From Bryobacterales bacterium (GTDB lineage: Bacteria; Acidobacteriota; Terriglobia; Bryobacterales; Bryobacteraceae), in NCBI GenBank assembly GCA_947467395.1, contig CANIIC010000012.1:1-45882 (forward strand): DNA of 45,882 nt, given 5' to 3'. The notes below the pieces were generated by a model that worked only from the letters and a program-made list of their open reading frames with translations, did no database searches and was not told where the DNA came from. How positions within the stretch are numbered: position 1 is the first letter of the stretch; the number at the start of each line of letters is the position of its first letter. A program made the position numbers and the translations under genes. Shown here one piece after another: positions 1-45,882 of this stretch.

Positions 1-1605
1 ATGCTGGGTTTGCTGGGTGGATTGGCGGGTGTGGTGATCGGGCGGGGGATCGAAGAAGTGTTCCCGTCGCTGGTTTCGCAGATCTTCGAAATTCAGGCGC
101 CCACTGGCTGGCACCTCGACGCCGCATTACAAGGCATCGCGGTGGGCATGCTGACTACGCTACTGTTCACGCTCCCCCCGCTACTGGCGATCCGCAAGAT
201 TCGCCCCGCGATGATCCTGCGTCGAGATATGCCGGAAGCAAAGAAGCCCTTCGCACAGCGTTTGAAGGAATCGCCCGATTCGATCGTGGTCGGGGGCTTG
301 TTGCTGGCAGGACTGGCCGGTATCGCTGCCTGGTTGGCCGAATCCGCTCGCGTGGGTGGTTATTTCGCGCTGGGTTTGACCGCGAGCCTGATCGCCTTAG
401 GCGGTGTAGCTTGGGCTCTCCTGCGCATCATCCGTACCTTCCTGAAACGGGCTCCGTTCCGCTTGTCCGCAGTTACGCGACAGGGCTTGTCGAACCTCTA
501 CCGCCAAGGGAACCAGGCGCAGGCCATCCTGATCGCCATGAGCCTCGGCGTGATGTTCACGTTGAGCGTGTATTTGATTCAGAGCTCGGTAGTCGACGAC
601 ATCATCTCTACCGCGCCTCCGGGCGTTCCAAACTTGTTTCTCGTCGGAGTCACACCTGAACAGGTGGACCCGCTAAAAACTCTGATCGCGCAGCAACAGG
701 GAATTCTGGCTCCTGCGGAGCTGGGTCCTTCGATCTCGGCCCAACTCGTCTCCATCAATTCGCGCACGGATTGGGCCGCACCGGAAACGCCGGCGCAGCG
801 CTTCACGCGCCCCAGATCTGTCAGTTGGGAAGATGCACTACCCAAGCAGCTGGAACTGGCTTCGGGCACCTGGTGGAATCGTTCCACCAACGAAGCGGTC
901 GTGTCGGTATCCGAAAACGCCGCCCGCGTGCTGGATCTAAAGGCCGGTTCGCAGCTCGAATTCAGCATCACCAATCGACCTGTATTGGCTCATGTCGTCG
1001 CGATCCATCGGCAGTCAGGCTTCCGCGCCACTCCCGAAGCGGACTTCATCTTCAATCGCGCGACCCTCGCAGGATTCCCAGTCATTTACTCTGGCGGCGT
1101 GCGCGTGAAGGCCGATCAGGCAGGTGCGGTCCAGCGGGCAGTATTCAAGCAGTTCCCCACGGTGACGGTGGTGAACATCGCGGACGTTCTGGAGATCGTA
1201 CAGCAGGTGATCGATCAGATTGCGCTAGTGATCCGCTTCCTGTCGGCGTTCGCGATTCTGGCCGGCGCGATCATCCTGGCCGCGAGCGTTGCAGGTACTC
1301 GCTTCCGCCGCGTTCGAGAGGTCGTGATCCTGAAAACCCTTGGAGCCTCGCGGTCACATATCGGCCGCATCTTCTCGATCGAATTTCTCACACTGGGTGC
1401 CGTTGCTGGGATCATGGGCGCACTCCTGGCCGGCGGGTTCACGAACCTGGTGCTCACCCAATTACTGGAGACGGAGTTCCACGTCGATTGGGTCGCTTCC
1501 TTCGCGTGCATCGCCCTCACGGCGTTGCTGGCGAACATCGCAGGCTGGTTGGCGAGTTTCCGAATCCTCGGCCAGAAACCGCTTGAAGTTCTGCGCGAGG
1601 AGTAG
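1..1605 (+). CDS. ABC transporter permease, FtsX/YbbP-like (5' end probably truncated by the window)
   Basis: ORF open from base 1; multiple TM segments; C-terminal FtsX-like segment 'ILAGAIILAASVAGTRFRRVREVVILKTLGASRSHI'. Confidence 0.85.
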   Translation: MLGLLGGLAGVVIGRGIEEVFPSLVSQIFEIQAPTGWHLDAALQGIAVGMLTTLLFTLPPLLAIRKIRPAMILRRDMPEAKKPFAQRLKESPDSIVVGGLLLAGLAGIAAWLAESARVGGYFALGLTASLIALGGVAWALLRIIRTFLKRAPFRLSAVTRQGLSNLYRQGNQAQAILIAMSLGVMFTLSVYLIQSSVVDDIISTAPPGVPNLFLVGVTPEQVDPLKTLIAQQQGILAPAELGPSISAQLVSINSRTDWAAPETPAQRFTRPRSVSWEDALPKQLELASGTWWNRSTNEAVVSVSENAARVLDLKAGSQLEFSITNRPVLAHVVAIHRQSGFRATPEADFIFNRATLAGFPVIYSGGVRVKADQAGAVQRAVFKQFPTVTVVNIADVLEIVQQVIDQIALVIRFLSAFAILAGAIILAASVAGTRFRRVREVVILKTLGASRSHIGRIFSIEFLTLGAVAGIMGALLAGGFTNLVLTQLLETEFHVDWVASFACIALTALLANIAGWLASFRILGQKPLEVLREE

Positions 1606-2232
1606 TTAGAATTCGATCGAAGCCAGAACCTCAGAAGGCTTCTTCCCAAAGGAAGCACAGATCGCCAGCAGGCTTTCAATGCTGGGCAAATTCGCGCCGC
1701 GTTCGATGGCGCTGATCTGGGAAACGCTGAGTTTAGTGTGTGCGGCCATGTCCTTAAGCGACCAGTCTCGCGACACGCGCAGCATTTTGATCGCGTGTCC
1801 TAGACGCTCGCGCAGCCGGTTTTGAGCCGTGCTGCCAAGTCCAAAGGCTTCCACCGCGTTCTTCAGAACCTGGCGAATCTGGGCCAACGTAAAGGGCTTC
1901 GCCACATAATCGAAGACCTTCAATTTAAAGGTTGCCCGCATGTCCTCAAGGGACGGGTAGCCCGTGATGATGATCACGCACATATTGGGCCACTTGGCCA
2001 ACAACTGTTCCACAACCTTGTCGCCGGTGACTTCCCCCATCTTCATGTCCAGAAGCACGATGTCCGGAACTCTTTCCTCACAAGAAGCAAACAGATCTGC
2101 GGGGTTAGCGAACGTGCGGACGGTATAAACCTTCTCGTCCGTCAGAAAGTCTTCAAGGTAGGTACGAAAATCGACGTCATCGTCCAGTAGGGCGATATCC
2201 GCAGCGAACTGTGGAACACTTGATTCCGGCAT
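1606..2232 (-). CDS. Response regulator: N-terminal receiver domain plus C-terminal XRE/Cro-type helix-turn-helix
   Basis: Receiver motifs 'IALLDDDVDFRTYLEDFL', 'DIVLLDMKMGEV', 'VAKPF'; C-term 'SLKDMAAHTKLSVSQISAIERGANLPSIESLLAICASF' is XRE HTH-like. Confidence 0.85.
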   Translation of the reverse strand: MPESSVPQFAADIALLDDDVDFRTYLEDFLTDEKVYTVRTFANPADLFASCEERVPDIVLLDMKMGEVTGDKVVEQLLAKWPNMCVIIITGYPSLEDMRATFKLKVFDYVAKPFTLAQIRQVLKNAVEAFGLGSTAQNRLRERLGHAIKMLRVSRDWSLKDMAAHTKLSVSQISAIERGANLPSIESLLAICASFGKKPSEVLASIEF

Positions 2233-2235
2233 TGA

Positions 2236-3351
2236 TCAGGAAACCTCCCGTCCTTTCCACGACACCCGGTGTTTGGCCAGGATACAGTACAGCACATGCC
2301 CAAGGATAGGCAGCATGAAGTAAAACGCGAAAGGAGCCAGCAGGACACGGATGGGGCTGCGATACCAAGACAACAACAAGAGCAACGGAAGGACCGCAAG
2401 CCCGACTGCCACCAACGGCCATCCACCCGAATACGTGAAGGCGACCATCGGCAACCAGAGCGCCGAGAGCAAGATGCTGAACAGAACTACAAAGCCTTGG
2501 CCGCTAGGCAGGTGAGTGTACTTGAAGGATATCCGAGGGAGCCCCTCCCAAAGCCCTTTCCAGCCTTCTTGAAAGCGGGCGTGTCCCAGAGAGGAGGTTC
2601 GCGCCAGTCCCAGTTTCATACGGTGCCGCTGAGCGAGTAGCGCAAGCTTCAAGTCATCCACAAGAAACGTCAAGCCCGAGGTGTGGCCCCCAATAAATGC
2701 GTAGGCATCGCGGCGTACCAGGATGCAATGTCCGTCAAAGGCGCCTTCAGGACACTTACGCGGATTGATGGCCGCGAAGAACAGGGCCTGACAGAACGGC
2801 GTCAGGATATGTTCGGCCAAACTCTCGCACTCCATCTGCAGATGCACCGAGATAAAAGAGAGCCCGTTCATCTCCGCGGCGTAGATCAAGGACTCCAGAA
2901 TGCCGTCCTCGTACCACGTATCGGCGTCAGCGAACATGATCCACTTCGAATTCACGGCTCGGGCACCGGCGGCGCAAGCATACGGCTTACCGAACGCCCC
3001 CCGCGGCAGGGCAGGGACGCGGAAAACACCAGCCCCAGCGGATTCAGCCTCCCGAGCAGTCTTGTCCTCGGACTCGTCATCAATCACGATCACTGAATCC
3101 GGCGGCAGGCTTCGAACTGCGCGCCCGATGACGGCTTCCTCATTCCGTGCGGGGATCACGACCATGCAGTCTGGCGGGGTGGGCTGCGGCGCACATTCGG
3201 CGAGTTCTGGCAACGCCATGTAATTGCGGCGGGCGCGCACGAAAATGTAGGTAAAGGCCGCGGCGTAGGCCAAGCCAAGAAACAAGCCGGCTCGCGGATC
3301 CACATTCCAGCCTCGAACCCAACTAAGGATGTAAGAAATGATTGCTTCCAT
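2236..3351 (-). CDS. Family 2 membrane glycosyltransferase
   Basis: 'CMVVIPARNEEAVIGRAVRSLP' and 'WIMFADADTWYEDG' GT2 motifs; C-terminal TM helices. Start chosen at MEAIISY (ORF track extends to 3420). Confidence 0.8.
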   Translation of the reverse strand: MEAIISYILSWVRGWNVDPRAGLFLGLAYAAAFTYIFVRARRNYMALPELAECAPQPTPPDCMVVIPARNEEAVIGRAVRSLPPDSVIVIDDESEDKTAREAESAGAGVFRVPALPRGAFGKPYACAAGARAVNSKWIMFADADTWYEDGILESLIYAAEMNGLSFISVHLQMECESLAEHILTPFCQALFFAAINPRKCPEGAFDGHCILVRRDAYAFIGGHTSGLTFLVDDLKLALLAQRHRMKLGLARTSSLGHARFQEGWKGLWEGLPRISFKYTHLPSGQGFVVLFSILLSALWLPMVAFTYSGGWPLVAVGLAVLPLLLLLSWYRSPIRVLLAPFAFYFMLPILGHVLYCILAKHRVSWKGREVS

Positions 3352-3422
3352 GCAAAGCGGAGCGAAAGGATTTTTGCCGATTCTAGCACGCCGGCACCCG
3401 CGCGACGTAGGAGAATACACCT

Positions 3423-4952
3423 ATGGCTGTGGATCCCGTGCAATTGGAACTGTTCCGCCACCTTCTTGTTTCCATCGCCGAGGAGATGGGCGCCGTTCTC
3501 AGGAAATCCGCTTACTCGGCGAACATCAAAGAGCGGCGAGACTATTCCTGCGCCATCTACGACCATCGAGGAGAAACGGTTGCGATGGGCGATCACATGC
3601 CGGTCCACTTGGGCGCGATGCCGCTATCCGTTCGGGCGGTGATCGACGCATTCAAACTACGCGAAGGCGATGTGGCGTTGGTGAATGACCCCTTTCAAGG
3701 GGGAACGCATCTACCTGACATCACGGCGGTCGCTCCTGTGTTTGTGGGAGGCCCGAATCCGGCATTCTTCGTCGCCAGTCGGGCGCATCACTCGGATGTG
3801 GGTGGAATGAGTCCGGGTTCTATGCCCATGGCTCGTGAAATCTACCAGGAAGGCTTGCGAATCCCACCCGTTCTGATTCAGCGAGAAGGCAAGCTCGACC
3901 AATCCCTGTTGCGACTGATTCTGGCCAATGTGCGGACCCCGATCGAGCGCGAGGGGGATCTCGCCGCGCAATTGGCGTCGATTGAGCGCGGCGCGACGCG
4001 CTTGCGGGATTTGGTGACGAAGTACGGCATGCCCCGATTGAGTGAGGGCATCAGGGCACTGCAAAATTACAGTGCCAAAATGATGACGGCGGCGCTGGAG
4101 GAAATCCCCAAGGGACGCTATCGGTTCGAGGATGTCCTGGACAATGACGGGATCTCTCCAGAACCAATTCCGATCCGCGTCGAAGTGAGAATCGCCGATG
4201 GTCGTGCGGTTGTGGATTTCACGGGCAGCGCCCCTCAGGTGGTTGGCCCCATGAATGCCAACTACGCCGTCACCTTGGCCGCGACGATATATGTCTTCCG
4301 CTGCCTGATTCGCGAGGACGTTTCGTTTACGTCCGGGATCCTGCGCCCGATCCGCGTGATCGCGCCGCCGGGAAGCGTAGTGAATGCCCAAGCCCCGGCG
4401 GCTATGGCAGCGGGCAATGTGGAGACCTCACAGCGAATCACCGATGTTCTGTTGGGCGCCTTGGCCCAGGCAGCCCCGGACCGAATCCCGGCAGCGAGTT
4501 GCGGCACGATGAATAACCTCAGCTTTGGCGGCAGCGGGTGGGCGTATTACGAGACCATTGCCGGCGGGGCCGGGGCATCGTCGCGTGGCGCGGGGCTCAG
4601 CGCGCACCATACACACATGACCAATAGTTGGAACACGCCGGTGGAAGCTTTCGAGCACCAATATCCGGTCCGGATCGAAGAGTACCGCATACGAAAAAAT
4701 ACGGGGGGCGCTGGACGGCATCGCGGTGGCGATGGCTTGGTCCGCTCGTTCCGCTTCCTCATGGATGCGGAGGTAACGCTTATCGCCGACCGGCGTGAGC
4801 GCGGTGCCTACGGCCTTGCGGGTGGTACGCCCGGAGCTCCGGGCCACGATCGATTGCGCGGCAACCGGATGGCCCCAAAGAGTCGAAACGCGGTTCGCGC
4901 TGGGGACTTGGTGACAGTGATGACGTCCGGAGGGGGCGGCTGGGGTCGCTAG
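3423..4952 (+). CDS. Hydantoinase B/oxoprolinase family protein
   Basis: 'LRKSAYSANIKERRDYSCAIYDHRGETVAMGDHMPVHLGAMP' and 'NDPFQGGTHLPDIT' are typical HyuB motifs. Confidence 0.9.
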   Translation: MAVDPVQLELFRHLLVSIAEEMGAVLRKSAYSANIKERRDYSCAIYDHRGETVAMGDHMPVHLGAMPLSVRAVIDAFKLREGDVALVNDPFQGGTHLPDITAVAPVFVGGPNPAFFVASRAHHSDVGGMSPGSMPMAREIYQEGLRIPPVLIQREGKLDQSLLRLILANVRTPIEREGDLAAQLASIERGATRLRDLVTKYGMPRLSEGIRALQNYSAKMMTAALEEIPKGRYRFEDVLDNDGISPEPIPIRVEVRIADGRAVVDFTGSAPQVVGPMNANYAVTLAATIYVFRCLIREDVSFTSGILRPIRVIAPPGSVVNAQAPAAMAAGNVETSQRITDVLLGALAQAAPDRIPAASCGTMNNLSFGGSGWAYYETIAGGAGASSRGAGLSAHHTHMTNSWNTPVEAFEHQYPVRIEEYRIRKNTGGAGRHRGGDGLVRSFRFLMDAEVTLIADRRERGAYGLAGGTPGAPGHDRLRGNRMAPKSRNAVRAGDLVTVMTSGGGGWGR

Positions 4953-5010
4953 ATCGGGCGGCAACTTGGGCGTTTGCGGCATAATACCGGGACAGGAGAT
5001 TCCACGTCCC

Positions 5011-5562
5011 ATGAAAACCCTCGTACTTGCCACTCTCGTCGCCTTTGCCGTTCCCACCTTTGCCGCGCTCCCGGTTGTCCCGGTTGCTCCCGCAAAACAA
5101 AAGGAACTACTCAAGAGCCAGGATCCGAAGCTGGCAGTGAACAAAAAGATCGCCTACGATTTCTTCCGTATCGTTCTGCAGGGCCGGCGTTTGGAACTGG
5201 CAGATCAGTTTATGACGAACGACTACATGCAGCACAATCCGAACGCGGAGACGGGTATGGCTGGATTCAAGGCGTATTTCTCAGCTCTTCCTGGCGGGCC
5301 TCAACCGATTCCGGAGACGTTGGCCGGTTTGGTTTCGATCCAGGCAGAAGGCGATTACGTGACGCTGGCGTTCGTGCGTGAGTATGACGATCCTGCCGGA
5401 GCGGGCAAGAAGTACACTACTACATGGTTCGACATGCTCCGCATCGTGGACGGCAAGGTGGTTGAGCACTGGGATTCGGCCATGAAGGGCGCTACTGGCC
5501 CGGTAGCCGCTGCGGCCAAGCCGGCTACTCCCGCCAAGGCTGGACCCAAAGGCAAGCAGTAG
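5011..5562 (+). CDS. Secreted SnoaL-like/NTF2-fold protein
   Basis: Signal-peptide-like start MKTLVLATLVAFAVPTFA; 'DQFMTNDYMQHNPNAETGMAGFKAYF...KVVEHWD' SnoaL pattern. Confidence 0.75.
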   Translation: MKTLVLATLVAFAVPTFAALPVVPVAPAKQKELLKSQDPKLAVNKKIAYDFFRIVLQGRRLELADQFMTNDYMQHNPNAETGMAGFKAYFSALPGGPQPIPETLAGLVSIQAEGDYVTLAFVREYDDPAGAGKKYTTTWFDMLRIVDGKVVEHWDSAMKGATGPVAAAAKPATPAKAGPKGKQ

Positions 5563-5589
5563 ACCGGGGCTACACTAAGAACACATCGA

Positions 5590-6426
5590 ATGCCGACCAT
5601 TGTTTGGCCGGACAACCCGAACGCAACACTGCTTGCCGTCCTCGACGTGCTTGCGGTAGCCGTGCTGTTGTACAACTTCATCCTGGTGCTGCGTGGTCGG
5701 CGCGCCATGCACGTACTGAGCGGTATGGCCGTGTTACTGCTGCTCTACGTTGCAGCGGCGTGGCTGGGCCTGGAATTATTGCGGTCCGTCCTGGCAGGTC
5801 TCGCGCCGTATTCGTTGATCGCGTTCATTGTAATGTTCCAGTCGGAGCTTCGCGGATACCTGACGCGCCTGGGGCGCATCCGTTGGTTTCGGGGTCATTG
5901 GTTCAGCTTCGGTCAACGTCTGGAACGACGCGAAATTGTCGATGAGATTTTGCTCGCCGCTGAACAGATGGCGGAGAAACGGATCGGCGCGTTGATCGTA
6001 CTGGAACGCGATATTGGACTGCGCACGTTTATCGAAAGCGGAGTAACCCTGGACGCTGTCGTCACGCGGGATCTGCTGCTGGCTATTTTTCATCCCGGCG
6101 CACAATTGCACGATGGAGCTGTGATCCTACAAGGGGATCGCGTCGCCGCTGCCGCCTGTTTCCTTCCGTTGCACGTCAGCCCGGCCGGTGCGCAACAAAT
6201 GGCGCTCCGTAAACTGGGCACTCGTCATCGTGCCGCGATTGGGGTGACCGAAGAAACCGACGCGCTGGCCGTGGTGGTTTCTGAGGAAACTGGGCAAATC
6301 TCGATTGCCTGGCGCGGCGAACTGGAGCCGGATGTCTCGCTGGATCGGCTGCGCAATCGGTTGACGCATCATTCCACCGGCACACGCCCGGAACCGGTTC
6401 ACGAATTGGGAAGCGTGCAGTCATGA
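5590..6426 (+). CDS. cdaA: Diadenylate cyclase (c-di-AMP synthase), CdaA type
   Basis: N-terminal TM helices followed by DisA_N domain with 'QLHDGAVIL' and 'GTRHRAAIG' motifs; upstream of glmM. Confidence 0.93.
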   Translation: MPTIVWPDNPNATLLAVLDVLAVAVLLYNFILVLRGRRAMHVLSGMAVLLLLYVAAAWLGLELLRSVLAGLAPYSLIAFIVMFQSELRGYLTRLGRIRWFRGHWFSFGQRLERREIVDEILLAAEQMAEKRIGALIVLERDIGLRTFIESGVTLDAVVTRDLLLAIFHPGAQLHDGAVILQGDRVAAAACFLPLHVSPAGAQQMALRKLGTRHRAAIGVTEETDALAVVVSEETGQISIAWRGELEPDVSLDRLRNRLTHHSTGTRPEPVHELGSVQS

Positions 6427-6539
6427 ACACGCCGCGCCCGATTCGACGGCTGTTCACGAACAACATCGGTTGGAAGTTATTCTGTCTTGCCGTCTCTTTT
6501 TTGCTGTGGGTCCTACTTGTGGGTAGCCGCCCGTCCTAG
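6423..6539 (+). CDS. 38-aa single-TM microprotein resembling the N-terminal anchor of CdaR/YbbR; YbbR domains absent
   Basis: ATGA overlap with cdaA stop; translation MNTPRPIRRLFTNNIGWKLFCLAVSFLLWVLLVGSRPS*; 'LFTNNIGWKLFCLAVSFLLWV' resembles the YbbR N-terminal helix; lies in the canonical cdaA-[cdaR]-glmM slot. Confidence 0.7.
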   Translation: MNTPRPIRRLFTNNIGWKLFCLAVSFLLWVLLVGSRPS

Positions 6540-6553
6540 CGACAATTGAAGCA

Positions 6554-7900
6554 ATGAGCGCATCTGCCGCACGACAATTGTTTGGGACAGACGGAATTCG
6601 GGGAAAAGCGGGAGACTATCCGCTGGACCGTCCAACCGCTTTCGCCGTAGGGCTGGCGCTGGCCAAGTGGATCGGCAACAATCACCTCGATCCAGAGGTG
6701 GTCATCGGCATGGATACGCGTGAGTCAGGTCCCTGGATCGCCGAACATGTGGCCGGAGGCTTGGCCGAAGGTGGCGTCCGCGCTCGTTTTGCCGGCCTGA
6801 TCACAACCCCTGGCTTGGCCCACGTCGCGCGTACAGGCCCCTTTGCCGCGGGCGTGATGATTTCCGCGTCGCACAATCCGTTCCAAGATAACGGCATCAA
6901 AATCTTTGATCACTCTGGCTTCAAGCTTCCCGATGCCCAGGAACACCTCCTGGAACAACACATCTTCACGTGGGCCGCTACCGGTCAAGCTCCAAAATCC
7001 CTCGCGCTGACGGTGGATGAAGGACTGGATCACGCCTATGTGGAGCACTTGGCTTCAACATTACGCGGAGGCTTGGCCGGACTGCGCATCGTGATCGATC
7101 CAGGGAATGGCGCGGCAACGTATTTATCGAAGGAACTGTTTGAGAGGCTGGGCGCCACCGTCGATTGCATCCACAATGCTCCGGATGGCCGGAATATCAA
7201 TCTGAACTGCGGCTCGCAGCACTTGGATTCGCTGCGCGCTCGCGTGCTGGAGACCAAGGCTGATTTGGGAGTCGCCTTCGATGGCGATGCCGATCGCGCC
7301 ATGTTCGTCTCACACACCGGTAAGACTGTCGATGGTGACGCTGTCCTGCTGTTGGCGGGAGTCTGGTTGAAGCGAACACAGGGTACCATCGAAGTGGTGG
7401 CCACGGTGATGTCGAACATAGGGCTCCAGGTAGCGCTGGCCAAGCACGGCATCGCGATGATCCGCACGCCTGTGGGCGACAAGTACGTGCTGGAGGAGAT
7501 GGTGAAGCGTAACGCGCCGCTGGGCGGCGAGCAGAGCGGCCACGTGATCTTCCGCGAATTCGCCACCACCGGCGACGGCCTATTGACCGCGCTGCGCATC
7601 TGCCAAATCATGCGCGAAGCTGGGCAGGACCTGGACACGTTGACCAGCGAACTGACAATTTCCCCTCAGATTCTGGTGAACGTGCGCGTCAAGAATCGGC
7701 GCCCACTGGAGGAACTAGCGGAGGTGAAGGCGCAGATCGGTAAGGCAGAGGCCGAATTCGGGGGTTCCGGCCGGGTTGTGGTCCGTTTTTCCGGCACCGA
7801 ACCACTGGCCCGCGTTATGGTCGAAGGCCCCACGCAGGATCGCGTGGACCATTGGGCGCATGCGATTGCCGACGCCATTCGGGCGGAGTTGGGAGCGTAG
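6554..7900 (+). CDS. glmM: Phosphoglucosamine mutase
   Basis: 'LFGTDGIRGKAG', active-site 'ISASHNPFQDNGIKIF', 'DGDADRAMFV', 'RFSGTEPLARVMVE'. Confidence 0.95.
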   Translation: MSASAARQLFGTDGIRGKAGDYPLDRPTAFAVGLALAKWIGNNHLDPEVVIGMDTRESGPWIAEHVAGGLAEGGVRARFAGLITTPGLAHVARTGPFAAGVMISASHNPFQDNGIKIFDHSGFKLPDAQEHLLEQHIFTWAATGQAPKSLALTVDEGLDHAYVEHLASTLRGGLAGLRIVIDPGNGAATYLSKELFERLGATVDCIHNAPDGRNINLNCGSQHLDSLRARVLETKADLGVAFDGDADRAMFVSHTGKTVDGDAVLLLAGVWLKRTQGTIEVVATVMSNIGLQVALAKHGIAMIRTPVGDKYVLEEMVKRNAPLGGEQSGHVIFREFATTGDGLLTALRICQIMREAGQDLDTLTSELTISPQILVNVRVKNRRPLEELAEVKAQIGKAEAEFGGSGRVVVRFSGTEPLARVMVEGPTQDRVDHWAHAIADAIRAELGA

Positions 7901-7918
7901 GCCAAACCTCGCTATACT
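7889..7918 (+). promoter_or_regulatory. Candidate promoter TTGGGA-18-TATACT overlapping glmM 3' end
   Basis: TTGGGA 7889-7894, TATACT 7913-7918, ATG at 7930. Confidence 0.45.
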
Positions 7919-7929
7919 AGTCTCTTCCT

Positions 7930-8376
7930 ATGTTTTTTCGCCGAGACAAGCCCCAAACCCCGACCTTTGACAGCCGCCTTTCGAACCTGAAGCAGTTCGG
8001 GTTTGAAACCGGTCGTGATGCCCAAGGCAAGACCATCGCCACGCGCAATGGTTGCGGTGCCTCGCTGGACGATGCCGGCGAAGGCAACGTGCAGATCGGT
8101 AAAGTTGGCGTGCTGGTGAACGGCGAGATCGCGCACTTAGTCAACGGCGGCTACCAGATGGTGTTGCGCACAGCCTCGGGCAAGGAACTTCCGGCCTTGG
8201 CGACGCACCTGAAGGCGCTGCACGCCTTCACTGAAGATCTGCGCGAAGGCCTCGGCCTGACCAGTCTCTACAACCTGTCGATGGGCACCACCTCCGACGA
8301 TCATCTGTATGATCGCGTGACGGATCGGGATGCCACGCCGCATCCGCGTCCTTGGGAAAAGAAGGTCGCCCACTAA
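7930..8376 (+). CDS. Conserved hypothetical protein
   Basis: 148-aa ORF; preceded by a TATACT -10-like element; codon usage consistent with neighbours. Confidence 0.65.
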   Translation: MFFRRDKPQTPTFDSRLSNLKQFGFETGRDAQGKTIATRNGCGASLDDAGEGNVQIGKVGVLVNGEIAHLVNGGYQMVLRTASGKELPALATHLKALHAFTEDLREGLGLTSLYNLSMGTTSDDHLYDRVTDRDATPHPRPWEKKVAH

Positions 8377-8383
8377 GGCGACC

Positions 8384-9562
8384 GTGCAGCAGAAACCGCG
8401 CACGCTCGGCGTGATGATCGCGGGCTTCTCCGCCTTCCTCCAGCTTTACGTAACACAGCCGATCCTTCCCCTGTTGTCCCGCGTGTTCCATGTGGGCCCT
8501 GTCGAAGTGGGCCTCACCATGACCATGGGTGCGATGGGAGTGGCGCTGGCAGCACCGTTTGCGGGAATCCTGGCCGACCGCTTTGGCCGCAAACGCGTTG
8601 TGGTCACCTCCGCATTTCTTCTCGCGATCGCCAGCCTGCTGGCCGCAACTTCCCCGAATCTTGGCGCGCTCATCACTTGGCGCTTCGTCCAGGGCCTGTT
8701 CACACCGGGCGTGTTCTCCGTCACCATCGCCTACATTAACGACGAGTGGCCGCGAGCCGAAGTGGGCCGCGCCTTATCGGCCTACGTCAGCGGTACGGTG
8801 CTCGGAGGATTCTCCTGCCGTTTTATTTCCGGACAAATCGCCGCGCACTTCGACTGGCACTGGAGCTTCGCCGTCCTCGGGATCCTCAGTTTGGGCGCCG
8901 CGTTCGTGATCTCGGCTTTGCTGCCCCCCGAACAGAAACACGAGCGCAGCAGCATGACCCTGCGAGAAATTCCCTCCGCCATGCTGGAGCATCTGCGCAA
9001 TCGCATGCTGCTGGTGACCTACACCGTCGGTTTCTGTGTATTGTTCTCGCTGATGGCGATCTTCACCTACATCACGTTTTATCTCGCCGCGCCCCCGTTC
9101 CATTTGAACTCTGACGCCCTGGGGTCGATCTTCTTCGTGTACCTGATCGGTGCCGCAGTGAATCCACTCTCGGGCCGCGCCATCGATCGCTTCGGCCCGC
9201 GCAAGGTGCTGGCGTTCAGTATTGGAGCGGGTGTCGTTGGGCTGGCGCTCACCTTTGTCCAGAACATCTGGGTCGTCGGCCTCGGCCTCACCATCTGCTC
9301 TACGGGCGTCTTCGCATCACAGACCTCCGCCAGTGGCTTCGTCGGCGTCGCAGCACGCACGAATCGCGCGCTCGCCGTCGGACTCTACGGAACGTTCTAC
9401 TACCTGGGAGGGAGCGCTGGCGCCGTAATGCCGGGCTACTTCTGGAATTGGGGCGGATGGCCGGCCTGCGCAGCCTTCATTGCCACCGTGCAGATCGCAA
9501 CCATCGTGCTCGCGCTGACCTTCTGGCGTCAACGGCCCACATTCAGGACCGCCGTACAATAA
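8384..9562 (+). CDS. MFS transporter
   Basis: 12-TM pattern; 'GILADRFGRKRVVV' MFS signature. ORF track starts at 8330 inside the previous gene; GTG at 8384 or ATG at 8414 is more likely. Confidence 0.85.
   Translation: MQQKPRTLGVMIAGFSAFLQLYVTQPILPLLSRVFHVGPVEVGLTMTMGAMGVALAAPFAGILADRFGRKRVVVTSAFLLAIASLLAATSPNLGALITWRFVQGLFTPGVFSVTIAYINDEWPRAEVGRALSAYVSGTVLGGFSCRFISGQIAAHFDWHWSFAVLGILSLGAAFVISALLPPEQKHERSSMTLREIPSAMLEHLRNRMLLVTYTVGFCVLFSLMAIFTYITFYLAAPPFHLNSDALGSIFFVYLIGAAVNPLSGRAIDRFGPRKVLAFSIGAGVVGLALTFVQNIWVVGLGLTICSTGVFASQTSASGFVGVAARTNRALAVGLYGTFYYLGGSAGAVMPGYFWNWGGWPACAAFIATVQIATIVLALTFWRQRPTFRTAVQ
9555..9560 (+). promoter_or_regulatory. -10-like TACAAT, 6 nt before ATG 9567
   Basis: TACAAT-AAGGGC-ATG. 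Confidence 0.5.
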
Positions 9563-9566
9563 GGGC

Positions 9567-11687
9567 ATGCCAGCGGCGATGGAGGCCACATACCGGTCGG
9601 CTCAAACGTTCTTTGAGACCGCACTTCTGGGCATGCTGGCGTCTGGATACTTCGCGGTGCTGGGCTCCGGCGAACTGGACCTTCCCACCGCAGCGATCAT
9701 GTTTGCGGCGCTTTGTGCCCGAGCACTCCACATCGCCGGCGTGTGGCACTTCGAGTTTCCCCCGCGCCTGGCGACGTTCGCCGCCTTCGCGTACTTGGCG
9801 TTTTATCCCGCGGACGTCCTTTGGCTCTCGCATTCGTTCTTGACCGCCACCGTACACATGATCTTCTTCGTGGCCGTGGTCAAGATCCTGACCGCGAGTG
9901 CTCCGCGCGATTTCATCTCGCTTACGCTGATCGCCGGGATGGAGTTGCTCGCCGCCGCGTTGCTCTCCACGCATCTCAGTTTCTTCGCGTTCCTGGCCAC
10001 GTTTCTGCTGTGCGGCATTGCGACGTTCGTGGGCGGCGACGTTGTCCGCTCCATTCGGGCAGGCCGTCAGGTGTCCACCGGCGATCGAGCGAAGCTGCCT
10101 TGGCGTTTAACCGCAATCTCCTCCATCTTGTTCTGCGGAATCCTGGTAATGACCGCAGCCCTGTTCTTCGTTTTGCCGCGCACCGCTCGGGCTGCGTTCC
10201 AACGTTTCGTGCCCCAGCGTTATCACCTGTCTGGCTTCAGTTCGCAGATCGCATTAGGAGAGATCGGCGAGTTGAAGCAGAACAGTGCCCCGGTGCTGCA
10301 CATTCGCTCTTACGATGGTCGTCCGTTGGCCGCTCTGCATTGGCGCGGCTCGGCGTTAGCTACCTTTGATGGACAACGCTGGTTCAATCCCCCTGTTCGC
10401 GAGCAACGGCTCCGCGTGGACCAAGGCAGGATCGTGCTGCCGCAGGTGTCTTTCAGCCGTCCCGGACGCAGTATCGGCTACGAAGTTCAACTGAGTGAAA
10501 TCGCTCCGGACATGCTGTTCTTCGCCGGCACCCCGGAGACCATCAGCATCCAGGCACCGACCTTGTTCCGCTCCGCTGCCGGAGCGATCCGTGCGCCCCG
10601 GTTCGGAATGGCCGGCTTGCGTTACGGCGCATATAGTCGCATTGAGAACCAGTTCGCCGCTCCCACCGGGCCGGTGGTGCCGTTAGGTCCACGCGAACGC
10701 GAGACGCTGCTGCAATTGCCGAAACTGGATCCACGCGTCGCTGAACTTGCGCGCAACTGGGCCACCGGGACATCGAGCCCCGAGAGTATCGCCCAACGCA
10801 TCGAGGATCACTTTCACAAGGACTTCACCTACTCGCTCGCTGGTCTCCGGGAGGAAGTATCGGACCCTCTGGCGCACTTCCTGTTTGAGAGCAAGCAAGG
10901 ACATTGCGAATACTTCGCGTCGTCTATGGCCGTCATGCTCCGGACCCAAGGAATCCCCGCGCGAGTAGCCACCGGATTCCTGGGAGGTGAATTTAACCCG
11001 CTCTCCGGGTGGCAGGTGATTCGCGCCTCCGATGCGCACAGCTGGGTGGAAGCTTGGATCCCCGATCACGGTTGGATGATGTTCGACCCGACACCCGCTG
11101 ACTCATCCATCCCCCAGGACAACCTCTGGAGCCGAGCTTCTCTCGTCCTGGACGCCGCCGACCAGTTCTGGCGCGACTGGATCCTTAGCTACGATTTCGA
11201 CCATCAACTGGTGCTAGCATCCCGCATGCAGAATGCAGGGCGGGGAATCGCGAGCTCCCGCAATTGGTTCGATTGGAGCAGCGCACTGCCGCTCAACGCC
11301 GATGCTGCTCCGTGGTGGATTGTCGGACTGCTCGCAGGCGCAACCGTTCTGTTCCTCCTGATCAAAGCTCCAGCGTGGGGCAGGGTTTGGATCGCGGCAT
11401 GGCGGCAGCGCCGGAGACTGCGGCGCGCTACCAGCGGTCATGCGGACGCACCCGATGCGACGCTGCTGTACGAACGAATGTTGACGGTGCTCGCGGGCCG
11501 CGGGTATCAGAAGCCCTCGTGGGTCACGCCCCAGGAATTCGCTGCGGTGTTGCCGTCCTCGGAACTTTCACTCTTGGTCGCCGACCTGACCAACGCGTAT
11601 AATCAAGTGCGCTTCGGTGGCCAACCAGATGCTGCGCCGCGCATGGCCCATCTCCTCCAGCGCATCGAGAACATGCCAAGCGCCTAG
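9567..11687 (+). CDS. TgpA-like membrane protein with transglutaminase-like domain (DUF3488 type)
   Basis: Multiple N-terminal TMs; 'GHCEYFASSMAVMLRTQGIPARVATGF', 'DAHSWVEAWIPDHGWMMFDPTP' give the Cys-His-Asp triad; C-terminal TM and cytoplasmic tail. Confidence 0.9.
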   Translation: MPAAMEATYRSAQTFFETALLGMLASGYFAVLGSGELDLPTAAIMFAALCARALHIAGVWHFEFPPRLATFAAFAYLAFYPADVLWLSHSFLTATVHMIFFVAVVKILTASAPRDFISLTLIAGMELLAAALLSTHLSFFAFLATFLLCGIATFVGGDVVRSIRAGRQVSTGDRAKLPWRLTAISSILFCGILVMTAALFFVLPRTARAAFQRFVPQRYHLSGFSSQIALGEIGELKQNSAPVLHIRSYDGRPLAALHWRGSALATFDGQRWFNPPVREQRLRVDQGRIVLPQVSFSRPGRSIGYEVQLSEIAPDMLFFAGTPETISIQAPTLFRSAAGAIRAPRFGMAGLRYGAYSRIENQFAAPTGPVVPLGPRERETLLQLPKLDPRVAELARNWATGTSSPESIAQRIEDHFHKDFTYSLAGLREEVSDPLAHFLFESKQGHCEYFASSMAVMLRTQGIPARVATGFLGGEFNPLSGWQVIRASDAHSWVEAWIPDHGWMMFDPTPADSSIPQDNLWSRASLVLDAADQFWRDWILSYDFDHQLVLASRMQNAGRGIASSRNWFDWSSALPLNADAAPWWIVGLLAGATVLFLLIKAPAWGRVWIAAWRQRRRLRRATSGHADAPDATLLYERMLTVLAGRGYQKPSWVTPQEFAAVLPSSELSLLVADLTNAYNQVRFGGQPDAAPRMAHLLQRIENMPSA

Positions 11688-11691
11688 TCCC

Positions 11692-13284
11692 TTGCGAAAA
11701 TATCTTCCACTTCTGGCCGCAGTGCTGCTCACGATCCTCGGGTGTGACCGGGTGATGTCCACTTATAACGTCTTCAATGAAACCGAAGACGAGCCCGATC
11801 ACATCGCCTCCGGCATGGAGTTACTGCAGTTCGGAACCTACACCTATGAGCGACTGCATCCGCCCCTTGTCCGGCTCGCCGTAGCGTTGGGACCGTACCT
11901 CAACGGCAACCGCCTGGAAGTGCAGCGCGACGGGAACATCATCGGCGACACAATGGTCTTCCACGATGGTAGCCGTGCGCTTCATTCGACCGGCGACTAC
12001 TGGGGCTCGCTGCGCCTCGCGCGCATGGGCGTGCTCCCGTTTCTGATTCTCTTTTTCAGCGTGACCTTCGTGTGGGCTAGATCGCTCCACGGAGAATGGG
12101 CTGGAGTGATGGCCGTCGCACTGCTCTCGCTATTGCCACCCATCCTCGGCCACGCAGGCCTGGCAACACTCGATGTGCCCTGCGCGGCCACCGTGTTGCT
12201 CGCGCTCTTTCTGTTCACGCGCTGGCTAGACGCGCCAACAATGCGAGGAGCCGTGTTGGTGGGTATCGCCGTCGCAATTGCCTGGCTCACAAAGTTCTCT
12301 TCGATCGCCTTCCTCGGGGCTGGCTTCGCTCTCGCACTTGCCTGGACTCGCCCGAAGGTCGCATGGAAGCAAGTCGCCATCGCTGCGGTCGCTGGCATCG
12401 TCACCCTATGGGCCGGCTACGCGTTCTCCGTGCATCGTCTGGACGAGGCGTGGGGACCTCATCCGCGCATCGACACGATTCTGGAGCAGCATCCCTCCCT
12501 ACGGCCTGCCTTTCAACTCGCCATGACTACACCGCTTCCCCTGACCGAACTGGTGATCGGCGTGCGGGATCTTGGGCGGAAGAATGAGCTTGGTCATGAG
12601 TCCTACCTGCTAGGCGAATCGAGACGCACGGGATGGTGGTCGTTCTTTCCCGTTGTTCTGGGTGTGAAGACTCCGCTCGGGTTCTTGCTGCTAGCTCTGG
12701 CCGGACTCGTCGTCACGCTTCGGACTCAGAACAAACTACCGGCTCTGTACGCACTGGCGATCTTCGCAGTCTGTGTTGTCTCACGAATCGATCTTGGTGT
12801 ACGCCACATCCTGCCGATCTACCCGCTACTCGCGATGTGCGCCGCGCCGCTCATCGTGAACATTTCTCCGCGTTGGGTCTTGTTGCCCTCGTTGCTGTTC
12901 GCTTGGACGGCGATGGACTCTGTCCGCGCGCATCCGGACTATCTCGCGCACTTCAACGAAATCGCGGGCAATCAGCCCGAACGCATCCTCGCTGAATCGG
13001 ACCTCGACTGGGGGCAGGATCTGGATCGACTCGCCAAGCGTCTACGCTCGCTGCAAGTCCCATCCGTTTCTATCCGTTATTTCGGCTCGGCGCTATTGGA
13101 GGAATCCGGCTTGCCTGAGGTTCACGCGCTGGATCCCCGAACGCCCACCACTGGCTGGATCGCCATCAGTGCACATTACCTATACCTGGAACATGCAATC
13201 GACGGTTCCTATGACTGGCTGAAGCGTTACGAGCCCCGTCAGCACATCGGGAAGTCGATAGACTTGTTCTACATCCCCGAATGA
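11692..13284 (+). CDS. Membrane glycosyltransferase, family 39/ArnT-like
   Basis: 'NVFNETEDEPDHIASGMELLQFG' near the N-terminus, many TMs; TTG start at 11692 (ORF track start overlaps upstream gene). Confidence 0.8.
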   Translation: MRKYLPLLAAVLLTILGCDRVMSTYNVFNETEDEPDHIASGMELLQFGTYTYERLHPPLVRLAVALGPYLNGNRLEVQRDGNIIGDTMVFHDGSRALHSTGDYWGSLRLARMGVLPFLILFFSVTFVWARSLHGEWAGVMAVALLSLLPPILGHAGLATLDVPCAATVLLALFLFTRWLDAPTMRGAVLVGIAVAIAWLTKFSSIAFLGAGFALALAWTRPKVAWKQVAIAAVAGIVTLWAGYAFSVHRLDEAWGPHPRIDTILEQHPSLRPAFQLAMTTPLPLTELVIGVRDLGRKNELGHESYLLGESRRTGWWSFFPVVLGVKTPLGFLLLALAGLVVTLRTQNKLPALYALAIFAVCVVSRIDLGVRHILPIYPLLAMCAAPLIVNISPRWVLLPSLLFAWTAMDSVRAHPDYLAHFNEIAGNQPERILAESDLDWGQDLDRLAKRLRSLQVPSVSIRYFGSALLEESGLPEVHALDPRTPTTGWIAISAHYLYLEHAIDGSYDWLKRYEPRQHIGKSIDLFYIPE

Positions 13285-14597
13285 GCAGCGCACCGTACAG
13301 TAAGCAGGAACAGCGCGGGTGGTGTCTATACGACGCCGCAAACTCCGTCTTCGCCACTTCGGCAATCGCGTTGTTCCTGGGCCCCTACGTCGGCAGCCTG
13401 GCGAAGGCCGCGGCCGACAGCACCGGTTACGTGCACCCGCTCGGTATTCCCATGCTGGCCGAAGCCTTCTGGGGCTACCTCGTGGGATTCTCGGTCTTCA
13501 CGCAAGCGCTCTTCCTGCCCATCGTAGGAGCCTTGGCAGATTTCAGTCGCAAGAAACGTGAGTGGCTCGCAGGAACCGCCCTCCTCGGATCTTGTGCCGC
13601 CGCTTCGATGTTCTTCCTCGAAGGCTCGAACTATTTGTTGGCTGCAGCGTTGTTCATCGTCGGCAATGGCTGCTTCGGCGCCTCAATTGTGGTCTACAAT
13701 TCGTTCCTACCCGAAATCGCCCCGCCCGATGAGCGAGACAGTTTGTCCTCCAAAGGTTGGGCGCTCGGTTATGGAGCCGGCTGCTTCATGCTGGTGGCGC
13801 ACCTTATCCTGCTGAACCAAGCCGCGAACCTCGGCATCAGCCAAACTATGGCCGTGCGCATCGCCCTTTTCTCTACGGGCGTATGGTGGCTGCTGTTCAC
13901 GATTCCGGTCTTCCGCGCACTCCGAAATCGTGGGACACCGCGCCATGTACCCAAAGGAGTGTCCGTCATCTCGCTCGCCTTCGGACAGCTGCTATATACG
14001 TTGAAGCACATGCGCCAATATCCGAACACGATCAAGTTCCTCATCGGCTACCTGCTCTATAACGACGCGATTCAAACCGTCTTCCTGCAAGCCGCCGTGT
14101 TCGGAAAGTTTGAGCTGGGTCTCGACAACAGCCAGCTCGCCATCACCATCCTGATTTCGAACTTGGTCGGGATCGCCGGAGCTCTCCTGTTCAATAAACT
14201 GGCCCAGCGGATCACGCCCAAAGGTGCCATTATCGTCACCCTGTTCATCTGGATGTCACTGCTGGTCTACGCCTACGCATTCGTCCACAACGTCACGGAG
14301 TTCTACATCATGGGCGCTGCGGCCGGCTTGGTGATGGGCGGGAGCCAAGCGCTGAGCCGCTCGATCTTCGCACAGTTGGTTCCACACGGCAAAGAAGCCG
14401 AATACTTCAGCATCTACGAAGTCGGCGACAAAGGCACCAGTTGGTTGGGACCGCCAGCCTTCGGCCTCGCGCTGCAGTTCACCGGCAGTTACCGCGTGGC
14501 GATCCTCTCGCTGATCATCTTCTTCCTGGCGGGATTAGGAGTTCTGTCCCAGACGGATGTGAAGCAGGGCGAATGGGACGTGTTGAAAAGCGCCTGA
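13281..14597 (+). CDS. MFS transporter, UMF1/Atg22-like
   Basis: 'RGWCLYDAANSVFATSAIALFLGPYV' N-terminal signature; 12 TMs; ATGA overlap with upstream gene. Confidence 0.85.
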   Translation: MSSAPYSKQEQRGWCLYDAANSVFATSAIALFLGPYVGSLAKAAADSTGYVHPLGIPMLAEAFWGYLVGFSVFTQALFLPIVGALADFSRKKREWLAGTALLGSCAAASMFFLEGSNYLLAAALFIVGNGCFGASIVVYNSFLPEIAPPDERDSLSSKGWALGYGAGCFMLVAHLILLNQAANLGISQTMAVRIALFSTGVWWLLFTIPVFRALRNRGTPRHVPKGVSVISLAFGQLLYTLKHMRQYPNTIKFLIGYLLYNDAIQTVFLQAAVFGKFELGLDNSQLAITILISNLVGIAGALLFNKLAQRITPKGAIIVTLFIWMSLLVYAYAFVHNVTEFYIMGAAAGLVMGGSQALSRSIFAQLVPHGKEAEYFSIYEVGDKGTSWLGPPAFGLALQFTGSYRVAILSLIIFFLAGLGVLSQTDVKQGEWDVLKSA

Positions 14598-15075
14598 TGC
14601 GAGCTTGGTTCTTTGCGTCCCGGAACACGTAGACGGCGACGATACACAGCAAACACGCGGCGGCTACCAGTATCCGCAATGAACGCCGCCAGCGCGGCAC
14701 TGGGGCTTCTTCCTCGCGAATCGCGACCACTTCGGCTATACGCTCGGCACGTACGCGGGGCCCGTCCGCCGGACGCAGCTCAATCACCTGACGATCCACC
14801 GGCCTCGCCCGGCCATCGACCGCTTCCAGTCGTTTCAGCAAGGTCACTAATCCCACGGGAGCTTCGGCGTTTTCCGCCTGTCCGAACACGCGTCGCGGGA
14901 TACTCAGTTCCGCACTGGTGGCCGCGTTGAGGACGATCACTTCGTCCCACGTGACGCGATGCAACGTCCACTCATTTGGCCCCGCATCCGCGATCGCCGG
15001 AGCGAAGCGGAAACGTCTGCGTGCCAGTTCAGGCACCCACGAAGGCAACGGACCCGCACTCAGCGGCGTGGACAT
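14515..15075 (-). CDS. Hypothetical single-TM protein
   Basis: 186-aa ORF with TM 'RILVAAACLLCIVAVYVF'; preceded by TACAAT-N6-ATG; 3' end overlaps the convergent MFS gene by 83 bp. Confidence 0.65.
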   Translation of the reverse strand: MSTPLSAGPLPSWVPELARRRFRFAPAIADAGPNEWTLHRVTWDEVIVLNAATSAELSIPRRVFGQAENAEAPVGLVTLLKRLEAVDGRARPVDRQVIELRPADGPRVRAERIAEVVAIREEEAPVPRWRRSLRILVAAACLLCIVAVYVFRDAKNQARIRRFSTRPIRPASHPSGTELLIPPGRR

Positions 15076-15079
15076 GCCC

Positions 15080-16471
15080 CTATTGTAGGCGCTGTGAAAT
15101 CGCGATGCAGTCGCTCAAACCGTTGGCGAGGGCCGGCACGCCATCAATCATTATTGGTGGATTCACAACCGGGTTTGGAGACGCACAGATCGCACGAACG
15201 GTGTCCGACGTGCGCTGCCAAAAGGCCAGATCATGCTGGACCGCTGCAAAGTGAAACACTAGCAACGCCGCGCTCACTGCTAACGTTTCCCGCTTGGGCA
15301 GGCCTGCACTCGCGAAGGCCAGCAGCAAACAGAACCAGATCGAAGGCAAATACAGCAGGCGTCCGCCCGAAAGATCTGCCGCGCCGCCCAACAAATGAAG
15401 CGGGGGCAAAATCGACAGGCCCAAGCCCAGCAGCATCCACCGAACCTGTGGAGTTCCGCCACGCCACGCCAGCCACAACAACGCCCCAATGTAGACGATC
15501 CCCAAGATGCCAACCACCACCGAAGGATCGATAGACCAGTTGATCGGGAACACCAACGACGTCCACAAGCGTACGAAGACAGCCTTCGCCGTGGTGCTGA
15601 ACTTCAAGGAATAAAACGCGGCTTCGCCGGACGATTCTCGATACCCACCAATACCGCCAAGCAGCATCCACCGATACACGAACGCCGCTGCCGTCAGGCC
15701 CGCGTAAGGTGCCACCGACGCCCAGGAGCGGCGTTCCCACCGCGCCACGATCGCCACCAGAAGCGGCAGCACGTAGGCTGCTTCTTTGCTCCAGAGCGCA
15801 GCCAACGCCAGCACCAGTGCAACTGCGGTGTTCCTGCCATAAAACAGCAACGTACCCAGCGTGAACATCGCGGCGAGCAGATCGAAGCGTCCCGCGATCC
15901 AAACTGCAGCTTCGAGATGCGTTCCATGCAGCGCAAATAGGCAGCCCGCCAGTAGTGCAACGCCCAAATTCGCACGCAAACGGCGAGCGAGCAACGCCAC
16001 TAGCACCGCGTTGACCGCGTGCAGGCACAGTGCCGACGCGTGCCACCACAGCGGATCGAATCGCGCGATCCAAGCGTTGATCGTCAGCGACACGTATCCC
16101 AACGGTCGGAAGAATCCATCGCCGCCGGCTGAGGTGAACACGCTGGCCGAGAACGTCTGGGCCTGCCGCACCAGAATAAAGTCGTCGGAAACAAAATACA
16201 CTCGCAACGCCGGGAACAGTGCCACCATCGCCAGCAAGGCAACCGTTCGCAGCATCCACGGCGAGTAACTCTCTGCCTCAGGCACCGGACGGCAACGCCA
16301 CGCCAGCAGCGCGACCACCAGCATTCCGAACACGCCCTCCGGATTCAACGGAGCGTTCACAGCGATCCCCGCCACCGAATACGGCCCCAGCACCAACCGA
16401 GCGCCCACCACCGCACCCAGGCACGCCGCAGCCGCCCACAAGCTGATTCGAATCGCGTTCAAGCCCTCCAT
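15080..16471 (-). CDS. Polytopic membrane protein, probable glycosyltransferase (GT39/DUF-type)
   Basis: About ten hydrophobic segments; 'VSDDFILVRQ' and 'FFRPLGYVSLTINAWIARFDPLWWHASALCLHAVNAVLVALLARRL' typical of this class. Start chosen at MEGLNAIR. Confidence 0.75.
   Translation of the reverse strand: MEGLNAIRISLWAAAACLGAVVGARLVLGPYSVAGIAVNAPLNPEGVFGMLVVALLAWRCRPVPEAESYSPWMLRTVALLAMVALFPALRVYFVSDDFILVRQAQTFSASVFTSAGGDGFFRPLGYVSLTINAWIARFDPLWWHASALCLHAVNAVLVALLARRLRANLGVALLAGCLFALHGTHLEAAVWIAGRFDLLAAMFTLGTLLFYGRNTAVALVLALAALWSKEAAYVLPLLVAIVARWERRSWASVAPYAGLTAAAFVYRWMLLGGIGGYRESSGEAAFYSLKFSTTAKAVFVRLWTSLVFPINWSIDPSVVVGILGIVYIGALLWLAWRGGTPQVRWMLLGLGLSILPPLHLLGGAADLSGGRLLYLPSIWFCLLLAFASAGLPKRETLAVSAALLVFHFAAVQHDLAFWQRTSDTVRAICASPNPVVNPPIMIDGVPALANGLSDCIAISQRLQ
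15082..15087 (-). promoter_or_regulatory. -10-like TACAAT, 6 nt before ATG 15075
   Basis: On - strand: TACAAT-AGGGGC-ATG. Confidence 0.5.
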
Positions 16472-16569
16472 TGTCGCCCAACTCTCCTGCGAGGCCCTAG
16501 CTGGTACTAGGTTATTAAGAGTACTGCTTTCCCGGGCGTCAGGGCGCATACTGTCCGTTCGGAGGGAAT

Positions 16570-17484
16570 ATGTCCAGTCACGCACAAGCCCGACTTCGCA
16601 TCCTTCGCACCCTAGACGGGTTGCCGGAGGGAGCCCCAGGCGACATCACGGTCATCTTGGATGGTAGCGGCAGTCCCGAATCCAGACTTCCCGCGAGATT
16701 CGTAGCGCACCTAGGCAGCGGCGCTCTCAAGGTCGAAGTCAGGGTCGCTATAGGCGCGGGTACGGTGGTTGGACTCGCCGGACAACTACAGGGTCCTGAC
16801 GGCCTCGATCCGGTATTGGGACAATTCCGCGTCTTATCATGCTTGCTGTCGGGCATCGGCAAATATCAGGCCAGCCTCGAACCCCATACCCCAGAGGGTT
16901 CGACTTCCGAGCCTCCCCCATCCAGCCGCCGCGAAACATCCGGCTGCGACTATTACGAGATCCTCCAGGTCAGCCGGACCGCCCATCTCGATACGATCCA
17001 TCGCGTGTTCCATCTGCTTGCACAGCGCTACCATCCCGACAATAGGGAGACTGGAGACGAGGAGAAGTTCCGTCTGGCGGTGGAAGCCCACACTGTGTTG
17101 AGCGATAGTGAACGTCGCGCCGCACATGACGTGCAGCTCGCCGAAGAAGATCGTGGCCGCTTGCGCATCTTCGACACCATCGAGAACACGGAGGGCGTTC
17201 AGGCCGAGCTCCGGAAACGACGCGGCATTCTGCGGCTGCTCTACACCCGGCGCATCACCAACCCTCGGGACCCAGCGCTGCGGGGACGCGACTTCGTGCA
17301 AATGCTGGGCTGCCCACCCGAGCATCTGGAATTCGCCTTCTGGTTCCTCAAGGAAAACAAGCTGGTGCAGCGCGCCGATAACAACGCGTTCGAGATTACC
17401 TGGCAAGGAGTGGAGGCGTTTGAAGCGATGGAACAGAATTACAGCGAGAAACAGCCGCTCCGGCTACCAGCGCCTGCGTTCTAG
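16570..17484 (+). CDS. J-domain protein with N-terminal PilZ-like region and C-terminal winged-helix-like region
   Basis: J-domain 'DYYEILQVSRTAHLDTIHRVFHLLAQRYHPDNRETGDEEKFRLAVEAHTVLSDSERRAAHD' with HPD; GGAGGG ribosome-binding site before ATG. Confidence 0.85.
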   Translation: MSSHAQARLRILRTLDGLPEGAPGDITVILDGSGSPESRLPARFVAHLGSGALKVEVRVAIGAGTVVGLAGQLQGPDGLDPVLGQFRVLSCLLSGIGKYQASLEPHTPEGSTSEPPPSSRRETSGCDYYEILQVSRTAHLDTIHRVFHLLAQRYHPDNRETGDEEKFRLAVEAHTVLSDSERRAAHDVQLAEEDRGRLRIFDTIENTEGVQAELRKRRGILRLLYTRRITNPRDPALRGRDFVQMLGCPPEHLEFAFWFLKENKLVQRADNNAFEITWQGVEAFEAMEQNYSEKQPLRLPAPAF

Positions 17485-18251
17485 CGCCAGCTGCGGCTCT
17501 GATTGCGGCACAACATGTCCGTCAGAGTGACGAATTTGTAGCCACGGTCGATGAGGCGCGGAATCAGGAACTCCACGGCTTCGATCGTCGGCCGGATGTC
17601 GGGCGAAGGAATTGTTCCCCGTCCGTCATGCAGGCAGAGGATCGAACCGTTCTGTACGCGGCTCAACATCAGGCGAGCCACCCGGGGACCCGACCATTTC
17701 CAGTCGCGGCCGATCACCGTCCACATCACTCCGGTCAAACCCAATTTTTCCTGCGCGCCACGCAACCCGAACCAGCGGACCCCGTAAGGCGGCCGGAACC
17801 ACCGCGGACGAACCCCGGTGACGGTACGGATCGACTGCTGCGCCATCGCCAGCTCACGATAAATGTGCTCGGGCGAATGGAAGTGCAGGTAGTTGTGAGA
17901 CTCGGTGTGATTACCCAGATCGTGACCCTGCGCCAGTACTTCGCGCGTGATCTCCGGAAACCGGCGAACATTACGGCCACACATAAAGAATGTGCCCTTA
18001 ACATTATGTTCAGCCAGGACTTCAAGCAGAGCCGGCGTGGACATACTGGGCCCGTCATCGAAGGTCAGGGCGATCTCCGGCTTGTCCGGATCCCCACGGT
18101 AGATCGACGGGGCCAGAATCTCTGCCGACCGTCCACGCACGGCGTACGTCATCAATCCGGCAGCGGAAGCCGCCCCGGCTGTGGCCAAACTCGTGATGGT
18201 CTCTTGATCGATCAGCATGTACGCGGACAATCTCTCAGCATCATGGCACAA
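17481..18251 (-). CDS. Polysaccharide deacetylase (CE4)
   Basis: 'EIALTFDDGPSMSTPALLEVL', 'LGNHTESHNYLHFH', 'FRPPYG' NodB-homology motifs. Confidence 0.92.
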   Translation of the reverse strand: MCHDAERLSAYMLIDQETITSLATAGAASAAGLMTYAVRGRSAEILAPSIYRGDPDKPEIALTFDDGPSMSTPALLEVLAEHNVKGTFFMCGRNVRRFPEITREVLAQGHDLGNHTESHNYLHFHSPEHIYRELAMAQQSIRTVTGVRPRWFRPPYGVRWFGLRGAQEKLGLTGVMWTVIGRDWKWSGPRVARLMLSRVQNGSILCLHDGRGTIPSPDIRPTIEAVEFLIPRLIDRGYKFVTLTDMLCRNQSRSWR

Positions 18252-18315
18252 ACTCTGAGAATACCAAGTCCCCTCAGAGTACTCCTACGTCTAGTACTAC
18301 CACAGGACCTTTGAA

Positions 18316-20457
18316 CTAGCGTCCCGTGAACTGGAAATTCGACAGCCCCACTTCATCGTTTCCTGTCACCAGGATGCCAAACTTTCCCTGCGTGAAGTCG
18401 CGGCCAGGCTCAGACCAACTGTCCAACTCGGTCCACCCGTTGTCGCCCTGAATTTTGTGGACCAGCCGCCCGGAGCTGGAATCGATCAGAATGTTCCAGA
18501 CCCGCATGCTCTTGTCCTGTTTGTGCGCAATTTTCTTGCGCTCCAGGGTCTTACCGTTCTCGACCACCTTCGACCACAGGTTTTCTTCGTCCAGTTCAAA
18601 CAGTAGATAGTTCTTAGGATCCTGGTAACCCAGCACCCATCGGACCCGACCACCACGCAGCAGGCTGCCGCCCTTCAGCATGTAGATCGAAAATGTGAAG
18701 ATCCCGTTGGGCTGGATGCCGTAGGTCAGGGTCGCCGCGCCCCGATGCTTCCAAATGTTGTCTTCCATCCTCCAGGTACCGGGCGCCTCAAAGTTCGACA
18801 TGTCGCCCGTCCGGGCCTTCGGCGCCTGCTTCACTGTTGCCGGAGGAGGAGGCGGGGGAGGTGGCGGTGGGGGCGGGGCAGCGACCTTAACTGCCGTCAG
18901 CACCGCTTCGGCACCGGCGATCGTCACCGTCTGTCCGGCACGGAACCCTCGCGGAAACCGGCGCGCTTCAAACTGATCCCGCCGCAGCTCGATCGTGTGA
19001 TCGCCCGGCGCAATGTTCAGATTCCGGTAACTGCCGTCCGCTCCCAGGGACCCGATCGAGCGCTGATCCAGTAACACCTCGGCTCCCGGCGTACCACCGG
19101 TGATCATCAACGTGCCGAACTTCGGCGATTCCTTCAGGGTGAACGCCAGTTTGACCTCGGCGCCCTTCGCGACGGTCGCGGTCTGTGGAGCCGGATCATC
19201 GAACCCGGTTTTTTGTACGCGAACCGTAACTTTGCCGAACGCCTGGATGCGAACTTGGCCCTTCTCCGTGCGACGCTTGTTCTCGCGCTCATTCACGAAC
19301 ACACGCACATCGTCCTCACCCGTGGTGATCCATAGCGTGCCCAGATTCTGATCGGTCTTGAGAAAAACTGCGAGTTCAGTGGCCGCTGAGAACGTATCCT
19401 GAACCGTCTTCTGAAGCTTGCCTTCGCCCAGCACGAATTCAAACGGAGCACCCGCCTTGTACTCGGGAACATCAATGCCTTCGGGCATCAGATCCGCCTG
19501 CACTTGCCCGTTCAACGTCAGTTTCATTGGTGTCGTACTGGTCTGCAACCGAGCCTTCGCTCCAGAATGGGGCACAAGTACCGCCAATAGATTCTTGGTC
19601 AACACCGGCCCCGGAATCACCGGCATCGCAGCCAGCGCGACCTCCACCGGAATGGTGGCCTCACTGGTTCCGCCGCTGACCTTCACCGTATGCGGTCCCG
19701 GCTGCAGATTCTCGATCACGAACTGGCCGTCCTGTAATTCGCCGACCGGCTGATCGTCCAGGAAGACCTGCCCGGCCGCCATTTCCGCGACGATCCGCAC
19801 GCGCGGTGCCTGCGGCTTCAGGGTCAATTTCAATACCCCGGCCTTCGCGGCTTCCACGGTGAGTTTGCTGCTGGCCGAATCGAACCCGTCGAGCGTTGCG
19901 GTCACTTCATACGTGCCGGGTAGAAGCTTCGCCACACAATCGGAAGTACAGGTTTGTTGCCCGTTGACCTGGATCGCCGCGCCGGCCGGTACCGTCGCGA
20001 TGTTCACATCCACCAGCGTCGTCGCCGCAATCTTCGCGCTGAGGTCCATCCACACGCTGTAACCGATCGCGAGCGCACCCAGCGCCACCAATAGAACGAA
20101 AACCAGGGCGAACTTCTTCTTGCGATTCTTCCTCGGCAACGCCGGGACGGGCATGACGGGAGGTGGAGGCTCCGCGGCTAGCGGTCGCGATTCCACTGGA
20201 GCGACGGGAACGGGCACAGGCGCAGGCGCAGGAGGCATCTGCTTAATCGCCGACCCTCGCGCCAGGATGTGCTGTTTTACGTCGTGCGCCACCAACTGGA
20301 CTTCGAAATCGCCCGAATGTTCCTTGGTGATTTCTTCCAGGCGCGCAAACAGAGGTTGTAGACCGCTGAGCGACTCAACCTGATCCACTTGCTGGTCGAT
20401 GCGCTTAAGTTCTTCAAGCGGAGTGAACTTTTCAGAACCCACATCGCTATCGTACAC
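18316..20457 (-). CDS. Single-TM protein with multiple PEGA-like repeats, 12-Pro linker and C-terminal laminin-G/DUF1080-like domain
   Basis: TM 'KFALVFVLLVALGALAIGYSVW'; repeated 'G(A/T)..VNGQ/LDDQ...G...NLQPGPHTVKV' PEGA patterns; 12 consecutive Pro codons; C-term 'FEAPGTWRMEDNIWKHRGAA...'. Confidence 0.8.
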   Translation of the reverse strand: MYDSDVGSEKFTPLEELKRIDQQVDQVESLSGLQPLFARLEEITKEHSGDFEVQLVAHDVKQHILARGSAIKQMPPAPAPVPVPVAPVESRPLAAEPPPPVMPVPALPRKNRKKKFALVFVLLVALGALAIGYSVWMDLSAKIAATTLVDVNIATVPAGAAIQVNGQQTCTSDCVAKLLPGTYEVTATLDGFDSASSKLTVEAAKAGVLKLTLKPQAPRVRIVAEMAAGQVFLDDQPVGELQDGQFVIENLQPGPHTVKVSGGTSEATIPVEVALAAMPVIPGPVLTKNLLAVLVPHSGAKARLQTSTTPMKLTLNGQVQADLMPEGIDVPEYKAGAPFEFVLGEGKLQKTVQDTFSAATELAVFLKTDQNLGTLWITTGEDDVRVFVNERENKRRTEKGQVRIQAFGKVTVRVQKTGFDDPAPQTATVAKGAEVKLAFTLKESPKFGTLMITGGTPGAEVLLDQRSIGSLGADGSYRNLNIAPGDHTIELRRDQFEARRFPRGFRAGQTVTIAGAEAVLTAVKVAAPPPPPPPPPPPPATVKQAPKARTGDMSNFEAPGTWRMEDNIWKHRGAATLTYGIQPNGIFTFSIYMLKGGSLLRGGRVRWVLGYQDPKNYLLFELDEENLWSKVVENGKTLERKKIAHKQDKSMRVWNILIDSSSGRLVHKIQGDNGWTELDSWSEPGRDFTQGKFGILVTGNDEVGLSNFQFTGR

Positions 20458-20465
20458 TAGCGCCA

Positions 20466-21527
20466 GTGATTATCGCGCTCGACGCAACGCCACTCACCGA
20501 GCCCACCGGCGGCGTCGCGCGCTATACCTGGGAACTCGCACGCAGCCTGGCCCAACTTTACCCCGGCGATCAGTATTGGCTGCTCTCCGATCAGACCTTC
20601 GCGATCCCGCTCGATCGCCCCTCGAACCTGCACAGCGGAGCCCGTCCGACTTCGGCCATCGACCGCCGCTGGTGGCTTTGGGGCCTGCGTCATGAAATGG
20701 ATCGTCGCGGCGCGCAACTCTTTCACGGCACCGATTTCAGCGTCCCCTACGTTCCCCTGAACAAGCCCGCCGTGATGACCATCCACGACCTCAGCCCCTG
20801 GATCGACGCGCCCTGGAACCATGCGTCCGGACGAGTAAAGTGGCGCACACCACAGATGTTGCGCTTGGGGCTAGCGAAAACCGTCATCACCCCCACCCAA
20901 GCAGTCCGCTCCGCCGTGATCGAGCGCTTCGAACTTCGCCCCGACCAGGTGGTCGCCGTCCCGTTGGCCGCTCGTGAGATCTTTCATCCCGTCGCGACCG
21001 AACCCGAGGTCCCGTACTTCCTCTTCGTCGGAACGCTCGAGGCGCGGAAGAACGTTGCCCGCCTAATCGACGCGTGGCGTCCTCTCCACACGCAGTACGG
21101 CATCGAACTGTGGCTGGTCGGCCGCGAACGTGAAGGGTACGAACTGCCAAACGAAGTTCCCGGCCTGCGCTACCTCGGCAATATCGACGACGCCGAACTG
21201 CCCGAACTCTACAGCGGAGCCACGGCCTTCGTCTACCCGTCGCTCTATGAAGGTTTCGGCCTACCCGTGCTCGAAGCCATGCAGTGCGGTTGCCCGGTGG
21301 TCACTTCACTCGACCCGGCCATTTCGGAAGTTACCGCCGGAGCCGCCCTCCAGGTGGACGCACTCGATCTGAACAGCCTGACCCAGGCCCTATGCAACAT
21401 GCTCACAGATCCCTCGCGCCGGCAGGAACATCGCGCTGCCGGTCTCGAGCGTGCATCCCACTTCCGCTGGTCTGAAACCGCGCGCCTCACTCGGGAGGTT
21501 TATGCAGCCGCCTGCGAACGGCCGTAA
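20466..21527 (+). CDS. Glycosyltransferase family 1/4
   Basis: 'LDATPLTEPTGGVARYTWELARSL', 'FVGTLEARKNVARLIDAW', 'YPSLYEGFGLPVLEAMQCGCPVVTS'. GTG start. Confidence 0.9.
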   Translation: MIIALDATPLTEPTGGVARYTWELARSLAQLYPGDQYWLLSDQTFAIPLDRPSNLHSGARPTSAIDRRWWLWGLRHEMDRRGAQLFHGTDFSVPYVPLNKPAVMTIHDLSPWIDAPWNHASGRVKWRTPQMLRLGLAKTVITPTQAVRSAVIERFELRPDQVVAVPLAAREIFHPVATEPEVPYFLFVGTLEARKNVARLIDAWRPLHTQYGIELWLVGREREGYELPNEVPGLRYLGNIDDAELPELYSGATAFVYPSLYEGFGLPVLEAMQCGCPVVTSLDPAISEVTAGAALQVDALDLNSLTQALCNMLTDPSRRQEHRAAGLERASHFRWSETARLTREVYAAACERP

Positions 21528-22611
21528 GCGAGCCCTATTCGTCAGCCCCGAAAAACCGGGCCTCGGCATGGGTGGCGGAGCCCTGCGCTCCGAAAGCCTG
21601 CTGCAATATTTGCGCCGCGACTATGACGTCGACATCGTCACCTTCACGTTGCGCGAGCACTCCAAGTCCCTCGCCTCGCGCGTCACCCGCAACGCGATTC
21701 GATTGTTGAAGAATGCGCCTCCGCTCTTCGATCGCTACTCGGGTTACGAAGACCAACTCCCACAGGGCCCCTACGATCTCGCGGTGGTCGAACATTTCTG
21801 GTGCGCGTCCTATGCCGACGCCCTGCGCACGCGAGCCTCGCGCCTGGTGCTTGATCTGCATAACATTGAAAGCGAACTCGCCGCAACCCACGCCCGCTCT
21901 GTGACCGGCCCGAAACGCTGGGCCTCGGAGCGGTTCGCCGCGATGTATCGCAGCTTGGAACAGGAATGGTTGCCCAAGTTCGACACGCTGCTGGTCACTT
22001 CAGACGCCGATCGAGCTCGCCTCATCCACCCCGATATTCGACTCTTTCCCAATGGGGTGCCGAGGGCGCCTCTACCATCGGTTGCCGAGCGGGCAGCCGT
22101 GGTCTTCAGCGGGAATCTGGAATATCACCCGAACATTGAGGCCGTGCGCTGGTTCGCACGCTCCATCTGGCCTGGACTATCGAGCGAACTGCCGCGCGCC
22201 GAGTGGCGCTTGATCGGCCGCAATGCACACGCCATCGCCGCCACTGTACACGGATTGCCGAACACCACGATCGTTGGCCCGGTCGACGACGCCATCTCCG
22301 CCATTGCCGAAGGTCGCGTCTGCGTGGTTCCACTCTTATCTGGCAGCGGTACGCGCTTCAAAATCCTAGAAGCCTGGGCCGCCGGACGAGCCGTCGTATC
22401 CACCACTCTGGGCGCGGAAGGCCTCGGGGCAATTCACGGCGAACATCTACTGGTCGCTGATTCCGCCGCTGAGTTCACGCAAGCGATCTTGCGTGTATGG
22501 AAAGATGATGCGCTCCGCCTTCAACTGGCACAAGCCGGCCGGGCACGTTACGAGCAACAATTCACTTGGGATGCCGTTTGGCGGCACTTGGATGATTCCG
22601 GCGGAGTCTAG
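21502..22611 (+). CDS. Glycosyltransferase family 4
   Basis: 'LLQYLRRDYDVDIVTF', 'GNLEYHPNIEAVRWFARSIWP', 'PLLSGSGTRFKILEAWAAGRAVVSTTLGAEGL'. Overlaps upstream gene by 26 bp. Confidence 0.88.
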   Translation: MQPPANGRKRALFVSPEKPGLGMGGGALRSESLLQYLRRDYDVDIVTFTLREHSKSLASRVTRNAIRLLKNAPPLFDRYSGYEDQLPQGPYDLAVVEHFWCASYADALRTRASRLVLDLHNIESELAATHARSVTGPKRWASERFAAMYRSLEQEWLPKFDTLLVTSDADRARLIHPDIRLFPNGVPRAPLPSVAERAAVVFSGNLEYHPNIEAVRWFARSIWPGLSSELPRAEWRLIGRNAHAIAATVHGLPNTTIVGPVDDAISAIAEGRVCVVPLLSGSGTRFKILEAWAAGRAVVSTTLGAEGLGAIHGEHLLVADSAAEFTQAILRVWKDDALRLQLAQAGRARYEQQFTWDAVWRHLDDSGGV

Positions 22612-23498
22612 CCCGCCAGCGCCGTATTCGCGCGTTCGCGCTGCTCCTCATGCGCCACAATCTCGTGCAGTGAGGGATCGCTCATGATCCGGTTCACCAG
22701 AGCAAAGTGCATCGCGTGCCCGGCCTTCTCCGCGATTACGTGGCCCAGCAGCGGTTTGCCGATCAACGCCAGATCGCCGATCAGGTCCAGCGCCTTGTGT
22801 CGCCCACATTCGTTCGGGAAGCGCAGGCCGCCTTCGTTCAACACCTTCTCGCGATCGAAGCACACCGCGTTGTCGAGCGTCGCGCCGCGGATCAGACCCA
22901 TGTCGCGCATCTGGGCGAGTTCATACTCAAACCCGAAGGTCCGGGCCGGTGCCAGCTCACGAGCATAATTCTCCGGCGTCACTTCCATCTCCACCACTTG
23001 CCGCCCCACCAGCGGATGCGGGAAGAACACGTCGCATGTCAGCAGGAACTTGTCGGCCGGGACAATGCGGATGCGCTTGCCGTTCTGCTCCACTTCCACT
23101 TCGCGGCGAATGCGCAGATATTTCCGGCGGCGGCGCGATTCCTTCAGCCCCGCGGCCATGATCAGATCCACCCACACCTGCCCGCTACCGTCCAGGATCG
23201 GAACTTCTAGGTTGTCGATCTCAATGAAGGCGTTGTCGATCCCCATGCTGTAAAACGTGCTCAGCAGGTGTTCGGTGGTCGAGATCAGCACACCCTGGCG
23301 CATCAGGCTGGTCGCGTAGCTCACCTTCTGCACGTAACGCCAGCTGGCCGGGATGCGAAACCCTTCGAGATCGGTGCGGATGAAAACGATGCCAGTGCCC
23401 GGAGGAGCAGGCAAAATGCGCGTCTTCACCGGAACCCCCGAATGAAGCCCTACGCCGGACGCTTCCACAGGCCGCAACACGGTGGTCTCGAAGCTCAT
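22608..23498 (-). CDS. lpxC: UDP-3-O-acyl-N-acetylglucosamine deacetylase
   Basis: 'TVLRPVEASGVGLHSGVPVKTRILPAPPGTGIVFIRTD', 'TTEHLLSTFYSMGIDNAFIEID', 'HKALDLIGDLALIGKPLLGHVIAEKAGHAMHFALV'. Start at MSFETTV. Confidence 0.94.
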   Translation of the reverse strand: MSFETTVLRPVEASGVGLHSGVPVKTRILPAPPGTGIVFIRTDLEGFRIPASWRYVQKVSYATSLMRQGVLISTTEHLLSTFYSMGIDNAFIEIDNLEVPILDGSGQVWVDLIMAAGLKESRRRRKYLRIRREVEVEQNGKRIRIVPADKFLLTCDVFFPHPLVGRQVVEMEVTPENYARELAPARTFGFEYELAQMRDMGLIRGATLDNAVCFDREKVLNEGGLRFPNECGRHKALDLIGDLALIGKPLLGHVIAEKAGHAMHFALVNRIMSDPSLHEIVAHEEQRERANTALAG

Positions 23499-23504
23499 AT
23501 TCGG

Positions 23505-23510
23505 ATTGTA
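23505..23510 (-). promoter_or_regulatory. -10-like TACAAT, 6 nt before lpxC ATG 23498
   Basis: On - strand: TACAAT-CCGAAT-ATG. Confidence 0.5.
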
Positions 23511-23620
23511 ACAAGCTTCCCCCACCCTGCCTAGCCCTATGAAACGTAAAGACTTGTTAAATTCCGGATGTGGCAGAATAGACACACTTCCGTCTCTCGC
23601 TGTGGCAATTCCGCCAACTC

Positions 23621-26140
23621 GTGTACCATGAACGAGTGCCGCGCCTATTTTTAATCGATTCCTTCGGCTTCATCTTCAGGGCCTACCACGCGCGAGCACG
23701 TTCCGGCGCCCCGCCCATGCGCACCGCCGGGGGCTTCTCTACCGAAGCCGTCTACATCTTCCACAACATGGTCCGGAAGCTGGTCAACCAGTTCCAGCCC
23801 ACGCACATTGCCGCGATTTTCGAGAGCGAAGGTCCCACCTTCCGCGACGAAGCCTTCGAAGCCTACAAGGCGAACCGCACCGAAACCCCTCCCGACTTGC
23901 TCGAGCAAATCCCCTGGATCCGTAAGACCCTCGAGGCTATGCGCATCCCCGTCCTCGAATACCCCGGGTTTGAAGCTGACGACGTCATCGGCACACTCGC
24001 CCGCAAGGCCGTCGAGGCTGGCATCGAAGTCGCCATCGTCTCCAGCGACAAAGACATGCTGCAACTGGTGAATCACCACGTCCGCATGTTGAACCCGATG
24101 AAGAACGATCAGTGGTATGACTCCGACGAAGTCGAGAAGTTCATGGGCGTCCGCCCGCTACAGGTCATCGATCTACTGGCGCTCAAGGGCGACAGCGTCG
24201 ACAACATCCCCGGAGCCCCCGGCATCGGCGACAAAGGCGCACTCGATCTGATCAAACGCTTCGGCTCGGTGGAAGGTGCGATGGAGCACGCCGCCGAAGT
24301 CGAACGAAAAACGTACCGGGAGAGCCTCCAAAACAATCGCGACATTATCCTGCTGAGCAAGAAACTCGCGACCATCCATTGCGACGTCCCCGTCCCGCTG
24401 GACCTCGATGCGCTCGCCGCGCGCGAGCCCGATCGCGTCGCCCTGCGAGAGCTCTATCGCACGATGGAGTTCCACTCGCTACTCAAGGATCTCGGCCCTG
24501 AAGCCGCCAATCCGAAGACCACCAGTTACCAGCAACTTGGCTCACTCGAAGAACTGGAATCCGCACTCGTCGGCCAAACACCCGTCGCCGTCGCAATCAC
24601 CGAGCATATGGGCGCGCTCACCCTCGGCGCTTGTGCCAAACCGGGCGTCGCCTACAGCGCCCCGGCCGACCGTCTTCCCAGGAACTCCGCCATCACGCAC
24701 GACCTCAAGGCCATCGTCCGCCGCTTTGCCGACGCACCCGACTTGAAGCACGATGTGATGCTCTACGGCTTCCTGCTCAATGCAGATCCCGCGCATTGTG
24801 ACCTCGCGTCGCTGTGCGAACATCACCTCGCCCGCAGCTTCGATCCCGACCCGGCAGCTCAGGCCGACCTCATCCTCGCGCTCTACAATAAGCTCCGCCC
24901 GGAGGTCGAAGCCCTCGGCCTCGCCGAACTCTACGAGACCATCGACCTACCCATGGCCAGCATCCTCGGCCGTATGGAACAGCTCGGCATCCTGGTCGAT
25001 CGCGGCCAACTCGACCGCATGAGCGCACGGATGGAAGAGGAGATCGGCAAACTCTCCGAAGACATCTACGCGCTCGCAGGCAAGCCGTTCAACATCAACT
25101 CTCCCCAACAGCTCGCGCAGGTGTTGTTTGAAGACCTGAAGCTCCCGCCCACCGTGAAGACCGGCAAGGGCAAAGTCTTCTCCACGGCCGCCGAAGTGCT
25201 GGAAGAACTTGCCGATCAGCACCCCATCGCCGCGAAGGTTCTGGAATTCCGTCAGATCGCGAAACTCAAGGGCACCTACGCCGACGCCTTGCCGCAGTTG
25301 ATCGATCCGCACGATGGCCGGGTCCACACCACCTTCAATCAGACCGGAGCCGCTACCGGACGCCTGTCGAGTTCCAACCCGAACCTCCAGAACATCCCCG
25401 TACGCACCGAACTCGGCCGCGAGATCCGAGCCACCTTCGTCCCGCGCCCCGGCTGGAAACTGCTCGTCGCCGACTATTCGCAGATCGAACTCCGCCTGCT
25501 CGCCCACATGTCGGGCGACGCCGTGTTGACCGACGCCTTCCAGAACGGCGAGGACATCCACACCCGCACCGCCGCCGAAGTCTTTGGTGTGGGTCCCATG
25601 ATGGTCACGGCCGAACATCGCCGCGCGGCCAAAGCTGTCAACTTCGGCATCGTCTACGGACAAACCGCCTTCGGCCTGGCCCGCACGTTGGGCATTGATC
25701 GCAAAGAAGCCGACCGCTACATCAAGGCCTACTTCGAACGCTACGCCGGGGTCCGCACCTTCATCGATCGCACCATCGCCGAGGTCCGCCAATCCGGCGT
25801 ATCCGTGAGTCTCTACGGCCGTCGCCGACCGATTCCGGACATGAACAACCGCAACCCGAACGCCCGCGGTTTCGCCGAACGCACCGCCGTGAACACGCCG
25901 CTGCAGGGCACCGCCGCCGACATGATCAAGGTCGCCATGATCCGCATCGAAGAAAAACTGAAGGGCAGGGAATCGCGCATGCTGCTCCAGGTTCATGACG
26001 AACTCGTCTTCGAAGTCCCGCCCTCAGAACTCGACGAAATGAAGCGCATGGTCAAGACCGAAATGGAAGGCGTTTACAAACTGAACGTTCCACTACTGGT
26101 CGAAGTCGGCACCGGCGACAATTGGCGCGACGCGAAGTAA
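23621..26140 (+). CDS. polA: DNA polymerase I (5' nuclease, degenerate 3'-5' exo region, family A polymerase)
   Basis: 'YPGFEADDVIGTLA', 'KGDSVDNIPGAPGIGDKGA', motif A 'DYSQIELRLLAH', O-helix 'RRAAKAVNFGIVYGQTAFGLA', motif C 'LLQVHDELVFEVP'. Start may be GTG 23621 or GTG 23636. Confidence 0.95.
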   Translation: MYHERVPRLFLIDSFGFIFRAYHARARSGAPPMRTAGGFSTEAVYIFHNMVRKLVNQFQPTHIAAIFESEGPTFRDEAFEAYKANRTETPPDLLEQIPWIRKTLEAMRIPVLEYPGFEADDVIGTLARKAVEAGIEVAIVSSDKDMLQLVNHHVRMLNPMKNDQWYDSDEVEKFMGVRPLQVIDLLALKGDSVDNIPGAPGIGDKGALDLIKRFGSVEGAMEHAAEVERKTYRESLQNNRDIILLSKKLATIHCDVPVPLDLDALAAREPDRVALRELYRTMEFHSLLKDLGPEAANPKTTSYQQLGSLEELESALVGQTPVAVAITEHMGALTLGACAKPGVAYSAPADRLPRNSAITHDLKAIVRRFADAPDLKHDVMLYGFLLNADPAHCDLASLCEHHLARSFDPDPAAQADLILALYNKLRPEVEALGLAELYETIDLPMASILGRMEQLGILVDRGQLDRMSARMEEEIGKLSEDIYALAGKPFNINSPQQLAQVLFEDLKLPPTVKTGKGKVFSTAAEVLEELADQHPIAAKVLEFRQIAKLKGTYADALPQLIDPHDGRVHTTFNQTGAATGRLSSSNPNLQNIPVRTELGREIRATFVPRPGWKLLVADYSQIELRLLAHMSGDAVLTDAFQNGEDIHTRTAAEVFGVGPMMVTAEHRRAAKAVNFGIVYGQTAFGLARTLGIDRKEADRYIKAYFERYAGVRTFIDRTIAEVRQSGVSVSLYGRRRPIPDMNNRNPNARGFAERTAVNTPLQGTAADMIKVAMIRIEEKLKGRESRMLLQVHDELVFEVPPSELDEMKRMVKTEMEGVYKLNVPLLVEVGTGDNWRDAK

Positions 26141-26178
26141 CGCGACCTTCAACCTCCCCGCGCTAGAATGGAGGTTCG

Positions 26179-27219
26179 ATGCGACTCCGCGCGGCTCTCG
26201 CTCTCTCCGCTCTTCTGTTGGCCACCAATTGCGGCCGTTCCGCCGGCGCGAATGTCGCGGCCACGGTGAACGGCCGGGCGATCACCTACGAAGAACTCGA
26301 CAAGCAGTATCAGGTCGCAATGTACGGTTCGCCCGGCGAACGCCCCAGTGACGATCAGCTGGTCATCCAGCGTCTGGAAATCCTGCGCGCGATGATCGAT
26401 AACGAAATCATGCTGCAGCGGGCCGAACGCGATGGTCTGTTGGCTGTGGATGCGGACGTCGAACGCAAGTTCAGTGAGATGCGCACTCCTTACACCGAAG
26501 AGGAGTTCCAGAAGCAGCTCAAAGATCGCAAGATGACCGTCGAAGATCTCAAGGCCCAGCTGCGCCGCGATCTCAGTGCGCAGAACCTCTTGAACAAAGA
26601 GACCACTGCCAAGATCAGCATTTCCGACAAAGACATCAGCGATTTCTACGAAGCCAACAAGGAAAGCTTCAATCGCGCCGAACCGCAATTACACCTGGCG
26701 CAGATCCTGGTCACCCCGCGCGCCGATGAAGCCGTTCGCAACCTAAAGGGCGACAACGCACTGGACGAGCCGACGGCCAAGAAGAAGATCGCCAGCCTGG
26801 AAGACCGCCTCCGCAAGGGCGAAGACTTCGCCGAACTCGCGCAGAATTATTCCGAAGATCCTGAGTCCGCGTCCGCGGGTGGCGACCTCGGCTTTGTCAC
26901 CGAATCCGCTCTCGAACAAGCCAACGCCGAACTCCGCAAGACCATCCTCGCTTTACGCGCCGGACAAGTCACGCCGGTGTTGAAAACTCCCGAAGGCTAC
27001 CGCTTGGTGAAGTTGATCACGCGAGACCCCGCGGGCCAGAGAGCCTTGAACGATCCCAACGTACAGCAAACCATCCGGGAAACGTTGATCACGCGCAAGG
27101 AACAACTGCTGCGCTCAGCCTTCTACGAAGTCGCGCGCAATGAAGCGGAAGTGATTAACTACTACGCCCAGAGCATCGTCGCCGGTGGTTCCGCCGCCGC
27201 AGTAGCCGCCGCGAAGTAG
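26179..27219 (+). CDS. Peptidylprolyl isomerase, SurA/PrsA-like (parvulin type), exported
   Basis: N-terminal signal; 'LHLAQILVTP', 'GEDFAELAQNYSEDPESASAGGDLGFVTE', 'VTPVLKTPEGYRLVKL' rotamase motifs. Confidence 0.9.
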   Translation: MRLRAALALSALLLATNCGRSAGANVAATVNGRAITYEELDKQYQVAMYGSPGERPSDDQLVIQRLEILRAMIDNEIMLQRAERDGLLAVDADVERKFSEMRTPYTEEEFQKQLKDRKMTVEDLKAQLRRDLSAQNLLNKETTAKISISDKDISDFYEANKESFNRAEPQLHLAQILVTPRADEAVRNLKGDNALDEPTAKKKIASLEDRLRKGEDFAELAQNYSEDPESASAGGDLGFVTESALEQANAELRKTILALRAGQVTPVLKTPEGYRLVKLITRDPAGQRALNDPNVQQTIRETLITRKEQLLRSAFYEVARNEAEVINYYAQSIVAGGSAAAVAAAK

Positions 27220-28047
27220 TTACGCCGCCCGATAGGTTCCCAACACCCGCAGGAAACTAGACACTTCGCCCAAGTGCGCCAGTGCGTTCTTCACCACCGG
27301 GTCATCCGCCCGTCCGATCAGGTCGATGTAGAACAGATACTCCCACGGCTTGCCGCGCAACGGACGCGACTCGATCTTCGTCAGGTTCAGATCGCGCAAC
27401 GCCACCGCACTCAGCGCCTTGAACAGTGCGCCCGGCATGTTCTTCGTCGTGAACACCAGAGAGGTCTTCCACGGCTTCGACGACTTGCCGACCTTGGGCT
27501 TGGCGCCCTTGCGCTCCAACATGAAGAACCGAGTGAAGTTCTGACTGTCGTCTTCAATCGCGCGCTTCAGAATCTTGCCCTTATAAATCTTCGCCGCCAG
27601 ATCACTGGCGATGGCCGCGCCACCTGCAGGCCTCTGCTCCATCACCATCTTCACGCTGCCCGCCGTGTCGTAGAAGACTTCCTTTTCCAACTGCGGATTC
27701 GCGGCAAAGAAATCGATGCACTGATACAGCGCCACCTGATGCGAAAACACCTTCTTCACATCGGAGAACTTCATGCCCGGAGGCGCGATCAGGTTGTGCA
27801 CGATGCGGACATTCGTCTCACCGGTGATGACGAAGTCGTGCTTCAGCAATAGATCGTAGTTCTCGTAGATTGACCCGCGCAACGTGTTCTCAATCGGAAT
27901 CACAGCGGCATCCACTTCTTTATTCGCCAAAGCGGCAAACACCTGGTCGAACCACGGCTCCGGCACGGGCTTGGCGGACTTGCCCAAAAGTTGAACGATG
28001 GCCTGCTGGCTGAAGGCGCCCAGCTCGCCCTGGAATGCGGCTTTCAT
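27220..28047 (-). CDS. pheA: Prephenate dehydratase
   Basis: 'AFQGELGAFSQQAIVQLLG', 'VIPIENTLRGSIYENYDLL', 'NFTRFFML', ACT region 'GALFKALSAVALRDLNLTKIESRPLRGKPWEYLFYIDL'. Confidence 0.94.
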   Translation of the reverse strand: MKAAFQGELGAFSQQAIVQLLGKSAKPVPEPWFDQVFAALANKEVDAAVIPIENTLRGSIYENYDLLLKHDFVITGETNVRIVHNLIAPPGMKFSDVKKVFSHQVALYQCIDFFAANPQLEKEVFYDTAGSVKMVMEQRPAGGAAIASDLAAKIYKGKILKRAIEDDSQNFTRFFMLERKGAKPKVGKSSKPWKTSLVFTTKNMPGALFKALSAVALRDLNLTKIESRPLRGKPWEYLFYIDLIGRADDPVVKNALAHLGEVSSFLRVLGTYRAA

Positions 28048-28062
28048 GGTGTAGAGACTATC

Positions 28063-28680
28063 TTAGCTTGAGGTTGGGCGTGCGGACCTACCGCCATCCC
28101 ATCGCAATGCGTCTTGTGACGGCAAACCGAGCAGATCCAGCACCCGATCTACGCTGTGTTCCACAATATCCATCGCCGTTTGAGGCTTGTGATAAAACGC
28201 GGGCACCGGCGGAGCGATAATCGCGCCCATCTCGGCCAGCGCCGTCATGTTTCGCAGATGCCCCAAGTGAAACGGCGTCTCCCGAACCATCAGAATCAGT
28301 TGCCGCCGCTCCTTCAACATCACATCCGCGGCGCGTGTCAGGAGATTATCAGTAATTCCGGTCGCAATTGCCGACATCGTATGGATGGAGCAGGGCGCGA
28401 TCACCATGCTATCAATCACCGCTGATCCGCTCGCCAGCCGGCTGCCGATATCTTCCACCGGGTAATAATAGTCTGCTAGCCCGCGAAAATCAGCGGCCTT
28501 TTTATCCATTTCCAGATGCGCCGTGCGCTCGCCCGAGCGAGTCAACACCAGATGCGTCTCCGCCGTGCCAGCCGCGCGCAGCTTTTCCAGCAGCCTCCAG
28601 CCGTAAACAGTACCACTTGCGCCGCTAATGCCAATGATGACGCGTTTTCGCCGATTCGATTGTTCGAGATTTTGGACCAT
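28063..28680 (-). CDS. ubiX: UbiX-family flavin prenyltransferase
   Basis: 'IIGISGASGTVYGWRLLEKL', 'VIDSMVIAPCSIHTMSAIATGITDNLLTRAADVMLKERRQLILMVRETPFHLGHLRNM'. Confidence 0.95.
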   Translation of the reverse strand: MVQNLEQSNRRKRVIIGISGASGTVYGWRLLEKLRAAGTAETHLVLTRSGERTAHLEMDKKAADFRGLADYYYPVEDIGSRLASGSAVIDSMVIAPCSIHTMSAIATGITDNLLTRAADVMLKERRQLILMVRETPFHLGHLRNMTALAEMGAIIAPPVPAFYHKPQTAMDIVEHSVDRVLDLLGLPSQDALRWDGGRSARPTSS

Positions 28681-28689
28681 GTGGAAAAC

Positions 28690-28711
28690 TTTGTTCTGAT
28701 TTCAGAACAAA
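28690..28711. promoter_or_regulatory. 22-bp perfect palindrome, candidate operator (TTTGTTCTGA-TT-TCAGAACAAA)
   Basis: Two perfect 10-bp arms, 2-bp spacer, in the divergent intergenic region between ubiX and the S24-like regulator gene. Confidence 0.7.
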
Positions 28712-28726
28712 TGGTACTTGCGCTCC

Positions 28727-28756
28727 TTGCTCCTTCGATCTTTGCGTCGGTATAAT
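28727..28756 (+). promoter_or_regulatory. Candidate sigma70-type promoter for the regulator gene (TTGCTC-18-TATAAT)
   Basis: TATAAT at 28751-28756; TTGCTC at 28727-28732. Confidence 0.5.
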
Positions 28757-28819
28757 CCTCAGCAAGGACTAGGCGTACTGCTTGCGTAGCCCAGCGACCA
28801 GGGACGATCACAAAACCCA

Positions 28820-29605
28820 ATGATGGAGGATGCAGGGCAAAAACTCAAGCAGGTCCGGGAACGCCTGGGCTTAACTTACCGTGAGGTCGAGGAATATAGT
28901 ACTCGCGTCGCGCAGGTTCGTAATAGCGAAGAGTTCATCATTGCCCTTAGCCGCCTCTCCGACATCGAAAATAAGCGCACAGTTCCGTCGCTGTTTCGCC
29001 TCTATTCGTTGTGCGTCATCTACCGCCTGGATTTCAACGAAGTCCTCGCCTGGTATGGGATTTCTCTCGCGAATCAGCCCGCCGACGCCGCACTGCTCCC
29101 GCTGTCACGCACCCACCGAGTGAATTTTCAACCCTCTGAGGCTGGCGAGATTCAGGTCCCCATGGCGCTCGATCCCGGCGTTGATCCCAGTCGCACCGTG
29201 TTTCTGAGCCGCTTCATTCAGAAATGGGGCAAGTTGCCGTTGATGCTGCTCAATCACGTCGACCTGCGGATTCAAGCCTATGGCTACATCGGCACCGAGG
29301 ATTGGTCCATGCATCCGATCATCCCTCCGGGTTCCTTAGTGGTGATCGATCAGTCAAAACGGCGCGTTTTGAATTCCGGATGGACGACAGAGTTCGATCG
29401 CCCCATCTATTTTCTGGAACACCGTGACGGCTACGTCTGCAGTTGGTGCACGCTCAAGGATTCGCACCTTTCGCTCCATCCACATCCATCCTCTTTGAAG
29501 GATCCGGAAGTCTACCTCTATCCCAAGGAAATCGAAGTGATTGGCCAGGTTACGTTCGCGGCGACGACGCTGGACCCTTCGGTACGGCGCCGCTCGAATA
29601 GTTGA
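28820..29605 (+). CDS. XRE-type HTH transcriptional regulator with C-terminal LexA/S24-like domain
   Basis: 'GQKLKQVRERLGLTYREVEEYS...LSDIENKRTVPSLFRLYSLCVIY'; C-term 'DWSMHPIIPPGSLVVIDQS' resembles the S24 'GDSMxPxIxxGDxVxVD' motif; ends 'EIEVIGQVTFAAT'. Confidence 0.75.
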   Translation: MMEDAGQKLKQVRERLGLTYREVEEYSTRVAQVRNSEEFIIALSRLSDIENKRTVPSLFRLYSLCVIYRLDFNEVLAWYGISLANQPADAALLPLSRTHRVNFQPSEAGEIQVPMALDPGVDPSRTVFLSRFIQKWGKLPLMLLNHVDLRIQAYGYIGTEDWSMHPIIPPGSLVVIDQSKRRVLNSGWTTEFDRPIYFLEHRDGYVCSWCTLKDSHLSLHPHPSSLKDPEVYLYPKEIEVIGQVTFAATTLDPSVRRRSNS

Positions 29606-30062
29606 CGGCTTTCAGTAACTGCTGAATGTCGCTGGAATAGAGGACGCGGTCAGCCTTGCTCGCCGAATCCGGGATGCAGCCCAAGTACCCTTGCGATTCA
29701 ATCCAGTAGCGCACCACCAAACCCCGCGGATCGTCCAAGGTCTCCAGGTACATCAATAAGTCGGAGTGTTTCTGCTCCAGGGAAAGTTTGATCCACTCCC
29801 GGAAGGTCCGCCGGTGACTGGATTCCAGGGCTTCCGCGCTCTGTTCCCGACCAAAGGCCGCCGCCAATCCATAGTGTCTGTACGCGCCCGTATTCGAGTC
29901 CCGAAGGGAACTCAAGTACATCAGCCGTCCGTATAAAGACGGAATTCGCGCTAAGGTGTGCCGGAACAGATCTTCGCTAGCCGATCGGTCCAACCCGGCA
30001 CGCGGCCTAAGACTTCGCATCGCGTTTCCCATGTTCAGGATGCCTTCGCCATTGTACGTCAT
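29550..30062 (-). CDS. Hypothetical protein
   Basis: 170-aa ORF, plausible composition; converges on and overlaps the regulator gene by 56 bp. Confidence 0.55.
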   Translation of the reverse strand: MTYNGEGILNMGNAMRSLRPRAGLDRSASEDLFRHTLARIPSLYGRLMYLSSLRDSNTGAYRHYGLAAAFGREQSAEALESSHRRTFREWIKLSLEQKHSDLLMYLETLDDPRGLVVRYWIESQGYLGCIPDSASKADRVLYSSDIQQLLKAVNYSSGAVPKGPASSPRT

Positions 30063-30224
30063 TCCGACCCAAAGTGGCCGTTTTCTTTTATTCCGAAAAC
30101 GGAAAACCTGCTTGTAATCTTCGAACTGCGCTCATAGCAACAGTAACGTAGAACCAGCCTAAGTGAACGCCCTACCTCGCGTCCTTTCCCGGCCACTTTT
30201 CTGTCTTTCAAGGAGATGTCGCCC

Positions 30225-30461
30225 ATGAATAAACGTTCCGTTCTGGTCAAGATTCTGCTCCCCGTAATGCTCACCCTCGTCCTGCCGGCCATGCTTTCCG
30301 CTGGAGACCCCGTGTGCGAACCGCCGTATTGTCAGGGCGCCTGCCCGGATAGCTCTTATGACTGCACCCAGGATTGGATATGGTCATCGTGGAGCAACTT
30401 CCAAACCGCATGTGCCCTGTGGTACTCCGGCTACAACATCCTCATCTGTTGCAACAACTGA
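30225..30461 (+). CDS. Small secreted Cys-rich peptide (78-aa precursor)
   Basis: AAGGAG ribosome-binding site upstream; signal peptide MNKRSVLVKILLPVMLTLVLPAMLSA; remainder GDPVCEPPYCQGACPDSSYDCTQDWIWSSWSNFQTACALWYSGYNILICCNN with 7 Cys. Confidence 0.65.
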   Translation: MNKRSVLVKILLPVMLTLVLPAMLSAGDPVCEPPYCQGACPDSSYDCTQDWIWSSWSNFQTACALWYSGYNILICCNN

Positions 30462-30473
30462 TCGCCACTTGGG

Positions 30474-30517
30474 TGTTCCGGCTGTGAATACAACATGTTA
30501 GACTCACAGCCGGAACA
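30474..30517 (+). promoter_or_regulatory. 14-bp inverted repeat with 16-nt loop overlapping the next start codon
   Basis: TGTTCCGGCTGTGA (30474-30487) / TCACAGCCGGAACA (30504-30517) are exact reverse complements; ATG of next CDS begins at 30517. Confidence 0.8.
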
Positions 30518-31299
30518 TGCCGACGATCGCGGATAATCTGGCCTTCATTCTCACCGTTCCGCTCCTGTTCCTCTCAAGCTTCGCCCTACTCGCGCTGTTG
30601 GTCCAACTAGCCAGACGGGGCCTGCTCCGGGCACATTGGCCTCTCGCTGCCTACGCCATGGTCGAAGGCCTGAGCGGCCCCCTCACTTTTCTCTCCACTC
30701 CCACCAAGCTTCCCCTACTATTTCGAGCTTCAGAGATTCTGAAGCTCGTCTTCGCGGTGATGGTGATCTGGTCCCTGTCCCGAACGTTATTTTCCAGCTA
30801 CCCGGCCATTGGAAGCTTCGCCTCCCGAGCGGCCAAATTGATCGTAGCTGGGTGCTTACTCCTGGGCTGGATCAGCTTTTTGACCGACCCGATACTCCCG
30901 TTAGGCCGCAGCCCAGCCCTGCATTTGTTTATCTCTGTCGAGAGGGCCGTGATTACCGGACTGCTGGCGTTCCTCTTCATCCTCTCGGTTTTTGTGGGAT
31001 GGTTCCCGGTGCGCATGGCGCGCAATTTGGCTCGAATTCTCATTGGTTTTCTCGCCATTCTGACCGCTGCGTGGATCAACCACCTGGTCAGCAATGTCGC
31101 GTCACGGTACACCCCCTGGGGCAACATCCTTAGCTCCATCATGCTGGTTGGGTCTGCGGTATATTGGTCCTTAACAGTCCACCTCGCAGGCGAAACAGAG
31201 ACTGCGTACACGCTGCCGGCCTGGGATCCGGAGCGCATGGACCGTATGACGTCCCAGCTAGCTCAGATGGAGGCTCAGCTGTCTCGACGTGGACACTAG
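30517..31299 (+). CDS. Hypothetical polytopic membrane protein (about 7 TM)
   Basis: 260-aa ORF with about seven hydrophobic segments and a charged C-terminal tail. Confidence 0.65.
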   Translation: MPTIADNLAFILTVPLLFLSSFALLALLVQLARRGLLRAHWPLAAYAMVEGLSGPLTFLSTPTKLPLLFRASEILKLVFAVMVIWSLSRTLFSSYPAIGSFASRAAKLIVAGCLLLGWISFLTDPILPLGRSPALHLFISVERAVITGLLAFLFILSVFVGWFPVRMARNLARILIGFLAILTAAWINHLVSNVASRYTPWGNILSSIMLVGSAVYWSLTVHLAGETETAYTLPAWDPERMDRMTSQLAQMEAQLSRRGH

Positions 31300-31362
31300 A
31301 CAGTTGCTTCAAATTAAGCGATGGATTGTCCGATAATTGTGGAGTAGTATCGGGGAAACGCT

Positions 31363-31893
31363 ATGTCAATTCCAATCATCCTGCTCATGCTGGCTGTGGC
31401 GGCGGCCGCCGGTTCGGCGGCGGTGCTCGTATCTAGGCTGATGCGGTACAAAACGAATTCCGCAGTGGAAAGCGAAGATGGCTTCAGCCTCGCCCACTAC
31501 GCTCACATGGCACGTCTACTGAATCCTGCCGACGTGGCTTTCCTGGCTGCTCAGCCCGGAATGACGCCCCAAGATATCGCTCAGTTCCAACGCGAACGCC
31601 GTAGCATCTTCCGGATGTATCTTCGCGAATTGGCAGCAGATTTCTCACGGCTCCACCACCAGGCCCGGGAATTCGCCGCGCTCTCTCCGGACAAAAGCCC
31701 TGACCTGGTGCATAACCTCATCCAACTGCAGTTCCGATTCTGGTTGGCTGTCGCATCTGTCGAAGTTCAGCTGGCATTGGTCGGAATCGGCTTCGGACGG
31801 GTCGATGCCCGCCGTCTGCTGGACGCGGTTGAATCGCTGAACGCTGCCCTGACCGCCGCAACCGCGACGCCGGGACCCATGCCCGTTTCTTAG
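31363..31893 (+). CDS. Hypothetical protein with N-terminal TM
   Basis: 176-aa ORF; 'IPIILLMLAVAAAAGSAAVLVS' TM then helical soluble region. Confidence 0.6.
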   Translation: MSIPIILLMLAVAAAAGSAAVLVSRLMRYKTNSAVESEDGFSLAHYAHMARLLNPADVAFLAAQPGMTPQDIAQFQRERRSIFRMYLRELAADFSRLHHQAREFAALSPDKSPDLVHNLIQLQFRFWLAVASVEVQLALVGIGFGRVDARRLLDAVESLNAALTAATATPGPMPVS

Positions 31894-32645
31894 ACCAGTT
31901 TCCGTAGCAATTTCTTGGCTTCCGCCAACTGCGCGAAGCGTTTCTCTTCTTCTTTGAAGGTGGCCGTATGGACACAACGCCGGTTGCCTTTATGTTCTAC
32001 CGGATGGCGCAAGTGCAACATCTCGTGGTACATGACGTATTCCACCGCTAGCTTCGGCATATCTTCCCGATCCAGAATCTTACTCAACACAATCGTGTGA
32101 TGTGTCGGATCATAGTGGCCCAGCATGGTGCGCGAGGCCTGCCGGCTCCAGCCGAGCGTCGGCCGCGCCATTAAACCGAAGAAATAGGTGAAATTCAACT
32201 CATCAAAGAGCTGCGTTAAGTTGTAGAACTCCCCGGCCGGATCCGCCAGATGCTTACGCCCGCGGGTCCGCCGAACCTGATCAAGATCCTGCCGGACGTC
32301 TTTCCGATTTAAATAGCGGCGATAAACCGCCTGACATTCCACCGGAACCCGCAGGCGAAAAAGCTTCGAAAGTAGAATCTCCGCCAGCGCCCCTTGCACC
32401 TCATCGGGAGCCACGGCCAAGGTGTCAGAAATCTTCACATGGAGCACACCCGCCTTCAGCTGGATCTGGGCTTTGGCGTTCGCGTATTTACGAAACACCA
32501 CGTGAATTTCGGGGACGGGTTTGCCGGGCTTTAGGAGCCGGAAAACGCGAGCGTAAATCTGCTCGGGTAGGGAACTGACTTCGTACTGTGCGGCCAACAC
32601 CGGGCCGCTGGCGGCATGCATCGCTACCGAATGTAGCATGGACAC
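31890..32645 (-). CDS. SprT-like zinc metallopeptidase-domain protein
   Basis: 'YVMYHEMLHLRHPVEHKGNRRCVHTATFKEEEKRF' HExxH plus downstream His. Actual start may be internal, at 32621. Confidence 0.8.
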   Translation of the reverse strand: MSMLHSVAMHAASGPVLAAQYEVSSLPEQIYARVFRLLKPGKPVPEIHVVFRKYANAKAQIQLKAGVLHVKISDTLAVAPDEVQGALAEILLSKLFRLRVPVECQAVYRRYLNRKDVRQDLDQVRRTRGRKHLADPAGEFYNLTQLFDELNFTYFFGLMARPTLGWSRQASRTMLGHYDPTHHTIVLSKILDREDMPKLAVEYVMYHEMLHLRHPVEHKGNRRCVHTATFKEEEKRFAQLAEAKKLLRKLV

Positions 32646-32659
32646 GCGCCCTCAGGCGA

Positions 32660-33709
32660 TTACTTGCCCAACAGGATCTCGCGTGGGCCGTTGTCCAGCC
32701 CGAGGATCTTCACCGTACGCGGCTTTGGCGGCGCAGCGGGAAGTTGCGTGGGCGGCACACCCAGCGCCGAGGGAGCACTCATTTCCAGCTCAGGGATACT
32801 CACGTTTGCCATGCTCGGGGTTTCCGAAGGCACTGGCTTGGACTGCGCCGGCACCGGCACAAACGGATGCATCGGAGCGGCTAGCGCCACGGTCAAGGCC
32901 GACGCCACCGCAGGCTTGCGGAGGCTCGACGCTAGTTGTTCTTCATTTAAATCCATTCGGATCAGAACCGCGCGTTCTTTTGTCGTGATCTCGGTGCCTT
33001 CCGACATCGCTGGACGGGACGCCAGGGACTCGGCGAGAGAATCTGCGAAATCCAGGGCCTTCATCGGCGTCTGCCGCTCAATGGAAGCCACTGCGTGTAG
33101 TCCGTTCCACGCGGAGACCGATCCTTCAAACCCGTCCGCTTCAATCTCAAACGGTACAAACTGGCTGGCCAAGGCATCCGGCAACGCGGAAGCCACCACC
33201 CACAAATCTTCCTTGGAATACCGCGCCGCGCGACCCAATAGCGGGGAATAGGATCGGTTCTTGGGATCCGCGACCCGCGCAATTGCTTCTTGGATCGCAT
33301 CCACGGTTCCCACCAGCAGGAGCTTCTCGTTCAGATACGCCACGCTGTGCGCATCGGCCTCCGGAGAGATCCATAATTCCACGCTCTTGAACGTGCTCCG
33401 CTTCATACCTTGCTCGGTGGCCTGCGCGCGCAACTTCGCCACCGGAAACGTTCCGTACTCCACGGCTAGAAGACCCGGCCCACCAATCAACACCTGATCC
33501 GGATTCCGCACGATCTCCAGATTCGGAAACCCAAAGCTGCCGCCCGGCGCCATTTCCGCCGCGATCGCCGAAGCGAACAGAGAACTCCGCATCGTCTTCC
33601 ACTGAATGCCCACGATCGCCTTTGAATCCGGTGGCGTGTATTTCCACCACGACGGATTGGACTGTCCAGACACCAGACCTGCGGCCACCAGAAAAAGTAG
33701 AAGTCTCAC
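32660..33709 (-). CDS. Hypothetical exported protein
   Basis: Signal-peptide-like N-terminus MRLLLFLVAAGLVSGQS; 349 aa; GTG start. Confidence 0.6.
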   Translation of the reverse strand: MRLLLFLVAAGLVSGQSNPSWWKYTPPDSKAIVGIQWKTMRSSLFASAIAAEMAPGGSFGFPNLEIVRNPDQVLIGGPGLLAVEYGTFPVAKLRAQATEQGMKRSTFKSVELWISPEADAHSVAYLNEKLLLVGTVDAIQEAIARVADPKNRSYSPLLGRAARYSKEDLWVVASALPDALASQFVPFEIEADGFEGSVSAWNGLHAVASIERQTPMKALDFADSLAESLASRPAMSEGTEITTKERAVLIRMDLNEEQLASSLRKPAVASALTVALAAPMHPFVPVPAQSKPVPSETPSMANVSIPELEMSAPSALGVPPTQLPAAPPKPRTVKILGLDNGPREILLGK

Positions 33710-33843
33710 ACTCTACACATCGGAAGTACGCAACCCGGAGATTAGTTCCCGGTAAAACTTACCTTGCCTAGCGCGCCCGAAGCGTTATCGTATTGAAGCA
33801 TCGACACTTCCGCATTGGCCCCGAGATTGCAGCAGCAACGTGC

Positions 33844-34308
33844 ATGGAACGTCACGAATTCGCAACTGCATTCGAAACGGGTTACAGCACCACGCGTCGT
33901 TTCCTCATGTCCCGAGGAGCGGCCATGGAAGAGGCCGACGAAATCGCCCAAGCCGCCTGGGTGCGAGGCTGGGAATATCGCCAGCAACTCCGCGATCCCT
34001 CGTTGATCGGTTACTGGGTGAACTCCATCGCGCGCAATTTATTCCGCGCCCGATTCCGTAGCGTACAACCTGCGTCGTTGGAAGGCATGGTCGATCCCTC
34101 CTACACGATGGGGCTGGAGGAAGGCCTCGAAGTGCAGCGTCTTCTCGAGAAATGCGCGGACAAAGACCGCGCGCTGCTCGAAAAAACGCTGGACGGCTAC
34201 TCGGCTGAAGAAATTGCAGTGGATGAAGGCATCAGTTCCACTGGAATTCGCGTCCGTTTGCTGCGCATCCGGCGAAATCTACGGCAGCAACTCGCGCTAG
34301 CCGCGTAA
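33844..34308 (+). CDS. ECF-type RNA polymerase sigma factor
   Basis: Region 2 'EADEIAQAAWVRGWEYRQQLRDPSLIGYWVNSIARNLFRARFR'; region 4 'YSAEEIAVDEGISSTGIRVRLLRIRRNLRQQL'. ORF track start 33793 is TTG; ATG 33844 preferred. Confidence 0.8.
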   Translation: MERHEFATAFETGYSTTRRFLMSRGAAMEEADEIAQAAWVRGWEYRQQLRDPSLIGYWVNSIARNLFRARFRSVQPASLEGMVDPSYTMGLEEGLEVQRLLEKCADKDRALLEKTLDGYSAEEIAVDEGISSTGIRVRLLRIRRNLRQQLALAA

Positions 34309-34330
34309 CTACGATAAAATCAGCCCCACG

Positions 34331-36952
34331 ATGCCGTCTATTGGCGACAAACTGGGGCACTACAAAATCCTCTCCGAGGTCGGCCGAGGCGGCATGGGCG
34401 CGGTGTATCGAGCCCACGACAGCCGCCTCGGCCGCGACGTCGCACTCAAGATATCCGGCGAACGTTTCAGCGAGCGCTTCGAGCGTGAAGCCCGCGTCGT
34501 AGCATCCTTAAATCACCCCAATATCTGTACGCTCTTCGATGTTGGACCCGACTTCCTGGTCATGGAGTTGATCGAAGGCGAGACGCCGCAAGGCCCCCTT
34601 TCGCTAGAGACCATCATCGAATACGCCCGCCAGATGGCCGACGCCCTCGACTACGCGCACGAACGCGGCGTCACCCATCGCGACCTCAAACCGGCCAATC
34701 TCAAGATCACGCCCGAAGGCACCCTCAAAGTCCTCGACTTCGGCCTAGCGAAAGTGGGTCGATCCTCCGTCTCCGGAGATGTCGAAAACTCGCCTACTCT
34801 CACCATGGGCATGACCGAAGCTGGCATGATCCTCGGCACCGCGGCCTATATGGCGCCCGAGCAAGCGAAAGGCAAGAACGTCGACAAACGCGCCGAAATC
34901 TGGGCCTTCGGCGTCGTGCTCTACGAACTCTCCACCGGCAAGCGGCCATTCCACGGCGAAGATATCAGCGAGCTTCTCGTCGCCGTCCTGCGTGACGAAC
35001 CCAAGTTCGACGAAGTGCCGGAGCGCCTGCGCCCGTTGATCACGCGCTGCCTCCAGAAAGACCCCCGGAAACGCCTGCGCGACTTGGGCGATGTGCAGGA
35101 GCTTCTGAATCCCAGCTCCTCCATGATGGCCGCGCCCGTCATCACCACTGCGCCGCCAGCCAAGCCCTATCTCTGGATGGGAGCCGCGGCCGTACTCGCC
35201 ATCGGACTCGGCGTTGCGCTGTGGGCTCCATGGCGATCCGCGGACTCCGGACCCGCCGCTGTCACCCGCCTGGATGTCGACCTCGGCCAGGAGGCGATCG
35301 CGAGCACCTACAATACCTTCGCGATTTCCCCGGATGGCCGCCGGATCTTGTTCACCGTTCGCAATGCGGACGGCAAAATGCAACTCGCAACACGCCTGCT
35401 CGATTCGAATGAAGTGACGCGCCTGCCCGGCACCGAAGGCGCGATTGATGCATTCTTTTCCCCGACCGGCCAGGAGATCGCGTTCCAGGCTAGCGGACAG
35501 CTCAAAAAAATTGGCTTGAGTGGGGGCGCTGCGGTCGACGTCGCTCGGGCCGCGCAGTTCTTTGGTGGCCAATGGGGTTCCACCGGCGACATCGTCTACA
35601 GCCGGACCACCGTCTCCCCCATCCAGGGCACCCCTCAGAGCGGCACCGAACAGTCTCTGTCCAAGCTCGTTCCACCCTACATTACGCACCGCTGGCCCAG
35701 TCTTACCGCCGCTGGAGACTTCCTCCTCTACTCCGCCTCCTCCACCGTCAGTTCGTTGGCCGGAGGCGATCTATGGGTGCAGCCGCTTCCTTCCGGTGTT
35801 CCCAAACTGCTGGTCCGCGGAGCCTATAACGGGCGCTTCGTTCAGACCGGCGGCAAAGAGTATGTGCTCTTTATCCGCGACGGCGCGATGTTTGGCAGTG
35901 CGTTCGACCCCAAGGCCACTGCGCTTATCGGTCCCACGATCCCACTCATAAATGACATCGCCGGCGATCCGTTCTCTGGTGCTGGACACTTTGATCTATC
36001 GAAGAACGGCACGCTGATGTGCCGCGCCGGGCGCGAGGCCGAGCAGACCTGGCCCGCCCTGTGGATGGACAAGACCGGGGAGACCAAACCCCTCATTTCG
36101 GAACGTGCACTCTATGTCACGCCGAAGTTTTCGCCCAACGGCAAGAAACTCGCTCTATCTTCACGTGGCGCAGGCGGTCTTGCGATCTACGATCTCGAAA
36201 CGGGCACGGTCAACCGCTTCCCAGGTCTCGGGTACCCGGTGTGGACCCCTGACGGAAAATACGTGGCAGCACGGGATTCCTCAGGTCCCACTGTGGCCAT
36301 CAGTTGGATCCGGGCAGACGGCGCTGGGGAGAAACAGGTGATTTTCAAAACAGGCAATAACATCGCCTCCTATTCGTTCACTCCCGATGGGAAGACCCTA
36401 ATCATCACGGAGCTCCCCGTAGAGACCGGCACTGATATCTACGCACTGCCGCTTGATCTCAGTGACCCCGAGCATCCCAAAGCGGGCCAACCCGTGCCGC
36501 TGGTGAAAACTCCCATGTCCGAGAGTTTTCCAATTCTGTCAGGAGACGGCAAATGGCTGGCCTACACCTCAACTGAGTCCGGGCGATGGGAAGTATACGT
36601 CAAGCCCTACCCGAGCCTGAGCGGACGTTGGCAGATTTCGAGCGACGGCGGGACGACCCCCCTTTGGGCTCCCGATGGCCGTAGCTTATATTTCGTACAC
36701 GACAGCCACATCTACGTTGCCGACATTACTGCGCAAGGCGATGCAATCGCGGCTGGTCGTCCGCGCCTCTGGTCGCCCACCCCGGTTCGGCTTTCTGGCG
36801 ACAACCTGAGCTACGCCATCCACCCCGACGGCCAGCGCTTCGCCGTCTATCCCGCCGCTCCGCCTGATCCCGAAGAAAAGGGCAACGCCCACGTAACATT
36901 CGTCTTCAACTTCCTCGACGACATGAAACGGCGCATCGAGGCCGCGAAGTAG
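34331..36952 (+). CDS. Transmembrane Ser/Thr protein kinase with C-terminal PD40/TolB-like beta-propeller
   Basis: '[26 protein letters not shown]', '[12 protein letters not shown]', 'VLDFGLAK', TM '[22 protein letters not shown]', repeated 'SPDGRRILF'-type blades. Confidence 0.93.
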
Positions 36953-36958
36953 GGTCGG

Positions 36959-36964
36959 TACAAT
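36959..36964 (+). promoter_or_regulatory. -10-like TACAAT, 6 nt before TTG 36971
   Basis: TACAAT-AAAGGC-TTG. Confidence 0.5.
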
Positions 36965-36970
36965 AAAGGC

Positions 36971-38170
36971 TTGCTTCACGTCCAAAACGTCTCGAAGTCG
37001 TATCGCCTCTACCCCCGGCCGGTCGACCGCCTCTTCGAAGCGCTCCCCTTCAGCGGCCGTCGCGCGAGCAAGGAGTTCTGGGCCCTCCGCGACGTCAACC
37101 TCTCCGTCGAACGTGGCGAAGTGCTGGGCGTGGTCGGACCCAATGGGAGCGGCAAAAGCACACTGCTCCAGATCGTCAGCGGCATCCTGCAGCCGACGCG
37201 CGGTCGCGTCATCACCAAAGGCCGCATCGCCGCGTTGCTGGAACTCGGAGCTGGTTTCAATCCCGAATTTACAGGTCGCGAGAACGTGTTCCTAAACGGC
37301 GAGATCCTTGGGCTCTCGCGCGCCGAGATGGAGAAGGCGTTTCCTTCGGTGGAGAAATTCGCCGAGATCGGCAGCTTCATCGATCGCCCCGTGAAGGAAT
37401 ACTCGAGCGGCATGTACGTGCGGCTCGCGTTCGCCACGGCGATCCACGTTGACCCGGAAATCCTGATCGTCGACGAAGCGCTGGCGGTGGGCGACGCGAT
37501 CTTCGCGAATCGCTGCATCAAGAAGTTTGAAGAGCTGAAGCAACGCGGCGTGACCGTGCTGTTCGTCTCGCATGACCTCGGCCTAGTGAAGCGTCTGTGC
37601 GATCGTGCGGCGCTGATGGTGGATGGCCGGGTAGCCGCCTACGGCGCGCCTTCGGATGTCGTGAATCGCTACGTGGGTTTGGTGCTCGAACGGCAGGAAC
37701 GCGAGCAGGGAAGTGTCCCCGTGAATAGTGGCAGCTACCGTCACGGCGATGGCGCGAGCCGCGTGCTGGAGGCCGCATTGCTCAACGCCGCAGGCGAGAA
37801 GGCCACCACGGTCGAACCCGGCGATACGCTCACCATTCGCGTGCGGGCTCGCGCCGAGAAGGATCTGGAGAACCCTGTCGTCGGCGTGCTGATCCGCAAT
37901 CGCCTGGGTATCGATGTTTGGGGCACGAATACGCGCATCGAAGGTGTAGACCTCGGAGCGGTGAAGCAGGGTGAATCGTTTGAAGTGTCCTTCGGCTTCG
38001 ACTGCTCGCTCACCCGCCAGGACTACACACTGACGGTCGCGACGCAGTATCCGGAAGGCTACAGCCAGGACTGGCTCGACGACGCCATCGCGTTCAGCGT
38101 AGTCGACACGCGCGAGGTTGCTGGCCTCGCCAATTTCAAGACGAAAGTGGAGTGGCGGAAAATCGCATGA
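36971..38170 (+). CDS. ABC transporter ATP-binding protein, polysaccharide-export (Wzt-like) with C-terminal Wzt_C-like domain
   Basis: 'GVVGPNGSGKSTLLQIVSGILQPTRG', 'EYSSGMYVRLAFATAIHVDPEILIVDEALAVGDAIFANRC'; C-terminal beta-rich region. TTG start. Confidence 0.88.
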   Translation: MLHVQNVSKSYRLYPRPVDRLFEALPFSGRRASKEFWALRDVNLSVERGEVLGVVGPNGSGKSTLLQIVSGILQPTRGRVITKGRIAALLELGAGFNPEFTGRENVFLNGEILGLSRAEMEKAFPSVEKFAEIGSFIDRPVKEYSSGMYVRLAFATAIHVDPEILIVDEALAVGDAIFANRCIKKFEELKQRGVTVLFVSHDLGLVKRLCDRAALMVDGRVAAYGAPSDVVNRYVGLVLERQEREQGSVPVNSGSYRHGDGASRVLEAALLNAAGEKATTVEPGDTLTIRVRARAEKDLENPVVGVLIRNRLGIDVWGTNTRIEGVDLGAVKQGESFEVSFGFDCSLTRQDYTLTVATQYPEGYSQDWLDDAIAFSVVDTREVAGLANFKTKVEWRKIA

Positions 38171-39336
38171 GACTGACCGAAATTCAAGCAGCACTGCGCG
38201 AAGAAGGACTCGACGGCTGGTTATTCTTCGATCATCACCATCGCGATGAACTGTCCTATCGCGTGCTGCAGTTCACGCCCGGCTCCATGGTGACGCGCCG
38301 CTGGTTCTACTTCATTCCCGCCAACGGCGAACCGCGCGGCATGGCACACAAGATCGAACCCGAAACACTGAAGCCGCTACCGGGTGATGTGAAGCTGTAC
38401 GCGGGATGGGCGGAACTTGTCGATGGATTGCGGGGGTTACTCGGCGGGGCCAAGAAGGTCGCCATGCAGTATTCGCCCAACTGCGCCGTGCCGTATGTCG
38501 CGATGGTCGACGCGGGAACGGTCGAGCTAATCCGCGGTCTCGGTGTCGAAGTCGCGACGTCGGCCAACCTAATCCAATTCTTCGAATCGCGCTGGAACGC
38601 CACGCAGTTGGAAAATCATCTCGAAGCCGGCCGCCGCGTCGACAAGATCCGCGCCGAAGCCTTCGCGCGCATCACAGCCAAGCAACAGGCGAACGTCCGC
38701 GTCACCGAATGGGAGATGCAGCAGTTCATCCTGGCGCGCTTCAAAGACGAAGGCCTGTTCACTGATCACGGCCCGGACGTTGCGGTGAACGCCAACGCCT
38801 CGAACCCGCACTACAACCCGACGCAGGACGCGTGTTCCGAAATCCAGCGCGGCGATCTCGTACTGATCGACATGTGGGCCAAGCTCGACCAACCCGACGG
38901 CGTCTACTACGACATCACGTGGACCGGCTTCTGCGGCGAACAGGCTCCAGACAAGATCCGCAATGTGTTCACTATCGTGCGCGATGCGCGCGACGCCGCC
39001 ATCAACCGAGTCACGCAGGCCATCGCCGCGAAGGAGGCTCTATGCGGCTACCAAGTGGACGACGCGGCGCGCGAACACATCCGCAAGGCCGGCTTGGTCG
39101 ACTACTTCTTCCATCGCACGGGCCATTCCATCGGAGCTGAAGTGCACGGCACCGGCGCGAACATGGACAACCTCGAAACGCACGACGAACGCCGCGTGAT
39201 TCCTTGGACGTGCTTCTCGATTGAGCCCGGGATCTACCTGCCGGAGTTCGGCATTCGCAGTGAAATCGACATGTTTGTGGATGAGAGTAGCGCTCGGGTG
39301 ACGGGCGAAATCCAGAGGGAACTGGTCGTAATTTAA
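38167..39336 (+). CDS. M24 family Xaa-Pro-type peptidase
   Basis: 'GDLVLIDMWAKLDQPDGVYYDITWTGFCGE', 'HRTGHSIGAEVHGTGANMDNLETHDERRVIPWTCFSIEPGIYLPEFGIRSEID'; ATGA overlap with upstream gene. Confidence 0.9.
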   Translation: MRLTEIQAALREEGLDGWLFFDHHHRDELSYRVLQFTPGSMVTRRWFYFIPANGEPRGMAHKIEPETLKPLPGDVKLYAGWAELVDGLRGLLGGAKKVAMQYSPNCAVPYVAMVDAGTVELIRGLGVEVATSANLIQFFESRWNATQLENHLEAGRRVDKIRAEAFARITAKQQANVRVTEWEMQQFILARFKDEGLFTDHGPDVAVNANASNPHYNPTQDACSEIQRGDLVLIDMWAKLDQPDGVYYDITWTGFCGEQAPDKIRNVFTIVRDARDAAINRVTQAIAAKEALCGYQVDDAAREHIRKAGLVDYFFHRTGHSIGAEVHGTGANMDNLETHDERRVIPWTCFSIEPGIYLPEFGIRSEIDMFVDESSARVTGEIQRELVVI

Positions 39337-40055
39337 CGCTTGATCAGGATGACGGTGACGTTATCCGGGGCGCCATGCGCCCGAGCTGTCGCGATCAGGC
39401 GCTGCGCTTGTTGCTCCAGCGTTCCGCCGTTGGTCAGGATTTCGGTAATTTCTTGATCGCTGATCACGCCGTGCAGGCCATCGCTTGAAAGCAGGATCTC
39501 TGAATCGCCGTCCACATCCAGGGCGTAGCTGTTGATCTTCAACTGCGGAGACACGCCGATCGCCATCGTGAGCACGTGGCGCATGGGATGCGTCTTGAGA
39601 ATTTCCTCGGTCAGGCCCAGCTTGCGGCCAATCTCGTTTACCCAGGTCTGATCGTCGGTGATCTGCGTGAGCGCACCGTGCTCGAAGCGGTACGCGCGGC
39701 TGTCGCCCACACAGGCGATCAGCAACTGTCCTTCGGATTCTACGGCGGCCACCATCGTGGTCCCCATGCCTTCGAGCCGGGAGTCTTCCGTCGCAGCAGC
39801 CTTGATGCGGCGGTTGGCTTCATGGAACGCCGTGGTCAACTTGCCCGGGTTCATGCCCCCGTAGGAAGCTTCTTCGGCGACGATTTCGCGAAGCGTTTCG
39901 ACGGCCAGGTGCGAAGCCGTCTCGCCGGCCGCGGCTCCGCCCATCCCGTCGGCCACCACATACAGGCCGATTTCCGGCGCGCTGACGAAGGAGTCCTCGT
40001 TGTTCGCACGCACACACCCGGGATCGGAAGCTCCAAACGCCTGAAACATGTTCAC
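39333..40055 (-). CDS. PP2C-type Ser/Thr protein phosphatase
   Basis: 'SDPGCVRANNEDSFV', 'VVADGMGGAAAGETAS', 'IACVGDSRAYRF', 'LLSSDGLHGVISDQEI', 'GAPDNVTVILI'. Start GTG 40055 or ATG 40049. Confidence 0.94.
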   Translation of the reverse strand: MNMFQAFGASDPGCVRANNEDSFVSAPEIGLYVVADGMGGAAAGETASHLAVETLREIVAEEASYGGMNPGKLTTAFHEANRRIKAAATEDSRLEGMGTTMVAAVESEGQLLIACVGDSRAYRFEHGALTQITDDQTWVNEIGRKLGLTEEILKTHPMRHVLTMAIGVSPQLKINSYALDVDGDSEILLSSDGLHGVISDQEITEILTNGGTLEQQAQRLIATARAHGAPDNVTVILIKR

Positions 40056-40076
40056 TCGTTTTTGATTATAGCCCCG

Positions 40077-41276
40077 CTAGGGCTGTCCTTCTGTTCTCGC
40101 GGATAATGGCGGCCGGAAGTACGGCTCCTCGTAGGTCTCCTTGAACCGCTCCTGAGCTTCATATCGGGCGTCCGCAGGGTTTCCCTTGCGGAATCCCTCA
40201 TTCTTGAGCGACCGCCCTAGAAGCGACGTAGCCAAGGAGTCGGCCGGCTCACGTTCCAGCACAGCGCGGAAGCGCTCGGCGGCGGCCTCGAATTGTCCGG
40301 TCTTGAAGAGGATGTAGCCCAAGTTGAAGTGATAGTCCGGGTGGTTCGGGTTCAGGTCCAGAGCCTCGCGGAAGCTGGCCAAAGCATGCGTCTGATTGCG
40401 GCGGCTCTCGGCCACGCCCAGATTATTGAAAACCTCGGGCACCGGCAGCAGATCCTTGATGCGCTCGAATGCGGTCTGCGCGGCGAGATAGTCGCGCTGA
40501 TGAAACTTGGCAACGCCTAGGTAGAAACTGGCCTCGGCATAGTGCTGGTTGGTTGGCTGAATCCGATCCAGCCAATCCGCGGCGAGCCGATAGTTCTTGC
40601 GTGCCAGCTCAATCTTGCCCAGTTCCAGAATCGGGCGCGCAAAGCGAGGATCGTTGCGGACCGCCTGTTGATAGAACCGTTCCTTCTGCTCGTCGGGAGC
40701 GATCCAACCGCGAATGAAGGCTTCCTCAGCGGTCACGCGCACTTGGGGACGCAACGTGGCGGCCACAGTCTCGGCCGGCGCAACGCTGGGAGCCATCTCC
40801 GTGAGAGCGCGCCAGCCCAAATGCGCTTCGACCCGATCCAGTTCCGTGAGTGGCCCGCTTTCCTCGGGTAGATCCACCAACCTTGCGCGCGCCCGATCGG
40901 ACACCGTCGCCTGTACGGTCAACATGCCGCTCGAACTATCGAGCCTAAAAGTTCCGTAGATCACCTGGTCGGCGTTCATCGATTGGCCGAGCTTCAGCAC
41001 GGAGGCTCGCGTCAGTTCGGCGCTACGTCGCAAACGAAGATCGGTGAAGGCTTCCAGGATGTCGCTGCGGTCAATGGCCGGAAGTCCGCGCGACGCCAGA
41101 GTTTCCCGCAATGCCTCGGCGACGCTTTCCCCGATCCAATCGGCCCCTACGACAGGCGTGGCCGACACGTCGGTGAAGGGCAGTACCGCGACGCTTCCGG
41201 CGACCACGCTATCGGCGCGCAAAAGCCGTGCGCACAACAGCGCAGCAGAAATAGCGATGCCAGGTCGCAGGATCAT
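40077..41276 (-). CDS. TPR protein with N-terminal FlgO/CsgG-like domain, exported
   Basis: 'VAVLPFTDVSATPVVGADWIGESVAEALRETLASRG'; TPR-like repeats 'NHPDYHFNLGYILFKTGQFEAAAERFRAVLEREP'. Confidence 0.8.
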   Translation of the reverse strand: MILRPGIAISAALLCARLLRADSVVAGSVAVLPFTDVSATPVVGADWIGESVAEALRETLASRGLPAIDRSDILEAFTDLRLRRSAELTRASVLKLGQSMNADQVIYGTFRLDSSSGMLTVQATVSDRARARLVDLPEESGPLTELDRVEAHLGWRALTEMAPSVAPAETVAATLRPQVRVTAEEAFIRGWIAPDEQKERFYQQAVRNDPRFARPILELGKIELARKNYRLAADWLDRIQPTNQHYAEASFYLGVAKFHQRDYLAAQTAFERIKDLLPVPEVFNNLGVAESRRNQTHALASFREALDLNPNHPDYHFNLGYILFKTGQFEAAAERFRAVLEREPADSLATSLLGRSLKNEGFRKGNPADARYEAQERFKETYEEPYFRPPLSARTEGQP

Positions 41277-42196
41277 CGTGGAAGCAACAGTGTATCAACC
41301 TCTTGCTGGGCGGCGCGTTGGATGGCCGGGTCGTTGCCGAACCCAGGCAGCCAGTGAACCCGCGAGTCGCCACGGAGCCAGGTGCGCTGGCGCTTGGCAT
41401 ACTGGCGGGTCTCGATTTCAGTGGACTCGATGGCCGCCTCCAGCGTGATCTCGCCGCGCAGGTGGCCGAGCGCCTGTTTGTAGCCGATCGACTCGAACGG
41501 CTTCTCGTCCCCCGTCAAGCCGCTGGCAAGCAGCCCCCGAACCTCGTCGAGCAGCCCGGCCGCGAACATCTTGCGGCTACGCAGTGCGATGGCGCGGGCC
41601 AAGTCCTCCCTGGGCGGATTCAGCGCGAGTTGCAGCACCCGATACCCGGTGAGAGGCGCAGCCTCCGACGTCGATGGCATCGGCTCCCGCGTCACCAGCC
41701 GCACCTCTAAAGCCCGGACTAGTCGCTGGACGTCGCTGGGATGCAGCCGAGCCGCAGCCGACGGCTCCAGTCGGGTCAGCAGTCGGTGGAGGCTCCCCGG
41801 ACGCCGAGCCTCCCGAGCTTCCAGCCGCGCCCGAAGCACCTCATCCCGCGGAGGCAGGGCAGGGAGCCCATCGAGCAGAGCCCGGATATAGAAGCCCGTC
41901 CCGCCCACTACGATCGGCAATTTCCCGCGTCCGGCAATTTCGGCCACCGCCGCCCGGGCCAGCCGAGAATAATCGCCCGCCGAGTGAACCATTTTGGCGT
42001 CCAAGACGTCCAACAAGTGATGGGGGATGCCGTGGCGTTCGGCGGCCGGAGTTTTGGCCGTCCCGATGTCGAAACCCCGGTACAACTGGAGCGAGTCGCA
42101 GTTCACCAGCTCGCCCGAGTAGACCTGGGCCAGGTGAATGGCGAGATTGGACTTACCGGCTCCCGTGGGCCCGGCTACGATCAAAAGTGGATGCAC
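41273..42196 (-). CDS. miaA: tRNA dimethylallyltransferase
   Basis: 'LLIVAGPTGAGKSNLAIHLA', 'VNCDSLQLYRGFDIGTAKT', 'IVVGGTGFYIRALLDGL', 'ETRQYAKRQRTWLRGD'. GTG start. Confidence 0.95.
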   Translation of the reverse strand: MHPLLIVAGPTGAGKSNLAIHLAQVYSGELVNCDSLQLYRGFDIGTAKTPAAERHGIPHHLLDVLDAKMVHSAGDYSRLARAAVAEIAGRGKLPIVVGGTGFYIRALLDGLPALPPRDEVLRARLEAREARRPGSLHRLLTRLEPSAAARLHPSDVQRLVRALEVRLVTREPMPSTSEAAPLTGYRVLQLALNPPREDLARAIALRSRKMFAAGLLDEVRGLLASGLTGDEKPFESIGYKQALGHLRGEITLEAAIESTEIETRQYAKRQRTWLRGDSRVHWLPGFGNDPAIQRAAQQEVDTLLLPR

Positions 42197-42276
42197 CCAT
42201 CGCCCATCGTAGCGCGTATACTAGAGTTGCAAAGCGGCGCGAAGCGCAGAGCGAGGAAGCGAGAGCAGATCGGATC

Positions 42277-44283
42277 ATGAAGCGAATCCTCAAACAAGCA
42301 GGACTTCTGTTGTCGATCGGTGTGGTGAGTTGGGGGCAGAACGCCGCAGCGCCGGAAGATCACGGCTCGGCGTACTACAACTACACACTGGCTCATCTGT
42401 ACGCGAATCTGGCGGCAGAACAGATCAACGGCGGCGACTACATCAACCAGGCCATTGACGCCTACAAGGCGGCCATCGCGGCCGATCCGAAGTCGGCGGT
42501 CATGGTGGATGAGCTGTCGGATTTCTACGGCCAGGTGAACCGGCTGGCGCAAGCGCGCACCGAAGCCGAAGACGACATCAAGAAGAACCCGAACGATCTG
42601 GCCGCGCACCGCATGTTGTCGCGCATTTACCTGCGCATGATTTCAGATCCGCAGAGCCAGCGGATCGATCAGGCCATGTTGCGCCGCGCGATCGAGGAGT
42701 ATCAGAAGGTCACCGAGCTAGATCCGAAGGACGTGGGATCGCTGGTGTTCCTGGGCCGCTTGCAGCGCGCAGCGAACAACGTGGACGCCGCAGGCCGCGC
42801 TTTTGAGAAGGCCCTGGACGTGGATCCGGAAGACGAAGACGCACTGGTCGGTTTGGCGTCCGTTTATTCCGACAAGGGCGATGCGCAAGGCGCCGCAGAG
42901 TTGTTCCAGAAGGCCGCCGAAAAGAATCCGAACGCCGCGAGTTTTCAGCGTCTAGCTGCGACCTACGAGCAGATGCGCGAATTCGGGCTAGCGTCCGAGA
43001 CCATTCGCAAGGCGCTCGCATTGGATCCGATGAACGCGCCGGATCTGCGCAAGGCTCTGGCGCAGGACCTGCTGAACGCCAACGAGTTTGAAGAAGCAGT
43101 CGACGCCTACGAAGCCGTAGCAGCCGACGATGCCATGGATCCCGAGCCATGGCTGCGCATTTCGCAGTTGCAGCAGCAGTTGGGCAACATGGCCAAGGCC
43201 CGCACCGCGGCCGACAAGGCTAACGCAATTGACCCGGAAAATGTCGAGATCGCGTTCAACAACGTGACGCTGCTGCAGGCCGAGGGCAAGCCCAAGGACG
43301 CCATCGCCGCCTTGCGCAAGGTTCTCGAAGCCACCTCAAAACGGACCTACACCGCGCAGCAGCGCGGCAGTCGCATCGCGCTCCTGGAACGCCTGGCGGT
43401 CATGCAGCGGATGTTGGATCAGCCCGAAGATGCGGTCACCGCGTATCGCGAGATTCAACAGCTCGATCCGGCCACCGAAGCCCGCGTGTCCGCCGAAATC
43501 ATCGACAGCTATCGCGGTGGCAAGAAGTTCGCCGACGCGCAGCGTGAATCCGATGCCGCCATCAAGAAGTTCCCGAATGACCGCATGGTGCGCATCGCCA
43601 CGGCCTCGCTGAACGCCGACATGGGCAAGACCGACGTCGCCGTAGCCGACATCCGCAAGATGATGGACGGCACCGATGACCGCAGCCTGCTGCTGGTGAT
43701 CGCCGAACTGTATGAGAAGGGCCGCAAGTTCGAGGACGCCGGAAAGGCAATCGACGCCGCGGAAAAGTTGACCACCGAGCAACTCGACCAGATCAACATC
43801 TGGTTCATGCGTGGAGCCATGTACGAGAAGATGAAGAATCTTCCGCTGGCCGAAGCCGAGTTCCGCAAGGTGCTGGGCGTGATCCCGGAACACACAGCTA
43901 CGTTGAACTACCTGGGCTACATGCTGACGGATCGGAATGTCCGATTGAATGAGGCCCTGGGGTTGATCGAAAAAGCGATCGCCAAGGAACCGAACAACGG
44001 GGCCTACCTGGACAGCTTGGGTTGGATCTATTTCCGGATGGGCCGGTTCGCCGATGCTGAAAAACAGATCAAGCGCGCGGTCGAGTTGTCGCCCGGCGAT
44101 CCCACCATGTATGACCACTACGCCGATTCGCTGGCGCAGCAGAAGAAATACGCCGAGGCAGTTGCCTCATGGGAAGAATCTTTGAAGCAGTGGAATGCCA
44201 GTTCCCCGGCTGACAAGGATCAGTCTCAGATGGATAAGGTTCGCAGTAAGCTGGACCAGGCCCGCAAGCAACTGGCGCGATAG
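42277..44283 (+). CDS. TPR-repeat protein, exported
   Basis: Signal-like MKRILKQAGLLLSIGVVSWGQ; many TPR units. ORF-track start 41674 is an antisense extension into miaA. Confidence 0.9.
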   Translation: MKRILKQAGLLLSIGVVSWGQNAAAPEDHGSAYYNYTLAHLYANLAAEQINGGDYINQAIDAYKAAIAADPKSAVMVDELSDFYGQVNRLAQARTEAEDDIKKNPNDLAAHRMLSRIYLRMISDPQSQRIDQAMLRRAIEEYQKVTELDPKDVGSLVFLGRLQRAANNVDAAGRAFEKALDVDPEDEDALVGLASVYSDKGDAQGAAELFQKAAEKNPNAASFQRLAATYEQMREFGLASETIRKALALDPMNAPDLRKALAQDLLNANEFEEAVDAYEAVAADDAMDPEPWLRISQLQQQLGNMAKARTAADKANAIDPENVEIAFNNVTLLQAEGKPKDAIAALRKVLEATSKRTYTAQQRGSRIALLERLAVMQRMLDQPEDAVTAYREIQQLDPATEARVSAEIIDSYRGGKKFADAQRESDAAIKKFPNDRMVRIATASLNADMGKTDVAVADIRKMMDGTDDRSLLLVIAELYEKGRKFEDAGKAIDAAEKLTTEQLDQINIWFMRGAMYEKMKNLPLAEAEFRKVLGVIPEHTATLNYLGYMLTDRNVRLNEALGLIEKAIAKEPNNGAYLDSLGWIYFRMGRFADAEKQIKRAVELSPGDPTMYDHYADSLAQQKKYAEAVASWEESLKQWNASSPADKDQSQMDKVRSKLDQARKQLAR

Positions 44284-44342
44284 GCCTCCGGCTGGGTACT
44301 ATATAAGATTACGTCGCTAAACATTTAAGGAGTTGTGCTCAA

Positions 44343-44861
44343 ATGCGTTTTGTTCTGTCCGCAGTTGCTACGTGTGTTCTGGGTCTGATGTCGGTCGCGC
44401 CCGCGATGGCGCAGGCCAAGACGGGTGTCATCGATTTCCAGCGCGCGGTGGTGGAAACTGCCGAATTTAAGGCGGCCTACGCCCGGCTGGAAGCGCAGTA
44501 CAAGCCCAAGCAGGATGCTCTGGTCAAGGCCCAGCAGGAACTGCAAGACCTGGAAACCCAGATCCGCGCCAGCCAGGGCCAGTTGAGCCAGGCCGGCACC
44601 GCCGAACTGCAAGCCAAGGCCATGCGCAAGCAGACCCAGGTAGAACGCCTCCAGATGGACTTGCAGGAAGACTTCGAAGCGGATCGGGATCGCGCCCTGC
44701 AGTTGACCAGTACTCGCTTTGCGGACGTCCTGAAGAAGGTTGCCGAAGAAAAGCAGCTGGACCTGATTGTCGATACGACCGCCCTGCATTTCTCCAAGAC
44801 GACGCTCGACGTGACGGACGCCGCCATCGCCGCCTACAACGCGGCGCATCCCGCAAAGTAA
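44343..44861 (+). CDS. OmpH/Skp-family periplasmic chaperone
   Basis: Signal peptide MRFVLSAVATCVLGLMSVAPAMAQA; 'TGVIDFQRAVVETAEFKAAYARLEAQYKPKQDAL', coiled-coil centre; TAAGGAG ribosome-binding site. Confidence 0.88.
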   Translation: MRFVLSAVATCVLGLMSVAPAMAQAKTGVIDFQRAVVETAEFKAAYARLEAQYKPKQDALVKAQQELQDLETQIRASQGQLSQAGTAELQAKAMRKQTQVERLQMDLQEDFEADRDRALQLTSTRFADVLKKVAEEKQLDLIVDTTALHFSKTTLDVTDAAIAAYNAAHPAK

Positions 44862-44875
44862 TAGAGGTTCCGGCC

Positions 44876-45355
44876 ATGGCTACTGGCTACATGGAAGGTT
44901 ACGGTGCGGGCGAAGAAGCCCGCAACCGGATCATCAAACGGATTTTCTTCATTGGAGTGCCCGCGGTGCTGCTCGCCGTGGGCGCTTTTTTTTATTTCCG
45001 GACGTGGAGCCAGGAACGCGCCGTCAGCCGCTTCCTTGCGGCGCTCGAAGAAAAGAAGTTCGAAGAGGCGTACCAGATGTGGTGCACCCCGCAGAAACCC
45101 TGTCGGTATTACCCGATGGAGAAATTCCAGGAAGACTGGGCTCCCAACGGACATTACGGCAAACTCTCTGAGTTGAAGTTCGGTGCCGTGGACTACTGCC
45201 AGTCCGGCGTCGTATTCGAGATCGAGTACCCCAATGAGAAGCCCTTCGGCCTGTGGGTGGAGCGTTCCAACAACCTGATCAGCTTCGCGCCCGCCGAGCG
45301 CTGTCCCGGAAGGCACCTGCAGTTCGGGGCACTGTTCGAAAAGTTGTTCGGCTAG
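44876..45355 (+). CDS. Hypothetical single-TM protein
   Basis: 159-aa ORF with N-terminal TM 'RIFFIGVPAVLLAVGAFFYF'; follows the skp-like gene closely. Confidence 0.7.
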   Translation: MATGYMEGYGAGEEARNRIIKRIFFIGVPAVLLAVGAFFYFRTWSQERAVSRFLAALEEKKFEEAYQMWCTPQKPCRYYPMEKFQEDWAPNGHYGKLSELKFGAVDYCQSGVVFEIEYPNEKPFGLWVERSNNLISFAPAERCPGRHLQFGALFEKLFG

Positions 45356-45882
45356 AACCGCGTCAGTTCCACGACAATTCCTTGGAACCCGCTGCCATCG
45401 CGATTCGGGATCTGATAACCGAGCGAGAGCATCCAGCGCTCACTAAACTTGTAAACCACCCCAGGGATAGCGTAAACCAAGTCGTGTTTTCCTTGGAACC
45501 AATCCGCCTGGAACATCCACTTGTCCGTAATGGGCTGCTCTACGCCCGCCAGCGCGCCAAATTTACGAATGCCGAACAGGACACTGGTCCCATCGGTAAA
45601 GCCGCCTGTGATCCGCGTGCGCGTCTTGGGAACATCCGCCGATAACATCGCATAGAGCCAGTTGCCCTCGTGTGGGCTGTCTGGAAGGTTGTTGGCGCTG
45701 CGATCACGAAACTCGATCATGTCGCCCACCACCAAGCGCATGGGGAGCACTTTGTACGTCTTGCGAAGGGGCAGGCTGTATTTCAGTCCGACGCTGGGTG
45801 AGGATTGACCGAAGGCACCAGGCTCCACGTTGTACCAACTGGCGTCCAATTCGATGTTGTGACCGACGCCGTAGCCGAAGGA
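45352..45882 (-). CDS. Hypothetical protein, probable outer-membrane beta-barrel (5' end beyond window)
   Basis: Frame stays open to 45882 on the - strand (SFGYGVGHNIELDASWYN...); alternating beta-strand pattern ending 'GIVVELTRF'. Confidence 0.65.
   Translation of the reverse strand, partial: SFGYGVGHNIELDASWYNVEPGAFGQSSPSVGLKYSLPLRKTYKVLPMRLVVGDMIEFRDRSANNLPDSPHEGNWLYAMLSADVPKTRTRITGGFTDGTSVLFGIRKFGALAGVEQPITDKWMFQADWFQGKHDLVYAIPGVVYKFSERWMLSLGYQIPNRDGSGFQGIVVELTRF

What the first reader, a model, noticed from the sequence alone, without database searches (positions are those of the whole stretch)
6423..6539. CdaR reduced to a 38-aa membrane anchor between cdaA and glmM
Sequence: an ORF absent from the supplied track starts at an ATGA overlap with cdaA and encodes MNTPRPIRRLFTNNIGWKLFCLAVSFLLWVLLVGSRPS*. 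Only 14 bp separate its stop from glmM, so no YbbR domains remain in the operon. Knowledge: cdaA-cdaR-glmM is a common operon; CdaR has one N-terminal TM helix followed by several extracytoplasmic YbbR repeats, and modulates CdaA. The 'LFxNNxxxKLxxLxxxFLLW' pattern fits the CdaR anchor. Inference: a minimal regulator working only through the membrane helix, or a decaying remnant whose reading frame and operon coupling persist.
Basis: partly seen in the sequence, partly recalled or inferred. Interest (0 to 1): 0.78.

Follow-up and report, generated by a model that had tools for sequence, protein, structure and literature searches.

The report
CdaR shrunk to its membrane helix
In a small group of acidobacteria, a regulator of the enzyme that makes the signal molecule c-di-AMP has lost its whole outer part and survives as a 38-residue membrane helix that evolution still protects, which suggests that the helix alone does an essential part of the regulator's job.

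Summary
A 38-aa single-helix ORF (6423-6539) overlaps the cdaA stop by ATGA and lies 14 bp before glmM. No YbbR domain was found in the genome. It is neither a sequencing error nor a decaying remnant. Three species in independent assemblies carry the same 38-39 aa form. They form a 100/100-supported clade, sister to four species with a one-YbbR CdaR; most of the genus and family keep the two-YbbR protein (about 215-230 aa). So CdaR shrank stepwise from its C-terminus. A 47-aa anchor-only CdaR arose independently in another genus (G025), and one congener (G119) lost CdaR completely.

The amino-acid sequence is under purifying selection: dN/dS about 0.2, and no neutral simulation at realistic divergence matched it. 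Relative to cdaA, the helix evolves at the rate seen in full-length CdaR (1.6-2.0 against a median of 1.85), so losing the YbbR domains did not relax it. A conserved stripe (N, K, small, small, W), spaced like one helix face, is kept in all four anchor-only forms. Published work puts CdaA-CdaR contact in the membrane.

Best reading: a membrane-only CdaR that still binds CdaA but no longer senses outside. Its effect on CdaA activity is inferred, not shown. New variant of a known kind.

The parts
5590..6426 (+). cdaA, membrane diadenylate cyclase (three-helix N-terminal membrane domain plus DAC domain; DGA and RHR motifs intact)
   Evidence: Pfam CdaA_N 2.8e-8 and DAC 7.7e-40; motifs HDGAVIL and GTRHRAAIG read from the sequence
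6408..6413 (+). GGGAAG, Shine-Dalgarno-like stretch inside the cdaA 3' end, 9 nt before the micro-ORF start
   Evidence: matching GGGGAG in L002 and GGGGAA in L104; role inferred
6423..6426 (+). ATGA overlap of the micro-CdaR start with the cdaA stop (translational coupling)
   Evidence: read directly; GTGA in L002, GTG 2 nt after the stop in L104
6423..6539 (+). micro-CdaR, 38-aa anchor-only CdaR (membrane helix, no YbbR domain)
   Evidence: ORF; orthologues in L002 and L104/L031; selection; helix 6-35 in the AlphaFold2 model
6465..6521 (+). most hydrophobic 19-residue segment (residues 15-33), predicted membrane helix; the conserved stripe is N14, K18, C21, S25, W29
   Evidence: hydropathy 2.26; column conservation and helical periodicity
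6554..7900 (+). glmM, phosphoglucosamine mutase, third gene of the operon
   Evidence: four PGM_PMM domains

Best explanation
The 38-aa ORF is a real descendant of CdaR cut down to its N-terminal membrane anchor. Shown here: it descends from CdaR by stepwise C-terminal loss (two YbbR domains, then one, then none), and its amino-acid sequence is still selected, at the same relative rate as the anchor of full-length CdaR. Inferred: it is made by translational coupling from cdaA at a matched amount, inserts with its basic N-terminus inside, and packs through a conserved small-residue face (N, K, small, small, W spaced 4-3-4-4) against the membrane helices of CdaA. It would act as a one-helix subunit that sets how the cyclase folds or oligomerises in the membrane. 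With no extracytoplasmic part left, it can no longer pass on a periplasmic signal, so control of CdaA would rest on GlmM and on this fixed helix.
For: Same-place 38-39 aa ORFs in three species forming a 100/100 clade, sister to a one-YbbR clade. An independent 47-aa anchor-only CdaR in another genus. dN/dS 0.21 for L002 versus L104 with dS about 1; no neutral simulation at d of 0.6 or more matched the observed identity. dN(anchor)/dN(cdaA) is 1.59, 1.95 and 2.03 in the micro clade against a median of 1.85 (5-95% range 0.92-3.46) in 497 pairs with YbbR domains. The stripe N, K, S/A/C, A/S, W is near-invariant in 156 CdaR with YbbR domains, has helical periodicity (p 0.002-0.004 over -4..+11 and -7..+15), and is kept in all four anchor-only forms. 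Literature: CdaR binds CdaA through their membrane domains, and models of natural fusions suggest the first CdaA helix as partner (PMC10243994); a suppressor of a ybbR deletion maps to the third DacA membrane helix (PMC5207132).
Against: No expression or interaction data. G119 in the same genus lives with no CdaR at all, so the anchor is not indispensable in every relative. The covariation test between CdaA and the anchor was too shallow to help. Restricted to the membrane core (+1..+15), the helical periodicity is only borderline (p 0.07). Only three species and 38 codons are available, and synonymous changes are saturated in two of the three pairs.
Confidence: 0.66

Rival explanations
1. A decaying remnant: CdaR is no longer needed, and the anchor persists only because too little time has passed or the overlap with cdaA protects it.
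For: CdaR was lost outright in G119. All species with anchor-only or no CdaR have small genomes for the family, about 4.0-4.4 Mb corrected against a median of 6.3 Mb, which fits reductive evolution.
Against: Synonymous divergence among the three species is about 1 or saturated while the protein stays 45-69% identical. Neutral simulation at that distance keeps only about 20% identity and never reaches the observed value. There is no rate relaxation against cdaA. Only 4 nt overlap cdaA.
Confidence: 0.08
2. The ORF is kept as a translational bridge from cdaA to glmM; ribosomes must pass through it and the peptide itself does not matter.
For: ATGA/GTGA overlap with cdaA in two of the three species and a gap of 14 bp or less to glmM.
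Against: Selection acts on amino acids, with nonsynonymous change strongly suppressed and the K, W and small-residue stripe kept. G119 lives without any anchor ORF there.
Confidence: 0.12
3. The helix is functional but its partner is not CdaA: it pairs with itself or with another membrane protein, or it serves in membrane insertion only.
For: The small-xxx-small face (positions +3 and +7) could equally drive self-pairing; no partner was tested. The CdaA membrane domain itself changes fast relative to the DAC domain in this clade (ratio 1.95-2.97 against a genus median of about 1.5).
Against: Operon coupling with cdaA, published CdaA-CdaR membrane contact, and natural CdaA-CdaR fusions in the same family.
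Confidence: 0.14

Closest known systems
CdaR / YbbR (CdaA regulator of the cdaA-cdaR-glmM operon, Pfam PF07949)
   Same: Operon place, start overlap with cdaA, single membrane helix with the same near-invariant K, W, N and small residues; descends from it by C-terminal loss
   Different: No YbbR domain at all. Family members here have two, the sister clade one, lactic acid bacteria three or four (PMC10243994)
One-YbbR CdaR of the sister clade (L105-L108, 139-150 aa) and of G075 (L089)
   Same: Same locus and anchor, reduced from the C-terminus
   Different: They keep YbbR domain 1
Anchor-only CdaR of G025 (L091, 47 aa)
   Same: Anchor without a complete YbbR domain between cdaA and glmM
   Different: Independent origin in another genus; G025 also has a second cyclase fused to a YbbR domain
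CdaA-CdaR fusion cyclases
   Same: CdaR anchor and CdaA membrane domain tied together; seen in streptococci (PMC10243994) and in about 14 genomes of this family
   Different: Fused, with a YbbR domain; absent from the three micro-CdaR species

Membership tests
CdaR/YbbR | One or more extracytoplasmic YbbR domains (PF07949) | tested here: not met
   No Pfam YbbR match in the ORF or in the genome; the family-specific profile finds only the anchor
CdaR/YbbR | N-terminal single membrane helix with the CdaR anchor pattern | tested here: met
   A profile of full-length CdaR only, without this protein, hits the anchor at E 8e-5; stripe conserved; helix predicted
CdaR/YbbR | Gene between cdaA and glmM, coupled to cdaA | tested here: met
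CdaR/YbbR | Common descent with full-length CdaR | tested here: met
   Syntenic series two, one, none on a supported tree and anchor alignment
CdaR/YbbR | Binds CdaA and changes its activity | not testable with these tools
   Needs two-hybrid or biochemistry; covariation attempt inconclusive
CdaA-type diadenylate cyclase (window cdaA) | CdaA_N membrane domain, DAC domain, DGA and RHR motifs | tested here: met
   and sequence

The most novel reading that the evidence does not exclude
CdaR's core function is carried by its membrane helix alone: a one-helix microprotein subunit of the CdaA cyclase, stripped of its sensor, that has been selected as such since before the three species split and that arose at least twice.
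Probability: 0.5. Interest if true: 0.68.

Novelty: new variant of a known kind. Interest (0 to 1): 0.6.

Why it matters
[quoted passage not shown] Here the natural series of two, one and no YbbR domains, plus a complete loss, exists among close relatives. It separates the membrane helix from the outer domains and predicts that the helix is the part that matters to CdaA. A 38-aa peptide is easy to test by two-hybrid, co-expression and mutation, so the question becomes directly testable. Genes this short are likely to be missed by standard annotation.

Tried and rejected
Sequencing error or frameshift: rejected, because only about 128 bp lie between cdaA and glmM and three assemblies agree. YbbR moved elsewhere in the genome: rejected. 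Readthrough of the stop: the frame closes again after five codons. Covariation between CdaA and the anchor: mean-field DCA on 160 pairs (Neff 93) gave top pairs inside CdaA that made no structural sense, and the window's own anchor was misplaced in that run, so it is counted as inconclusive. A first anchor-rate calculation misplaced the window's anchor and was redone correctly. An apparent intermediate, L075, is a full-length CdaR mis-parsed by a BLAST extension. L109 is a frameshifted full-length gene, not a one-domain CdaR. Folding a natural CdaA-CdaR fusion was not attempted because those loci fall outside the stated rule of the structure tool.

Full report
OBSERVATION. The window holds cdaA (5590-6426), an ORF of 38 codons (6423-6539) that begins in an ATGA overlap with the cdaA stop, and glmM (6554-7900) 14 bp later. 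Pfam confirms CdaA_N plus DAC and the four GlmM domains; the 38-aa ORF has no meaningful Pfam match. Pfam YbbR finds nothing in the 4.07-Mb, 95.7%-complete genome while ringing in four control genomes. A profile built from 26 full-length CdaR of the family finds only the anchor in this genome, plus one stretch at E 0.1.

WHERE IT LIVES. A nearest named relative, L031, is titled Bryobacterales, so the window is taken to be from that group of Acidobacteriota. The cdaA search found cdaA in 209 of 238 genomes of the family. In the 165 distinct loci compared, 154 have a full-length CdaR (mostly 213-239 aa), 5 a one-YbbR form (127-150 aa), 4 an anchor only, 1 a frameshifted full-length gene, and 1 no CdaR. 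A few full-length entries are start-codon mis-picks of my script or mis-parsed (L075), but their cdaA-glmM gaps are over 500 bp, or the gene was read by eye.

THE SERIES. L001 (window), L002 (G024) and L104 (G120; its contig length, 82283 bp, equals that of L031, so the two are taken as one species) carry MNTPRPIRRLFTNNIGWKLFCLAVSFLLWVLLVGSRPS, VTFPRPVRRLVTHNLGWKLLCLGVAILLWLLLVAADNRV and VAVPRTVQRLFTHNFAWKLLCLGVAALLWLWLIYADNLV. On a CdaA+GlmM tree they form a clade (100/100), sister to four species whose CdaR keeps one YbbR domain (the joint clade has 100/99; L105-L108; Pfam YbbR at E about 1e-5 in the two scanned); the rest of the genus is full length apart from the loss below and frameshifted L109. 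The simplest history is stepwise loss from the C-terminus. Separately, G025 has a 47-aa anchor-only CdaR that ends just inside the first YbbR strand and overlaps the glmM start, with a full-length sister (L023); G075 has an independent one-YbbR form. G119, in the same genus, has no CdaR: the short stretch between cdaA and glmM holds no anchor, and none exists elsewhere.

RARITY. An anchor profile run over 396 genomes of the phylum hit 207. Among the matches listed, the only short frames were the window and G024; all other frames shown were at least 142 codons, and the two shortest, G325 and G618, are one-YbbR-sized. The list was truncated, so very weak short anchors could be missed.

SELECTION. 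For L002 and L104, dS is 1.04 and dN 0.215 (ratio 0.21); for the window against either, synonymous sites are saturated while pN is 0.31-0.36. Neutral simulation of the L002 ORF at distances of 0.6 or more gave 0 of 20,000 ORFs as conserved as seen in each run; at 0.4 the fraction was 0.003-0.004. Over the 23-residue helix, dN relative to cdaA is 1.95, 2.03 and 1.59 in the three micro pairs. The same ratio in 497 pairs of CdaR that keep YbbR domains has a median of 1.85 and a 5-95% range of 0.92-3.46. The helix is therefore as constrained after losing the YbbR domains as before. Since amino acids rather than just an open frame are selected, neither decay nor a mere translational bridge explains it well.

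ANATOMY. Aligned on the near-invariant lysine (position 0), 156 CdaR with YbbR domains show N at -4 (87%), K at 0 (96%), S/A/C at +3 (100% small), A/S/G at +7 (100% small) and W at +11 (99%), a stripe on one helix face. The conservation moment peaks at 95-100 degrees (p 0.002 for -4..+11, 0.004 for the whole stretch, but 0.07 for the membrane core alone). All four anchor-only proteins keep it: N, K, C or A, S or A, W. AlphaFold2 gives one helix, residues 6-35 (single sequence, a weak test). The basic N-terminus (R5, R8, R9) predicts N-in, C-out, as in CdaR.

MECHANISM. Literature held here states that CdaR contacts CdaA through the membrane domains and that models of natural streptococcal fusions suggest the first CdaA helix as partner (PMC10243994). 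The paper on the CdaA-GlmM complex says how CdaR works is unclear (PMC8573169). A suppressor of a ybbR deletion lies in the third membrane helix of DacA (PMC5207132). In Chlamydia, YbbR amount relative to DacA was proposed to limit c-di-AMP synthesis, with unpaired DacA perhaps disturbing the membrane (PMC12422730). Putting these together, the likely role of the micro-protein is a stoichiometric membrane partner of CdaA that keeps its membrane domain properly packed or oligomerised. The sensing role of the YbbR domains is gone. Shown: existence, descent, selection, retained helix face. Inferred: translation, orientation, CdaA contact, effect on activity.

OTHER EVIDENCE. The CdaA membrane domain changes fast relative to the DAC domain among the three micro species (ratio 1.95-2.97; genus median about 1.5, 95th percentile 1.97) and in G119 (median 1.82). 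This fits remodelling of the membrane interface after CdaR shrank or vanished, but it is one clade and one branch. Genomes with anchor-only or no CdaR are small for the family, about 4.0-4.4 Mb after completeness correction against a median of 6.3 Mb, so reduction may be part of streamlining. The covariation test failed its own control.

VERDICT. Real and selected, best read as a membrane-only CdaR. It fails the YbbR-domain criterion of the CdaR/YbbR family and so is not filed as an ordinary member, but it descends from it and probably works like its membrane part. New variant of a known kind, directly testable.

Noticed in passing
L182-L195 (14 genomes of the family, e.g. L188 in G025): A second diadenylate cyclase that looks like a natural CdaA-CdaR fusion: membrane domain, DAC domain, CdaR anchor, one YbbR-like domain, about 380-425 codons (L193 was not recognised by the motif filter but has a 382-codon frame). 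Absent from the three micro-CdaR species.
   Followed up: partly
L201 / L118 (G119): Complete loss of CdaR between cdaA and glmM in a congener, a natural deletion control; its CdaA membrane domain diverges faster than that of its sister.
   Followed up: partly
L109 (G102): CdaR frameshifted: YbbR domain 1 and domain 2 lie in different frames; either an assembly error or early decay.
   Followed up: no
G000, G024, G120, G119, G106, G089: No 7TMR-HDED (PgpH-type phosphodiesterase) and no ydaO-type c-di-AMP riboswitch found, so how c-di-AMP is degraded and sensed in this genus is open.
   Followed up: no
L003, L051, L095: glmM not found downstream of cdaA-cdaR: full-length CdaR but no glmM in the fetched stretch.
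   Followed up: no
genus g50 genomes (G050, G140-G155) and G008, G021, G068, G072, G080: No cdaA match in the family-wide searches; one listed genomes of g50 all lack it, hinting at lineage-wide loss or strong divergence of this cyclase.
   Followed up: no
window 7930-8376 and 15083-16594: Two sizeable ORFs without any Pfam match at E 0.001, the first directly after glmM.
   Followed up: no
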